In this document: positions 1-64,000 of the stretch, one piece after another
Position numbering within the stretch: position 1 is the stretch's first letter
How the letters are laid out: each line of letters begins with the position of its first letter
Translations under genes and position numbers: made by a program
Assembly (NCBI GenBank): GCA_946626755.1
Contig: CAMOUW010000001.1
Coordinates: 1-64,000, forward strand
Direction of reading: 5' to 3'
Length of the DNA stretch: 64,000 bases
Origin: an uncultured Clostridia bacterium
Lineage (GTDB): Bacteria > Bacillota > Clostridia > Lachnospirales > Lachnospiraceae
The notes under the pieces: generated by a model
What the model saw: only the letters and a program-made list of their open reading frames with translations
What the model was told of the DNA's origin: nothing
Databases searched by the model: none

Positions 1-2
1 CC

Positions 3-278
3 GATCCCGGGTGTGGTAGTATAACAGCAAACGGTTCATATGTGTCAGAAAGTTCTATTGGCGTTGCTATACCCCTTGCCTGGGGAAGAAGAGATCTTTT
101 GGGACATCAGGTGCTTATTTCTTATGGTGGCAAAACCGTTACTGCAGTGATTAACGATCTCGGAGGTATGGGTGGCGGAAGCAGAGCCCTCGATCTTCAG
201 CCCGGGGTTTTCAGAGCATTGGGAGCAAACAGTTGTGACGGCTGGGGACTCAGGACTGTTCAGTATAAGATATTGTGA
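3..278 (+). CDS. C-terminal part of a DPBB (RlpA-like double-psi beta-barrel) secreted protein, 5' truncated by window edge
   Basis: Open frame continues upstream of the listed ORF; GVAIPLAWGRRDLLGHQVLISYGGKTVTAVINDLGGMGGGSRALDLQPGVFRALGA resembles DPBB proteins. Confidence 0.65.
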   Translation, partial: DPGCGSITANGSYVSESSIGVAIPLAWGRRDLLGHQVLISYGGKTVTAVINDLGGMGGGSRALDLQPGVFRALGANSCDGWGLRTVQYKIL

Positions 279-307
279 TTAGATTAAAAAGTGTTATATA
301 TCATTGG

Positions 308-334
308 TCGGATCTGCAAAGATCCGATTTTTTT
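308..334 (+). terminator. Rho-independent terminator after DPBB gene
   Basis: tcggatc-tgcaaa-gatccga followed by a T run. Confidence 0.8.
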
Positions 335-532
335 ATGAAAATCTACATAGATGACATGTTTCAGGACAAAAAAACATGCCTCTGTTATATGATCAGGAGC
401 GGATGATAATCAGGAAATCATCCGGTCACTGAAAGCTTATAACAGGGCAGTTTTAAAAGGATTCAAAGAGAGAACGTATTATACAGTCATAAAACCCTCT
501 CTGTCATTTCTTAAAGCTTCATAGATGATACA

Positions 533-1678
533 ATGTCTGCGACTGAGATTGCGGCCAAAATTGATAAAATGAATAAGATTAAATCAATTAAACTCGAGTA
601 TCAAGACAAGATTAAGCACAGAAAGAACGGGAGAGTGTATGTTTACATAGACCGTAAACAGATAACTGCTCTGTCCGAGTCTGCATTGTACGGTAAATTA
701 TACGAGACATTATACGGTAAATTTAATTTAACAATGGAAGAAATTTTCCCAGAATATCTAAAATGGGCAAATAATACCTCACCTATCAAAGGCGTAACGC
801 TTCAAAGGTATAAACAGGTATGGAATAAACATTTCAAAGATAAAGAAATCATAAAAAAGCCTTTAGCTAAGTTAACAGTGAAAGATTTTACGCATCTTTA
901 TATGGAATGGACCAGGAAAAGAGAAATGACCGCAAGAGCGTTTGGGAATGCGAAGACACTTATCAACGGTATATATAATTATGCGATAAATGAATTAGAG
1001 ATTGTTGATACTAATATTTCCAAAAACGCAAATATGCGTCAGTTCCCTACTAAACAGGTTAATAACGATAATGATGTCTTTTCATTAGAAGACAGAAAAA
1101 AGATATTAGACTATCTTGAAGATGATAATTCCATATATTCACTTGCCATTAGGTTTGCTTTTTTTATACCTATAAGAATAGGTGAGTTATTAGCATTAAA
1201 ATGGGACGATATAAATGGTAATAAATTAAGAGTTAAATCACAAAGGACTTTAGCCTGTGAGATGAATGATGACTTAACTTTTACGCCCAGAGAGTATAAA
1301 ACAGTTAACCAGACAAAAGGTTATCACGAGAAAGGTGTAAGATACGTTTTCTTATGCGATAAGTCATTGGAAATTCTAAAGATAATAAGACAGGTTAATC
1401 CGGATAGTGAATACTTATTTGTTAATAATAAAGGTCAGCCTTTACAGACCACACCTTTTAATGAGAAATTAGGAAGGGTTTGTAAAAGGATAGGAGTCAG
1501 AAAATATTCAAGCCATAAGATAAGATTTTGCGTAGCGTCTATGTACTATGCAAAAGGTTTATCTGTTAATAAGATACAAAAAATTATGGGTCATTCTACC
1601 GTACAAATGACCATGCATTATTTAAGAGATATACTGGATGATGAGGATGTAGAAGCAGTGTTAAAAAGCCTGGAATAG
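533..1678 (+). CDS. Tyrosine recombinase / phage-type integrase
   Basis: R (IPIRIGELLALKWDD), HKIRF, MGHSTVQMTMHYL catalytic motifs; adjacent to tRNA gene. Confidence 0.88.
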   Translation: MSATEIAAKIDKMNKIKSIKLEYQDKIKHRKNGRVYVYIDRKQITALSESALYGKLYETLYGKFNLTMEEIFPEYLKWANNTSPIKGVTLQRYKQVWNKHFKDKEIIKKPLAKLTVKDFTHLYMEWTRKREMTARAFGNAKTLINGIYNYAINELEIVDTNISKNANMRQFPTKQVNNDNDVFSLEDRKKILDYLEDDNSIYSLAIRFAFFIPIRIGELLALKWDDINGNKLRVKSQRTLACEMNDDLTFTPREYKTVNQTKGYHEKGVRYVFLCDKSLEILKIIRQVNPDSEYLFVNNKGQPLQTTPFNEKLGRVCKRIGVRKYSSHKIRFCVASMYYAKGLSVNKIQKIMGHSTVQMTMHYLRDILDDEDVEAVLKSLE

Positions 1679-1754
1679 GCTTAAATATTGATGTGCATAC
1701 ACGTGCATACATTCCGAAAACTCGGGAAGCCGCAAGATTACTGGCATTATAATA

Positions 1755-1825
1755 AGCACGTGACGGGAATCGAACCCGCCTCCCCGGCTTGGGAAGCCGG
1801 TGTTCTACCGATGAACTACACGTGC
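1755..1825 (-). tRNA. tRNA-Gly (anticodon CCC)
   Basis: Reverse strand GCACGTG...CACGTGC acceptor stem, GGTTCGATTCC T arm, anticodon loop TTCCCAA. Confidence 0.9.
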
Positions 1826-1920
1826 ATACTTGAAATATGTTTCATTGTATGACAAAATGGGGCGTGATGCAATAGGTTTTTTGCTGCAAATATAAAATAA
1901 GAAGTGCATCGAACAGGCAA

Positions 1921-2063
1921 AGCAGAGCTGTGCAAGGGTCATTCGCTGACAGGTCAGCGAATGACCCGCGGCAGTCGCCGCATACAACAAGAATGGAAAA
2001 AGCCCGATACTGAGCGGGCTCGTATCGGGCTTTTTCTATTCTTGTTGTGCACAGCTCGTTGCT
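1921..2063. repeat. Nested inverted-repeat element between two tRNA genes (outer stem, 15-bp palindromic hairpin, small hairpin, 27-bp terminator-like hairpin)
   Basis: gagctgtgca(1925-1934)/tgcacagctc(2048-2057); gggtcattcgctgac(1936-1950)/gtcagcgaatgaccc(1953-1967); gcggc/gccgc (1968-1981); acaacaagaatggaaaaagcccgatac(1984-2010)/gtatcgggctttttctattcttgttgt(2022-2048). Confidence 0.85.
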
Positions 2064-2070
2064 ACACGAG

Positions 2071-2143
2071 AGCTACTGACCGGACTTGAACCGGTGACCT
2101 GCTGATTACGAATCAGCTGCTCTACCAACTGAGCCACAGTAGC
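2071..2143 (-). tRNA. tRNA-Thr (anticodon CGT)
   Basis: Reverse strand GCTACTG/CAGTAGC acceptor, GGTTCAAGTCC T arm, anticodon loop TTCGTAA. Confidence 0.92.
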
Positions 2144-2208
2144 ATGTGTTTCGCTATGAACAATGTCAGCGACTAAATAAATATATCTTATAGGTGGTAA
2201 ATTGTCAA

Positions 2209-2859
2209 ATGGATTTTGATTATTCTTTTAATGAAACTGATGGTGTGATTTTTGATCTGGACGGTACTTTGTGGGATTCTACACAAGAGATAGCTGATGC
2301 ATGGAATGAACTTTTAAAAACCAGACCTGATATAATCCGTGAACCTATAACAAGGGAAGAGCTTTTTTCAAATATGGGGCTTCCAATGTACGATATAGCA
2401 GCCAATCTTTTTCCAAGTGAAAGACCGGAAGTAAGAAACGCCCTTATGGATGATATGGGGATTTTTGAAAATGGCTATCTGGCGAAAAGAGGAGCTGTTT
2501 TATTTGACGGAGTTACAGAAACAGTAAAAAAGATTGCTGAAAAAGTACCTGTTTTCATTGTTAGTAATTGTCAGGACGGATATATCGAAGCCTTTATGAA
2601 AGCACATGCATTTGAAGGGGTCTTCAAAGATCACGAGTGCTGGGGAAGAACCGGGTTGTCTAAAGCAGAAAATATAAAAGCGGTTATAGACAGAAATAAT
2701 ATTAAAAAACCGGTATACATCGGAGATACCGATAGTGACTCAAAAGCCTGTGCAAATGCAGGCGTTCCTTTTGTCTTTGCACAATACGGGTTTGGAAACA
2801 CCGAAAGGTACGATGCCAAAGTAAAGTGCATGAAAGACTTTAGATCATTAATAATTTGA
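2209..2859 (+). CDS. HAD family hydrolase (phosphoglycolate phosphatase-like)
   Basis: VIFDLDGTLWDS motif I, IVSNCQ motif II, YIGDTDSD motif; aggtgg RBS upstream of ATG 2209. Confidence 0.8.
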   Translation: MDFDYSFNETDGVIFDLDGTLWDSTQEIADAWNELLKTRPDIIREPITREELFSNMGLPMYDIAANLFPSERPEVRNALMDDMGIFENGYLAKRGAVLFDGVTETVKKIAEKVPVFIVSNCQDGYIEAFMKAHAFEGVFKDHECWGRTGLSKAENIKAVIDRNNIKKPVYIGDTDSDSKACANAGVPFVFAQYGFGNTERYDAKVKCMKDFRSLII

Positions 2860-2913
2860 TGAAATGAACACAAATGTGTATAATAAAAAGATACAATTCA
2901 GGAGGTGTTCTTA

Positions 2914-3597
2914 ATGGATCAGTACAAAAAGGAATTTATAGAATTTATGGTAGAAAGCGGAGTGCTGCAATTTGGTGATTTTACACTTAAAAGCGGTCGT
3001 AGATCACCGTTTTTCATGAATGCCGGTTTGTATGTGACCGGAAGCCAGCTTACAAGGCTTGGAGAGTATTATGCTCAGGCCATACACAACAGATTCGGTG
3101 ACGACTTTGATATCCTTTTCGGCCCGGCTTATAAAGGCATTCCTCTTTCCGTTGTTACAGCTATGGCTTACAGCCGTTTGTACGGAAAAGAGATACGTTA
3201 TTGTTCCAACAGAAAAGAAATAAAAGATCATGGAGATGCCGGTATAATGCTGGGAAGTCCGCTTAAAGACGGTGACAGAGTCATCATTATAGAAGACGTG
3301 ACAACTTCCGGCAAATCTATAAAAGAAACATTTCCCATTATTACATCACAGGCAGATATTCAGATAAAGGGAATGATGGTTTCCTTAAACAGAATGGAAT
3401 GCGGTCTGGAAAGCAAGGAAAAAACAGCACTTGATCAGATCCGGGAAGAATACGGATTTGAAGCTGATGCCATTGTAACTATGGAGGATGTGATAGAACT
3501 GCTTTACAACAAAGAAATAAACGGAAAAATATTGATAGACGAGGATATTAAAACCCGGCTTGATGCCTATTATGCTGAGTATGGAGTAAAATCCTGA
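2914..3597 (+). CDS. pyrE: Orotate phosphoribosyltransferase
   Basis: FTLKSGRRSPFFMNAG, FGPAYKGIPLS, VIIIEDVTTSGKS PRPP loop; RBS aggaggt. Confidence 0.93.
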   Translation: MDQYKKEFIEFMVESGVLQFGDFTLKSGRRSPFFMNAGLYVTGSQLTRLGEYYAQAIHNRFGDDFDILFGPAYKGIPLSVVTAMAYSRLYGKEIRYCSNRKEIKDHGDAGIMLGSPLKDGDRVIIIEDVTTSGKSIKETFPIITSQADIQIKGMMVSLNRMECGLESKEKTALDQIREEYGFEADAIVTMEDVIELLYNKEINGKILIDEDIKTRLDAYYAEYGVKS

Positions 3598-3598
3598 T

Positions 3599-4069
3599 AT
3601 GAGACCGGGAAGGGTTTTAAGTATCATTGTATTTGTAATATACATAGCCGGATTGTCATACTTTTTGTTTTTTTCGTCTATGCTGGGAAGAGATACGGGA
3701 GAAGGTGTATTTTATCTGGAGGGATTGCCTGCATACGGAACCCTTAACCTGACTCCGTTCAGAGTCATAAAACTGTTCTTTGCAAATTTTGCAAAGGTTC
3801 CTTTTCCTATTTTTTTTCTGAATATATTTGGCAATATAATTTGCTTTATGCCCTTCGGTTTTTTACTGCCTGCTGCTACTGCAGGAAAAACAAGATTTTT
3901 ATCTACCACGTTTTTAGGGTTTTTAAGCAGTGTAGGATTTGAAGCGCTACAGTATTACACTGCGGTGGGTGCAGGAGATGTGGACGATGTTATACTAAAT
4001 ACTATAGGTACTGCATTAGGTTATATCATAGGTGCAGGTGCAGCAAAGAAACTATTTGGAACAGGATAG
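3599..4069 (+). CDS. VanZ family membrane protein
   Basis: Multi-TM, FGNIICFMPFGFLLP and GDVDDVILNTIGTALGY motifs. Confidence 0.8.
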   Translation: MRPGRVLSIIVFVIYIAGLSYFLFFSSMLGRDTGEGVFYLEGLPAYGTLNLTPFRVIKLFFANFAKVPFPIFFLNIFGNIICFMPFGFLLPAATAGKTRFLSTTFLGFLSSVGFEALQYYTAVGAGDVDDVILNTIGTALGYIIGAGAAKKLFGTG

Positions 4070-4075
4070 ACATTT

Positions 4076-4414
4076 ATGGCGAAAGTTAAAAGTACTAAAG
4101 GAAAAATTTTCCACCAATACATGTTTTTTGAGTCTAAGCCGGCAAAAAGGGGCATTTTATCCCTTATACTGGGAGGTATTGCCCTTGCGCTTATAATAGC
4201 AGGTATTGTTATGTCTTACGGTGCGGGCGGAAAAGGTGGAACGGTCGTCGGAAGTATGGGGCTTACCGGTATGATACTTGCAGGTTTTGGAGTGTTTTTC
4301 GGATTTCAGGGATTTAAAGAAGAGGAGAAAAATTACTTTTTCTGTAAAGTCGGCATTATTTTTTGTGCATGTATATTTATTTTTGTGGTTGCACTGTTTT
4401 TTATCGGCTTATAA
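4076..4414 (+). CDS. Small membrane protein (DUF6142-like)
   Basis: Three predicted TM segments; size and N-terminal KGKIFHQYMFFESKPAKRGILSLILGG. Confidence 0.5.
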   Translation: MAKVKSTKGKIFHQYMFFESKPAKRGILSLILGGIALALIIAGIVMSYGAGGKGGTVVGSMGLTGMILAGFGVFFGFQGFKEEEKNYFFCKVGIIFCACIFIFVVALFFIGL

Positions 4415-4423
4415 TTATTCAGG

Positions 4424-6403
4424 ATGATTAAGGGGGTGCATATGAACGATAAGTTTGAAAGATGGTTTTTGGAAATGGATACTTTTCTGGAAAACCTGGA
4501 TAATGGCTTTAAAGCCATGAATGTCGGTTCTCTGGATGTGGCGGAATTAAATGGGAAAATGTATAGCACCATAAAAGGATCCGAATATACCCAGTCTTTC
4601 GCAAATCCGGCATTTGCGGATTTTATGCTGGGGGGAGGTTACGGTAAGCTTTGCTCTTTTATGTCTTATGAGGCATATTCTCTTATTGGGTATAAATTTG
4701 ACAAAAAAAGCTCGCTTATGGAACCGTTTTTAAATATGTATCAGGATATCCGGACCTTGTATGAAACAGGTAAGCTTACGTACGACACATTTCATAATCG
4801 TATATACAGATACCTTTATGAGTCATGTGAGATTTTTTATGAAGACAGGATACGGGATATGATCGTGCCCAGAGAATCAGCTGCCAGACGTATTGTTACA
4901 AAGGACGGACTAGGAGACGTAACATATCTTTACAAATACGGAGAATACATTACTGATACCGAAATAAAAACTGCCAGATTTTTGAACCTGCTTTCACAGG
5001 AAAAAATTGATAAAATGGCTGAAGTTTTTGTGATGGGCTATAAAAAAGGCTTTGAAACCACAGGACGACCGTTCGAAAAGAAAAAAAGCGTGGGTATTAT
5101 TTACAAGGTGGGATTTGAGCGCCTTGTAAAGGCCGAGATAGAGGCGTTTAAGGCTTTAGGACTTGAAACGGCTCTTTACAGAACACCAAGAAGTGCAGTG
5201 ATACGCCAAAGCTCTAAAAGAAACGGTTTTCATGGGGCGGTGGCAAATTATCAGGCTGATTATGATCATGCCAGAGACGCCCTGTTTTTCATGGATGAAA
5301 AGCTTAAAGATAAAAAACTGAAAGCAGTCCGAAAAGCTTATGAAAAATACGCTGCAGAGGCAGATGTGTACGGAGGCCCTGCCGTAATGGAGACCTTTGG
5401 TGAAGTGCCGTTTGATTACAAGGAATCAAAGTTTGTGCTCACGCCGGCGGATGCGCAGATCAGACTGGGGACATCATTTATGGCAGAAGCGGCCTCCATA
5501 GCAAATGAATACGTAAAAGGCGAAGAAAGGTCATTTACTATTATTGCATACCCCACGCCTGATATAGGTGAGGATTTTAAAGAAATATTTGCAGAAACTG
5601 TAAAGCTAAACACCCTTGACAGCGACATTTATATGAATATACAGCAAAAAATGATAGATGTACTTAACAGGTCAAGAAGTGTAATTATAGTAGGTGCCGG
5701 AGAAAATGAGACATATCTCACAATAAACCTGTTCAGACCGCAGGATCCGTCGACTCAGGAGAATTTCGAGAATTGTGTGGCAGATGTTAATATTCCTTTG
5801 GGGGAAGTATTTACATCGCCGCGCCTGGAGGGGACAACAGGATTATTAAATGTAAGCCGGGTATTTCTGTCAGGATTTGAATATAAAGATCTTAAGGTTG
5901 AATTTAAAGACGGATTTGTAAGCGGATATTCCTGCTCCAATTTTGATGATGATAAAAAAGGCAGGGAGTATTTTAAGAAAAACGTACTTTTTGATCACGA
6001 CACGCTGCCTATGGGAGAATTTGCCATCGGAACCAATACCGTGGCCTATATGATGGCGAGGAAATATAATATAGAACATCTTATGCCTATTCTTATAGCC
6101 GAAAAGACAGGACCTCATTTTGCTCTGGGTGATACATGTTATTCCCATGGAGAAGATGTAAGAGTATTTAATCAAAACGGCAGAGAGATAATCGCCAAAG
6201 ATAATGAAGTGTCCGTACTGAGGAAAACAGATCCGGGCAAGGCGTATTTTAACTGTCATACTGATATTACGATACCATATGAGGAGATAGGGAGTCTGTC
6301 CGCAATAGGAGATGATGGCGAAGAGACTGAGATTATACGTTCGGGAAGATTTGTACTTCCCGGTACGGAGCTGTTAAATGAAGCCTTTGAAACCAATGGA
6401 TGA
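4424..6403 (+). CDS. Aminopeptidase, M29-like, with long N-terminal extension
   Basis: C-terminal EFAIGTN...HFALGDTCYSHGEDV region resembles M29 family. Confidence 0.65.
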   Translation: MIKGVHMNDKFERWFLEMDTFLENLDNGFKAMNVGSLDVAELNGKMYSTIKGSEYTQSFANPAFADFMLGGGYGKLCSFMSYEAYSLIGYKFDKKSSLMEPFLNMYQDIRTLYETGKLTYDTFHNRIYRYLYESCEIFYEDRIRDMIVPRESAARRIVTKDGLGDVTYLYKYGEYITDTEIKTARFLNLLSQEKIDKMAEVFVMGYKKGFETTGRPFEKKKSVGIIYKVGFERLVKAEIEAFKALGLETALYRTPRSAVIRQSSKRNGFHGAVANYQADYDHARDALFFMDEKLKDKKLKAVRKAYEKYAAEADVYGGPAVMETFGEVPFDYKESKFVLTPADAQIRLGTSFMAEAASIANEYVKGEERSFTIIAYPTPDIGEDFKEIFAETVKLNTLDSDIYMNIQQKMIDVLNRSRSVIIVGAGENETYLTINLFRPQDPSTQENFENCVADVNIPLGEVFTSPRLEGTTGLLNVSRVFLSGFEYKDLKVEFKDGFVSGYSCSNFDDDKKGREYFKKNVLFDHDTLPMGEFAIGTNTVAYMMARKYNIEHLMPILIAEKTGPHFALGDTCYSHGEDVRVFNQNGREIIAKDNEVSVLRKTDPGKAYFNCHTDITIPYEEIGSLSAIGDDGEETEIIRSGRFVLPGTELLNEAFETNG

Positions 6404-6436
6404 TTTTTTGATAATAAATATTAAAAGGAGAATGTT

Positions 6437-6943
6437 ATGGCACAGGTTGGTATAGTTATGGGAAGTGATTCGGATATGCCGGTTATGTCCAAAGCGGCAG
6501 ATTTTCTTGATCAGATGGGCATATCCTATGATATGAGGATTATTTCCGCTCACAGGGAGCCGGATGTGTTTTTTGAATATGCAAAGACTGCTGAAGAAAA
6601 AGGATTTAAAGTTATTATAGCAGGTGCGGGTATGGCAGCTCATTTGCCGGGTATGTGTGCGGCTATTTTCCCCATGCCTGTTATTGGTATTCCTATGTAT
6701 AATGATGCACTGAGCGGGGAGGATGCGGTGTACTCAATACTTCAGATGCCGCCCGGTATTCCCGTGGCTACTGTAGCATTAAACGGAGGCAAGAATGCAG
6801 CTATCCTTGCGGCCAAAATGCTTGCCATGTCGGATCCGAAGCTTCTGGAAAAATTAAAAGCTTTTTCGGAGGAAATGAAGTTGGAAGTCCAGGCAAAGGA
6901 TGAAAAACTGCAGGAGACAGGATACAAAAACTACAAGAAATAA
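6437..6943 (+). CDS. purE: 5-(carboxyamino)imidazole ribonucleotide mutase
   Basis: GIVMGSDSDMPVM, ISAHREPD, AGAGMAAHLPG motifs. Confidence 0.95.
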   Translation: MAQVGIVMGSDSDMPVMSKAADFLDQMGISYDMRIISAHREPDVFFEYAKTAEEKGFKVIIAGAGMAAHLPGMCAAIFPMPVIGIPMYNDALSGEDAVYSILQMPPGIPVATVALNGGKNAAILAAKMLAMSDPKLLEKLKAFSEEMKLEVQAKDEKLQETGYKNYKK

Positions 6944-6949
6944 AAAAAC

Positions 6950-6978
6950 TTGACAATATGTATATAAGGTTGTAGACT
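6950..6978 (+). promoter_or_regulatory. Sigma-A-type promoter of trp T-box leader
   Basis: TTGACA (6950) N17 TAGACT (6973). Confidence 0.6.
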
Positions 6979-6989
6979 GTAGTACAAAC

Positions 6990-7309
6990 TTAATATCTAA
7001 ACCGATGAAGCGGAAGAAAAAGTATTTTATCGCCGGGGGTCAGGACCTCCGCAGCGAGTCCGGGATAGTGAGAGCCGGGTGGTATGAGGGATGCGTGGAT
7101 ATGTTTTACATTATCCTTATATGGCCCGCTGAGGGCATGGGGAAAGGAAAAAAAATCCGAGTATACGTGACGTGAGGCATACGTTAGTTGCCGGGGATAT
7201 GATGGTATCCCGCAAGAGCATGAAGTCATTTTCGTGAATCAAGGTGGCACCGCGGATTGTGTATATATATTCGTCCTTGACAGAATTTTTTCTGTCAGGG
7301 ACTTTTTTG
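6990..7309 (+). promoter_or_regulatory. T-box leader with intrinsic terminator upstream of trpE (presumptive tRNA-Trp sensor)
   Basis: AAGGTGGCACCGCGG T-box sequence at 7241-7255, candidate UGG codons in stem I, terminator gtccttgacaga/tctgtcagggac + T run 7273-7309. Confidence 0.9.
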
Positions 7310-7382
7310 TTGCATTTGTTTCATGGCAGAAGAACAAAGTTCTTTATAACAAATGATACTATCACAAAAAAAGGAGGCACTT

Positions 7383-8849
7383 ATGAACATTACGCCGTCA
7401 CCTGAAAAGATTAAAGAATATTCATCCGGGGGAAAATACAATATTTTTCCGGTAAGCTGCGAAATACTTTCGGATTTTATAACACCTATAGAGGCATTGC
7501 GTGTACTGAAAAACATTTCAGAACATGTATATTTATTGGAATCTGCAAAATCCGACGACAGATGGGGACGATATACATTTTTGGGATATAACCCCAAAAC
7601 CTGCATCAGCGCTGAATCCGGAATTCTTTACACAGATAATGACACTTCGGAAACAACGGATCCGGCAAAGTACATCAGAGAGATGCTGGGAGGTTACAAA
7701 AGTCCGCGTATAGAGACATTACCACCCTTCACGGGAGGACTGGTGGGATATTTTTCTTACGAATACCTGAGTTATAGTGAGCCTCAACTAAAAACAAATA
7801 TAAAAGACCTGGACAATTTTAAGGATCTGGATCTGATGCTTTTTGATAAGGTCATAGCATTTGATCATGTAAGACAGAAACTGGTAATAATCGTAAATAT
7901 TTCTTTAACTGATATAGAAGAAGAATACCGAAATGCATCAGAGGAAATTCTTGGGATAATAAAACTTCTGAAAAACGGTAAGAAAAAAGCTGAAGAGCCC
8001 GGAAGACTTACGGGAGAAATAAAACCGCTTTTTGAAAGGAAAGAATTCTATGAAATGGTAGAAAAGGCCAAAAGGCATATATACGAGGGAGATATCTTCC
8101 AGGTGGTACTTTCCAACAGATTATCCGCTCCCTTTGAGGGGAGTCTGCTGGATACATACCGTGTACTGAGAACCATTAATCCTTCACCATATATGTTTTA
8201 TTTTTCCGGTACTGATGTGGAGGTGTGCGGAGCTTCTCCGGAAACTCTTGTAAAGCTGGAAAATGGAGTGCTGCATACATTTCCTCTTGCAGGGACGAGA
8301 CCTCGGGGCAAAGATAAAGCCGATGATATTCGTCTGGAAAAAGAATTGCTGTCTGACGAAAAAGAACTGGCAGAGCATAATATGCTGGTGGATCTGGGAC
8401 GTAACGATCTGGGAAGAGTCAGCAAATTCGGTACGGTAGAGGTGGAAAAATTGCGTGATGTAGTGCGTTTTTCCCACGTAATGCACATCGGATCTACAGT
8501 AAGAGGAGAAATAAGACAAGAAAAAGATGCCTTGGATGCGATCGAGGCAGTACTTCCTGCAGGGACACTTTCCGGAGCACCAAAGCTTAAAGCCTGTCAG
8601 ATCATAGGAGAACTGGAACAGGGGAAAAGGGGGATATACGGCGGTGCAATAGGATACATTGATTTTACGGGCAATATGGACACGTGTATAGCGATACGAA
8701 TGGTATACAAAAAGAATGGTAAAGTATTTGTAAGGAGCGGTGCGGGGATCGTGGCAGATTCAGATCCGCTAAAAGAGTATGACGAGTGTATGAATAAAGC
8801 AAAAGCATCTCTTTATGCACTGGAAAAAAGAGAGGAGGTGATGGCATGA
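7383..8849 (+). CDS. trpE: Anthranilate synthase component I
   Basis: IFQVVLSNRL, PLAGTRPRG, GAPKLKACQIIGELE, GGAIGYIDFTGNMDTCIAIR motifs; aaggagg RBS. Confidence 0.95.
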   Translation: MNITPSPEKIKEYSSGGKYNIFPVSCEILSDFITPIEALRVLKNISEHVYLLESAKSDDRWGRYTFLGYNPKTCISAESGILYTDNDTSETTDPAKYIREMLGGYKSPRIETLPPFTGGLVGYFSYEYLSYSEPQLKTNIKDLDNFKDLDLMLFDKVIAFDHVRQKLVIIVNISLTDIEEEYRNASEEILGIIKLLKNGKKKAEEPGRLTGEIKPLFERKEFYEMVEKAKRHIYEGDIFQVVLSNRLSAPFEGSLLDTYRVLRTINPSPYMFYFSGTDVEVCGASPETLVKLENGVLHTFPLAGTRPRGKDKADDIRLEKELLSDEKELAEHNMLVDLGRNDLGRVSKFGTVEVEKLRDVVRFSHVMHIGSTVRGEIRQEKDALDAIEAVLPAGTLSGAPKLKACQIIGELEQGKRGIYGGAIGYIDFTGNMDTCIAIRMVYKKNGKVFVRSGAGIVADSDPLKEYDECMNKAKASLYALEKREEVMA

Positions 8850-9412
8850 TACTGTTAATAGACAACTACGACAGTTTTTCTTTCAATCTGTATCAGTATA
8901 TAGGTGAAATAAACCCCGATATAAAAGTGATCAGGAATGATGAAATGACGCCTGAAGAAATATTAAAAATGTCCCCGGATCATATAGTAATATCACCCGG
9001 CCCGGGACGTCCGGAGGGTGCTGGATGCATTACAGATTTGATAAAAAAGGCCGGTAAAGAGGTTCCCATACTTGGAGTGTGTCTTGGTCATCAGGCTATA
9101 TGCGAGGCTTATGGCGCTGAGATAGTGTATGCCAAAAAACTTATGCACGGAAAGCAGTCAGAAATTTATATAGACCAAAACAGTCTGTTATTTAAAGGGC
9201 TTTCAGAAAAAATTAAGGTGGCCAGGTATCATTCACTGGTTGCAAAAAAAGAAACAATTCCCGAAGTGCTTAAGGTTGTAGGGGAAGACGATGATGGTGA
9301 GATAATGGCGGTTATGCATAAGTCATATCCTGTATATGGAGTACAGTTTCATCCGGAATCGATCATGACTCCTGATGGGAAAAAAATACTTGATAATTTT
9401 TTTAAAGAATGA
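8846..9412 (+). CDS. trpG: Anthranilate synthase component II / glutamine amidotransferase
   Basis: LLIDNYDSFSFNL, SPGPGRPEGAG, GVCLGHQAI, VQFHPESI. Confidence 0.95.
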   Translation: MILLIDNYDSFSFNLYQYIGEINPDIKVIRNDEMTPEEILKMSPDHIVISPGPGRPEGAGCITDLIKKAGKEVPILGVCLGHQAICEAYGAEIVYAKKLMHGKQSEIYIDQNSLLFKGLSEKIKVARYHSLVAKKETIPEVLKVVGEDDDGEIMAVMHKSYPVYGVQFHPESIMTPDGKKILDNFFKE

Positions 9413-9430
9413 CAAGGAGCTGGTGATACT

Positions 9431-10465
9431 ATGATAAAAGAGGCGATAATAAAGATAGTCAGTAAAGAAGATCTGACTTATGATGAAGCATATACGGTTA
9501 TGAAGGAGATAATGTCAGGTAATACAACAGCTACTCAAAATGCAGCTTTTCTGGCGGCTCTTTCAGCTAAAAGTGCAAGAGTTGAGACTATAGATGAGAT
9601 TGCGGGATGTGCCGCGGCAATGAGAGAAAAAGCAAAGCCTGTGGATACGGGGATGGATGTCATGGATATAGTCGGAACAGGAGGAGATTATGCAGGAAGT
9701 TTCAATATTTCCACAACTGCTGCTATTATTGCCGCTTCCGGAGGTGTTAAGATCGCAAAACACGGAAATCGTGCATCTTCTTCAAAAAGCGGAACAGCAG
9801 ATTGCCTGGAAGCATTGGGGGTAAATATAGACCAGAGTCCCGAGATGTGTATAAAGCTTCTCAAAGAAGTGGGAATGTGCTTCTTTTTTGCTCCCAGATA
9901 CCATTCATCCATAAAAACGGTAGGAGAAATACGAAAAGAGCTGGGAGTACGTACTGTATTTAATGTATTGGGGCCTCTGACGAATCCCGCCAGACCATCC
10001 ATGCAGCTTCTCGGGGTATATGATGAGTGTCTTGTGGAGCCTATAGCCCAGGTTCTTTCTGAACTGGGGGTGAAACGGGGTATGGTAGTATATGGAACAG
10101 ATAAAATGGATGAAATATCACTGTCATCAGAAACGGTTATTTGTGAACTAAAGGACGGGTGGTACAGAACATATAAAATAAAGCCTGAAGATTTTGGATT
10201 TAAACGTTGTTCAAAGGACAATCTTAAAGGAGGTACTCCCGAAGAAAACGCAGATATCACTCTTAGTATATTAAACGGAGATAAGTGGTATAAAAGAAAT
10301 GTTGTGCTGTTAAATGCCGGTGCCACACTATATATAGGCGGAAAGACAGAGTCTATGAAAGAGGGAGTAAAAATGGCGGCGGAACTGATTGATTCAGGGA
10401 AGGCAATGGAGACACTTAATAAACTAAAAAGCTTAAGCAATGAAAAGGAGACCGGAAATGAGTAA
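9431..10465 (+). CDS. trpD: Anthranilate phosphoribosyltransferase
   Basis: [39 protein letters not shown]. Confidence 0.95.
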
Positions 10466-11642
10466 CAAAAAGGGGAGATTCGGGATACATGGCGGACAGT
10501 ACATCCCGGAAACGCTTATGAATGCTGTAAATGAGCTGGAAGAAGCTTATGAACATTATAAAAACAATAATAAATTTTCTGAGGAATTATCAAGCTTGTT
10601 TAATGAATATGCAGGAAGGCCGTCGCTTTTATATTTTGCAGAAAAGATGACGGATGATCTGGGCGGTGCAAAAATATATTTAAAAAGAGAAGATCTTAAT
10701 CATACGGGATCTCATAAAATAAACAATGTCCTTGGTCAGGCTCTGTTAGCAAAAAAAATGGGAAAGACAAGGCTTATAGCAGAGACAGGTGCCGGACAGC
10801 ATGGTGTGGCTACAGCTACGGCACCAGCACTTATGGGGATGGAATGCGTCATTTTTATGGGAGAGGAAGATACAAAGAGACAGGCGCTAAACGTATATCG
10901 CATGAAGCTTTTGGGAGCAGAGGTTGTTCCTGTAAGGACAGGAACAGCTACCCTTAAAGACGCTGTTTCCGAGGCTATGAGAGAGTGGACCAAAAGAATA
11001 GATGATACTCATTATTGCCTGGGGTCAGTTATGGGACCGCATCCTTTTCCTACCATGGTAAGGGATTTCCAGTCTGTTATTTCAAGAGAGATTAAATTAC
11101 AGATTTTAGAGAAAGAAGGAAGATTGCCGGATGTGGTTATGGCCTGTGTGGGAGGAGGTTCCAATGCAATAGGAAGCTTCTATCATTTTATAGATGATGA
11201 AAGTGTTAGTCTTATAGGATGTGAAGCTGCAGGGAGAGGTATAAATACCTTTGAGACAGCTGCTACGATTTCCACAGGTAAACCCGGGATTTTTCATGGT
11301 ATGAAATCTTATTTTTGTCAGGACGGATTCGGGCAAATAGCACCGGTGTACTCCATATCTGCAGGTCTGGATTATCCCGGAGTGGGGCCTGAACATGCGG
11401 ATCTTTATGATAAAGGCAGGGCAGAATATGTGGCTGTAACCGATGAAGAGGCTGTAGAAGCATTTGAATACTTATCGGGAACGGAGGGTATCATACCGGC
11501 TATTGAATCTGCCCATGCCATAGCATACGCTGTTAAGCTGGCACCTAAAATGGCTAAAGATAAGTTAATTGTTGTGACTCTTTCGGGTCGTGGTGATAAG
11601 GACTGTGCATCTGTGGCTAAATACAGGGGAGAATTGATATGA
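10458..11642 (+). CDS. trpB: Tryptophan synthase beta chain
   Basis: [46 protein letters not shown]. Confidence 0.97.
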
Positions 11643-12427
11643 GCAGAATAAAAAGAGCATTTGAGAACGGGAAGGCATTTGTTGCATTTATTACGTGCGG
11701 ATTTCCGGATATTGAAACCACAAAAGAATGTGTCAGGGCGGCAGTGAAGAACGGGGCGGATTTAATCGAATTCGGAATACCTTTTTCGGATCCTGTGGCA
11801 GAAGGCCCGGTGATACAAAAGGCAAATGCTGTTGCACTTGAAGGAGGGATAACAACAGATATTTGTTTTGAAACAGTAAATGAGCTCAGAAAAGAGATAA
11901 ATGTCCCTTTTGTATTTATGACATATTCCAATATTGTTTTTTCTTACGGAGCGGAAAGATTTATTGCAAAATGTAAAGAAGAGGGCATAGATGGGTTGAT
12001 CTTACCTGATCTGCCTTTTGAAGAAAAAGAAGAGTTTCATCCGGTATGCAAGAAATACGGGATAGATTTGATTTCGCTTGTAGCGCCTACTTCTGACAAA
12101 AGGATTGCCATGATAGCAAAAGAAGCTGAAGGTTTTTTATATATTGTGTCAAGCCTGGGAGTTACCGGTACAAGAAGTGAAATAACAACAGACATAAAAT
12201 CTATTGTTAAAATTGTACGTGAAAATACGGATATACCTTGTGCGGTGGGGTTTGGAATAAAAACTCCCCGGCAGGCAGGGGAAATGTCCGGGGCGTCAGA
12301 TGGTGCCATAGTCGGATCGGCTATAATAAAAATAATTGAAGAAAACGGGATAAATGCACCTGAAAAAGTGGGTGAGTATGTAAAAGAAATGAAAACCGCC
12401 ATGAGTAACAGTAGCATAGGAAAATGA
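11639..12427 (+). CDS. trpA: Tryptophan synthase alpha chain
   Basis: [35 protein letters not shown]. Confidence 0.95.
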
Positions 12428-12579
12428 AATGTTTAACCCGGACGACTATCAAATATATAAAATATGACGGAGTAATTTGTATACAAAAAAAATCAGAAAT
12501 GTTAATATAAAAATCATGTAAATAATAAATATTATCTTAATGAACTGGTCAGATAGACTTTTAAATCAGAGGATATATA

Positions 12580-13494
12580 ATGAATATCACTAAACTGAAA
12601 TACATACTTGAGCTTGCATCATCAAAATCCATGCGTGAAGCGGCGGCAAGACTGTTTGTATCACAGCCTGCCTTATCAGCCGGTATAAAGGAGATTGAAG
12701 AGGAGACAGGCATTATACTTTTTGAGAGGAACAATAAGGGTATATCCCTTACGGATGCCGGAAGGGAATTTATCACCTATGCAAAAAAGGCTGTAGCACA
12801 GTATGAGATACTGGAGGACAGATATCTTTCCCGGGATAGTGACAAGGAGCGGTTTTCTGTTTCTACACAGCATTACAATTTTGCCATCAAGGCATTTACA
12901 GAGGTCATAAAAAATACTGATCCGGATAAGTTTATATTCAACATCCACGAGACGAAGACCGCTGAGGTTCTTTCGGACGTAAGGGATCTTAAAAGCGAGG
13001 TGGGGGTAATATCATTTTCAGGGGCTAACGAATCGTTGTATAAAAAGCTTTTTAAGGATTACCGGCTTGTTTTTACTCCTCTCATGGTTTGCGAGACTTA
13101 TATATATGTTTGGAAAGATCATGAACTGGCAGGAAGGAAGGAGATTTCCATAGAAGAGCTAAAGGGCTATACCTGTGTTTCATTTGACCAGAGTGATGAA
13201 AGCAATCTTTACCTGACGGAAGAAGCCATGGCGGATTATGATTTTGACAAAATGGTGCGTTCTGATGACAGGGCTACGTCCATGGAGATCATAGCCGAGC
13301 TTGGGGGGTATTCCATTGGCTCGGGAATGCTTTCCGGTGAAAATGTTATATTAAAAGGGCTGGTAGCTATAAAATTAAAAGAACAGGATCCTCTTTTGAT
13401 AGGGTATATAACAAGAAAGGGCAGCGTAATGTCTGAATACGGAAAGGCTTATGTTGATGAACTGTTGAAATACAAGAGTAAAGAGTGTGATTAG
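12580..13494 (+). CDS. LysR family transcriptional regulator
   Basis: N-terminal HTH: LKYILELASSKSMREAAARLFVSQPALSAGIKEIEEETGIILFERNNKGISLTDAGREF. Confidence 0.92.
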   Translation: MNITKLKYILELASSKSMREAAARLFVSQPALSAGIKEIEEETGIILFERNNKGISLTDAGREFITYAKKAVAQYEILEDRYLSRDSDKERFSVSTQHYNFAIKAFTEVIKNTDPDKFIFNIHETKTAEVLSDVRDLKSEVGVISFSGANESLYKKLFKDYRLVFTPLMVCETYIYVWKDHELAGRKEISIEELKGYTCVSFDQSDESNLYLTEEAMADYDFDKMVRSDDRATSMEIIAELGGYSIGSGMLSGENVILKGLVAIKLKEQDPLLIGYITRKGSVMSEYGKAYVDELLKYKSKECD

Positions 13495-13505
13495 GTTTTG
13501 ATCAT

Positions 13506-13536
13506 GGGATCTCTCCTTTCGGGGAGGTCCTTTTTT
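13506..13536 (+). terminator. Rho-independent terminator
   Basis: ggatctctcctttcggggaggtccttttttg. Confidence 0.8.
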
Positions 13537-13678
13537 GTTTCCTTACAGGAGATTAACTGTTTTTTGTTATAAGTACAGGTTATCACAGATAATAATATTT
13601 ATATATTTTACAAAATAAAAACATTCCGTCACAATAAGATTCATAAATATTATTAATCGTGAAGGGAGGTGAGGATAA

Positions 13679-14194
13679 TTGACCAAAGCTTCTAAGCTTA
13701 CCATGTCCGCTGTGTTTGCTGCACTTACATGTACGGCTACAATGCTGATAAAAATACCGGTTCCTGCTACGCAGGGGTATATACATTTCGGTGATGCATT
13801 TGTTTTTCTTGCAGGGATATTTCCCGGCGGATTTTACGGCGTAATTGCTGCCGGAGCGGGATCTGCACTTGCAGATGTTTTTTCCGGATACGTTGTATAT
13901 GCACCGGTTACATTTGCCGTTAAGGCATCCTGTGCAATAGTGATAACTATTGTATTTAAAAAACTCAGCTCCCGGGGCAAAAAGTTCATACCATGCTTGA
14001 TCGTGGCTGGTTTTGTCGCCACCCTGGTTCTTACGATCGGATATTTTGTATTTGAATCGGTATTGTATGGCGATGGCGCCGTTGCAGAGATTCCCATGAA
14101 TATTATACAGGGCGGTTCCGGTATTGTAATATCCTGCTGTCTGATGCCGGTTTTGTTGAAACTGCCGGATATTAAGAAAAATATATTAAGATAA
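13679..14194 (+). CDS. ECF transporter S component (substrate unknown)
   Basis: Multi-TM; GYIHFGDAFVFLAGIFPGGFYGVIAAGAGSALADV; TTG start with gaagggaggtg RBS. Confidence 0.75.
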   Translation: MTKASKLTMSAVFAALTCTATMLIKIPVPATQGYIHFGDAFVFLAGIFPGGFYGVIAAGAGSALADVFSGYVVYAPVTFAVKASCAIVITIVFKKLSSRGKKFIPCLIVAGFVATLVLTIGYFVFESVLYGDGAVAEIPMNIIQGGSGIVISCCLMPVLLKLPDIKKNILR

Positions 14195-14233
14195 CTATAA
14201 ATTTTAAAAATTCATATCAAAAGGAGACCGATT

Positions 14234-15514
14234 ATGAGCGATTACAGATTTGAGACATTACAGTTACATGTGGGTCAGGAAGAGGCTGACCCGGCAACAG
14301 ACGCAAGAGCAGTACCTATTTATCAGACGGCATCTTATGTTTTTCATGACAGTAAGCACGCAGCCGACAGGTTCGGACTGGCAGATGCGGGAAATATCTA
14401 CGGACGACTGACAAATTCCACACAGGATGTGCTGGAAAAAAGGATAGCCGCCCTTGAGGGGGGAAGTGCGGCACTTGCTCTTGCTTCAGGGGCAGCTGCC
14501 ATTACCTACACTATACAGGCGCTGGCAGCAAACGGCGGTCATATAGTGGCGCAGAAGACAATTTACGGCGGAACTTACAATCTTCTTGCCCATACTCTGC
14601 CTTTGTACGGTATAAAGACCACCTTTGTGGATATTCATAACCTTAAGGAAGTTGAAGCTGCCATCACGGAGAATACAAAAGCGGTATTTCTTGAGACTTT
14701 GGGAAATCCCAACAGTGATATCCCTGATATAGATGCAGTGGCAGGTCTTGCTCACAGGCATGGCATTCCGGTGGTTATAGACAACACATTTGGAACCCCT
14801 TATCTTATAAAGCCCTTTGAGCACGGAGCAGATATAGTGGTTCATTCCGCTACAAAATTTATCGGTGGACACGGCACCACCCTTGGGGGTATTATAGTTG
14901 AGTCAGGAAAGTTTGACTGGGGCGCAGCCGGCAAGTATCCTGAGATCTCCGAGCCCAATCCCAGCTATCACGGCGTTTCATTTACAGAGGCAGCCGGACC
15001 GGCGGCGTTTGTCACATATATCCGCGCCATTCTTCTTAGGGATACCGGGGCCAGCATTTCTCCCTTCAATGCATTTTTGCTTTTGCAGGGAGTGGAAACC
15101 CTTTCCCTGCGTCTTGAGAGGCACGCCCAAAACACAAAGAAGGTGGTGGAGTTTTTAAAGGATCATCCCAAAGTGGTTCATGTAAATCATCCGTCTCTTC
15201 CGGATCATCCCGATCACGACTTGTATGAGAAGTACTTTACAAAGGGCGGCGGTTCCATATTTACATTTGAGATAAAGGGGGGAAGAGAAGAAGCCTGGAA
15301 GTTTATCGATAACCTGAAGATCGTTTCCCTGCTTGCAAATGTGGCGGACGTGAAGAGTCTTGTGATACATCCCGCATCCACCACCCACTCGCAACTGAAT
15401 GCGGAGGAACTGGCAGACCAGGGTATCAGGGAGAATACCATACGCCTTTCCATAGGCACGGAACACATAGATGATATAATAGCGGATCTTGAAAGCGGAT
15501 TTGCGGCGGTGTGA
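14234..15514 (+). CDS. metY: O-acetylhomoserine aminocarboxypropyltransferase / sulfhydrylase
   Basis: PLP Cys/Met metabolism family: ATKFIGGHGTTLGG, NPSYHGVSF, typical length. Confidence 0.9.
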   Translation: MSDYRFETLQLHVGQEEADPATDARAVPIYQTASYVFHDSKHAADRFGLADAGNIYGRLTNSTQDVLEKRIAALEGGSAALALASGAAAITYTIQALAANGGHIVAQKTIYGGTYNLLAHTLPLYGIKTTFVDIHNLKEVEAAITENTKAVFLETLGNPNSDIPDIDAVAGLAHRHGIPVVIDNTFGTPYLIKPFEHGADIVVHSATKFIGGHGTTLGGIIVESGKFDWGAAGKYPEISEPNPSYHGVSFTEAAGPAAFVTYIRAILLRDTGASISPFNAFLLLQGVETLSLRLERHAQNTKKVVEFLKDHPKVVHVNHPSLPDHPDHDLYEKYFTKGGGSIFTFEIKGGREEAWKFIDNLKIVSLLANVADVKSLVIHPASTTHSQLNAEELADQGIRENTIRLSIGTEHIDDIIADLESGFAAV

Positions 15515-15664
15515 TATAAGTTGATGACTTTACCCTGGGTCTGACGAAGGGTACGAAGATATTTTTTTTACTACTGATCTTGTGACTTATGAAGTGTTTT
15601 TGGGGAGATTTGAGTAATATCTTCCGTAAACGTTAATTGAAAAATTACATAGAAAGGAGTTGTT

Positions 15665-16597
15665 ATGTCAGGTATTTACAAAGGAACATTAGGATTGATA
15701 GGAAACACCCCCCTTGTGGAGGTTGCAAATATAGAAAACGATCTGGGACTTGAGGCGAAGGTCCTTGTGAAGCTTGAATATCTCAACCCTGCAGGAAGCG
15801 TAAAGGACAGGGTTGCCAAAGCCATGATAGATGATGCGGAAAGCAAAGGACTTCTTAAAGAAGGCTCCGTGATCATAGAGCCAACCAGCGGAAATACGGG
15901 CATAGGTCTTGCAGCAATAGCTGCGGCAAAAGGATACCGCGCCATATTTACCATGCCGGAGACCATGAGTGTAGAAAGACGTAATATCTTAAAGTCTTAC
16001 GGCGCAGAGATAGTGCTTACGGAAGGCGCAAAGGGTATGAAGGGAGCTATAGAAAAGGCAGATGAGCTTGCAAAGGAGATTCCCGGAGGATTTATTCCCG
16101 GGCAGTTTGACAATCCTGCAAACCCTGCTTATCACAAAGCTACTACAGGACCTGAGATCTGGAGGGATACCGACGGTAAGGTGGATATATTTATAGCAGG
16201 AGTAGGAACGGGCGGGACCGTTACGGGAACCGGCGAGTATTTGAAGGAACAAAATCCCGATATAAAGGTGGTGGCTCTTGAGCCTGCCGAATCTCCCGTG
16301 CTTTCAGGAGGAACACCGGGACCACACAAGATACAGGGAATAGGCGCCGGATTCGTGCCGAAGGTGCTCAATACTGATATTTACGACGAGGTGTTTAAGT
16401 GCCCCGGTGAAAATGCATTCGAGACAGCAAAGCTTCTGGCAAAGAAAGAGGGCATTTCGGTAGGTATATCCTCCGGAGCCGCATTGTTTGGTGCCATAGA
16501 GCTGGCAAAAAGACCTGAAAACAAGGATAAGACCATAGTGGCTATTCTTCCCGACAGCGGTGACAGGTATTATTCTACGGCTTTGTTTACCGAATAA
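15665..16597 (+). CDS. cysK: Cysteine synthase A
   Basis: [48 protein letters not shown]. Confidence 0.95.
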
Positions 16598-16677
16598 AAA
16601 AAGACGTTAGTTCAAAATGTATCGGACAATCTGAAAAAAGGAAAAAAATACGGGCAGATTTTTCCATAAAGTTACTG

Positions 16678-16710
16678 AAGCTGTGGTGCGGGATCGCATC
16701 ACAGCTTTTT
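16678..16710 (+). terminator. Rho-independent terminator after cysK
   Basis: aagctgtggtgcg-ggat-cgcatcacagctttttt. Confidence 0.75.
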
Positions 16711-16789
16711 GAATTAAAACGGATATGGTGTATAATCAAAGGCAAAGAAAAAAATAAGAATAAAGAAAAATGCTTTTGGAGGAAAAATC

Positions 16790-17428
16790 ATGAAAACAGT
16801 TATAGTTAATGCAGGTCCCAGAAAGAACTGGAATACGGCAAAGCTTTTGAATGCAGTAAAGGAAGGAAGTGAGTCTGCCGGGATAGAGACAGAATTTGTC
16901 CAGCTATATGATCTGGTTTTTACAGGATGCAGGAGTTGCATGATTTGTAAAAGAAAAGGAATGACCACACCCTGCAAGTGTTACTGGAAGGATATGCTTA
17001 TGCCGGTAATAGAAAGTGTATACGATTCTGAAAGGCTCTTTATAGGAAGTCCTATATATTTCAGTGAACCAACGGGAATGTTTCGAAACTTTCTGGAAAG
17101 AGTCTGTTTCCCGCCTTTGTCTTACAATGACTATTCCAGCAACTATGAGGGGAAGACAAATGTAGGCATCTTCCTGACAATGAACGTAAATGAAGAAATG
17201 TACACAAAAAACTATAAATCCATAATGGATCAGCAGGCGGCTCCATTTAGATTTCTAAAAGGAAAAACGGAAATATTCCCAAGTTACGACACCCTTCAGG
17301 TAAGTGATTACTCCAAATATGAAATGGGGTCATTTAGCGAAGAGCACAAAAGAGAAATGAATGAAACACAGTTTCAAAAAGATCTGGAAAGGGCTTTTAG
17401 GATCGGCAGGGAATGGGAGATTAATTAA
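16790..17428 (+). CDS. Flavodoxin family / FMN-dependent NAD(P)H reductase-like protein
   Basis: NAGPRKNWNTAKLL, CRSCMICKRKG, IGSPIYFSEPTGMFRNFLER. Confidence 0.8.
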   Translation: MKTVIVNAGPRKNWNTAKLLNAVKEGSESAGIETEFVQLYDLVFTGCRSCMICKRKGMTTPCKCYWKDMLMPVIESVYDSERLFIGSPIYFSEPTGMFRNFLERVCFPPLSYNDYSSNYEGKTNVGIFLTMNVNEEMYTKNYKSIMDQQAAPFRFLKGKTEIFPSYDTLQVSDYSKYEMGSFSEEHKREMNETQFQKDLERAFRIGREWEIN

Positions 17429-18930
17429 TGACCGAAAGGAAGATAAAAAGAAAAGATATGATCAACTGTGTGCTGTGTAATGAGGCGCCCTGCTCTGCGG
17501 TCTGTCAAAAGCTGAATCCGGCAGGACTTCTCAGAAGCATATGGTTTGACAATGAGGAAAGCGCAGCATCTCTTTTGCCTTCAGACGATCCGTGTACGGA
17601 TTGCAGCGCTCCCTGTGAAAGTAGTTGTGTCCGTCCGGGAGAGATCCCTGTTAAACGTCTTATGCAAAGACTTTACCATGAGGTGAAGCCTGATGTAAAC
17701 TCTGTGCAGAAAAATGAAAACAGACTTAAAACCGATATGTGCGGCATATCGTTGGATAATCCGTTTCTCCTGTCATCATCCGTTGTGGCAAGTAATTATG
17801 ATATGTGTGCCCGCGCTTTTGAAGCCGGGTGGGCAGGCGCGGTTTTTAAAACAGTCTGTTCATTTGATATACATGAAGCGTCTCCCAGATTCGGAGCTGT
17901 TCCGGGGGATACAGGCAGTTTTATAGGATTTAAAAATATAGAGCAGCTGTCAGATAAAAGCGTGGATGAAAATATGGAAGACATCCGTCATTTGAAAGAA
18001 AACTATCCGCAAAAAGCGGTTATAGTATCCATTATGGGGCAAAATGAAAAGGAATGGGGTGATCTGGCGCGTATTTGTGAGGAAAACGGCGCTGATGCGG
18101 TTGAACTGAATTTTTCCTGTCCAAACATGGCTGACGGCGGGCTGGGGGCGGATATAGGCCAGGTGCCTGAGTTATGTGAAAGATTTTGTGCTGCAGCAAA
18201 AAAAGGGTGCTCCATACCGGTTTTTGTAAAGCTAACCCCAAACGTGGCAAGCATGAAAGATGCGGCAGAGGCGGCGATCAGAGGCGGGGCGGACGGTCTG
18301 GCGGCGATAAATACCATAAAGAGTGTAATGGGAGTGGATGCGGACACTTTTGTATCATCTCCGGATGTTAAAGGAATGTCGGCGGTAGGAGGTTACAGCG
18401 GCAATGCGGTAAAGCCCGTTGCACTCAGATTTATTTCCGAGCTGGGTCATGATAAGAAGCTTTCGTCTGCGCATATCAGCGCAATGGGGGGCATAGAGAC
18501 CTGGAGGGATGCTCTTGAATTTATACTGCTCGGAGCAGGAAGCGTGCAGGTGACCACGGCTGTGATGAAATACGGTTACCGTATAATAGATGATCTTATA
18601 ACCGGGCTGGACCGGTATATGGCAGGCAAAGGCTTTGACAGGATAGATGATATTCGCGGACGGGCTCTTGCTTATGTCAGTGATACGACAGATGTATTGG
18701 AACGCGATACGGTCGTTTTTCCTGTTTTTGACAGAAAAAAATGCACAGGTTGCGGCAGATGCGTGATATCCTGCATGGACGGCGGTCATCAGGCACTGTC
18801 CATGAATGAAGACAGGATTGTCATCATGAACGGTAAAAAATGTGTGGGATGTCATCTGTGCGCTCTGGTCTGTTCCGAAGGTGCCGTAAAGACGGACGGT
18901 AAACGCTTTAGTATTCAGCGTAAAATGTAA
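17428..18930 (+). CDS. PreA-like dihydropyrimidine/dihydroorotate dehydrogenase-type flavoprotein with N-terminal Cys-rich (Fer4_20-like) domain and C-terminal 2x[4Fe-4S]
   Basis: NFSCPNMADGGLGADIGQ, CTGCGRCVISCMDGG and CVGCHLCALVCSEGA; N-term LCNEAPCSAVC...DPCTDCSAPCESSCV. Confidence 0.8.
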   Translation: MTERKIKRKDMINCVLCNEAPCSAVCQKLNPAGLLRSIWFDNEESAASLLPSDDPCTDCSAPCESSCVRPGEIPVKRLMQRLYHEVKPDVNSVQKNENRLKTDMCGISLDNPFLLSSSVVASNYDMCARAFEAGWAGAVFKTVCSFDIHEASPRFGAVPGDTGSFIGFKNIEQLSDKSVDENMEDIRHLKENYPQKAVIVSIMGQNEKEWGDLARICEENGADAVELNFSCPNMADGGLGADIGQVPELCERFCAAAKKGCSIPVFVKLTPNVASMKDAAEAAIRGGADGLAAINTIKSVMGVDADTFVSSPDVKGMSAVGGYSGNAVKPVALRFISELGHDKKLSSAHISAMGGIETWRDALEFILLGAGSVQVTTAVMKYGYRIIDDLITGLDRYMAGKGFDRIDDIRGRALAYVSDTTDVLERDTVVFPVFDRKKCTGCGRCVISCMDGGHQALSMNEDRIVIMNGKKCVGCHLCALVCSEGAVKTDGKRFSIQRKM

Positions 18931-18991
18931 GCGTTTTGGCAAAGTTGATATAGCAGATTTAATACCGAACATAAAAAAGGAGTACATAATT

Positions 18992-19726
18992 ATGAATAAA
19001 ACGGCATTGATCACAGGCTCTTCAAGGGGGATAGGAAGAGCGACAGCGATAAAGCTGGCACAGAGTGGTTACAATGTATGTATAAATTATATAGAAAGAG
19101 ATGATCTGGCAAATGCTCTTGCAAAAGATTTATGTGAAAAGGGATTCAATGCCATGACATTTCAGGCGGATGTTTCTGACAAAGCCGGAGTGGGGGCTAT
19201 GGTAAAGGAAGTTGAAAATAAGTTTGGTATAATAGATCTTATAGTCAATAATGCCGGAGTAGCCGGTATGGCTCTTTTTCAGGATGTAACAGATGAGATG
19301 TGGGAGAGATACTTTAATGTCAATCTAAATGGTGCCAGAAACACTATTCAAGCTGTCTTGCCCGATATGATAAAGAGAAAAAAAGGGGTTATAGTAAATG
19401 TTTCTTCAATATGGGGAATGCATGGGGCAAGCTGTGAAGTGACGTATTGCTGTACCAAGCATGCCCTCATAGGGCTGACAAGAGCTCTTGCAAAAGAGGT
19501 GGCCCCCAGCGGTATAAGAGTAAATTGTGTGGCACCGGGAGTAATAAATACTGACATGGTACAGGTCCTGGGACAGGAGGTGCTGGATGAGCTGGCAAAG
19601 GAAACGCCCATTGGGAGACTTGGAACGCCTGAAGATATAGCAAATGCTATTTGTTTTTTGGCTTCTGACGAGGCTTCGTTTATTACAGGACAGGTACTTG
19701 TATCGGACGGGGGATTCATAAACTGA
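18992..19726 (+). CDS. SDR family oxidoreductase (FabG-like)
   Basis: TGSSRGIGRATA, NNAGVAG, YCCTKHALIGLTRALA. Confidence 0.9.
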   Translation: MNKTALITGSSRGIGRATAIKLAQSGYNVCINYIERDDLANALAKDLCEKGFNAMTFQADVSDKAGVGAMVKEVENKFGIIDLIVNNAGVAGMALFQDVTDEMWERYFNVNLNGARNTIQAVLPDMIKRKKGVIVNVSSIWGMHGASCEVTYCCTKHALIGLTRALAKEVAPSGIRVNCVAPGVINTDMVQVLGQEVLDELAKETPIGRLGTPEDIANAICFLASDEASFITGQVLVSDGGFIN

Positions 19727-19793
19727 CCGGTCTTTTCAAAGCGGTATGAAAAATATATAATATATAAAATGAAAACATGAAGGGAGGCAAAGG

Positions 19794-20726
19794 ATGAGTA
19801 GGATTGTTCTTGCACTTGGCGGAAATGCACTGGGAAACACCCCTCAAAAGCAGCTGGAGCTTGTAAAAAGTACATCCAGGTCTATAGCAGACCTTATAGA
19901 ATCAGGAAATGAGGTTATTGTTGTACATGGAAACGGACCGCAAGTGGGAATGATACATTTGGCTATGTCCATAGCGGCCAATCAGGATGAGAAAATACCC
20001 GGAATGCCATATCCTGAATGTGGCGCGATGTCTCAAGGGTACATAGGGTATCATTTGCAGCAGGCGATAGGAAGGGAACTGCGTCTTAGAAAAATAGAAA
20101 AAAATGTGGCGACGGTTATATCTCAGGTCATTGTAGATAAAACCGATCCGGCATTTAAGAATCCCACAAAGCCGGTGGGAAGATTTTACAGCAAAGAGGA
20201 GGCGGATCGTTTAGCTGCCGAAAGCGGAGCCACATTTATGGAAGATGCGGGAAGAGGTTATCGTCAGGTTATAGCTTCTCCTGATCCGCGAAAAATAGTA
20301 GAAATTGAAACAGTGAAAACTCTTACTGAAAACGGCAATGTTGTTATAACAGTAGGGGGCGGAGGCATTCCGATCATTGAAACCCAGGACGGATACAGCG
20401 GGGTTATGGCGGTGATCGACAAAGATAAATCTGCGGCCCTGCTGGCTACCGAGTTGGAAGCAGATGTTCTTATGATCCTTACAGCCGTGGACAAGGTGTG
20501 TCTTGATTACAATAAAGAAACCCAGTGTGAGGTTGATGAGATGAGTTTGTCCGAAGCAAAAGAGTATATGTCTCAGGGACAATTTGCTCCGGGAAGTATG
20601 CTGCCCAAGGTGGAGGCTTGTATTTCGTTTATAGAAAAGAATCCGAAAGGAAAAGCGCTTATTTCATCTCTTGAGAGCGCAAAGCCCGCAATAGAAGGAA
20701 AAACCGGAACAGTAATAACTGCATAG
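19794..20726 (+). CDS. arcC: Carbamate kinase
   Basis: VLALGGNALGNTP, VHGNGPQVG, VGGGGIPI, DKDKSAALLA, PKVEACISFIE. Confidence 0.93.
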   Translation: MSRIVLALGGNALGNTPQKQLELVKSTSRSIADLIESGNEVIVVHGNGPQVGMIHLAMSIAANQDEKIPGMPYPECGAMSQGYIGYHLQQAIGRELRLRKIEKNVATVISQVIVDKTDPAFKNPTKPVGRFYSKEEADRLAAESGATFMEDAGRGYRQVIASPDPRKIVEIETVKTLTENGNVVITVGGGGIPIIETQDGYSGVMAVIDKDKSAALLATELEADVLMILTAVDKVCLDYNKETQCEVDEMSLSEAKEYMSQGQFAPGSMLPKVEACISFIEKNPKGKALISSLESAKPAIEGKTGTVITA

Positions 20727-20740
20727 TGAGGAGAAAAATT

Positions 20741-21268
20741 ATGGGTGAGACACTTGATATAATAAAAAACAGGAGAAGCTGGAGAAAGTTTAAACCGGAT
20801 ATGGTTCCGGAAGAAGCAGTAGATATGATCATTGAGGCAGGAACCTGGGCGGCCAGCGGAAGAGGGCTGCAGTCTCCTACAATTGTTTGTGTGACAAACA
20901 ATTATGTAAAAAGAAAACTTACCCAAATGAATGCAAAAATACTGGGCAAGGAGGATTTTGATCCTTTTTTCGGGGCTCCTGTTATTCTCGTTGTACTGGC
21001 AGAGAAGAGTGTACCGACTTATGTTTATGACGGTAGTATTGTTATGGCCAATATGATGTTGGCGGCTGAGGATATAGGTATTGCAAGCTGTTGGATACAC
21101 AGGGCAAAAGAGGAATTTGAAACAGAGGAAGGAAAGAATCTGCTCAGAGCAATAGGTATTGAAGGAAAAGACCTTGAGGGCATAGGTCATCTGGCATTGG
21201 GATATCCCGATGGAGAAAAGCCTGAACCCGGAGCAAGGAAAAAAGATTATATATATTATGCTGACTGA
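20741..21268 (+). CDS. Nitroreductase family protein
   Basis: IKNRRSWRKFKPDMVPEEAVDMIIEAGTWAASGRGLQ; C-term GHLALGYPDGEKPEPGARKKDYIYY. Confidence 0.88.
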   Translation: MGETLDIIKNRRSWRKFKPDMVPEEAVDMIIEAGTWAASGRGLQSPTIVCVTNNYVKRKLTQMNAKILGKEDFDPFFGAPVILVVLAEKSVPTYVYDGSIVMANMMLAAEDIGIASCWIHRAKEEFETEEGKNLLRAIGIEGKDLEGIGHLALGYPDGEKPEPGARKKDYIYYAD

Positions 21269-21327
21269 CATTTTGATTGTTAGCCTTGTCTAATAGACGG
21301 ATTTTATTATACAATGAAGAAGTAGTT

Positions 21328-21396
21328 AAAAGTACTGTTTTGTTTTGATTATCGCTCGTTTGTACATCATGTAGCATTTATACAGTACTTTTTTTA
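21328..21396 (+). terminator. Terminator/attenuator-like hairpin upstream of lipoprotein
   Basis: aaaagtactgt (21328-21338) / acagtactttt (21382-21392) plus T run. Confidence 0.5.
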
Positions 21397-21429
21397 TAAC
21401 AACGGGTAAAAATGGGAGGTACAATCATT

Positions 21430-22440
21430 ATGAAGAAAAAGAGCATGTTTGTTGCATTTGGTGCAGCAGCCGTTATGGCAGCAGGTGTTCTTGCAGGATG
21501 TGGCGGAAATGCAGGCGGCGATGTAAAAAAGACAGCTACAGAAGCTGTTACAGAGGTTACTGATGCTACGGCAGTTACAACTGCACAGGGAGACGTAACT
21601 GTAGAGAGCATTGCAAAAAGTGCTTCTGAGAACATGAAGAATGTTAAGTCTTACGCTTTGGATGGCGGAGTTAACATGAAATACGGAGTAAAAGCTGAAG
21701 GGCAGAGTATGGATATGTCTGTTGTAAGCAAGATCCAGGGAGAAAGCGTACTTGAAAGCAAAAATTCTCATATCACGATGGATATGGAAATGAAAATGCT
21801 TGGTACGGATTATAAGATGACAAATGAGGCTTATGGTCTTGTGGCTGAGGATGGCAAGTATGTAACATACTCCAAGACAAACAATCCTATCACAGGAGAA
21901 GAAGAAGCAAAATGGACGAAGAATGAAACAGAGACCGCTATAGACTTTGAGTCTCTTAACAATCTTGATCTCTTTAATCAGATTGCCGACGGAAAGATAA
22001 AGGCTGAGCTCAGCAATGAAACTGTTCAGATAAACGGCAAGGATGCATACAAGATTACAGGAACCATTCCCGGTGAAGTTTTCCAGGAAGTATTCAGTAG
22101 TATGTACGGTTCGGGAGAAAATGCTGAAAATGTATCCGCTTTGGATTTCTCAAAAGCAAGTGCTGATGCAGAGATTTATGTATACAAGGACAGCCTTCTT
22201 CCTGCCAAGGCATATATGGACGCTAAGTCATATATGGAGACGATTCTGAAGGAGTCCATGGCGGGTAATACCGGTATCGAAAATATTGAACTTGCTATTG
22301 ATGAGTTTAATGTAGAGACTACATACGACAAGTACAATGAGATTGATAAGATTGAGGTGCCTGCAGATGTTATAAAAGAGGCTGAAGAGACGGCAGCGCT
22401 TGAAGAAACAGCTGCTACAGAGACAAGTCAGGCAAGCTGA
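21430..22440 (+). CDS. Secreted lipoprotein (DUF6612-like)
   Basis: Signal peptide with lipobox LAGCG; RBS ggagg upstream; lipoprotein architecture. Confidence 0.7.
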   Translation: MKKKSMFVAFGAAAVMAAGVLAGCGGNAGGDVKKTATEAVTEVTDATAVTTAQGDVTVESIAKSASENMKNVKSYALDGGVNMKYGVKAEGQSMDMSVVSKIQGESVLESKNSHITMDMEMKMLGTDYKMTNEAYGLVAEDGKYVTYSKTNNPITGEEEAKWTKNETETAIDFESLNNLDLFNQIADGKIKAELSNETVQINGKDAYKITGTIPGEVFQEVFSSMYGSGENAENVSALDFSKASADAEIYVYKDSLLPAKAYMDAKSYMETILKESMAGNTGIENIELAIDEFNVETTYDKYNEIDKIEVPADVIKEAEETAALEETAATETSQAS

Positions 22441-22470
22441 AAATTTTTTGAAAAACAATTAAAAAAATAC

Positions 22471-22499
22471 TTGACATCATGCAAATCGCTTGTTATAAT
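22471..22499 (+). promoter_or_regulatory. Sigma-A promoter
   Basis: TTGACA N17 TATAAT. Confidence 0.85.
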
Positions 22500-22510
22500 T
22501 TTTTTTGCAT

Positions 22511-22638
22511 AAAGGGAGTAGCTTGCACGGAGGTTTTCCGTGTTCGTCCGGTCGTCAGCGCGGCTTTGAGCCCGGTCGGATGAATGAGAAGCGAGACTTT
22601 GTGTCGTAACTGTAAAGTGCGGCACTGGTCTCGCTTTT
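22511..22638 (+). ncRNA. yybP-ykoY-like (Mn2+) riboswitch with expression-platform terminator
   Basis: aaaGGGAGTAGC...GTCAGCGCGGCTTTGAGCCCGGTCG...GAAGCGAGACTTTG; gcgagac/gtctcgctttttt terminator. Confidence 0.85.
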
Positions 22639-22798
22639 TTGTTACGGTCGGCACCTTCAGATTTTGTTATATTTACAGGATCACACAAACAGGAGCTCAT
22701 CCGTAGTAAAGCAATGACAGTACAAAGAAACGGGACATACCAAAGTGCCTGCACATTCCTTGAAGTATGAGTATAATTATCAGAGAGGTTATAACACC

Positions 22799-23731
22799 AT
22801 GGTTATTCAATGGCTTTTACTTGCACTGGGATTTGCCATGCTCATCAAAGGAGCGGATTTTTTTGTAGACGGGGCAGTGGGTATTGCCAGGAAGTTTGGG
22901 ATACCACAGCTCGTCATCGGTCTTACTATTGTAGCTATGGGCACAAGTGCACCGGAGGCGGCAGTAAGTATTGCGGCGGCGGCGGGGGGAAGTGCCGATA
23001 TCACCATAGGAAATATTGTTGGGAGTAATATTCTCAATATTTTTATAATCCTTGGTGTGACGGCTACTATAGTGACTATTGCAGTGGGTAAATCCACTGT
23101 TAAATACGAGATGCCGTTTATGATAGCAGTTACGGTAATACTTCTGCTTTTGGGTCTTGACGGATCTATAAGCAGGATAGACGCTTTGATCATCATTGGT
23201 CTTTTCGTCGTGTATATGATATATCTTTTCAGACTGGCGAAGTCCGGAGATGTATCGGGGGGGGACGAAGCACCGGTGAAGGAGCGTAAGCTTCCTATAG
23301 CATTGCTGCTTACGGGAATAGGTATTGCACTGATAATTTTCGGAAGTCAGGTGACCGTGAATGCGGCTACAGAGATAGCCAAGGGATTTGGCGTCAGTGA
23401 CAGATTTATAGGTCTGACAGTAGTGGCTCTCGGTACGTCACTTCCGGAGTTGTTTACATCAGTGACGGCAGCAAGAAAGGGGAATGCAGATATCGCCATA
23501 GGAAATATTGTCGGCAGTAATTTGTTCAATATACTGTTTGTTATTGGTATTTCCGGATTGATAACTGATATACCTTTCGCACCTTCCTTTAGGGTAGATA
23601 CCCTGGTGGCTATAGGAGCAAGTGTATTGTTGCTTGTATTTTGTCTGAAGAACAAAAAACTCGTGAGATGGCAGGGAATCGCCCTGCTGGGAGGTTATGT
23701 GGCATACTTTTTCCTTTGGCTGATCAGATAA
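22799..23731 (+). CDS. CaCA family cation (calcium/sodium) antiporter
   Basis: Two GNIVGSN(I/L)(L/F)NI alpha repeats; VAMGTSAPE and VALGTSLPE. Confidence 0.93.
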   Translation: MVIQWLLLALGFAMLIKGADFFVDGAVGIARKFGIPQLVIGLTIVAMGTSAPEAAVSIAAAAGGSADITIGNIVGSNILNIFIILGVTATIVTIAVGKSTVKYEMPFMIAVTVILLLLGLDGSISRIDALIIIGLFVVYMIYLFRLAKSGDVSGGDEAPVKERKLPIALLLTGIGIALIIFGSQVTVNAATEIAKGFGVSDRFIGLTVVALGTSLPELFTSVTAARKGNADIAIGNIVGSNLFNILFVIGISGLITDIPFAPSFRVDTLVAIGASVLLLVFCLKNKKLVRWQGIALLGGYVAYFFLWLIR

Positions 23732-23816
23732 AAAACGGGTTTATTTTGGGGCTGAATGGTGTATAATATATATATTACTAGGTGTATCCAAAATGACATG
23801 ATCAGGAGGAAGGGCT

Positions 23817-24410
23817 ATGTTTTTCAGACATCACAGGATTTTAAGACTAGCAGGAAGGGAATTGTGCAAAACAGCGCTTATACCGGGTGCTCCGGTTGTT
23901 ATTGCGGGACTTATAGGAGCCATCGGACTTGCCGGGCTCATTTACCTCAAGAAAAAAGCGGAAGAGGAGAGAAGTTCTGTTTATGAAGCAAGAGCGAAGG
24001 CTGTAGCAGAGCGAGCCAGGCGTGAAGAGGTGTTTGAAGAAGAGAACATCTTCGATGAAGAGCCTGTGATACATCGCAGATCCGCAAGTAAAGCTGCCGG
24101 CGCAAAAAAGACGTCAAAGAAAAAACCTGCACGTAAAAATTCCGTTGAAAGTACAGCACGTAGCAAAAGGGTATCACCCAAACCTTCTAAAACAAAGGTT
24201 GCGGAAGCAGGTCGGGCTCCCAAAGAGGAGGCAGAAGTACCTTATGTGGATATGTGGGTTGCTAATGCCCGCACGAAAAAGTTCCATGTGAAGGGCTGCG
24301 GAGATATCGGTAAAATAGGTAAGGCGAACCTGGAAGACATCGCAGGAAGCTTGGATGAGCTCTTGGAGAGGGGTTATATTCCCTGCTCCAAATGTGTAGG
24401 AAAGCGATGA
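23817..24410 (+). CDS. Membrane-anchored protein with basic linker and C-terminal Ada-like Cys/His zinc motif
   Basis: TM near N-term (VVIAGLIGAIGLAGLIYL); FHVKGCGDI...GYIPCSKC. Confidence 0.6.
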   Translation: MFFRHHRILRLAGRELCKTALIPGAPVVIAGLIGAIGLAGLIYLKKKAEEERSSVYEARAKAVAERARREEVFEEENIFDEEPVIHRRSASKAAGAKKTSKKKPARKNSVESTARSKRVSPKPSKTKVAEAGRAPKEEAEVPYVDMWVANARTKKFHVKGCGDIGKIGKANLEDIAGSLDELLERGYIPCSKCVGKR

Positions 24411-24436
24411 TGATATAAGTGAAAAGTATAGAATGA

Positions 24437-24487
24437 GGACACCGTTACGATCGTATGTTTTGATTGGATATACGGTGTTCTTTTTTT
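24437..24487 (+). terminator. Rho-independent terminator
   Basis: ggacaccgt ... acggtgttc + T7. Confidence 0.7.
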
Positions 24488-24593
24488 GTGTGGTTAATTA
24501 ATAAACGCTGTACTATCTTCTTTCTTTAAGTTCATTTTTATGGTAAAATCGTGAGAAAGAATTTTTGTTGTCTAAAGAAACGGAGAATTGCAT

Positions 24594-26339
24594 ATGAAAC
24601 AGTTGATGTTAGGAAACAAAGCCTTTGCGAGAGGTTTGTACGAGGCCGGATGCTGTGTGGTTTCCAGTTACCCTGGAACACCCAGTACTGAGATAACAGA
24701 AGAAGCGGCAAAGTATGATGAGATTTATTGCGAATGGGCACCCAATGAAAAGGTGGCTATGGAGGTTACTTTTGGTGCGTCTCTTGGAGGCGTGCGCTCA
24801 TTTTGCGGTATGAAGCATGTTGGACTTAATGTGGCGGCAGATCCTTTGTATACTATGTCATATACAGGTGTTCATGCCGGTATAGTCATCGGTGTTGCAG
24901 ACGATCCCGGGATGCACTCATCACAGAATGAACAGGATTCCAGACATCATGCCATAGCTGCCAAAGTGCCTATGCTGGAACCCTCTGATTCTGCGGAGAC
25001 TCTTGAATATGTGAAACTGGCTTACGAATTATCGGAAGAGTTCGACACTCCGGTGCTTGTTAAAATGTGCACCAGGATAGCCCATTCCCAGTCTGTGGTT
25101 GAGACTTCTCAGAGAGCCTGTCCCCCCCGGAAAGCTTATGAAAAAAACATAGCCAAGAATGTAATGATGCCCGGGAATGCTATTAAAAGACATCCTATCA
25201 TAGAGGAACGTACTAACAATCTCAAGGTGTGGTCTGAAACCTCAGGTATCAATAAAATAGAAGAAGGCGGGAAGGAAATTGGAATCATCACCTCATCTAC
25301 TTCATATCAGTATGTGAAAGAGGTTTTTGGAGACAGTATTTCCATTTTAAAGCTCGGTATGGTAAATCCACTTCCGGACAAACTTATCAGAGAATTTGCA
25401 TCGCAAGTAGAGCGTCTCATAGTTGTTGAGGAAATGGATCCCATAATTGAAGAGCACGTAAAATCACTGGGGATAAAATGTGAAGGTAAAAATCTTTTGC
25501 CTGTCTGCGGAGAGTTTTCGCAAAATCTCATAGCCGCCGCTATGGGAAAAGATATAGATACAGGCAAGTCACTTGATGATGAAATACCAGTACGTCCTCC
25601 AATTATGTGCGCAGGATGTCCGCACAGAGGAGTATTCTATACCCTTGCCAAAAACAAATGCGTTGTAATGGGAGATATCGGATGTTATACCCTTGGCGCT
25701 GTAGCACCACTGTCTGCTATGGATATGACCTTATGTATGGGAGCGTCAGTATCGGCGGTACACGGCTTTAATAAAGCCATGGGTGCAGATGGAGAAGGAA
25801 AGTCAGTCGGTATCATAGGCGATTCTACATTTATGCACTCAGGTATGACAGGACTTGCCAATATAGCTTACAATCAGTCAAATTCAACGGTGATCATTTT
25901 GGATAACTCCATAACAGGCATGACAGGTCATCAGCAAAATCCCACTACAGGATACAATATAAAGGGTGATCCTGCAGGAAAGATTGATCTTGAGGCTTTA
26001 TGCAGAGCCATGGGGATAGACAGGGTTGTTGTGACAGATCCTTACGATCTGGATGAGTTTGACCGTGTGCTCAAAGAGGAACTGGCAGCGGAGGAACCTT
26101 CGGTTATTATAGCCAGAAGACCATGTGCCTTGCTTAAGTATGTCAAGCACAATACTCCGTTAACAGTAAATACCGATAAATGTACCGGATGCGGAGCATG
26201 TATGCGTATAGGATGCCCTGCCATTTCCATGAAGGAAGGCAAAGCCTGCGTGGATAAGACCCTTTGCGTGGGGTGTGATGTGTGTATGCAATTGTGTCAT
26301 TTTGATTCATTTGAAAGAATTGAAAAGAAGGGAGAATAA
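24594..26339 (+). CDS. iorA: Indolepyruvate ferredoxin oxidoreductase, alpha subunit
   Basis: GNKAFARGLYEAGCCVVSSYPGTPSTEI, GDSTFMHSGMTGL TPP motif, C-terminal 2x[4Fe-4S]. Confidence 0.93.
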   Translation: MKQLMLGNKAFARGLYEAGCCVVSSYPGTPSTEITEEAAKYDEIYCEWAPNEKVAMEVTFGASLGGVRSFCGMKHVGLNVAADPLYTMSYTGVHAGIVIGVADDPGMHSSQNEQDSRHHAIAAKVPMLEPSDSAETLEYVKLAYELSEEFDTPVLVKMCTRIAHSQSVVETSQRACPPRKAYEKNIAKNVMMPGNAIKRHPIIEERTNNLKVWSETSGINKIEEGGKEIGIITSSTSYQYVKEVFGDSISILKLGMVNPLPDKLIREFASQVERLIVVEEMDPIIEEHVKSLGIKCEGKNLLPVCGEFSQNLIAAAMGKDIDTGKSLDDEIPVRPPIMCAGCPHRGVFYTLAKNKCVVMGDIGCYTLGAVAPLSAMDMTLCMGASVSAVHGFNKAMGADGEGKSVGIIGDSTFMHSGMTGLANIAYNQSNSTVIILDNSITGMTGHQQNPTTGYNIKGDPAGKIDLEALCRAMGIDRVVVTDPYDLDEFDRVLKEELAAEEPSVIIARRPCALLKYVKHNTPLTVNTDKCTGCGACMRIGCPAISMKEGKACVDKTLCVGCDVCMQLCHFDSFERIEKKGE

Positions 26340-26342
26340 ACC

Positions 26343-26921
26343 ATGAAATCAGGAAATATAATGATCGTCGGAGTGGGTGGTCAGGGCTCTCTTCTTGCCA
26401 GCAAGCTTCTTGGGCACCTTCTTTTAAAAGAGGGCTTTGATGTAAAGGTTTCCGAGGTGCATGGCATGAGTCAGAGAGGCGGAAGCGTAGTGACTTATGT
26501 GAGATTTGGAGAGAAGGTAGCTTCTCCGGTTATAGATGAGGGAGAAGCGGATTTTATCGTTTCCTTTGAGATACTTGAGGCGGCAAGATGGCTGAGATAC
26601 TTAAAGCCGGACGGTCATATAGTGACCAATACTCAGCAGATAGATCCAATGCCCGTTATCATAGGAGCCAAAGAGTATCCGAAAGAATTGGAAGATAAAC
26701 TTAAAGCTTCAGGAGCTGCGGTAGATGTTATGGATTGCCTTACCCTTGCAAAGGAAGCAGGGTCTGCTAAAGCTGTAAATGTAGTTCTTATCGGGAGGTT
26801 GTCTCATTATTTCGATATACCGGAAGATAAATGGATCGAGGCAATAGAGGAGATCGTACCTGCCAAATTTACAGAGATAAATAAAAAAGCATTTGAACTG
26901 GGGAGAAATTTCGAATCATGA
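26343..26921 (+). CDS. iorB: Indolepyruvate oxidoreductase, beta subunit
   Basis: GVGGQGSLLASKLLG, EVHGMSQRGGSVVTYVRFG. Confidence 0.93.
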   Translation: MKSGNIMIVGVGGQGSLLASKLLGHLLLKEGFDVKVSEVHGMSQRGGSVVTYVRFGEKVASPVIDEGEADFIVSFEILEAARWLRYLKPDGHIVTNTQQIDPMPVIIGAKEYPKELEDKLKASGAAVDVMDCLTLAKEAGSAKAVNVVLIGRLSHYFDIPEDKWIEAIEEIVPAKFTEINKKAFELGRNFES

Positions 26922-28573
26922 CAGAAAATGAAAATATAGAACTTGCAGAACTCCTGTTTGGAGAAGAAGAGCTTAAAACAAGAGAAGAATATGAAGAGAT
27001 GTATCCGTACAGGAAGCTGGGTAATAAGTCTGAGGTCACCAGGCTTGCCCCCTCACCTACGGGATTTATGCATCTGGGAAATCTGTACAGTGCTTTGGCT
27101 GATGAGCGCATCGCTCATACTAAAGAAGGGGTGTTTTTTCTTCGTATAGAAGATACAGATGCCAAAAGAAAAGTAGAGGGCGCTGTTGAACTGGTCATAG
27201 ATTCTCTTAAGTATTTCGGTATAGAGTTTGATGAGGGAGAAGGTCTGGGACAGGGGTCAGGTATATATGGTCCCTATACCCAGAGCGAGAGAAAAGAGAT
27301 CTATCATACTTTTGCAAAAGAGCTGGTGGAGAAGGGGCTTGCATATCCCTGTTTTTGTGAAGAAGATGAACTGGAGGCTATCAGAAAAGAGCAGGAGGAG
27401 AAAAAGGAACTGACCGGCTACTATGGCAGATATGCTGTATGGAGAGAAAAAAGCCTTGATGAGATAAAAGAGGCGATTTCTATGGGTAAGCCATATGTTC
27501 TCCGGCTCAGATCCCAGGGCTCTCCGGACAAAGAGTTTACTTTTAAGGACGAGATAAAGGGAGAGGTGAATCTGCCGGAAAACATCCACGATGTGGTTAT
27601 TTTAAAAAAGGATGGTATACCTACGTATCATTTTGCTCATGCTGTGGATGATCATCTCATGCGGACGACACTTGTGCTCAGGGGTGGCGAGTGGCTTGCT
27701 TCTGTTCCTACACACGTAGAGCTTTTCAATGCTTTGGGATTTAAGCTTCCCAAATATGCCCATACAGCACATATGATGAAGATAGATCCGGAGACAGGGG
27801 GAAAGAGAAAGCTTTCCAAAAGAAGCGATCCGGAGATGAGTCTTTCTTTTTACAGGGAGGAAGGCTACCATCCTCATTGTATAAAAATATATCTAATGAC
27901 ACTGCTTAATTCGAACTTTGAAGAATGGCACAGAAATAATCCGGAAGCCTTACCTGAAGAGTTTCCTTTTTCGGTTAAAAAGATGAATAATTCAGGGGCT
28001 CTTTTCGATATGGATAAACTTGAAAGTATATGCAAGGACGAGTTGTCCATGCTGGATGAAGGAGCGGTTTATGAATTTATCGAAAACTGGGCAAAGGAGT
28101 TTGCTCCGGAAAAGCATGCTGTGTATTTTGCGGATAAGGAAAAGATGCTTTCTGTTTTGAGACTGTGTATGGGAGTTGGTCAGAAGCGCAGAAGAAAAGA
28201 TTTGATCAATGCAAAGCAGGCATTGGAATTTGTGTCTATATTTTTTGAATCACCGGGAGATGGAGAAGATGAATTTAAACAGACACCGGAAGATGTAAAA
28301 GCTATCCTTGAGGATTATCTCAGTCGTTTTGATTATGAAGATGACAATCAGGTATGGTTTGAAAAAATCAAAGAAATAGCACAAAATAACGGATTTGCTA
28401 CGGATAGAAAAGTATACAAAGAAAACCCCGGTAACTTCAAAGGGGAAACATCTGACGTGGCAGAGGTGGTACGCATTGCCATTACCGGACGGGCCAATAC
28501 ACCCGACTTGTGGAGCATTATTCACATTATCGGTGAGGAAGAAATGAAGGAAAGGCTTTCTGCTAAAATATAA
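26918..28573 (+). CDS. gltX: Glutamate--tRNA ligase
   Basis: RLAPSPTGFMHLGNLYSALADE, KLSKRSDPEMSL (KMSKS-like). Confidence 0.9.
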   Translation: MTENENIELAELLFGEEELKTREEYEEMYPYRKLGNKSEVTRLAPSPTGFMHLGNLYSALADERIAHTKEGVFFLRIEDTDAKRKVEGAVELVIDSLKYFGIEFDEGEGLGQGSGIYGPYTQSERKEIYHTFAKELVEKGLAYPCFCEEDELEAIRKEQEEKKELTGYYGRYAVWREKSLDEIKEAISMGKPYVLRLRSQGSPDKEFTFKDEIKGEVNLPENIHDVVILKKDGIPTYHFAHAVDDHLMRTTLVLRGGEWLASVPTHVELFNALGFKLPKYAHTAHMMKIDPETGGKRKLSKRSDPEMSLSFYREEGYHPHCIKIYLMTLLNSNFEEWHRNNPEALPEEFPFSVKKMNNSGALFDMDKLESICKDELSMLDEGAVYEFIENWAKEFAPEKHAVYFADKEKMLSVLRLCMGVGQKRRRKDLINAKQALEFVSIFFESPGDGEDEFKQTPEDVKAILEDYLSRFDYEDDNQVWFEKIKEIAQNNGFATDRKVYKENPGNFKGETSDVAEVVRIAITGRANTPDLWSIIHIIGEEEMKERLSAKI

Positions 28574-28632
28574 AAAACAGCCCTGTTGATATTTGTCCGG
28601 GATTCCGGCGGATATACGGCAGGGCTGTTTAT
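28574..28632. terminator. Bidirectional terminator between convergent genes
   Basis: aaaacagccctg ... cagggctgttt. Confidence 0.75.
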
Positions 28633-28634
28633 AT

Positions 28635-29966
28635 TTATGAGTGCTTTTTATGTTTAAAGTGTTTACCGGCGGATTTTTCGCCGTAAAGTAAATGAAGCAG
28701 TTTTTCCGGATCCATTTCCTTTATGCCGTCCGGATCGGTAAGACCACCGTTCTGACCGTCTGTATGCCATGAAAAAATACCGGCTCTTTCGTCGCTAAAG
28801 TCAAAATAAACCTCGGGCTTTTTCAGATCTGCTTCGTAGCGCAAATACCATTCGGGATAATATTTAGACATATATTCTTTGGCAATATGATAAGCTTTAC
28901 ATTCACTGTTATCACCCAGGGCAGCCAACTGAACACCGCCACCGGGCTGGCCTTCACGACTCACGGAAGGGGAAGAGTGGGCCATTATTACGCTTCCGTC
29001 CTTACATGTGCCCAGGGATATCCATACATGGCCTTTAATACTTATAATGTCTCCGGGATGAACAGAATCATTGTCGCGATGCCATGTATCAGGCACAATA
29101 CGTCTGAAACTGCCCCAACCACGGTCTGCAAGTCTTTTTGAGTTTTCCGTGGAGGGAAATACATACCCTTCTTTTCCGTTTTCTGTTTCAAAGGTATTGT
29201 AAAGTGACCATCCCAGATATCCTGAACAGTCAAGGCCGGCATAATAATACTCGTTAAAACCGCCGTAGGGATAAAAACTTGTGGAAGCATCAACATTTTC
29301 AGCTTTTCCGTCTTTATCTTTATATGTGTATTTTGCGTCTTTGGAAGAAAAAAATTTAATCCAGTCTTCAGATATGCCGATGCTTCTTGTTTGATCAGAG
29401 GCTCCGTCATCCTGCCAGTTCCATCCTCCGCCGTAAATATACAGAGCTTTTCCAACGGGCATAAGTGCAGTGGTTAAGAAATTTTTAAGGGTCTTTTCCC
29501 CCGGTATGCCATTAACAAGTGTATCGATCTGAATATCTTTGTCTGTAGCCTTTTGTTTTACACTGTTCAAAAATCCGTTTTTGGCACTTATGTCGTATGT
29601 GTAACCTTCCTTGAGCTGATTTTGTAAATAAAAGCCGTTGGACGCGCTATCGGCAATTTTATAAACGGTCTCATTTCCGTCTGTGTCGAAACGGTATCCG
29701 AAATCATCAACATTATCTTTATTTACATATCCATAGTCTTTAATACCCAGATAAGTACCGGTCAGTTTTATTTCCGGCTCATCTTTTGATGAAGGATCAA
29801 CAACACCGGATGTTTCTTCAGGTGTTGCTTTTTCTTTTGTTTCATCACTGATATATGGATCTGCACTTGTATATTCAGTTGTGTCTGTTTGGGATGAAAA
29901 AATACCGCAACCGGGTATAAATACTACAGGACAGATTATTCCGCAAAAAAGCAGGTAATGCTTCAA
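28635..29966 (-). CDS. Lipoprotein with NlpC/P60-like hydrolase domain
   Basis: Lipobox (VFIPGCG), YAGLDCSGYLGW, HPGDIISIKGHVWISLG; TTG start. Confidence 0.7.
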   Translation of the reverse strand: MKHYLLFCGIICPVVFIPGCGIFSSQTDTTEYTSADPYISDETKEKATPEETSGVVDPSSKDEPEIKLTGTYLGIKDYGYVNKDNVDDFGYRFDTDGNETVYKIADSASNGFYLQNQLKEGYTYDISAKNGFLNSVKQKATDKDIQIDTLVNGIPGEKTLKNFLTTALMPVGKALYIYGGGWNWQDDGASDQTRSIGISEDWIKFFSSKDAKYTYKDKDGKAENVDASTSFYPYGGFNEYYYAGLDCSGYLGWSLYNTFETENGKEGYVFPSTENSKRLADRGWGSFRRIVPDTWHRDNDSVHPGDIISIKGHVWISLGTCKDGSVIMAHSSPSVSREGQPGGGVQLAALGDNSECKAYHIAKEYMSKYYPEWYLRYEADLKKPEVYFDFSDERAGIFSWHTDGQNGGLTDPDGIKEMDPEKLLHLLYGEKSAGKHFKHKKHS

Positions 29967-30186
29967 AACAAGCCCCCCCCATTATTCTGATTCTCTATTA
30001 TTAATTCATATTTCTGTATTTTACTATATTACCGATAAATCTACAAGTGGTTGATATACCGTGTTTTAGAACAGTTAATAATAAATATGTCACAAAAATT
30101 ATTAAAATAATAATATAAGGTATTTTCGAAAAGGTAAAATACAGGTATAATGAGAAATAGTGAAATGAGATTTAAGGAGAATTACG

Positions 30187-31527
30187 ATGTCTGAAAAAAA
30201 GTATACAAGAGAAGATATTATACGTATCGTTAAAGAAGAGGATGTAAAGTTTATCAGACTCCAGTTCGGGGATATTTTCGGTGTGCTTAAAAATGTTGCT
30301 ATTACTTCTGATCAATTGGAAAAAGCTCTGGACAATAAATGTATGTTTGACGGTTCATCAGTAGAAGGTTTTGTTCGTATCGAAGAGTCTGACATGTATC
30401 TTTATCCTGACTATGACACATTTGTCATATTTCCGTGGAATCAGGAACAGGGCAAAGCTGCCCGGTTGATATGTGATGTATATACGGCAGAGGGAGAACC
30501 GTTTATGGGGGATCCCAGAAATGTTTTAAAGAAGGTTTGCGCAGAAGCTGAAGATATGGGATATACCATGAATGTGGGTCCGGAGTGTGAGTTTTTCCTT
30601 TTTAATCTTGACGAACACGGAAGACCGACGACTGAATCAGATGATCATGGAAGCTATTTCGAACTGGGTCCCACAGATCCCGGCGAGTCAGTCCGTCAGG
30701 AAATGGTTCTCACTCTTGAGGATATGGGTTTTGAGATAGAAGCTTCACATCACGAGGTGGCACCTGCCCAGCATGAGATAGACTTTAAATATGACGAAGC
30801 TGTTTCCGCTGCCGACAATATTATGACTTTTAAGCTCGCGGTAAAAACTATAGCGAAAAAGAACGGTCTTTATGCTACATTTATGCCCAAGCCGATTACA
30901 GGAATAGCCGGATCGGGTATGCATATAAATATTTCTCTGGCAGATAAAAACGGAAAAAATATTTTTGCTGACGATAAGGATCCGTCAGGACTGTCTAAAG
31001 AAGCATATCATTTTATAGCCGGTCTTATGAAGCATGCAGAAGGGATGTCTGCCATACTGAATCCGTTGGTAAATTCTTACAAAAGACTGGTTCCGGGATA
31101 TGAGGCTCCGGTATATGTAGCCTGGTCTGCAACCAACAGAAGTCCTCTTATAAGAATTCCCTGTGCAAGAGGACAGTCTACCAGAGTTGAGTTGAGAAAT
31201 CCTGATCCAAGTGCAACTCCTCATCTGGCGTTGGCGGTTTGTCTTGCAGCAGGTCTGGATGGCATAAAGAATAAACTTGAGGTAGAGGAAAGCGTGGATT
31301 GCAATATTTTTGAAATGACTGCCGAAGAAAGAGAGGCAGCCAATGTACGTATTCTGCCCAACAGACTTATAGATTCCGTTCGCTTCCTTAAAAAAGACAA
31401 AGTTCTTTGTGAAGCGCTCGGTGAACATGTAGTGACAAAATATACTGAGGCAAAGCTCAAAGAGTGGGATGAGTATCGTACAAGGGTGACCCAGTGGGAG
31501 TTGGATGAATATCTGGCAAAGTATTGA
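30187..31527 (+). CDS. glnA: Glutamine synthetase type I
   Basis: [50 protein letters not shown]. Confidence 0.97.
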
Positions 31528-31590
31528 TGACCATTAAAATATATTTTGTGGTACAATGAGAAAATCTGTATCCTGAAGGGGAGGTATATT

Positions 31591-32238
31591 ATGGAAAAAA
31601 ACATTCCGGATATGAATAAAATGACGGTTGAGGAGTTTGCCGGGATCCTTGCGTCCTCAGAACCCATACCCGGCGGCGGAGGAGTCAGTGCTCTGGTTGC
31701 CGCATTGGGGGCGGCTCTTGGAAGCATGGTCTGCAGTCTTACTACCGGAAAGAAAAAGTACGAAAAGACACAGCCTGAATTGGATTTGATCATACCCAGA
31801 CTGGAGGAGTATAGGATCAAACTCCTTGATGGAATGAAAGCGGATGCAGAAGTTTTCCTGCCTCTGGCAGAGGCTTACTCATTGCCGAAAGACACTGAAG
31901 AGGAGGGCAGACATAGAGACGAGGTGCTGGAAAAACTTCTTTTAGAGGCTGCAAAGACACCTCTTATATTGATGGACGATATTATCATGGTCATGGATCT
32001 TCTTGAAAAACTGTCACACATAGGAAGCAGGCTTGCAGTCAGTGATGTGGGAGTAGGGATAAGCCTGTGTAAGGCTGCAGTAGACAGTGCTGCTTTAAAT
32101 GTGTATATAAATACAAAAATGATGAAAGACAGAAAAAAAGCTGCGCAGTTAAACATGGAGGCGGATGAGTTAAAAGAAGAAAGTTCTGCTATCTGCAGAT
32201 GGGTAATGAGCGAGGTTATTTCAGCAGTCAGATACTAA
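31591..32238 (+). CDS. Cyclodeaminase/cyclohydrolase family protein (FTCD C-terminal type)
   Basis: EFAGILASSEPIPGGGGVSALVAALGAALGSMVCSLT. Confidence 0.9.
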   Translation: MEKNIPDMNKMTVEEFAGILASSEPIPGGGGVSALVAALGAALGSMVCSLTTGKKKYEKTQPELDLIIPRLEEYRIKLLDGMKADAEVFLPLAEAYSLPKDTEEEGRHRDEVLEKLLLEAAKTPLILMDDIIMVMDLLEKLSHIGSRLAVSDVGVGISLCKAAVDSAALNVYINTKMMKDRKKAAQLNMEADELKEESSAICRWVMSEVISAVRY

Positions 32239-32270
32239 TAGACAGATAAACTTCAGAAAGGATGGGTGTT

Positions 32271-33140
32271 ATGGCGGATCTGACCGGACGGATAGTGGCG
32301 GAAGAATTATGCAAAAAAATAAAAAACGACCTGAAAGATTATATGGAATCCCCCTTTTATCCCGGCAGGGTTCCGTGTCTTGGAATAGTTCGTGTGGGAG
32401 AGCGCGCTGATGATATATATTACGAAAACAGTGCGGTAAAAAAAATAAAAGCCCTGGGTATGGATACGGAAATTTTTACATTTCCGGCGGATATTCCGGA
32501 TTCGGATTTTAGAAGAGAGTTTAAGGTGATAAATGAAAACGATCACATAGACGGAATACTTTTGTTTGCACCTCTGCCTCCTCACATAGATGAAAAAAAG
32601 GCGGTAGAGATCATGAAACCGGAAAAGGATCTTGACGGGTTGAATTTTATAAACCAGGCAAAGGTTTATGCCGGAGAAACTGACGGCTTTGCCCCGTGTA
32701 CTGCCATGGCAGTTGTACGTATGCTCAAAGTGGCAGGAGTGGAGTTGGAGGGGAAGAACGTAACCGTACTGGGACGCAGCATAGTTATAGGCAAACCGGT
32801 ATCTATGCTCTTGCTTAGGGAAAATGCAACGGTTACAATTTGTCATTCATCCACAAAAGATTTAAAGAAAGTCTGTCAGAACTCGGATATTATTGTGGCA
32901 GCGGTTGGATGCGCTAAGATGGTGGATGACACTTATGTGTCAGAGGGAACTATCGTTGTAGATGTAGGGATAAACAATGATGAGCGCGGCCATATGTGTG
33001 GAGATGTTGATTACGATATGGTGGCGGATAAGGCGTCTTTGATAACCCCGGTTCCCGGTGGGGTGGGAAATGTTACTACAACTATTTTGGCGGAACATCT
33101 TCTTATGGCTGCCATGAAAGCATCAGGTTTCAAAAAGTAA
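32271..33140 (+). CDS. folD: Methylenetetrahydrofolate dehydrogenase/cyclohydrolase
   Basis: PEKDLDGLNFIN, VLGRSIVIGKPVSMLLL, TPVPGGVGNVTTTIL. Confidence 0.95.
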   Translation: MADLTGRIVAEELCKKIKNDLKDYMESPFYPGRVPCLGIVRVGERADDIYYENSAVKKIKALGMDTEIFTFPADIPDSDFRREFKVINENDHIDGILLFAPLPPHIDEKKAVEIMKPEKDLDGLNFINQAKVYAGETDGFAPCTAMAVVRMLKVAGVELEGKNVTVLGRSIVIGKPVSMLLLRENATVTICHSSTKDLKKVCQNSDIIVAAVGCAKMVDDTYVSEGTIVVDVGINNDERGHMCGDVDYDMVADKASLITPVPGGVGNVTTTILAEHLLMAAMKASGFKK

Positions 33141-33192
33141 ACCCTGAAATATTTATATAAAAACACAATAAGTTACATTAGAAAGAGGAGAT

Positions 33193-34098
33193 ATGAGCGA
33201 TTATATTATTAAGGCAATAACAGAAGACGGTCAGGCAAGAGCCTTTGTGGCTACTACAAAAGATATGGTAAATGAGGCGGCAAGACGTCATGAAATGAGT
33301 CCTGTAGCCATCGTTGCATCGGGAAGGCTTTTTACTGCCGGAGCAATGATGGGAACAATGATGAAAAATGACAAGGATCTTCTGACTGTCAGGATAAAGG
33401 GGAACGGACCTATAGGTCAGCTTACTGTGACAGCAGACCCAAAAGGAAATGTAAAAGGATTTGTGGGCAATCCTCAGGTGATGCTTCCGCTTAAGGACGG
33501 TCGTATAGATGTAGCCGGTGCACTGGGTATAGGTGTTCTTTCAGTAACAAAGGATCTGGGACTTAAAGAGCCGTATATAGGTGATACCATACTTGTTACA
33601 AGTGAGATCGGTGATGATCTGACTTATTATTTTGCAACAAGTGAGCAGACTCCGTCAGCTGTCGGCCTTGGGGTTCTCATGGAAAAGGATAATACAGCTA
33701 AAGGTGCGGGGGGATTTATCGTACAGATGATGCCCGAGGCGACGGATGAGACCGTGGGTATGGTTGAGGCAAATGTTCAAAGTATAACATCTGTATCTGA
33801 ACTTCTGGATAAGGGAGAGACACCTGAAGATATCCTGGAGCGTATCTTCAAAGGAAAGCCTTATAAAATACTTGAAAAGATTGAGACAAGATACAAATGT
33901 GACTGTTCAAGAACCAAAGTGATAAATGCCATGCTCAGTCTTGGGGCAGATGAGATCCAAAGTCTTATAGATGAAGATAAGCCGGTGGAAACAAAATGTC
34001 AGTTTTGTAATGAGAAATATGAATTCTCACTTGATGACCTGGCGAAAATGAGAGACGGTCTTAAGAAAAAAGAAACTGAGCAAAAATCCGGTGAATGA
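33193..34098 (+). CDS. hslO: Hsp33 redox chaperone
   Basis: ARRHEMSPVA, KCDCSR and CQFCNEKY zinc site. Confidence 0.93.
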   Translation: MSDYIIKAITEDGQARAFVATTKDMVNEAARRHEMSPVAIVASGRLFTAGAMMGTMMKNDKDLLTVRIKGNGPIGQLTVTADPKGNVKGFVGNPQVMLPLKDGRIDVAGALGIGVLSVTKDLGLKEPYIGDTILVTSEIGDDLTYYFATSEQTPSAVGLGVLMEKDNTAKGAGGFIVQMMPEATDETVGMVEANVQSITSVSELLDKGETPEDILERIFKGKPYKILEKIETRYKCDCSRTKVINAMLSLGADEIQSLIDEDKPVETKCQFCNEKYEFSLDDLAKMRDGLKKKETEQKSGE

Positions 34099-34132
34099 TA
34101 AATTTACAAATTGTACATAAGGAATAACGAAT

Positions 34133-35833
34133 ATGGATAAAGAAAATACAGCAGATACACTTAATGATAACTCCGTTGCGGAAGTAAAAGAGTCGAAAAA
34201 TTTTATAGAGCAGATTATAGATAATGATCTGGAACAGGGGAAGGTGTCGTCCATAGTTACACGATTTCCTCCGGAGCCCAATGGTTATCTTCATATAGGC
34301 CATGCAAAGTCTATTCTTTTAAATTACGGAATAGCACAGGAATATGGCGGTCGTTTTAATATGCGATTTGACGATACCAATCCCGGAAAAGAAAAAGAAG
34401 AATTCGCCAACTCTATTATAGAAGATGTAAAGTGGCTCGGTGCAAAGTGGGATGGTGATATTCTTTATGCATCGGATTACTTTGAAAAGATGTACGAGGC
34501 TGCCGTTACCCTTATTAAAAAAGGAAAGGCGTTTGTTTGTGACCTGACGGCAGATGAGATCCGTGAATACAGAGGCACACTGACGGAACCGGGAAAAGAA
34601 AGCCCCTACAGAAACAGAAGTATAGAAGAAAACCTAAAGCTTTTTGAGGAAATGAAAAACGGTGTGTACGAAGACGGGGCCAGGGTTCTGAGAGCAAAGA
34701 TAGATATGGCAGCTCCCAATATAAATATGAGAGATCCGGTTATTTACCGTATTGCACATTTAAGTCATCACAGGACAGGAGATAAATGGTGTATTTATCC
34801 TATGTACGATCTGGCTCATCCTCTGGAGGATGCTTTTGAGGGTATTACTCATTCGTTGTGTACACTGGAGTTTGAGGATCACAGACCTCTTTATGATTGG
34901 GTTGTGGAAAATGTGGGATTTGAACATCCGCCTCAGCAGATTGAGTTTGCAAAGCTTTATCTTAAGAATGTAGTCACGGGAAAGAGATATATTAAAAAGC
35001 TTGTGGAAGACGGGATAGTAGACGGGTGGAACGATCCCAGACTTGTATCTATAAGCGGTTTGAGACGAAGAGGGTATACTCCCGAATCCATCAGGAAATT
35101 TGTGGAGCTTGTAGGTGTGACCAAAGCACAGGGTGAAGTTGAGTTTCCTATGCTTGAGTATTGCGTCAGGGAAGATCTTAAATTGTCTGCAAAAAGGATT
35201 ATGGCTGTTCTTGATCCTGTCAAAGTTGTCATAGACAATTATCCCGAGGGCGGGACAGAGATGCTTACTGTACCCAACAACACAGAAAATCCCGAACTGG
35301 GAGAAAGAAGCGTTCCTTTTTCGAAAGAGATATACATAGAGAGAGAGGATTTTATGGAAGATCCTCCCAAAAAGTATTTCAGACTTTTTCCGGGAAATGA
35401 AGTTCGACTCATGAATGCGTATTTTGTAAAATGCACGGGATTCGAAAAAGATGAAAGTGGAAATATCAGCGTTATACACTGTGAATACGATCCGGCTACC
35501 AGAGGCGGTAACAGTACTGAAAGAAAGGTCAAGGGAACCATACACTGGGTAAGTGCTCAGCATGCTGTAAAAGCTCCCGTCAGGTTATATGAAAATATAG
35601 TAGACGAAGAGAAGGGAGTATATGATGAAGAGGGCAATCTTAATGTCAATCCCAACTCTCTTCAGATCGTGGAAAATGCTTTGTTTGAACCGTATGTAAA
35701 TGAGATACAGCCCGGTGAAAGGTTCCAGTTTGTAAGAAATGGATACTTTGTCAGCGATATACAGGATTCGAAGCTGAAAGAACCTGTATTTAACAGGATT
35801 GTATCTCTTAAAAGTTCCTTTAAATTAAATTGA
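34133..35833 (+). CDS. glnS: Glutamine--tRNA ligase
   Basis: [34 protein letters not shown]. Confidence 0.96.
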
Positions 35834-35912
35834 CACGGATCATCAAATTGTGATAAAATTGTGGCAGTGCGATGTGCACAAGATATATTTACGTTTGGAG
35901 GATTTATTTATA

Positions 35913-36113
35913 ATGAAAGGTACTGTTAAGTGGTTTAATAACCAAAAGGGTTATGGCTTTATCAGCGATGAGCAGGGAAATGACATTTTCGTTCATTTCA
36001 CAGGTCTCAACATGGAAGGCTTCAAGACTATTGATGAGGGAGCAAGTGTTGAGTTTGAAGTAGCTGACGGAGCAAAAGGTCCTCAGGCTGTTAACGTAAC
36101 AAAGATGTCATGA
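35913..36113 (+). CDS. cspA: Cold shock protein
   Basis: [27 protein letters not shown]. Confidence 0.97.
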
Positions 36114-36217
36114 TCGACCGATCATAATCTGACATCGAAAAGCATCGCTATGGTATGACTGAAAGATAATTGTGGAAGACAAGTGTTAGACAGTATATAT
36201 TGTAGTAGCAACTTCTT

Positions 36218-36256
36218 CAGACCGTTGTCCTTACGGATGGCGGTCTGTTTTTTTGT
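36218..36256 (+). terminator. Rho-independent terminator after csp
   Basis: cagaccg...ggcggtctg + T run. Confidence 0.8.
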
Positions 36257-36360
36257 TTACATCCCATTTTAATGGTAAGATTTGTCAGAATCAAAAAAAT
36301 ATGTTACTATCATTAAGTTTAGTTTATTTATGTTGTTTTTTTATGGGGGTATATTATTTC

Positions 36361-38772
36361 ATGACTGATCCGCAAATGGGTCTTTCCGAGAAAGAAGCGG
36401 CAAGACTGGCTGCACAGGGACATTCCAATGTATCTGTGGATAACCAGTCAAAGACCGTTGGGCAGATCGTAAAAGATAATATTTTCACCTTCTTTAACTT
36501 CATTTTCATATTTTTTGCCATACTTCTTATGACGGCCGGTGCATTTGCAGACCTTACTTTTATGATAGTTGTGGTAATAAATACCATCATAGGTATAGTG
36601 CAGGAGCTGCAGGCAAAAAGGGTTTTGGATAAGCTTACCATGCTTAATTCTCCAAAAACCACGGTGATCAGAAACGGAAAGCAAAGGGTCATACCTACAA
36701 ACAAACTTGTAAAAGGTGATCTTTGTGTATTTACCTCGGGCAATCAGATAGGTGCTGATGCCAAAGTTGTATCGGGAGAAATGAAGGTTAATGAATCTCT
36801 TGTTACAGGCGAATCAGACGAAATAAGAAAGTTAGAGGGGGATGAGCTGCTTTCCGGAAGCTTTGTTGTTTCCGGTGAGTGCAGGGCAGAGCTTACCAAT
36901 GTAGGACTTGAGTCATATATTAATAAGCTGGCTCTTGAGGCTAAGGGACAGACTGAGAAGAAACAGACGAAGATGATGCGGGCTTTGACAAAACTTCTGC
37001 GCATCATAGGTATAGCACTTATTCCCATTGGGATAATAATGTACATACAGAATTATTCCTTCCTGGGATCGGGCTATGCTGGTTCCATATCTGCTGTTGT
37101 CGCAGCGCTGGTGGGTATGATACCGGAAGGCTTATATCTTCTTACAAATATAAGACTTGCGACGTCTACAGCTTCCCTGGGTATGAAAAAAGTACTTGTA
37201 CATGAGATGGCAAGTATTGAGACGCTTGCCCGGGTAGATACCCTGTGTCTTGACAAGACAGGAACCCTTACTGAAAATGTAATGTCATTTGAGGCGCTGA
37301 TACCACTGGATGAATGTGAAGGCGGAGAGGTCTCTGAAATGACTTTGTCTGATCATCTTCAGGATTTCGTAAGTTGTATGTCCAATGACAATACTACTAT
37401 AGACACCTTGAAAAAAGTTTTCGGTAAAGGCTCTTCAAGGGAAGCGGTACGTGTTATTCCTTTTACTTCGGCAGTAAAATATTCGGCTGTAGAGTTCGAT
37501 GATGACACTTATTTGCTTGGTGCACCTGAAAAACTATTGCTTGGGGATTACGGAAAATGTGCCGACAAGATAGAGTCATATATGAATGTCGGTAACCGTG
37601 TGCTTCTTTTCGGAAGACTTGGAAGCGGAAGCAGACCGGTAGTAGACGGAGAGCCTTTAGAGCGCCCTGTTATACCTATGGGGTTAGTGCTTCTTACTAA
37701 TCCGGTGAGAAAAACGGCCAGACGTACCATGAAATATTTCCAGGAACAGAATGTAGATATAAAGGTTGTTTCCGGAGATAATCCCGCTACGGTGGCTCAT
37801 GTTGCAAAAAAATGCGGTATACAGGGGGCGGAAAATGTGGTGGATGCTTCCGACCTGGTGACTGATGAAGACATAGCTGAAGCAGTTAAGAAAAACAGTG
37901 TATTCGGAAGAGTACGACCTGATCAGAAGAAGAAGATCGTTCAGGCACTCCAGTCCCAGGGACGGGTGGTGGCCATGACGGGAGACGGCGTTAATGACGT
38001 TTTGGCGCTGAAGACAGCTGACTGCAGTATAGCAATGGGGCAGGCTTCAGAGGTTGTGGAAAATATCTCACAGCTGGTTCTTCTTGATTCTGATTTTTCA
38101 AAAATGCCCAATGTAGTAGCGGAAGGCCGTCAGGTTGTTAATAATATTCAAAGAACAGCATCCTTGTTTCTTACAAAGAATTTGTTCTCTTTATTGACGG
38201 CCATATTTGTCATGATAATAGGTAATACATATCCTATTTATCCGGCACAGATGTCTTTCTATAGTTTCTGTGTGGTGGGAGCCCCGGGATTTCTGCTGGC
38301 AATGCAGCCAAGTAATGAACTGATAAAAGGACGTTTCCTGCAGAAAGTTATATTAAAAGCCATACCAGCAGGGTTGACGGAATTTATCATGGTGGAAGCT
38401 GCCACCGGTATAGGTGCGCTGCTTGGAATGAGTTTTGATGAAACAGCTACCATGTCTTCGATAATTATGCTGGTGATCGGTGTGGTCATGGTTATTCATA
38501 TATCCCAGCCGCTGAATGCTTTCAGAAGATTTATAATAGGTGTAAGTATCTTCTTTAGTGTCGGAGGGCTTATCGTTGCAAAACCGGCTTTCAGGTTTGT
38601 AACACTGAACGGATGGATGATGACGTGGACAGTTATACTTTCCATAATAGGTGTTTTTGTTTTTGCTTTTGTGCTTCAGATAGAAAACAGACTTATCTTT
38701 AAATACAGAAAGAAGAGCAAAAAGAAGGACAGTTGGATCGTTAAATTTTTCAGAAGACTGGATGATGACTAA
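36361..38772 (+). CDS. P-type cation-transporting ATPase
   Basis: CLDKTGTLTEN, TGES, MTGDGVNDVLALKTADCSIAMG. Confidence 0.93.
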   Translation: MTDPQMGLSEKEAARLAAQGHSNVSVDNQSKTVGQIVKDNIFTFFNFIFIFFAILLMTAGAFADLTFMIVVVINTIIGIVQELQAKRVLDKLTMLNSPKTTVIRNGKQRVIPTNKLVKGDLCVFTSGNQIGADAKVVSGEMKVNESLVTGESDEIRKLEGDELLSGSFVVSGECRAELTNVGLESYINKLALEAKGQTEKKQTKMMRALTKLLRIIGIALIPIGIIMYIQNYSFLGSGYAGSISAVVAALVGMIPEGLYLLTNIRLATSTASLGMKKVLVHEMASIETLARVDTLCLDKTGTLTENVMSFEALIPLDECEGGEVSEMTLSDHLQDFVSCMSNDNTTIDTLKKVFGKGSSREAVRVIPFTSAVKYSAVEFDDDTYLLGAPEKLLLGDYGKCADKIESYMNVGNRVLLFGRLGSGSRPVVDGEPLERPVIPMGLVLLTNPVRKTARRTMKYFQEQNVDIKVVSGDNPATVAHVAKKCGIQGAENVVDASDLVTDEDIAEAVKKNSVFGRVRPDQKKKIVQALQSQGRVVAMTGDGVNDVLALKTADCSIAMGQASEVVENISQLVLLDSDFSKMPNVVAEGRQVVNNIQRTASLFLTKNLFSLLTAIFVMIIGNTYPIYPAQMSFYSFCVVGAPGFLLAMQPSNELIKGRFLQKVILKAIPAGLTEFIMVEAATGIGALLGMSFDETATMSSIIMLVIGVVMVIHISQPLNAFRRFIIGVSIFFSVGGLIVAKPAFRFVTLNGWMMTWTVILSIIGVFVFAFVLQIENRLIFKYRKKSKKKDSWIVKFFRRLDDD

Positions 38773-38813
38773 ATATTATTATGGAGAAAAGGAGTTTGTA
38801 AAAAAAGATATAT

Positions 38814-40190
38814 ATGTCGGGAAAAATTGAATCTGAAAAAATGGGAAGCATGCCGGTTACAAGACTGGTATTTAACATGTCTCTTCCCATTATAATATCT
38901 ATGATGGTTCAGGCACTGTACAATGTGGTGGACTCTATATTTGTAGGGCAATATAATACCCATGCCTTAGAGGCGGTGTCGCTGGCTTTCCCTATTCAAA
39001 ATCTTATGATATCCCTGGCAGTAGGACTGGGAGTAGGAACCAATGCTCTGGTGGCCAGACATTTGGGAGAGAGAAGGAGAGACAGAGCAGGGGATGTGGC
39101 GAGTGCCGGAATAGGTCTTTCAGTTATAGGCTATGCAGCATTTGCGGTATTAGCTATATTTATTATAAAGCCATTCTTTTCCATGCAGACGGGTATACCT
39201 GAAGTGGCTAAATACGGTGAAGAATATTTATCCGTAGCTATGTTTTTGGGTATAGGTATATTTATTGAAATTATAGGAGAGAGACTTTTGCAGTCCACAG
39301 GACATACCAAACTCTCTATGATCTCACAGGCTACAGGTGCAGGTATAAATATAATACTTGATCCGATATTTATTTTCGGTTATTTCGGAATGCCTGCCAT
39401 GGGAGCGAGGGGAGCTGCCATAGCTACGGTAATAGGACAGATAGCGGCAGGGGTTTTATCTATTATCCTGAATGTTAAATTCAATAAAGACATACAGCTT
39501 AGGATAGCCAGGATAATAAAGCCCGTGGGAGAGGATGTTGCCCAGATATTTAAGATAGGGCTGCCCTCCATGATACTGAATGCCATCATGTCCATCGTGG
39601 TATTTATAATGAACCTGATCCTTCGGGGATTTTCGGAGGATGCCATAACGGCCTACGGTATATTCTTTAAGCTTATAAGCTTCGTATACATGCCTATATT
39701 CGGTCTTAACAGCGGGCTGGTTCCCATATTTTCATATAACTACGGAAGCCGGCAGATAGACAGGATACATAAGGCTTACCGGGTGGGCATCATTTCGGCG
39801 CTGGTATTTATGGGCATATGCACGGTGGTATTTGAGATTTTTGCAGTGCAGTTGTTGCAATTGTTCTCGGCTACAGAAAGTGTAACGTCTATAGGTTTGG
39901 TTGCTTTGCGGATCATGGCTATCGGTTTTCCGCTGGCCGGTGTGGAGATAATCAATTCTACGATTTTCCAGTCGGCAGGAAATCCGTTTAATTCCCTTCT
40001 GGTTACGATAATACGACAGGGAGTGGCTTTGTTGCCTTGTGCGTATCTTTTGGCACAGACAGGTAATGTGGACAATGTGTGGTGGGCTATCCCTATCGCC
40101 GAGGTGACGGGATTTATCTTGTCATTGATTTTTTACGGAAAGTTGCGTAAGAAGTTGAATGCGTTGGCCGGAGAAGCTCCTCCGGGATGA
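38814..40190 (+). CDS. MATE family efflux transporter
   Basis: 12-TM; MALYNVVDSIFVGQ-like start, GLGVGTNALVARHLGE. Confidence 0.93.
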   Translation: MSGKIESEKMGSMPVTRLVFNMSLPIIISMMVQALYNVVDSIFVGQYNTHALEAVSLAFPIQNLMISLAVGLGVGTNALVARHLGERRRDRAGDVASAGIGLSVIGYAAFAVLAIFIIKPFFSMQTGIPEVAKYGEEYLSVAMFLGIGIFIEIIGERLLQSTGHTKLSMISQATGAGINIILDPIFIFGYFGMPAMGARGAAIATVIGQIAAGVLSIILNVKFNKDIQLRIARIIKPVGEDVAQIFKIGLPSMILNAIMSIVVFIMNLILRGFSEDAITAYGIFFKLISFVYMPIFGLNSGLVPIFSYNYGSRQIDRIHKAYRVGIISALVFMGICTVVFEIFAVQLLQLFSATESVTSIGLVALRIMAIGFPLAGVEIINSTIFQSAGNPFNSLLVTIIRQGVALLPCAYLLAQTGNVDNVWWAIPIAEVTGFILSLIFYGKLRKKLNALAGEAPPG

Positions 40191-40247
40191 CAGTCAAAGA
40201 TTTGTGTATTTAAGATAATATATGTAATGAATCATGGGAGAATAAAA

Positions 40248-41903
40248 ATGACAGAGAATAAAAAACAGATATGGATAACAGGTCATAAGAATCCGGACAC
40301 GGACTCTATTTGTTCAGCTATTTGCTATGCAAGACTTAAAAATGCATCATCGGGAGATGATGTTGATTACATACCTAAAAGAGCGGGAGAACTCAATGGT
40401 GAAACGGAGTTTGTTCTGTCATATTTTGGTGAAGAGGCCCCCGGGCTTATTACGGATGTAAGACCGCAGCTGAGCGATGTTTTGTTCCATAAGATAAGCG
40501 GTGTGGATGAGTACATGTCCGTAAGAGATGCATGGAATAAAATGAGAGAGAATAATGTGGTCACTCTTCCCATCGTCGAAAACAAAAAGCTCAAAGGGAT
40601 CGTAACCATAGGTGATCTGTCGAGAAGTGTATTTGATGTTTCCAATAGATTTCAGATGTCAGACGCAAGTACGCCGTATAAAAATATAGCCGGGGTTCTT
40701 GAGGCAGAGGTTATTACCGGAGATTTAGATAAAGATTTTTCCAAAGGTAAGGTTCTTATTTCGGCGGCCGATGAAGCGCTTATGCAAAAGCTTATAGAAC
40801 CGGGTGATATTGTTGTCCTTGAAAACAGGGAGGATTCCCATATAAATGCAATTGAGACAAAGGCCGGATGTATAGTAGTGTGTGACGGATCTGATGTATC
40901 CGGAGATGTGATCAGTGCAGCAAAGGAGAGTGGTTGTATTATCCTTAAAACCCAGTATGATCCTTTTAGCTGTGTGAGACTTATTAATCAGAGCATCCCT
41001 ATTAAAAGCATTTACAGAGACAGAGAGGATCTTATTTCCTTTGTGTTAAATGATTATGTAGAAGATATTACTGAACCCATGACTCAGGTCAGATACAGAT
41101 ATTTTCCTGTGGAAGATGAGAATGGAGATTTTGTGGGTCTTGTGTCGAAAGGCAATCTCCTGACTGCAGGTAAAAAGCAGATGATACTGGTGGACCACGA
41201 GGAGAAGGGGCAGGCAGTTGACGGTATTGAAACAGCTGAGCTTCTGGAAATAGTAGATCATCACAGACTTGGAGGGATGACTACACCGCAGCCTCTTATG
41301 GCACGTATTCAGCCGGTGGGCTGTACATGTACGATCCTTTATCAGATGTATAAGGAAGCAGGTATCATACCTGATAAAAGTACGGCAGGTCTGCTTCTTT
41401 CTGCAATTATTTCCGACACACTTCTTTTCAGATCTCCCACATGTACAGGGCATGATAAGATAGCTGCAGGAGAGCTTGCTAAAATCGCAGAAGTAGATAT
41501 GGAAAGCTATGCCATGGATATGTTCAAGGCAGGAAGTGAGTTGGGCAAAAAAACTGCTGAAGAGATCTTCTATATGGATTTTAAAGAGTTTGATATGGAA
41601 GGCAAAAAAATAGGTGTGGGTCAGGCGACCACTGTAGACAGCGCCGGAATACCAGATATACACAAAAAGATATCCGGTGTCATTGATGATATAATAAGAG
41701 AAAAGTGTCTGGATAATGCTTTTCTTATGATCACCGATATCATCAAGGAATCATCTGTTGTTGTATGCGGAGGCAAAGACGGTGTTGAAATCATGAAAAA
41801 GGCGTTTGAAACAGAAGCACAGGATGAGGATAGTGTATTCCTTCCCGGAGTTGTTTCGAGAAAGAAGCAGATGATTCCCGCGTTAATGGGGGCGTTGGCA
41901 TGA
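40248..41903 (+). CDS. ppaC: Manganese-dependent inorganic pyrophosphatase with CBS-DRTGG regulatory insert
   Basis: GHKNPDTDSICSAI, CBS motifs, DHHRLG, SDTLLFRSPTCT. Confidence 0.9.
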   Translation: MTENKKQIWITGHKNPDTDSICSAICYARLKNASSGDDVDYIPKRAGELNGETEFVLSYFGEEAPGLITDVRPQLSDVLFHKISGVDEYMSVRDAWNKMRENNVVTLPIVENKKLKGIVTIGDLSRSVFDVSNRFQMSDASTPYKNIAGVLEAEVITGDLDKDFSKGKVLISAADEALMQKLIEPGDIVVLENREDSHINAIETKAGCIVVCDGSDVSGDVISAAKESGCIILKTQYDPFSCVRLINQSIPIKSIYRDREDLISFVLNDYVEDITEPMTQVRYRYFPVEDENGDFVGLVSKGNLLTAGKKQMILVDHEEKGQAVDGIETAELLEIVDHHRLGGMTTPQPLMARIQPVGCTCTILYQMYKEAGIIPDKSTAGLLLSAIISDTLLFRSPTCTGHDKIAAGELAKIAEVDMESYAMDMFKAGSELGKKTAEEIFYMDFKEFDMEGKKIGVGQATTVDSAGIPDIHKKISGVIDDIIREKCLDNAFLMITDIIKESSVVVCGGKDGVEIMKKAFETEAQDEDSVFLPGVVSRKKQMIPALMGALA

Positions 41904-42772
41904 GAAGATTGAAGCCTGAAGAAAAATGCTGGTGTGGTAGTGGCGACATGTACAGAGATTGTCATGCCGCATTTGATAAAAAAATAGACATGTACAGGAA
42001 AAAGCATGTTAAGGTGCCCGGAAGAGATTTGATCAAAACACCACAGCAGGTGGAAATGATAAAGAAAAGTGCACAGATAAATGTAGCTGTACTTGACACG
42101 GTGGCAGAACATATAGGTCCCGGTATGACTACTCTTGAGATAGATGAGATAGTATATCAGGAAACGGTTAAAAGGGGTGGTGTTCCGGCGCCCCTTAATT
42201 ATAACGGCTTTCCGAGAAGTGTTTGTACATCTATAAATGAAGTAGTATGTCATGGTATTCCTTCGGCTGACAGAGTACTGAAAGACGGAGATATAGTTAA
42301 TGTAGACTGTTCTACTATTCTGGACGGATATTTCAGCGATTCATCCCGTATGTTTGAGATAGGTGATGTGGACGAGGATAAGAAAAAACTTGTACGTGTT
42401 ACCAAAGAATGTGTAGAGATGGGACTGGAGAAAGTAAAACCCTGGGGATATCTTGGTGATATAGCTGATGTTATCAGCAGGCATGCAAATGAAAACGGGT
42501 TTAGTGTTGTCAAGGAAATAGGCGGGCATGGAGTTGGGCTGGAGTTTCATGAAGAACCCTTTGTGAGCTATGTAATAAGAAAAGGTACAGGTATGCTTTT
42601 GGCTCCCGGACTTATGTTTACTATTGAACCTATGATAAATATGGGTGGTCAGGGTGTCGTAACCGACAGTAATGATAACTGGACCGTGTATACCAGAGAC
42701 CGGAGTCCTTCAGCACAGTGGGAAATACAGGTGCTTGTTACGGAAGACGGGCATGAAGTTATTTCATGGTAA
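41900..42772 (+). CDS. map: Type I methionine aminopeptidase with N-terminal SEC-C motif
   Basis: CWCGSGDMYRDCH, HGIPSADRVLKDGDIVNVD, GHGVGLEFHEEP. Confidence 0.94.
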   Translation: MRRLKPEEKCWCGSGDMYRDCHAAFDKKIDMYRKKHVKVPGRDLIKTPQQVEMIKKSAQINVAVLDTVAEHIGPGMTTLEIDEIVYQETVKRGGVPAPLNYNGFPRSVCTSINEVVCHGIPSADRVLKDGDIVNVDCSTILDGYFSDSSRMFEIGDVDEDKKKLVRVTKECVEMGLEKVKPWGYLGDIADVISRHANENGFSVVKEIGGHGVGLEFHEEPFVSYVIRKGTGMLLAPGLMFTIEPMINMGGQGVVTDSNDNWTVYTRDRSPSAQWEIQVLVTEDGHEVISW

Positions 42773-42806
42773 AACAATATAGGGCCTGTTTTACTTGAGA
42801 GGTGTT

Positions 42807-43685
42807 ATGAAATATACACATAGAGACAACAATATAATACTTACGGATATTCCGGATTTTAACTTAGCACAGACCATTGAATGTGGTCAGTGCTTTCATT
42901 TTATTCGGAAGGATTTGCCTGAAGAAGACGACAGCAGATCGGAATACACTCTTGCGGCTTTCGGACGCGGGCTTCGCGTGGCGCAGGATGGAGATACATT
43001 TACATTTTATGATACAAAGGCGGAGGATTTTGAAAAGCTGTGGATCCCGTATTTTGACCTTGACAGGGATTACGGGATGATAAAGGATTTTATAATTGAG
43101 AGAAACCCTGAGCTTCGTGAGATCGTTGAGAAGAATGCCGGGATCAGACTTTTGAACCAGGATTTTTTTGAGACACTTCTTTCCTTCATTATCTCCCAGA
43201 ATAACCGCATACCCCAGATAAAGAAGGTGGTTGCCGATATTTCTGCGACCTGGGGCAGAAAAGTAGGAGATGATCTATATTCCTTCCCGGAGCCCGGGGA
43301 ACTTGAGGGAGTTTGCGCCGCTGACTTTAAGGAGAAGAAGACCGGATTCAGAGCCGCCTATCTGTGTGATGCAGTAAGCAAGGTGTTGTCAGGAGAGATC
43401 TCCGGAGAAGAACTTAAAAGGCTGGAACTTGATGAGTGTGAGAAAAAGCTCTGTGAGATAAAAGGCGTGGGGCCGAAGGTGGCAAACTGTATTATGCTGT
43501 TTTCTCTGGGGAAGAGAGAGGCGTTTCCCATAGATGTGTGGATGAAGCGCGTGCTTGAGCAGGTATATTTCGGCGGAAAGGAAAAAAGCAAGCCTGAGCT
43601 TGCCGCATTTGCAAAGGACAAATACGGGGAGTACGGAGGATATGCACAGCAGTATCTGTTTGCGTATGCGAGGGAAGAGCTGTAA
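42807..43685 (+). CDS. ogg: 8-oxoguanine DNA glycosylase
   Basis: ECGQCFHF, LLSFIISQNNRIPQIKK, GVGPKVANCIMLFSLGKREAFPIDVWMKR (HhH-GPD). Confidence 0.9.
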   Translation: MKYTHRDNNIILTDIPDFNLAQTIECGQCFHFIRKDLPEEDDSRSEYTLAAFGRGLRVAQDGDTFTFYDTKAEDFEKLWIPYFDLDRDYGMIKDFIIERNPELREIVEKNAGIRLLNQDFFETLLSFIISQNNRIPQIKKVVADISATWGRKVGDDLYSFPEPGELEGVCAADFKEKKTGFRAAYLCDAVSKVLSGEISGEELKRLELDECEKKLCEIKGVGPKVANCIMLFSLGKREAFPIDVWMKRVLEQVYFGGKEKSKPELAAFAKDKYGEYGGYAQQYLFAYAREEL

Positions 43686-43834
43686 GTAAAATGATTTAAA
43701 AACTAAAATACTTTCATTGCTTACACTTTTTTAGCTGTTGGCAGATAAATATTAATACTTTATAAAATGTATACGTATATGAAAAAACCATATTGACATT
43801 TTATATAAGAAGTGATAATTTATTTCATAACGTG

Positions 43835-43861
43835 TTAGCACTCTATAAAAATGAGTGCTAA
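43835..43861 (+). promoter_or_regulatory. CIRCE element (HrcA operator)
   Basis: TTAGCACTC-N9-GAGTGCTAA perfect inverted repeat. Confidence 0.97.
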
Positions 43862-43887
43862 CAAAGATTTTAAGGAGGATTTTTATT

Positions 43888-44175
43888 ATGACACTTTCAC
43901 CCCTTGGAGATAAGGTCGTTTTAAAGGCGATCAAAGAAGAGGAAACAACCAAGTCAGGCATTATCTTACCCGGAGAGGCTAAGGACAAGCCCTCACAGGG
44001 CGAGGTTATCGCTGTAGGCCCCGGCGGCATCATAGACGGAAACGAAGTTAAGATGCAGGTTAAGAAGGGCGACAAGGTTATATATGCAAAATATGCAGGT
44101 ACAGAGGTTTCACTAGATGATGAAGATTTCATTATCGTAGGACAGTCTGATATTCTTGCGATCGTTAAGAAATAA
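43888..44175 (+). CDS. groES: Co-chaperonin GroES
   Basis: SPLGDKVVLKAIKEEETTKSGIILPGEAKDKPSQGEV. Confidence 0.97.
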   Translation: MTLSPLGDKVVLKAIKEEETTKSGIILPGEAKDKPSQGEVIAVGPGGIIDGNEVKMQVKKGDKVIYAKYAGTEVSLDDEDFIIVGQSDILAIVKK

Positions 44176-44230
44176 TGCTTTTTTGTTAAACAATGTATTT
44201 TTAAGATGATATTTTCGGAGGATTATATAA

Positions 44231-45850
<1,620 letters not shown>

Positions 45851-45857
45851 TAAACAA

Positions 45858-46051
45858 GAGTCACTATTCACAGCATAAATGAAAAAAACCCGAATCACCA
45901 TGCTCGCATGAGTGATTCGGGTTTTTTTTTATTTATGGCTGTGGAACAGAGACCGCCCAAACAACCTCAGGCTTTTAGCCTCGAAGAGGCGACAGACGCG
46001 TAAGCGGCTGGCCTGAGGTATGGTTTGGAGCGGTCCTGTGAATAGTGACTC
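45858..46051 (+). repeat. Structured element downstream of groEL: 16-bp outer stem enclosing an extended terminator hairpin and a 21-bp branched arm
   Basis: gagtcactattcacag(45858-45873)/ctgtgaatagtgactc(46036-46051); cataaatgaaaaaaacccgaatcac(45874-45898)/gtgattcgggtttttttttatttatg(45912-45937); gaccgcccaaac-a-acctcaggc(45951-45972)/gcctgaggt-atg-gtttgg-a-gcggtc(46011-46035). Confidence 0.88.
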
Positions 46052-46060
46052 GAAGAAGAA

Positions 46061-46104
46061 TCAAGAACCGCCGCCAAACAACCCCAAGCATTAAGCCTCG
46101 AAGA
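46061..46104 (+). repeat. Degenerate tandem copy of the 5' half of the branched arm
   Basis: caaacaaccccaagcattaagcctcgaaga matches caaacaacctcaggcttttagcctcgaaga at 26/30 positions. Confidence 0.75.
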
Positions 46105-46123
46105 AAAAATTTTAAAAAAAATA

Positions 46124-46152
46124 TTGAAATTATCTACCAATAGTGTTATAGT
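46124..46152 (+). promoter_or_regulatory. Sigma-A-type promoter
   Basis: TTGAAA N17 TATAGT. Confidence 0.6.
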
Positions 46153-46258
46153 ATTCCCGATCTGTTAGTTATATCAGACAGCATCGGTATAATATAGTAA
46201 TTCAGGAATGAAATCACTGGAAGCAGAAGAAAGCGAAAAAAGAAAAAGGAGAAGATTC

Positions 46259-47305
46259 ATGAAAAAGAGAGCTTTTATACCGGTAGGCGTAGGCGCTTGT
46301 ATTGCGCTTGGGTTATTTGCTAATGTAACAGGAACAGGAAAAAATACTGCAGTCGCATCTGTAAAAGATGTTGTAAGTTCAGATAACAATTTTATATATT
46401 CCATGGTAAAAGGCATCCTTCCTGAAAAAGGAAGTGCTGCTGAAAAAGCAGATATAATCCCTTCATTTTCAGGGGCACTGGTAGCAGTGACGGAAGAGCC
46501 GCAGCTTCCTGCAGTACAAAAAGATGTACAGGGATATATGAAGAATGAGCATTCAGAAGAAAACAAAAACATAACAGAGCAGATGCCGGCAGCGGTTCTG
46601 CAGAGTTTTGAAGCAGATAATGCCCGGGATGAAGTTCACGATACACAGGATCAGCCGGCAGTACAGTTTCCGGAAGAAAAGCAGGTTCAGAGCACTACAG
46701 GTATAGAAGATTTCTCGAAAGAAGAAGAGAATGCTGAGAAAGAAAAACATGAAATCTCTTCAGTCAGGGAAGAAAAAAAAGCAGAAGAAGCAGAAGAAGC
46801 AGAAGAAGCAGAAAAAGCAGAAGAAGTAACAGTTCCTTCTTCTGTCACACAGGAAGAAGATAAACATGAGCATGTACTTAAGCCCGTATATAAAACACTC
46901 CATCATGATGCTGTGACACATACAGAGACAGAGTACGTTGAAACAGGCTTTGAGTCATCAGGAGGAGGTAGTACTTCCTATGGGGACATAACATTGTCAT
47001 TTGGAAGACATTACTCCGGAAGATACGATGAAGACGGTTCTCCTGTTTATGATAAATATGAAAAATACTTTTATATAAATGGTGAAAAAGCAAGCGAAGA
47101 AGAATACAATGAGGCGTCTGCCAGACTTCATGCAGAGGCTGAAGCTAACGGAGAGATCGATAAAATAGAAGAAAATGCTATTTCCGGAATCTGGCCGAGA
47201 GTGGAAGAGATTGAAAAAGAAATAGTGGATCAGGAAGCTTATGACGAAGAGGTTTTAGACCACTACGAGTGTGAGCATTGTGATGAAATAGCAGATAATA
47301 TATAA
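46259..47305 (+). CDS. Secreted/anchored Glu-rich protein with HxH...VYKTLHHDAVTHTETE motif and C-terminal CxxC
   Basis: N-terminal signal/TM (MKKRAFIPVGVGACIALGLFA), AEE repeats, C-term YECEHC; RBS aaaggag. Confidence 0.7.
   Translation: MKKRAFIPVGVGACIALGLFANVTGTGKNTAVASVKDVVSSDNNFIYSMVKGILPEKGSAAEKADIIPSFSGALVAVTEEPQLPAVQKDVQGYMKNEHSEENKNITEQMPAAVLQSFEADNARDEVHDTQDQPAVQFPEEKQVQSTTGIEDFSKEEENAEKEKHEISSVREEKKAEEAEEAEEAEKAEEVTVPSSVTQEEDKHEHVLKPVYKTLHHDAVTHTETEYVETGFESSGGGSTSYGDITLSFGRHYSGRYDEDGSPVYDKYEKYFYINGEKASEEEYNEASARLHAEAEANGEIDKIEENAISGIWPRVEEIEKEIVDQEAYDEEVLDHYECEHCDEIADNI
46781..46826 (+). repeat. In-frame microsatellite (gcagaagaa)n encoding AEE repeats
   Basis: Repeated gcagaagaa units. 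Confidence 0.85.
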
Positions 47306-47319
47306 TCTGACATAAAGAG

Positions 47320-47349
47320 ACCGGATGCTGTGAGGTGTCCGGTTTTTTA
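47320..47349 (+). terminator. Rho-independent terminator
   Basis: accgga...tccggt + T run. Confidence 0.75.
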
Positions 47350-47455
47350 TTTGATGTTATGTAGAATATTTTTTAAGTTTATGCTATATTTATTACAACC
47401 CCTAAACCGTTTTTTAGCGGCGCCGGTGCTGTTGCGCCGCGAAAAGGAGGTTCAC

Positions 47456-47764
47456 ATGAAAAGAAGCTACAGCGTAAAGTTCAGTAAAGACATTTACAAA
47501 AAGTCAGTTGTTGTGGGAGATGATAAAAAGAAAGAAGCTCCCATGGATGAGGTCGAAGCAAAGGAACTTGAAAACAGCGTAATACAGGACATATGCAAGC
47601 TGGATTACGTAAATGATGCACAGCTTATTGAAAAGGGAACTATTGTAACCGTTGATGCGCAGGAGGATTATTTCCCTGAAGTGATGAACCACATAGTTAA
47701 TGTATTCAGAAAGATTGACGCACAGTCAGAAGTAAAGTATGATTTCGGATTGAACGGAATTTGA
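47456..47764 (+). CDS. Conserved small hypothetical protein
   Basis: aaaaggagg RBS; 102 aa, no recognised motif. Confidence 0.6.
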   Translation: MKRSYSVKFSKDIYKKSVVVGDDKKKEAPMDEVEAKELENSVIQDICKLDYVNDAQLIEKGTIVTVDAQEDYFPEVMNHIVNVFRKIDAQSEVKYDFGLNGI

Positions 47765-47799
47765 CAGAAAAGGAGAAATCAGATTTAAGTGTCACCATG

Positions 47800-47840
47800 G
47801 ACAGGCAGAATGGCACAACATGTCATAATGCCTGTCTTTT
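47800..47840 (+). terminator. Hairpin with short T run upstream of prfC
   Basis: gacaggca ... tgcctgtc tttt. Confidence 0.6.
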
Positions 47841-47876
47841 GGCGTTAAAAACACCTATATATCTGTGTAAATTAAA

Positions 47877-49484
47877 ATGAGTGATTTAGAAAAAGAGATA
47901 AAAAGAAGACGTACATTTGCCATAATATCCCATCCCGATGCCGGTAAAACCACGCTTACGGAAAAGTTTCTTCTCTACGGAGGAGCCATAAATACTGCCG
48001 GATCGGTCAAAGGCAGAAAAACCGGTAAAACTGCCGTATCAGACTGGATGGAGATAGAAAAACAAAGAGGTATTTCAGTCACCTCATCGGTTATGCAGTT
48101 TGAGTATGACAATTATTGCATAAATATTCTGGATACCCCCGGACATGAAGATTTCTCTGAGGATACCTACAGAACCCTCATGGCGGCTGACTCGGCGGTT
48201 ATGGTTATAGATGCTTCAAAGGGTGTGGAAAAACAGACAATAAAGTTGTTTAAGGTCTGTGTTATGAGGCATATTCCAATCTTTACATTTATAAATAAAA
48301 TGGACAGACAGGCTATGGACCCCTTCGAACTGTTAGACAATATAGAAAGCATTCTGGGGATCGAGACATACCCCATGAATTGGCCTATAGGATCCGGAAA
48401 AGAATTCAAGGGTATATATGACAGAAAAGAAGAAGAGATTTCACTCTTTACCGCAGCTTCCAACGGACAGAAAGAAGTAGAGACAAAAAAAGTTTCTGCA
48501 GATTCTCCTGAAATGGCAGAACTTATAGGAGACTACTTTACCGAAAAGCTTCATGAGGATAATGAACTTTTAGACGGCGCAGGAAGTGGATTCGATATAG
48601 ATACCATAAGAAAAGGAAAGCTTACACCGGTATTTTTCGGGTCTGCCCTGACCAATTTCGGTGTAGAGACATTTCTTGAGCATTTCCTTGAGATGACAGA
48701 ACCGCCTCTTAAAAGACAGTCTGACAAAGGTGTTATAGATCCTTATACAGAGCCTTTTTCCGCTTTTGTTTTTAAAATACAGGCCAATATGAACAAAGCC
48801 CACAGAGACCGTATTGCATTTATGCGTATTGTATCGGGAGAGTTTGAGGCAGGTATGGAAGCCTGGCATGTACAGGGAAAGAGAAATATAAAGCTTTCCC
48901 AGCCTACGCAGATCATGGCGCAGGAAAGGACCATTGTTGATAAGGCATATGCAGGTGATATTATCGGAATATTTGATCCGGGGATTTTCTCCATAGGAGA
49001 TACTATCTGTCTGTCCAAAGACAGATTTGAATATGCGGGAATACCCACATTTGCACCTGAACATTTTGCAAGAGTCCGCCAGGTGGACACTATGAAACGC
49101 AAGCAGTTTGTAAAGGGCATCACCCAGATCGCACAGGAGGGCGCTGTCCAGATATTCCAGGAATACCAGACCGGTATGGAGGAAATCATCGTGGGAGCGG
49201 TAGGAACGCTTCAGTTCGATGTTCTGAAATTCCGTCTGGAGTCGGAGTATAACGTGGAGATAAAGCTGGAAATACTGCCTTACGAATATATCCGCTATGT
49301 AGATAACCAGCATGAGTTCGATACTGAAAATATGATGGCCACATCTGATATGAAGAAGATAAAAGACCTTAAAGATAATGTTCTTCTTTTATTTGCTCAT
49401 GAATGGAGTGTGAAAATGGTTCTTGAGCGAAATGAAGGACTTAAACTGTCAGAGTTCGGAACCCAGAGTGAAGAGATCAGATGA
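47877..49484 (+). CDS. prfC: Peptide chain release factor 3
   Basis: FAIISHPDAGKTTLTEKFLLYGGAI, DTPGHEDFSEDTYRTL, GTLQFDVLKFRLESEYNVE. Confidence 0.96.
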   Translation: MSDLEKEIKRRRTFAIISHPDAGKTTLTEKFLLYGGAINTAGSVKGRKTGKTAVSDWMEIEKQRGISVTSSVMQFEYDNYCINILDTPGHEDFSEDTYRTLMAADSAVMVIDASKGVEKQTIKLFKVCVMRHIPIFTFINKMDRQAMDPFELLDNIESILGIETYPMNWPIGSGKEFKGIYDRKEEEISLFTAASNGQKEVETKKVSADSPEMAELIGDYFTEKLHEDNELLDGAGSGFDIDTIRKGKLTPVFFGSALTNFGVETFLEHFLEMTEPPLKRQSDKGVIDPYTEPFSAFVFKIQANMNKAHRDRIAFMRIVSGEFEAGMEAWHVQGKRNIKLSQPTQIMAQERTIVDKAYAGDIIGIFDPGIFSIGDTICLSKDRFEYAGIPTFAPEHFARVRQVDTMKRKQFVKGITQIAQEGAVQIFQEYQTGMEEIIVGAVGTLQFDVLKFRLESEYNVEIKLEILPYEYIRYVDNQHEFDTENMMATSDMKKIKDLKDNVLLLFAHEWSVKMVLERNEGLKLSEFGTQSEEIR

Positions 49485-50302
49485 TGACATCCTATGAAAA
49501 ATTTAAGCAAAAGGCCGGAGAAGAATATATAGACCACGATCGTTTTTTAAAAGTGCGTAGCGAAGTCTTTTCCGGACTGAGCGCAAGAATGGAAAAAAAT
49601 GCTTATGAGGACGGAGGCATAGGAGCACTGTCTGAAAAAAGCATACATGCATTTTTGAAAAGATATATCGAGCCCGATACAGATTACCATGAAGTAGCAC
49701 TGGACGGATTTTTTGCAGATATATGCAGGGACGGACAGATAACGGAGATACAGACTAAAGGGCTGGGACGTCTCCGCAAAAAACTAAGTGTTTTTCTGAA
49801 TTACTACCAGGTAACTATAGTTTATCCCATGCCGGTCAATAAATGGATCGGACGTATCGAAAAGGGTCAGATGCAGCCCTCGGATTTCAGGCTTTCCCCC
49901 GTACATATGAACTTGTACAGTGCATTTGATGAGATATACGGGATAAAAATGTTCTTAAAGCATCCCAATCTGCGGCTGCATCTTTATCTTATGGATATGG
50001 AAGAGATAAAGCTTTATGTTCCCCACGGGAGAAGAGGTAGAAAAAAGGTAAGAAGCGGATATGAAAGAATGGACAGGATCCCTCTGGGGATAAGACAGAT
50101 AGCAGAGTTTAACTGTCCCAACGATTATCTGCGCCTTGTCCCCGCTGATCTGGAGGATACATTCACATCAGTACAGATGGCAGAAAGTGCAGGGATCGGA
50201 AAAAATCACGCCAGTCTGGTGATGAATGTGCTTAATGAAACAGGTGTTGTACGTCGTATAGGGAAAAAAGGACATGCATATCTGTATGAAGTATCCTACT
50301 GA
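49484..50302 (+). CDS. Hypothetical protein, possible PD-(D/E)XK-like fold with C-terminal winged helix
   Basis: YHEVALDGFFADICRDGQITEIQTKGLGRLRKKL; C-terminal ESAGIGKNHASLVMNVLNETGVVRRIGKKGHAYLYEV. Start may be ATG 49481 (4-nt overlap with prfC) or ATG 49484. Confidence 0.6.
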   Translation: MTSYEKFKQKAGEEYIDHDRFLKVRSEVFSGLSARMEKNAYEDGGIGALSEKSIHAFLKRYIEPDTDYHEVALDGFFADICRDGQITEIQTKGLGRLRKKLSVFLNYYQVTIVYPMPVNKWIGRIEKGQMQPSDFRLSPVHMNLYSAFDEIYGIKMFLKHPNLRLHLYLMDMEEIKLYVPHGRRGRKKVRSGYERMDRIPLGIRQIAEFNCPNDYLRLVPADLEDTFTSVQMAESAGIGKNHASLVMNVLNETGVVRRIGKKGHAYLYEVSY

Positions 50303-50483
50303 CTATTTTATAAAAAAGTTTCAGAAAGCATGGTATCCGGGATTTAACATTTTTCTGGTACCTAAAAATATTAGCGATGTGGCTCTGTTGTCTGACATGA
50401 AAATGATATAAAATACCATAACGTACGAATGGACGGTCTGCGTGCCGGTCCTGATATTTTTTAAATTGGAGGTATTTTACATT

Positions 50484-51434
50484 ATGAAAGGTTGGGAATT
50501 TACATATACAAATCAGCCGCTTAAGCTGGTGGAAAAGCCGGATCCGGAGGCAAAACCCGGATATGTGGTCATCGATGTGAAGGCTGCGGGACTCTGTCAT
50601 TCTGACGTGTCTGCTCTCGAGCATGAGAGCTGGCTTGCGCTTATGAATCCTCCGGTAATACTTGGGCATGAGTATGCGGGCGTTATACGTGAAGTGGGAG
50701 AAGGAGTTACAGGGTACAAAGCCGGTGACCGCGTAGGCGTGTGTCCTCTTGGTGCAAAGGACGGAACAAGCCCCGGTTACACCAGAGACGGAGGTTACGC
50801 TACAGTATCCACAGCTCCCGAAGAGCAGCTTATCCCCGTGCCTGATAATGTGGACTTTGCAAAGGCGGCTGCAGCTACGGATGCAGGCATGACATCCAGA
50901 CATGCAGTAGTTGTAAACGGTCAGATCAAACCCGGTATGAAAGTAGGTATCATCGGTATCGGAGGACTTGGCCAGATCGGCGCGCGTATAGCAGTCATCA
51001 AGGGATGTGAAGTATATGTTTCTTCGCGCAAGAAGTCTGCAAGAGACCTGGCCATGAGTCTGGGATGTGCAGGAGCTGTTGAGACACCTGAGGAATTGGC
51101 AGAAAAAAATTGTGAGGTTATTATTGACTTTGCCGGTGCCGGTACTACAACAGCTGCGGCCATAGAGGCAGTAGCCTTCGGCGGACGTGTGGTAGTGGTA
51201 GGTCTTGCACAGGATAACTCAAACATCTCTACCATGAAGCTGGTGACAAAAAGCGTGACACTTGTAGGAAGTCTAGGGGGAGATGCAGAAGACATCAGAG
51301 ACTGCTACGAGATGATGGCATCAGGAGAGCTTGATCCCGCCCTTACTACCATAAAATTCGACGAGATCGCTGAAGGACTCGATACCCTTAAAGAGGGTAA
51401 AGTGAACGGACGTCTTGTAGCACTTGTGGACTGA
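50484..51434 (+). CDS. Zinc-dependent alcohol dehydrogenase family protein
   Basis: AAGLCHSDVSALEHE, GHEYAGVIREVGEGV, GIGGLGQIGARIA. Confidence 0.9.
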   Translation: MKGWEFTYTNQPLKLVEKPDPEAKPGYVVIDVKAAGLCHSDVSALEHESWLALMNPPVILGHEYAGVIREVGEGVTGYKAGDRVGVCPLGAKDGTSPGYTRDGGYATVSTAPEEQLIPVPDNVDFAKAAAATDAGMTSRHAVVVNGQIKPGMKVGIIGIGGLGQIGARIAVIKGCEVYVSSRKKSARDLAMSLGCAGAVETPEELAEKNCEVIIDFAGAGTTTAAAIEAVAFGGRVVVVGLAQDNSNISTMKLVTKSVTLVGSLGGDAEDIRDCYEMMASGELDPALTTIKFDEIAEGLDTLKEGKVNGRLVALVD

Positions 51435-51456
51435 TCAGTAAAAAGGAGAATACACC

Positions 51457-52362
51457 GTGGAGAAGATAAAGGCATATATAGTCAGCGGATTCCTCGGTGC
51501 GGGTAAGACTACATTTATAAAAGATTTTATAACCGGAGACTTTTTCCATAAAAAAGAGAATGGAAAGTCTCTGGTTTTTGTATTTGAAGAAGGGGAAACG
51601 GAGTATGACAGGGATCTTCTGAAACAGTTCAGGACAGATGTGGCCGTTTGGGAAAAAGGTGACATAAAAGAATTTATCTTGGAAAATATAAAAAAACACA
51701 CTCCCGGACGTGTGTTTGCAGAGACGAATGTTTTCAGGGAAGGTCTGACGGACATTCTTTATGAAGAACTGGATGTGGCCGGCAATACCATGCTTATAGA
51801 CGCATCATCTCTTGAAATGTATTACCGCAATATGACCGAGTTGTTATCCGTTATGATAAGAAAAGCCGATCCCGTTATGATAAACAGGGCAGACACGAAA
51901 GAAGAGCTTAATATCTACTCCACACCTTTCAGGCTGATGAACCCGCAGGCAGGATTTTTGTGGGAGACACCTTACGGATATCATGAAAAGGTTTTCGGAA
52001 ATGCAGTGCCTTTTGATAAGACAGCCTGTCATATAATACTCGAAAAAACAGACTATCCCGCCTGGTACCTGGACGGTTTAGAAAATCCCGGAGATTACCA
52101 CGGGAAGATAATAGAAGCTGATCTTCAGGTCAGTGTAAATGCTGTTGACGGAAAAAAATATTACAAGGCCGGCAGGACAGTGATGACATGTTGTATAAAT
52201 GACATGACATTTTTAGGATTCAGGCTTGAGAGCGGACAGCACTTAAAAGACAAATGCTTTTACCATATAAAGGCAAAAGCGTTTGCACAAGATACAGGTG
52301 CGGCGGGGAATAAAGAGCTTGTGCTAAGGGAGCTGGGTATCGGTCCGGCTTTTGAGACATAG
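51457..52362 (+). CDS. CobW-type GTPase (G3E family)
   Basis: IVSGFLGAGKTTFIKDF P-loop, MINRADT; GTG start with aaggag RBS. Confidence 0.75.
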   Translation: MEKIKAYIVSGFLGAGKTTFIKDFITGDFFHKKENGKSLVFVFEEGETEYDRDLLKQFRTDVAVWEKGDIKEFILENIKKHTPGRVFAETNVFREGLTDILYEELDVAGNTMLIDASSLEMYYRNMTELLSVMIRKADPVMINRADTKEELNIYSTPFRLMNPQAGFLWETPYGYHEKVFGNAVPFDKTACHIILEKTDYPAWYLDGLENPGDYHGKIIEADLQVSVNAVDGKKYYKAGRTVMTCCINDMTFLGFRLESGQHLKDKCFYHIKAKAFAQDTGAAGNKELVLRELGIGPAFET

Positions 52363-52487
52363 AGGCTGATCCTCAGGCCGGAACTCCGGACAGTCCGGAA
52401 GTTTATGGATTTTGGTCTTATGATATGATATAATTTTAACGCTAAGATAGCATATTTAGTCAAATTTTCTAACGGAGGTGTATTATC

Positions 52488-53168
52488 ATGAGATACGAGA
52501 TTCAAGGAGAGACTTTACCGGTGGTCATTATGGAACTTGAAGACGGCGAGGGGATCATTACCCAGGGGGGAGGAATGTCATGGATGACCCCCAATCTGGT
52601 CATGGAAACTGTGGGAGGCGGCATCGGAAAGGTGTTTGGCAGGATGCTGTCGGGAGACACTATGTTCCAGAATATATACACGGCTAAGGATGGGGACGGG
52701 ATGATCGCATGCGCGGCTAAGTTTCCGGGTAGTATAAAAGTTTTTGAGATCACTCCGGATAATCCCATGATTTTACAGAAATCAGCATTTTTGTGTTCGG
52801 AAATGGGCGTAGATTTTTCCATCTTTTTCCAGAAAAAAATAGGAGCGGGTCTCTTTGGAGGCGAAGGCTTTATTTTACAGAAGATATCCGGAGAAGGCCT
52901 TTGCTTTGCAGAATTTAACGGTCATTTACTTGAATATGAGCTTGGACCGGGAGAAGAGCTTATAGTAGAAACCGGAAATCTGGCTGCTATGACTGCATCT
53001 TGTGAAATGAATATAGTTACAGTAAAGGGCATAAAAAATAAGTTCCTGGGCGGAGAAGGTTTCTTTAATACAAAGATTACAGGACCGGGAACAGTCTGGG
53101 TACAGAGTATGTCTCCTCAGGAAATGGCTCTTGTGCTTGCTAAGTTTTTACCCAGTCAGGGAAGCTAA
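52488..53168 (+). CDS. AIM24 / TIGR00266 family protein
   Basis: QGETLPVVIMELEDGEGIITQGGGMSWMTPNL, GEGFILQKISGEG. Confidence 0.88.
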   Translation: MRYEIQGETLPVVIMELEDGEGIITQGGGMSWMTPNLVMETVGGGIGKVFGRMLSGDTMFQNIYTAKDGDGMIACAAKFPGSIKVFEITPDNPMILQKSAFLCSEMGVDFSIFFQKKIGAGLFGGEGFILQKISGEGLCFAEFNGHLLEYELGPGEELIVETGNLAAMTASCEMNIVTVKGIKNKFLGGEGFFNTKITGPGTVWVQSMSPQEMALVLAKFLPSQGS

Positions 53169-53233
53169 ATAACAATACTTTTTTTAACACAATATTTTTT
53201 TATGACATCCGGGGAAGAAGGTGTTTTTAAAAT

Positions 53234-54610
53234 ATGCACAATCTTGTGTACAAACTTGTTCTTTACAGAAATATAGGATATGACAGTATCCTGTTTCGTA
53301 TGGCAGATATTTTCCGGGATTTTGAGTCGGTCAGACAATTACATGCAAACGGGGGAATAAAAGATTCTGAGATTCAAAAGAGCAGTTTGCGGAGTCGTAT
53401 TTTTGATGAAGTACATTCTCTTCTGGGCCTTGCTACGCAGTATGGTTTTAACGGGGATCTGTGGAAAGACTACATCTCATATCTGCTTGCCATGACCCAA
53501 AATCCTTTTACACTCGTTTCGGAAAAAAGGGGGAGAGTAGAGGGGTCTGTAAATAAACTTGCCATGGATGATTTCAGAATATTTACGAAGCTGATGAGCT
53601 TTGACTTCACGCCCCTTGAAGAAGAACTGGGAATAAACTGTTTTACTGTTATAAAAGATTACAAGTCAGTCGAGAAGAATGACAGTGTATACAATAAAAA
53701 CGTAAGCATTCGTATACGCGAGCTGAGCGATGTTATCTCACAAACAGATGATGAAATACGATTTGCTGATGCTGTCCTGGGGTTCTATGAGAAGTACGGT
53801 GTTGGCATATTCGGTATGAATAAAGCCTTCAGGGTAGAATCGGGTATGCGGCACGACAGGGATATTTCCTGCGACATTACTGATAGAGATTTTCTTGTGC
53901 CCATTATGACCACAAGTGATATAAGTTTTGACGATCTTGTGGGATATGACAGGCAAAAACAGGAGCTTATAAAAAACACCCTGGCATTTATAAAGGGAGA
54001 ACCTGCCAATAATGTCCTTTTGTACGGTGATGCCGGTACGGGAAAATCATCATGTATAAAAGCTGTTTTAAATATGTTCTATGAGAAGGGACTCAGGATC
54101 ATAGAGGTATATAAGCATGATTTCAGGATGCTTCCGGAGATCATCAGCATAATAAAAGGACGTAATTATCGTTTTATTATATACATGGATGACCTGTCCT
54201 TTGAGAGTATGGAGACGGAGTACAAATATCTTAAAGCTGTTATAGAAGGCGGGATGGAAGTACGGCCTGAAAATGTTCTTATTTATGCAACATCCAACAG
54301 GCGGCATCTCATACATGAGACATTTAGTGACAGGGGAGACGCCTACGGAGATGATGTGCACAGAAATGACACTATAGCTGAGAGAATGTCTCTTTCTGCC
54401 AGATTTGGCGTCACAATAGGTTTTTTCAGACCGGAGCGGCAGGAGTATTATAAAATGGTGGACAAACTGTCTGCTGAGTATGGTATTAAAGATCACGACC
54501 GGGAAGAACTGTATAAGAAGGCGGATGTGTGGGCATTGCGTCATGGAGGAATGTCAGGTCGTACAGCTGAACAGTTTATAAAATCCCTGGATAAAGAAGA
54601 GACTGTATAG
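53234..54610 (+). CDS. DUF815-type AAA+ ATPase
   Basis: NVLLYGDAGTGKSSCIKAVLN, IIYMDDLSFE, VLIYATSNRRHLI. Confidence 0.88.
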   Translation: MHNLVYKLVLYRNIGYDSILFRMADIFRDFESVRQLHANGGIKDSEIQKSSLRSRIFDEVHSLLGLATQYGFNGDLWKDYISYLLAMTQNPFTLVSEKRGRVEGSVNKLAMDDFRIFTKLMSFDFTPLEEELGINCFTVIKDYKSVEKNDSVYNKNVSIRIRELSDVISQTDDEIRFADAVLGFYEKYGVGIFGMNKAFRVESGMRHDRDISCDITDRDFLVPIMTTSDISFDDLVGYDRQKQELIKNTLAFIKGEPANNVLLYGDAGTGKSSCIKAVLNMFYEKGLRIIEVYKHDFRMLPEIISIIKGRNYRFIIYMDDLSFESMETEYKYLKAVIEGGMEVRPENVLIYATSNRRHLIHETFSDRGDAYGDDVHRNDTIAERMSLSARFGVTIGFFRPERQEYYKMVDKLSAEYGIKDHDREELYKKADVWALRHGGMSGRTAEQFIKSLDKEETV

Positions 54611-54676
54611 ATGACAACAGTATGCACAGGTATATTAAGATCTTATGAGGATCTGCAGTTATGTTTTTTTGGATGA
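54611..54676 (+). CDS. Candidate 21-aa leader peptide (uORF) upstream of ABC-F gene
   Basis: ATG immediately after previous stop: MTTVCTGILRSYEDLQLCFFG*, ends 12 nt before ABC-F ATG. Confidence 0.35.
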   Translation: MTTVCTGILRSYEDLQLCFFG

Positions 54677-54688
54677 CAGGAAGGCTTT

Positions 54689-56644
54689 ATGTATTATAAA
54701 ATTTCTAACGGGGCGGTTTCTCTTGGCGGAGAGACCGTCCTTGCATATATAGACTTTGAAATATTTGATGGTGAAAAGATAGCTATTGTAGGAAGAAACG
54801 GTGCGGGAAAAACCACTCTTTTGAAATGTATAACCGGAGAGATAGCACCGGAGGCAGGATCCGGAGAGGAGACTTTCAATATATCTAAATCAGGCGATCC
54901 TGTAATAGGTCATCTGGCCCAGATAACATTTGAGGATGAAACGGTAAGTATGCTGGACGAAATACTTACCGTTTTTAAGCCCCTTCTCGATATGGAAAAC
55001 CGTTTGGAAACACTTCGGCAAAGAATAGAAAAGGAACCTGATGAGAAAAATATACAGGAATACTCTACACTAAATGAGCGTTTTGAGCTGATGGGAGGTT
55101 ATACCTACAAAAAAGAGTATTCCATTATGATAAAAAAATTCGGATTTTCCGTTGAAGACATGAATAAACCTCTGAAAGATTTTTCCGGAGGTCAGCGTAC
55201 CAAAATAGCCTTTTGTAAATTGCTGCTTTCTCATCCTGATATTCTTCTTTTGGACGAGCCGACCAACCATCTGGACATTTCGGCGGTAAGGTGGCTGGAG
55301 GATTACATAAAAAGCTACAAGTCGGCAGTTGTTATGGTTTCACATGACCGTATGTTTATAGAGAAAACGGCAGAAAAGATATATGAGATAGAATACGGTG
55401 AAACACATCGTTACAAAGGTAACTTTTCGGATTTTGAAAAGCAAAAAAAGGAAATTTATGAAAAACAGATCAAAGATTTTGAATATCGGAAAAAGGAAAT
55501 GGCAAGACTGAACAGTCTTGTTGAAAGGTTCAGGTATAAAGCGACAAAGGCTGCTTTTGCCCAGTCAAAACTCAAGCAGATAGAACGCCTTCAGACAGGA
55601 GAGGTACCGGACAGGTACGACCTCAAAACCTTTCATACACATTTTCAGCCGGAAAAAGAAAGCGGTAAAAGAGTTCTTAGGGTTTCAGGGCTTAAGCCCG
55701 GTTATGACCTGCCTCTTGCTACTGTTGATATAGAACTGTTTAAAGGTGAAAAGATTGGTATAATAGGAGAGAATGGCATAGGAAAGTCAACTTTTTTAAA
55801 GACTCTCATGGGGGAAGCGAAGGCACTGGAGGGAGAGTTTTCTTTCGGTGAGAATGTTCAAACAGGATATTTTGACCAAAAAAGAGCCGAGTACAAAAGC
55901 GGAAAAAGTCTGTTTGATGATTTTCATGATGAGTTTCCGTCTATGACCAATACGGAGGTCCGAAAAGCACTGGGAGCTTTTTTGTTTTCAGGTGACGATG
56001 TTTTTAAAAAAGTAGATGACCTTTCCGGCGGGGAGAGAGTAAGACTTGCTCTTTGTAAAATATTTAAAAAACGTCCCAATTTACTGATTCTGGACGAGCC
56101 GACCAACCACATGGATATAATAGGCAGAGAAACTCTGGAAAATATGCTTAAAGAGTATACCGGGACCGTTATACTGGTTTCTCATGACAGATACTTTGTA
56201 AATAAGGTGTCGGACAGACTGCTTGTTTTTGAAAAAGGAAAGGCGGTCCCGTATTCTTTCAGATATGATGAATACGAAGAAAAACTACAAGCCGGCACAC
56301 TGCCGTTGCAAAACGACAATTCCGACAAAGACGACAGTAAAGCAGTATCAGACAACGTATCGAAAAATAATGGCTTTCCCAATAAAACAGTCAATAAATC
56401 GGCACGTGATGACTACCTGAGTCACAAAGAAAGAAGCAAAAGAGAAAAAAGAGCAAAGAAACTGGAAGAGCTGATAGAGGAATACGATGAAAAAATAGCA
56501 GTACTTGATGAAAAACTAAATGATCCGGATATCAGCAGTGATTATCAGGAACTTTCAAAATTGCAGGAGGAAAAAGAAAGACTGGAAAAAGAACAGGAAG
56601 AACTGTCAGAGGAGTGGCTGCAACTGGCAGATCAAGATATTTGA
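54689..56644 (+). CDS. ABC-F family ATP-binding protein
   Basis: Two ABC domains: GRNGAGKTTLLKC / GENGIGKSTFLKT, LSGGxR, LLLDEPTNHLD; C-terminal coiled coil. Confidence 0.95.
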   Translation: MYYKISNGAVSLGGETVLAYIDFEIFDGEKIAIVGRNGAGKTTLLKCITGEIAPEAGSGEETFNISKSGDPVIGHLAQITFEDETVSMLDEILTVFKPLLDMENRLETLRQRIEKEPDEKNIQEYSTLNERFELMGGYTYKKEYSIMIKKFGFSVEDMNKPLKDFSGGQRTKIAFCKLLLSHPDILLLDEPTNHLDISAVRWLEDYIKSYKSAVVMVSHDRMFIEKTAEKIYEIEYGETHRYKGNFSDFEKQKKEIYEKQIKDFEYRKKEMARLNSLVERFRYKATKAAFAQSKLKQIERLQTGEVPDRYDLKTFHTHFQPEKESGKRVLRVSGLKPGYDLPLATVDIELFKGEKIGIIGENGIGKSTFLKTLMGEAKALEGEFSFGENVQTGYFDQKRAEYKSGKSLFDDFHDEFPSMTNTEVRKALGAFLFSGDDVFKKVDDLSGGERVRLALCKIFKKRPNLLILDEPTNHMDIIGRETLENMLKEYTGTVILVSHDRYFVNKVSDRLLVFEKGKAVPYSFRYDEYEEKLQAGTLPLQNDNSDKDDSKAVSDNVSKNNGFPNKTVNKSARDDYLSHKERSKREKRAKKLEELIEEYDEKIAVLDEKLNDPDISSDYQELSKLQEEKERLEKEQEELSEEWLQLADQDI

Positions 56645-56786
56645 TGGTTTCGTTCGGATTGAATTGTTACGATTGCATAAAAAAATATATGTTGTGTTAT
56701 GTGACGTATAAATGGTATCATTAACCCTAACGGGACAGGGACATATTTCCATATCCCAAAATAAAAACGAGGAGGTGATAGATGAA

Positions 56787-58973
56787 ATGAAATACGTTTG
56801 TGAGGTATGCGGGTATGTTTACGATGAAGAAAAGGAAGGGAAACCTTTTTCGGAAATGGATAAATGCCCCGTATGCGGACAACCGCCTGAAAGATTCAGA
56901 CCTCTGGAAGAAGACGGTGCGTCAGACCGGGATGACACATCTCGTTCTCAGGAAAACCCGGGAGCAGAAGGAGAGAGTGCTCCGCCATATGACAGCAGAT
57001 ATGTAAGGCATGATGAATCTGCGCGTTACATGGAAGAGATCCATGAGATGTCCGTGAAAGGAGAGTCACTGCATGCGGCTATGGGCACCCTGCTTCCTCT
57101 TCCAAAGTGGGAAGATATTCTTCTGCTGGGAGCCCAGCTTGATCCGGCGCCTTTGGATGACGGAGCAGAGGTAAATGTACGTACTGTCATCGGCAAAAAT
57201 GCGGCAAAACCCATGGTTCTGGAAAGTCCGGTTTTTGTGTCACATATGTCATTTGGGGCTCTTTCAAAAGAGATAAAAACGGCCCTTTCTATGGGATCAG
57301 CAGCGGCCAAAACGGCCATGTGCAGCGGTGAGGGCGGTATTCTGGAAGAAGAGAGAGCGGCTGCTTACAAGTATATATTCGAATATATACCAAACAAGTA
57401 CAGCGTGACCGATGAGAATCTCCGAAATGCAGATGCCATTGAGATAAAGATCGGTCAGGGGACAAAACCCGGCATGGGTGGACATTTGCCCGGCAGTAAG
57501 GTAACTGAAGAGATAGCGGCCATAAGAGGAAAGAAACAGGGTGAGGACATACAAAGTCCCAGCAGATTTCCAGAAGTGAAGTCCAAAGAAGATCTTAAAG
57601 AAATGGTGGATATGCTGAGGCAGCGTTCAGGAGGACGCCCTATAGGTATAAAACTGGCGGCGGGAAATATAGAGCAGGATATAAAATATGCCTTATTTGC
57701 CGGACCTGATTTTATAACCCTGGACGGACGTGGCGGTGCTACGGGATCAAGTCCTTTGCTGCTTAGAGAATCCACATCGGTTCCTACTATATACGCACTT
57801 TCCAGAGCAAGAAAGGCACTGGATGCGGCAGGAAGTGATATTGAACTTGTTATAACTGGAGGACTTCGTGTTTCCTCAGATTTTGCCAAGGCTATAGCAA
57901 TGGGTGCAGACGCAGTGGCAGTTGCCAGCGCAGCCCTCATTGCGGCGGCCTGCCAGCAGTACCGTATATGCGGAAGTGGTATGTGTCCTGTGGGGATAGC
58001 TACCCAGGATCCCGAACTCAGAAAACGTCTGAATGTGGATGATGCTGCTAAAAGGGTAGCCAATTATCTGCGGGTATCCACTGAAGAATTAAGAACATTT
58101 GCAAGGATATCCAGAGTAGAAGATATACACGGTTTGACCGGAAAAAATCTGATAACAACTGATGCTGATATTGCAAAATACACCGGTATTACCCATGCCG
58201 GAGAATATGCCGGTCATTTACCGGAGGATGTGAGCGGCAGCACAAAAACGGCTGTAGCTGCAGTAATTGATCAAAATAATAAAACTATAAAGGAGGATTC
58301 AAAAATGGTTAAGGTAAGATGTAAATTATGCGGAGAGGTATTTGAGGCTGAAAGTCTGGAGGCAGCAGTCTGTCCCAAGTGTGGAGCTACAGGGGATAAG
58401 TTAGAGCTTATCACGGAGGAAATGGCTCCGGGAGGAAGTAATCCCTATGCGGGAACCCAGACGGAAAAGAACCTTCAGGCTGCATTTGCTGGAGAGTCAC
58501 AGGCAAGAAATAAGTATACGTATTTCGCTTCAAAGGCTAAGAAAGAGGGCTTTGAGCAGATCGCCGCACTTTTCCTCAAGACAGCTGACAACGAAAAAGA
58601 GCATGCAAAGATCTGGTTTAAAGAGTTAAACGGTATCGGAACAACTACAGAGAATCTCGCAGCGGCAGCTGATGGAGAGAATTACGAGTGGACTGACATG
58701 TATGATGAGTTTGCAAAGACAGCTGAAGCTGAAGGATTTCCCGAACTTGCGGCCAAGTTCCGTATGGTTGGTGAAATTGAGAAACATCATGAGGAGAGAT
58801 ACCGCGCACTTCTTAAGAATGTAGAGATGCAGGAAGTATTTAAGAAGAGCGAGGTTAAGGTTTGGGAATGCAGAAACTGCGGTCATATCGTAGTAGGTAC
58901 ACAGGCTCCGGAAGTATGTCCTGTATGTGCACATCCTCAGAGCTTCTTTGAGGTAAACTGTGAAAATTACTAA
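56787..58973 (+). CDS. Fusion: rubredoxin domain - glutamate synthase (GltB FMN domain)-related - rubrerythrin with N- and C-terminal rubredoxin-like CxxC pairs
   Basis: [13 protein letters not shown]...[75 protein letters not shown]...[24 protein letters not shown]...CPVC. One uninterrupted frame. Confidence 0.85.
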
Positions 58974-58983
58974 TACTAATTAG

Positions 58984-59042
58984 TGCAAAGGAACGGGCTT
59001 CCTGACACCCGTATAGGTGTGGCGGGGGTCCGTTCTTTATTG
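58984..59042 (+). terminator. Rho-independent terminator-like hairpin
   Basis: aaaggaacgggc ... gggtccgttcttt with inner caccc/ggtg. Confidence 0.6.
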
Positions 59043-59063
59043 TATAAATGGAGAAAAGTAACT

Positions 59064-59657
59064 ATGAAAGAAAATTCTTTTTACGCTATGTTGTCACGTA
59101 TGAAATATATAAACAGATGGGGGCTTATGAGAAATTCCAGAAATGAGAATCTTTGTGAGCACAGTCTGGAGGTAGCATTTATAGCACATGCCCTTGGTCT
59201 TATCAACAATCAGATATTTCACGGAGACATAAATCCTAACCGGCTGGCTATGCTGGGAATGTATCATGATACTACTGAGATCATTACCGGGGATATGCCC
59301 ACACCCGTAAAATATTACAGTCCGGTGATCAGAAATGCTTATTCCGAAGTGGAAAAAGTTGCAAGAGACGAACTTCTCCAGGGACTGCCCGAAAGCTTTA
59401 GAAAGGTATATGAACCGCTTTTGCTGGAAACAGAGGATGAAGCAAGAGAATGGAAATACGTTAAGGCAGCAGATAAGATCTCAGCATATCTTAAATGTGT
59501 GGATGAAAAAAATATGGGAAATACGGATTTTGCCGACGCCCAGGTCTCAATCAGCAGAGCCATAGATGAATTGGATCTACCCGAGGCCGATTATTTTATG
59601 AAAGAATTTGTGCCGGCATATACCCATACATTGGACGAAACTTCCAGGAAGGAGTAA
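59064..59657 (+). CDS. HD-domain 5'-deoxynucleotidase (YfbR-like)
   Basis: RNENLCEHSLEVAFIAHAL, GMYHDTTEIITGDMPTPVKY. Confidence 0.88.
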   Translation: MKENSFYAMLSRMKYINRWGLMRNSRNENLCEHSLEVAFIAHALGLINNQIFHGDINPNRLAMLGMYHDTTEIITGDMPTPVKYYSPVIRNAYSEVEKVARDELLQGLPESFRKVYEPLLLETEDEAREWKYVKAADKISAYLKCVDEKNMGNTDFADAQVSISRAIDELDLPEADYFMKEFVPAYTHTLDETSRKE

Positions 59658-59664
59658 CTGACGG

Positions 59665-61770
59665 ATGTCTAAATCGTTATTTATAGCGGAAAAGCCCAGT
59701 GTGGCAAAGGAATTTGCCAAGGCCTTAAAAGAGACATTTAAGTCCGGTGACGGATTTATGGAATCTCAGTCTTATGTGGTTACCTGGTGTGTAGGACATC
59801 TTGTAGCCATGAGCTATCCGGAAAAATATGATCCTTCTTTAAAAAAATGGAGCCTTGATACACTTCCGTTTATACCAAAAGTCTATCTTTATGAAGTGAT
59901 CAGCGGAGTGAAAAAACAGTTTGGGATAGTAAAAAAACAGCTTAACAGGGAAGATGTTGATACCATTTTTGTATGCACCGACTCCGGGAGAGAAGGAGAA
60001 TACATTTACAGACTGGTAAGAGAAGAGGCGGGAGTAAAGAACAAAACAGAAAAAAGAGTATGGATAGATTCCCAGACTGAAGAAGAGATCATAAGAGGGA
60101 TAAAGACAGCCGGACCTATATCAGAATATGACAATATCGCCGCTTCGGCATATCTCAGGGCAAAAGAGGACTATCTTATGGGAATAAATTTCTCCCGTGC
60201 CATGTCCCTCATATACGGCCAGACTATAGCTTCTGCCATAGGCGAGCGTTACATTCCCGTGGCTATGGGGCGTGTTATGACCTGTGTTCTCGGAATGATC
60301 GTCAAAAGGGAAAGGGAGATAAGAGAATTTGTGCCGCTTCCTTTTTACAGGTTAAATGCTCATACACAGGCCGGTTTTAATGCAGAATGGAAAGTGAATG
60401 AAAAAAGTCTGTACGCCGGATCAAATCGTCTGTACAAAGATAATGGCTTTCTGGAAAAGGAAGACGCATGCAATGCAGCAGAAAAAATAGCAGCTGACAG
60501 TGGCGTGGCTGTCACATTTACGGCAAAGGAAAAAAACTCAAAAGGAAATGATGATGCTGATGAAGGGAATGGAAATGAGAAAATAACAAATGACCACGGT
60601 ATTCCGGATGAATCTTCTGAAGTAAGCATACCTGCGATAGTGGAAAAGGTTGAAAAGAAAAAGGAAACAGTCAAACCGCCGCTTTTGTACAACCTTGCCG
60701 AGCTGCAAAATGACTGTGCCAAAATTTTTAAGATAAATCCGGAAAACACTCTTAAAATAGCTCAGGAACTTTATGAAAAAAAACTTACTACTTATCCGCG
60801 AACTGATGCCAGAGTGCTGTCCGGTGCGGTTTGTAAAGAGTTGGAAAAAAACATAAATGGTCTTACTTCTTACGCAGGTGCGGGGGCATTTGCAAAAGAG
60901 GTACTGGAAAATGGAAGCTATAAGGATGTAGGAAAAAGCAGATATTGTGATGACAAAAAAATTACCGACCACTATGCCATCATACCAACCGGGGCAGGAC
61001 TGAACAATCTGGGAAGTCTGTCTGATATAGCGGCAAAGGTATATGAGCTGATCGTAAGAAGATTTCTAAGTATTTTTTATCCGGCTGCCGAATATCGTAA
61101 AATAAATATGGTGCTTTCTGTAAGTGTCGGCGCCAATGGAGAAAATAAAGAGACATTTACTGCAGGCTTTAAAGCTCTGGTGGATGAGGGCTTTATGAAA
61201 GTAGCAAAAACAAGCTTCGATAACAGAAAAGAAAAGAGTGGGGATGGGGTTCTTCCTCCTGAAGTGGAAAAAATAAAAAAAGGCGATATAACGGGTATAG
61301 ATCTGTTGGAGATTAAAGAGGGGGAGACAAGTCCGCCAAAACGTTATAATTCAGGATCCATGATCTTGGCCATGGAAAATGCCGGACAGCTTATAGAAGA
61401 TGAAGAACTGAGAGCACAGATTAAAGGAAGCGGTATAGGTACCAGTGCTACGCGGTCGGGTATACTTGAAAAGTTAAATAAAAATAAGTATATTAAAACC
61501 AACAAAAAAACCCAGATTCTGACACCTACTTTTTTAGGGGAGATGATATACGATGCCACACGGTTGTCGCTTCATCATCTTCTCAGTCCCGAACTTACGG
61601 CAAGTTGGGAAAAAGGACTGTCTATGGTGGCAGAGGGTGAGATCACGCCCGAAGAATACATGGAAAAACTAGAGGGGTTCGTCAAAAGACGTACAAAAGG
61701 TGTAGTGGAAACAAACAACAGGCAAGGCCTGTATGCCGCAATACAGAATCTCAAGTCTGTATATAAATAG
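59665..61770 (+). CDS. topB: DNA topoisomerase III
   Basis: LFIAEKPSVAKEFAKAL, CTDSGREGEYIYRLV, TTYPRTDARVL, GTSATRSGILEKL. Confidence 0.94.
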   Translation: MSKSLFIAEKPSVAKEFAKALKETFKSGDGFMESQSYVVTWCVGHLVAMSYPEKYDPSLKKWSLDTLPFIPKVYLYEVISGVKKQFGIVKKQLNREDVDTIFVCTDSGREGEYIYRLVREEAGVKNKTEKRVWIDSQTEEEIIRGIKTAGPISEYDNIAASAYLRAKEDYLMGINFSRAMSLIYGQTIASAIGERYIPVAMGRVMTCVLGMIVKREREIREFVPLPFYRLNAHTQAGFNAEWKVNEKSLYAGSNRLYKDNGFLEKEDACNAAEKIAADSGVAVTFTAKEKNSKGNDDADEGNGNEKITNDHGIPDESSEVSIPAIVEKVEKKKETVKPPLLYNLAELQNDCAKIFKINPENTLKIAQELYEKKLTTYPRTDARVLSGAVCKELEKNINGLTSYAGAGAFAKEVLENGSYKDVGKSRYCDDKKITDHYAIIPTGAGLNNLGSLSDIAAKVYELIVRRFLSIFYPAAEYRKINMVLSVSVGANGENKETFTAGFKALVDEGFMKVAKTSFDNRKEKSGDGVLPPEVEKIKKGDITGIDLLEIKEGETSPPKRYNSGSMILAMENAGQLIEDEELRAQIKGSGIGTSATRSGILEKLNKNKYIKTNKKTQILTPTFLGEMIYDATRLSLHHLLSPELTASWEKGLSMVAEGEITPEEYMEKLEGFVKRRTKGVVETNNRQGLYAAIQNLKSVYK

Positions 61771-61852
61771 ATCTTCAGCATATTATTATACCGCATCCTG
61801 GTCTTTATGCTTATTTGCAACTTTGTTTAGTATTTAGAAATGAGGACAAACA

Positions 61853-62521
61853 ATGAATGAGAATCTTACAATCGGAAAACTTTTTGATCTGAACGAAACA
61901 GTAGCGGGAGATTACCTTGGCGGATTTGTATATCCGTGGGAGGCACTTTCGGGAATAGGGGAACTGATCTTAAGTATAGGCAAAAACCTTTCCGAAGATA
62001 AATATGAGAAAAGAGGTGACGATATATGGATCGCAAAAAGCGCCCATGTATTTGAATCTGCATATATAAAGGGTCCGTGTATTATCGGCGAGAATACTGA
62101 GGTGCGTCATTGTGCATTTATCAGGGGAAATGCTTTGGTGGGAAGTGACTGTGTTGTAGGAAACTCAACAGAGCTGAAAAATGTTATTCTTTTTAATCAT
62201 GTTCAGGTTCCCCATTACAACTATGTCGGGGACTCAATACTGGGAGCTTATGCCCATATGGGCGCCGGATCCATAACTTCAAATGTAAAATCAGACAAAA
62301 AGAACATTGTGATAAAGGACGGAACAACACGAATAGAGACAGGACTACGCAAAATAGGGGCATTCCTGGGAGATCATGTGGAGATCGGATGCGGAAGTGT
62401 TCTCAATCCCGGAAGTCTTATAGGCAGAGGTACTATTGTTTATCCCCTGTCCTCAGTCAGAGGTGCAGTACCGGAAAAAAGTATATATAAAGGCAGAGGA
62501 GAAATAGCGGAACTGAATTAG
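61853..62521 (+). CDS. Left-handed beta-helix (hexapeptide) nucleotidyltransferase-associated / acyltransferase-like protein
   Basis: Hexapeptide repeats; IGENTEVRHCAFIRGNALVGSDCVVGNSTELKNVILFNHVQVPHYNYVGDSILG (GlmU-C-like). Confidence 0.8.
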   Translation: MNENLTIGKLFDLNETVAGDYLGGFVYPWEALSGIGELILSIGKNLSEDKYEKRGDDIWIAKSAHVFESAYIKGPCIIGENTEVRHCAFIRGNALVGSDCVVGNSTELKNVILFNHVQVPHYNYVGDSILGAYAHMGAGSITSNVKSDKKNIVIKDGTTRIETGLRKIGAFLGDHVEIGCGSVLNPGSLIGRGTIVYPLSSVRGAVPEKSIYKGRGEIAELN

Positions 62522-62549
62522 CCCCCAAATTATAAAATAAAAATAAAAA

Positions 62550-62593
62550 TGATAACTATTACTATTTACAAATTATTTTTAATGTGTTATAGT
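62550..62593 (+). promoter_or_regulatory. ahpC promoter (TTTACA N17 TATAGT) with a Fur/PerR-family-like box adjoining the -35
   Basis: tgataactattacta (62550-62564) approximates the 7-1-7 Fur-family consensus TGATAATnATTATCA. Confidence 0.45.
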
Positions 62594-62679
62594 ACAGTCA
62601 AGTAAGGATGACGGACTTGTAAAATATTTACATCAGATCATCTAAAATCATTTTTTCTTAATCAAAGGAGGATTATATT

Positions 62680-63243
62680 ATGTCATTGATCAATAAGGAA
62701 GTTGCTGATTTCAGCGTACAGGCATATCAGGACGATGAGTTCAAAACAGTTACAAAAGAGGATATAAAGGGTAAGTGGAGTGTATTCTTCTTCTATCCTG
62801 CAGACTTCACATTCGTATGCCCCACAGAGCTTGAAGATCTTCAGAACACATATGATAAGTTCAAAGAAGCAGGATGTGAGATCTTCTCTGTTTCTACAGA
62901 TACTCATTTTGTACATAAAGCATGGCATGATCATTCCGAAAGAATTGCTAAGCTTACATATCCCATGCTTGCAGATCCTACACACGCTCTTTCAAGAGAT
63001 TTCGAAGTTCTTATCGAGGCTGACGGTATTGCAGAGAGAGGAACATTTATTGTAAATCCTGATTGCAAGATTGTTGCATATGAGGTAAACTCCGGAAACG
63101 TCGGAAGAAATGCTGACGAGCTTCTTCGTAAGCTTCAGGCTTGCCAGTTCGTTGCAGAGCATGGTGATGAAGTTTGCCCTGCTAAGTGGCAGCCCGGTGC
63201 AGATACGCTTAAGCCCAGCCTTGATCTGGTAGGAGCACTTTAA
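62680..63243 (+). CDS. ahpC: Peroxiredoxin (alkyl hydroperoxide reductase C)
   Basis: FFYPADFTFVCPTELEDLQ, resolving Cys in VCPAKWQPG. Confidence 0.96.
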   Translation: MSLINKEVADFSVQAYQDDEFKTVTKEDIKGKWSVFFFYPADFTFVCPTELEDLQNTYDKFKEAGCEIFSVSTDTHFVHKAWHDHSERIAKLTYPMLADPTHALSRDFEVLIEADGIAERGTFIVNPDCKIVAYEVNSGNVGRNADELLRKLQACQFVAEHGDEVCPAKWQPGADTLKPSLDLVGAL

Positions 63244-64000
63244 TGAGCGCCGGTACACACGACAATTTGTATGATGTGATAATTATCGGCGGTGGTCCTG
63301 CGGGGCTTACCGCCGGTATTTATTTAGCGAGAGCCTGTTATCGTGTACTTATTGTCGAAAAGGAAAACTGGGGTGGGCAGATCACTATCACTTCAGAGGT
63401 GGTGAATTATCCGGGTATCAAAAAGACCAGTGGAAAAGAGCTCACCGAGGGGATGAGAAAACAGGCGGAAAGTTTTGGAGCGGAATTTAAGTCTGCCGAA
63501 GTTACTGATATTGATATAGACGGTGATATCAAAAAGGTTGTGACTAGTGCAGGTACACTTGAGTGCTTCGGTATCATTATTGCCACCGGAGCGCATCCCA
63601 GGATGATAGGATTCAAAGGCGAGGAAGAGTTTAAAGGCCATGGCGTGGCTTACTGTGCCACCTGTGATGGGGAGTTCTTTACCGGTAAAGAAGTATTTGT
63701 CGTAGGCGGTGGATTTGCTGCGGCAGAAGAGAGTGTATTTCTTACAAAATATGCATCTCATGTAACCGTACTGGTGAGAGGCGATGATTTTAAATGTGCC
63801 AAGCAGACGGCGGATGAGACAAAGAATCATCCGGATATCACCGTACTCTACAACACAGAAGTGGAAGAAGTGACAGGTGATTCTGTTCTTCGCCGGATAG
63901 TTTATAAAAACAATAAAACCGGTGAGACAAAGGAATTTGCTCCTGAAAATGACACCTTTGGCGTATTTGTTTTTGCCGGATATTCACCCAGCACCGAGAT
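63243..64000 (+). CDS. FAD-dependent thioredoxin reductase / AhpF-like oxidoreductase, 3' truncated by window
   Basis: ATG overlaps ahpC stop; VIIIGGGPAGLTAGIYLARA, AYCATCDGEFF redox motif, VVGGGFAAAEE. Confidence 0.9.
   Translation, partial: MSAGTHDNLYDVIIIGGGPAGLTAGIYLARACYRVLIVEKENWGGQITITSEVVNYPGIKKTSGKELTEGMRKQAESFGAEFKSAEVTDIDIDGDIKKVVTSAGTLECFGIIIATGAHPRMIGFKGEEEFKGHGVAYCATCDGEFFTGKEVFVVGGGFAAAEESVFLTKYASHVTVLVRGDDFKCAKQTADETKNHPDITVLYNTEVEEVTGDSVLRRIVYKNNKTGETKEFAPENDTFGVFVFAGYSPSTE

Follow-up and report, generated by a model that had tools for sequence, protein, structure and literature searches.

A probable copy of a structured Lachnospiraceae inverted-repeat element behind groEL

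The BOX elements of Streptococcus pneumoniae are modular boxA-boxB-boxC repeats, and pneumococcus also carries SPRITE, a rho-independent terminator-like repeat in which an 18-bp duplex is followed by a U-rich stretch (PMC3049150). Further comparable systems are the prokaryotic miniature inverted-repeat transposable elements (MITEs), such as RUP, the Correia elements and QMITE2 of Coxiella (PMC10969869).

In the window analyzed here, a stretch of 64,000 nucleotides from an uncultured Clostridia bacterium of the Lachnospiraceae, the segment behind groEL is best read as a structured, BOX-like miniature inverted-repeat element. It is highly probable that it is an old, immobile copy of a non-autonomous transposable repeat of approximately 190 nt from Lachnospiraceae, co-opted as the 3' end of groESL. 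The family has terminal inverted repeats (TIRs), 8-bp target-site duplications (TSDs) in relatives, a high and dispersed copy number, a mostly intergenic location and one covarying multibranch architecture. It is not covered by any Rfam model, is spread across genera of a family that is dominant in gut and rumen, and its fold is conserved beyond what decaying transposon relics usually show. Moreover, it makes testable whether, and for what, the complex folds of BOX and similar bacterial small repeats are selected, and it suggests a route by which a mobile repeat could capture an essential chaperonin operon at its 3' end.

The element behind groEL and its predicted fold

The host gene groEL (44231..45850, forward strand; PF00118, E = 1.7e-83) lies downstream of groES (43891-44175; PF00166, E = 7.6e-32), and the 5' edge of the element is found 8 nt past the groEL stop codon (45848-45850). 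A 16-bp inverted repeat without mismatches (45858-45873 / 46036-46051) delimits the element, whose RNA fold (45858-46051) reaches -114.1 kcal/mol, as compared to -52.2 +/- 4.4 kcal/mol for 200 dinucleotide shuffles, of which 0/200 were as good (z = -14.0). All its parts are given here on the forward strand. The left half of the outer stem (45858..45873), a perfect 16-bp match to 46036-46051, includes a degenerate TIR, GTCACTATTCACAG, with one change relative to the family consensus GTTACTATTCACRG that is compensated on the opposite side, while the right half (46036..46051), recognized by fold and inverted-repeat match, is the right TIR, CTGTGAATAGTGAC. Hairpin 1 (45874..45937) has a long stem with an A-tract and a T-tract, the conserved tip CATG-CTCG-CATG and nine T after the stem, and is intrinsic-terminator-like in the fold. 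Hairpin 2 (45939..45949; CUGU-GGA-ACAG), present in the MFE structure, is a reduced version of the family consensus hairpin CUGYGAAGCAG. The arm (45951..46035), defined by fold, covariance model and covariation, leads from a basal stem, GACCGCCCAAAC/GTTTGGAGCGGTC, to a three-way junction with two short hairpins, and scores 100.8 bits with the covariance model R1, which was built partly from this same arm. The junction core (45965..46018), supported by two-sided changes at 23 of 24 pairs in 40 relatives, is composed of P1 (45965-45972/46011-46018), a single-stranded TTTTA (45973-45977), P2 (45978-45990), which is the cap GCCTC-GAA-GAGGC, and P3 (45993-46010), with an A.G mismatch.

In the original prediction, a perfect 16-bp inverted repeat, beginning 8 nt downstream of groEL at these same coordinates, enclosed a terminator-like hairpin and an arm capped by GCCTC-GAA-GAGGC; the repeat was confirmed, and the fold agrees with the inner arrangement. 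It had also proposed two mutually exclusive folds, and both do exist: when CACAGC (45869-45874) was forced onto GCTGTG (45938-45943), the energy was -113.7 kcal/mol vs -114.1 kcal/mol. However, as the two are only 0.4 kcal/mol and approximately five pairs apart, at one junction only, they amount to branch migration and not to a switch. When prefixes of increasing length were folded, hairpin 1 appeared first in its extended form. Finally, a TSD had been stated to be absent, and indeed the flanks AAACAAGA and TCGAAGAA match at 2/8 bases, so that we infer the transposition of the window copy from the family.

By sequence and fold, hairpin 1 has the make-up of an intrinsic terminator, that is, a GC-containing hairpin followed by a T run. 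A simple terminator scan of the forward strand did not list it, probably because the rules of the scan do not accommodate such a long stem and T run.

Spread, ends and sizes of the repeat family

Model R1, which describes the arm, had matches in 18 of 299 family genomes (E <= 0.1), with 14-16 matches in each of three genomes among the best 16 candidates scored per genome; the weakest R1 matches may be due to chance. Reading the surroundings of these matches revealed that the family ends, GTTACTATTCACRG and its complement, are conserved, the elements terminating in GTTACTATTCACRG...CYGTGAATAGTAAC. A pattern of TIR, hairpin tip and TIR matched at least 120 stretches in genome contigs. Among the matches listed are Pseudobutyrivibrio, Blautia, Catenibacillus scindens, Claveliimonas bilis, Lachnoclostridium and many Lachnospiraceae assemblies, and some occur in records labelled only Clostridia, Clostridiaceae, Eubacterium or "bacterium". 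A strict pattern was found in 27 of 397 Lachnospiraceae species (reversed control, one), although a few sequences in this list look like chance matches in coding DNA. Outside the Lachnospiraceae, the best 12 candidates per genome included one weak, partial match, behind gyrA in a genome from another family of the order (G075). This locus (L204:1501-1562), in which CTGCGAAGCAGG, a two-hairpin arm and the end GTCAGTGAAATAGTAA can be read, is possibly a distant or decayed relative of the repeat. Viral contigs yielded zero matches to the family patterns, and a phage origin was rejected on that basis.

Only 3 of 102 elements lie inside an open reading frame predicted by a simple ORF caller, and those frames are short (100-124 codons). 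With the same caller, the flanking genes are oriented ++ in 44 cases, -- in 28, -+ in 19 and +- in 8; the median distance from the element to the facing gene is 20 nt where that gene presents its 3' end and 86 nt where it presents its 5' end. None of 4227 Rfam families scored above its gathering threshold in ten loci, and the best Rfam matches to the window are far under the gathering scores. In the open full texts searched, we found no description of the terminal sequence or of Lachnospiraceae MITEs, a scope within which the family may already have been described elsewhere.

When the flanks of 78 elements were compared at an 8-bp offset, identity was 69%, vs 32% with shuffled partners, and 29 of the 78 carry a perfect 8-bp TSD, while offsets 5-7 and 9-12 gave 0-1 perfect cases. 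Allowing at most one mismatch, we counted 291 TIRs in Bacterium D16-51, 78 in G345, 65 in Catenibacillus scindens and 51 in G303, with 0-8 in the reversed-pattern controls. In G002, a genome of the window's genus, such matches are unevenly split between the two orientations, with 12 forward and 3 reverse (1/3 in the control), perhaps reflecting a tandem array or half elements.

Element length is tightly kept, within the range that the pattern permitted, at approximately 170-210 nt and mostly 176-198 nt. The same ends also delimit elements of 47-690 bp, most of them with 6-8 of 8 TSD bases; as elements of such varied sizes mostly have a TSD, the ends may suffice for mobility. The shorter ones could result from later deletions. 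At the upper end of this range are non-coding palindromic elements of 557-690 bp (L169:309-996, L170, L172:265-938 and L253:218-774), with the same terminal repeats, a TSD in most and interiors unrelated to the 190-nt form. In a copy from G189 (L254:196-492), the hairpin-1 tip module, of approximately 34 nt, occurs four times in tandem. Overall, the family shares with MITEs the TIRs, the fixed 8-bp TSD and a short, non-coding and dispersed character. An AT-rich body, which is a typical but not a defining MITE feature, is absent, the arms having 38-72% GC and most of them more than 50%.

Conservation of the fold and the search for a mobilizer

Family members share an outer stem, a long hairpin tipped GCUUGC, a small hairpin of the form CUG-GAA-CAG and an arm that branches at a three-way junction, and in the printed representatives the branch order is alike, with few exceptions. 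The tip GCUUGC is near-invariant in the relatives, partly because the search pattern required it. When 40 arms were aligned to the model, pairing held in 93.8% of cells, and two-sided changes were seen in 23 of 24 pairs; double-change cells number 236, as compared to 64 +/- 6 after shuffling and 22-42 with slid partners, and the covariation score is 0.643 vs 0.179. The alignment, being fitted to the model, leans to structure, and related sequences are non-independent, but the margins are large. Conservation of unpaired sites in the arm is also high: the A before P2 is kept in 100%, the G after P2 in 95%, the A.G mismatch of P3 in 95/90% and the loop A in 97.5%, whereas paired columns average 70%. 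MAFFT failed to align the variable stems, and RNAalifold on the whole alignment of 84 elements consequently retrieved little structure other than the outer stem and hairpin 1.

These data bear on whether the paired state is selected or merely produced. It is rather unlikely, in our assessment, that the element is a mobile repeat whose stems are kept paired by template switching in hairpins (quasipalindrome correction), so that covariation would represent mutation bias. The stems of hairpin 1 are long and near-perfect and their sequence is not conserved, which is the expected outcome of such correction, and their wobble asymmetry (21 G.T vs 12 A.C pairs, p = 0.16) is not significant. Nevertheless, the arm's unpaired sites, namely the A that precedes P2, the G that follows it, the A.G mismatch and the GAA-type loops, are kept across genera while the stems vary, and element length and branch order are constant. 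In the arm, G.T pairs outnumber A.C pairs (29 vs 10, p = 0.003), and this excess suggests, without proving it, selection on one arm strand. We tentatively entertain the broader idea that the whole 190-nt single-stranded form of this mobile element could be a multibranch RNA, or single-stranded DNA, that is functional and under selection throughout Lachnospiraceae, its three-way-junction core recognized by a protein or required for spread, and repeatedly co-opted by hosts as gene 3' ends.

In the stretches examined, no 1-4 kb element combining the family ends with a transposase was found, and none of the terminal-repeat pairs 0.5-5 kb apart in G345, G189, G348 and parts of G350 contains a transposase. 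It is improbable that the repeat derives, as a MITE, from the IS4-family IS in L168 of Catenibacillus scindens. This 1748-bp element has the same 14-bp TIR on both sides, with ends GTTACTATTCACAGTC as in the repeat, a 461-aa IS4-family transposase (NF033592, 3e-49) and a TSD of 7/8. However, homologues of this IS elsewhere end in CAATGTCATTWAG, which in L168 begins just inside the GTTAC repeats; the copy in L183 is flanked by a direct duplication of 9 bp, and copies of the IS4-family IS in other genomes sit within other palindromic repeats. Therefore, L168 is most likely an IS inserted into a repeat, and it was rejected as the parent.

The IS4-family IS with CAATGTCATTWAG ends is itself recurrent in the center of palindromic repeats, GGGACGTAACAC... 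and GGGGACGGTTC... (L182, L186, L189, L191, L192, L193 (Claveliimonas bilis); L185; L183), with inverted, not direct, flanking sequence in most copies; this IS may target palindromes.

The groEL site and comparison with known repeats

The window's own genome (G000), in an assembly that is 83% complete, has one copy of the element and a truncated remnant of a second (46064..46105, forward strand), which corresponds to the 5' part of the arm with 84% identity to 45952-45987. Within the same genus, G008 carries the element behind groEL, in the same place as in the window (L012), and approximately 23 nt of the remnant are identical to this copy, which favors, but does not settle, common descent of the arm. 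G002 carries the element behind ftsX (L004). The window, G008 and G002 copies have in common the outer stem, a hairpin 1 with the A/T tracts of an intrinsic terminator and the arm; their stem sequences differ while pairing is largely intact, the stems of the G008 and G002 copies having been rebuilt through compensatory changes. In the copies printed from beyond the genus, hairpin 1 is mostly without A/T tracts.

By groEL, G002 and G001 are the nearest to G000 and G008, respectively (84.7% and 86.3% nucleotide identity). Both are without the element behind groEL and have ordinary terminator-like hairpins in that slot, a comparison that in G002 is cut by the contig end approximately 150 nt downstream. 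The element is likewise absent behind groEL in G006, G007, G009 and G010, of the same genus. This pattern implies either repeated loss of an old insertion at the groEL site or two separate insertions there. G008 and G001 (L197) appear to have the same gene downstream of groEL, judging from similar N-terminal sequences, and at that slot G008 has the repeat and G001 a plain terminator-like hairpin.

It is very improbable that the segment is a functional non-coding RNA, either an sRNA or a 3'-UTR-derived regulator, made from groEL mRNA and maintained for heat-shock regulation. Its strong fold, covariation, conserved unpaired bases and the G.T excess of the arm, a hint of one-strand selection, agree with an RNA function, but elsewhere the element lies behind unrelated genes such as ftsX, the close relatives G001 and G002 have no copy behind groEL, its orientation relative to neighbors is only mildly biased (44 ++ vs 28 --), the TSDs show transposition, and the G.T excess in hairpin 1 is not significant. 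Among the options of the original prediction, a heat-shock 3'-UTR-derived RNA is left without support by a family that is neither tied to groEL nor strongly biased in orientation, and a heat-shock sRNA was rejected for this lack of groEL linkage and the absence in close relatives; the option of a small non-autonomous repeat is well supported by the dispersed copies, the conserved TIRs and the 8-bp TSDs in relatives. Copies and covariation elsewhere, set beforehand as the test, are both clearly present. Taken as a whole, the prediction was right in part, having missed the remnant at 46064-46105 and the conserved family TIRs at the element ends. An ordinary groESL intrinsic terminator next to chance palindromes is scarcely credible: hairpin 1 with its nine T resembles a good terminator and sister genomes hold terminator-like hairpins in the same slot, yet the outer stem, the arm, the at least 120 same-ended relatives and the TSDs are left unexplained, and the family evidence refutes a terminator as the full account, which would apply to nothing more than what hairpin 1 does.

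Under the preferred reading of an old copy of a mobile repeat, the element would have been moved by a transposase that recognizes the terminal repeats in trans, and the fold would be either under selection when one of the strands is single-stranded or kept near-perfect via hairpin-templated repair. The window copy would have been inserted just behind the groEL stop codon and would then have lost its TSD while keeping its fold. Hairpin 1, with its stem and nine T, may now terminate groESL transcription, and the remainder of the element may cap and stabilize the 3' end of read-through RNA. Such a role is plausible given the A/T-tract hairpin, also found in the genus copies, the terminator-like hairpins of the sister genomes, and a site outside the element (46124..46152, forward strand; consensus scan, 10/12 with TG) that is promoter-like by consensus only and precedes the downstream ORF 46208-47305. 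This ORF encodes 365 aa with a signal-peptide-like start, an E/K-rich middle and no Pfam match.

When compared to known systems, hairpin 1 and the nine T after its stem are those of an intrinsic (rho-independent) terminator, but embedded in a 190-nt mobile repeat. Similarly to SPRITE, the repeat could serve as a transcript end; here, however, the terminator-like hairpin is one of several modules, and its A/T tracts occur in the three copies of the window's genus. The likeness to BOX concerns general organization, no homology being claimed: both are small, interspersed and modular, with a conserved RNA-like fold, and their tip modules can multiply, the four-fold hairpin-1 repeat of L254 resembling boxB multiplication. 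In contrast to BOX, the Lachnospiraceae repeat belongs to another host family, has a clear 8-bp TSD, and differs in ends, length and branch architecture. With RUP, Correia elements and QMITE2, it shares TIRs, a TSD, the lack of coding capacity and tightly folding transcripts. It differs from these MITEs in having no same-ended parental IS in the stretches examined and GC-rich, not AT-rich, arms, and, rather than resembling a decaying IS remnant, it maintains a covarying multibranch fold with near-invariant unpaired bases across genera.
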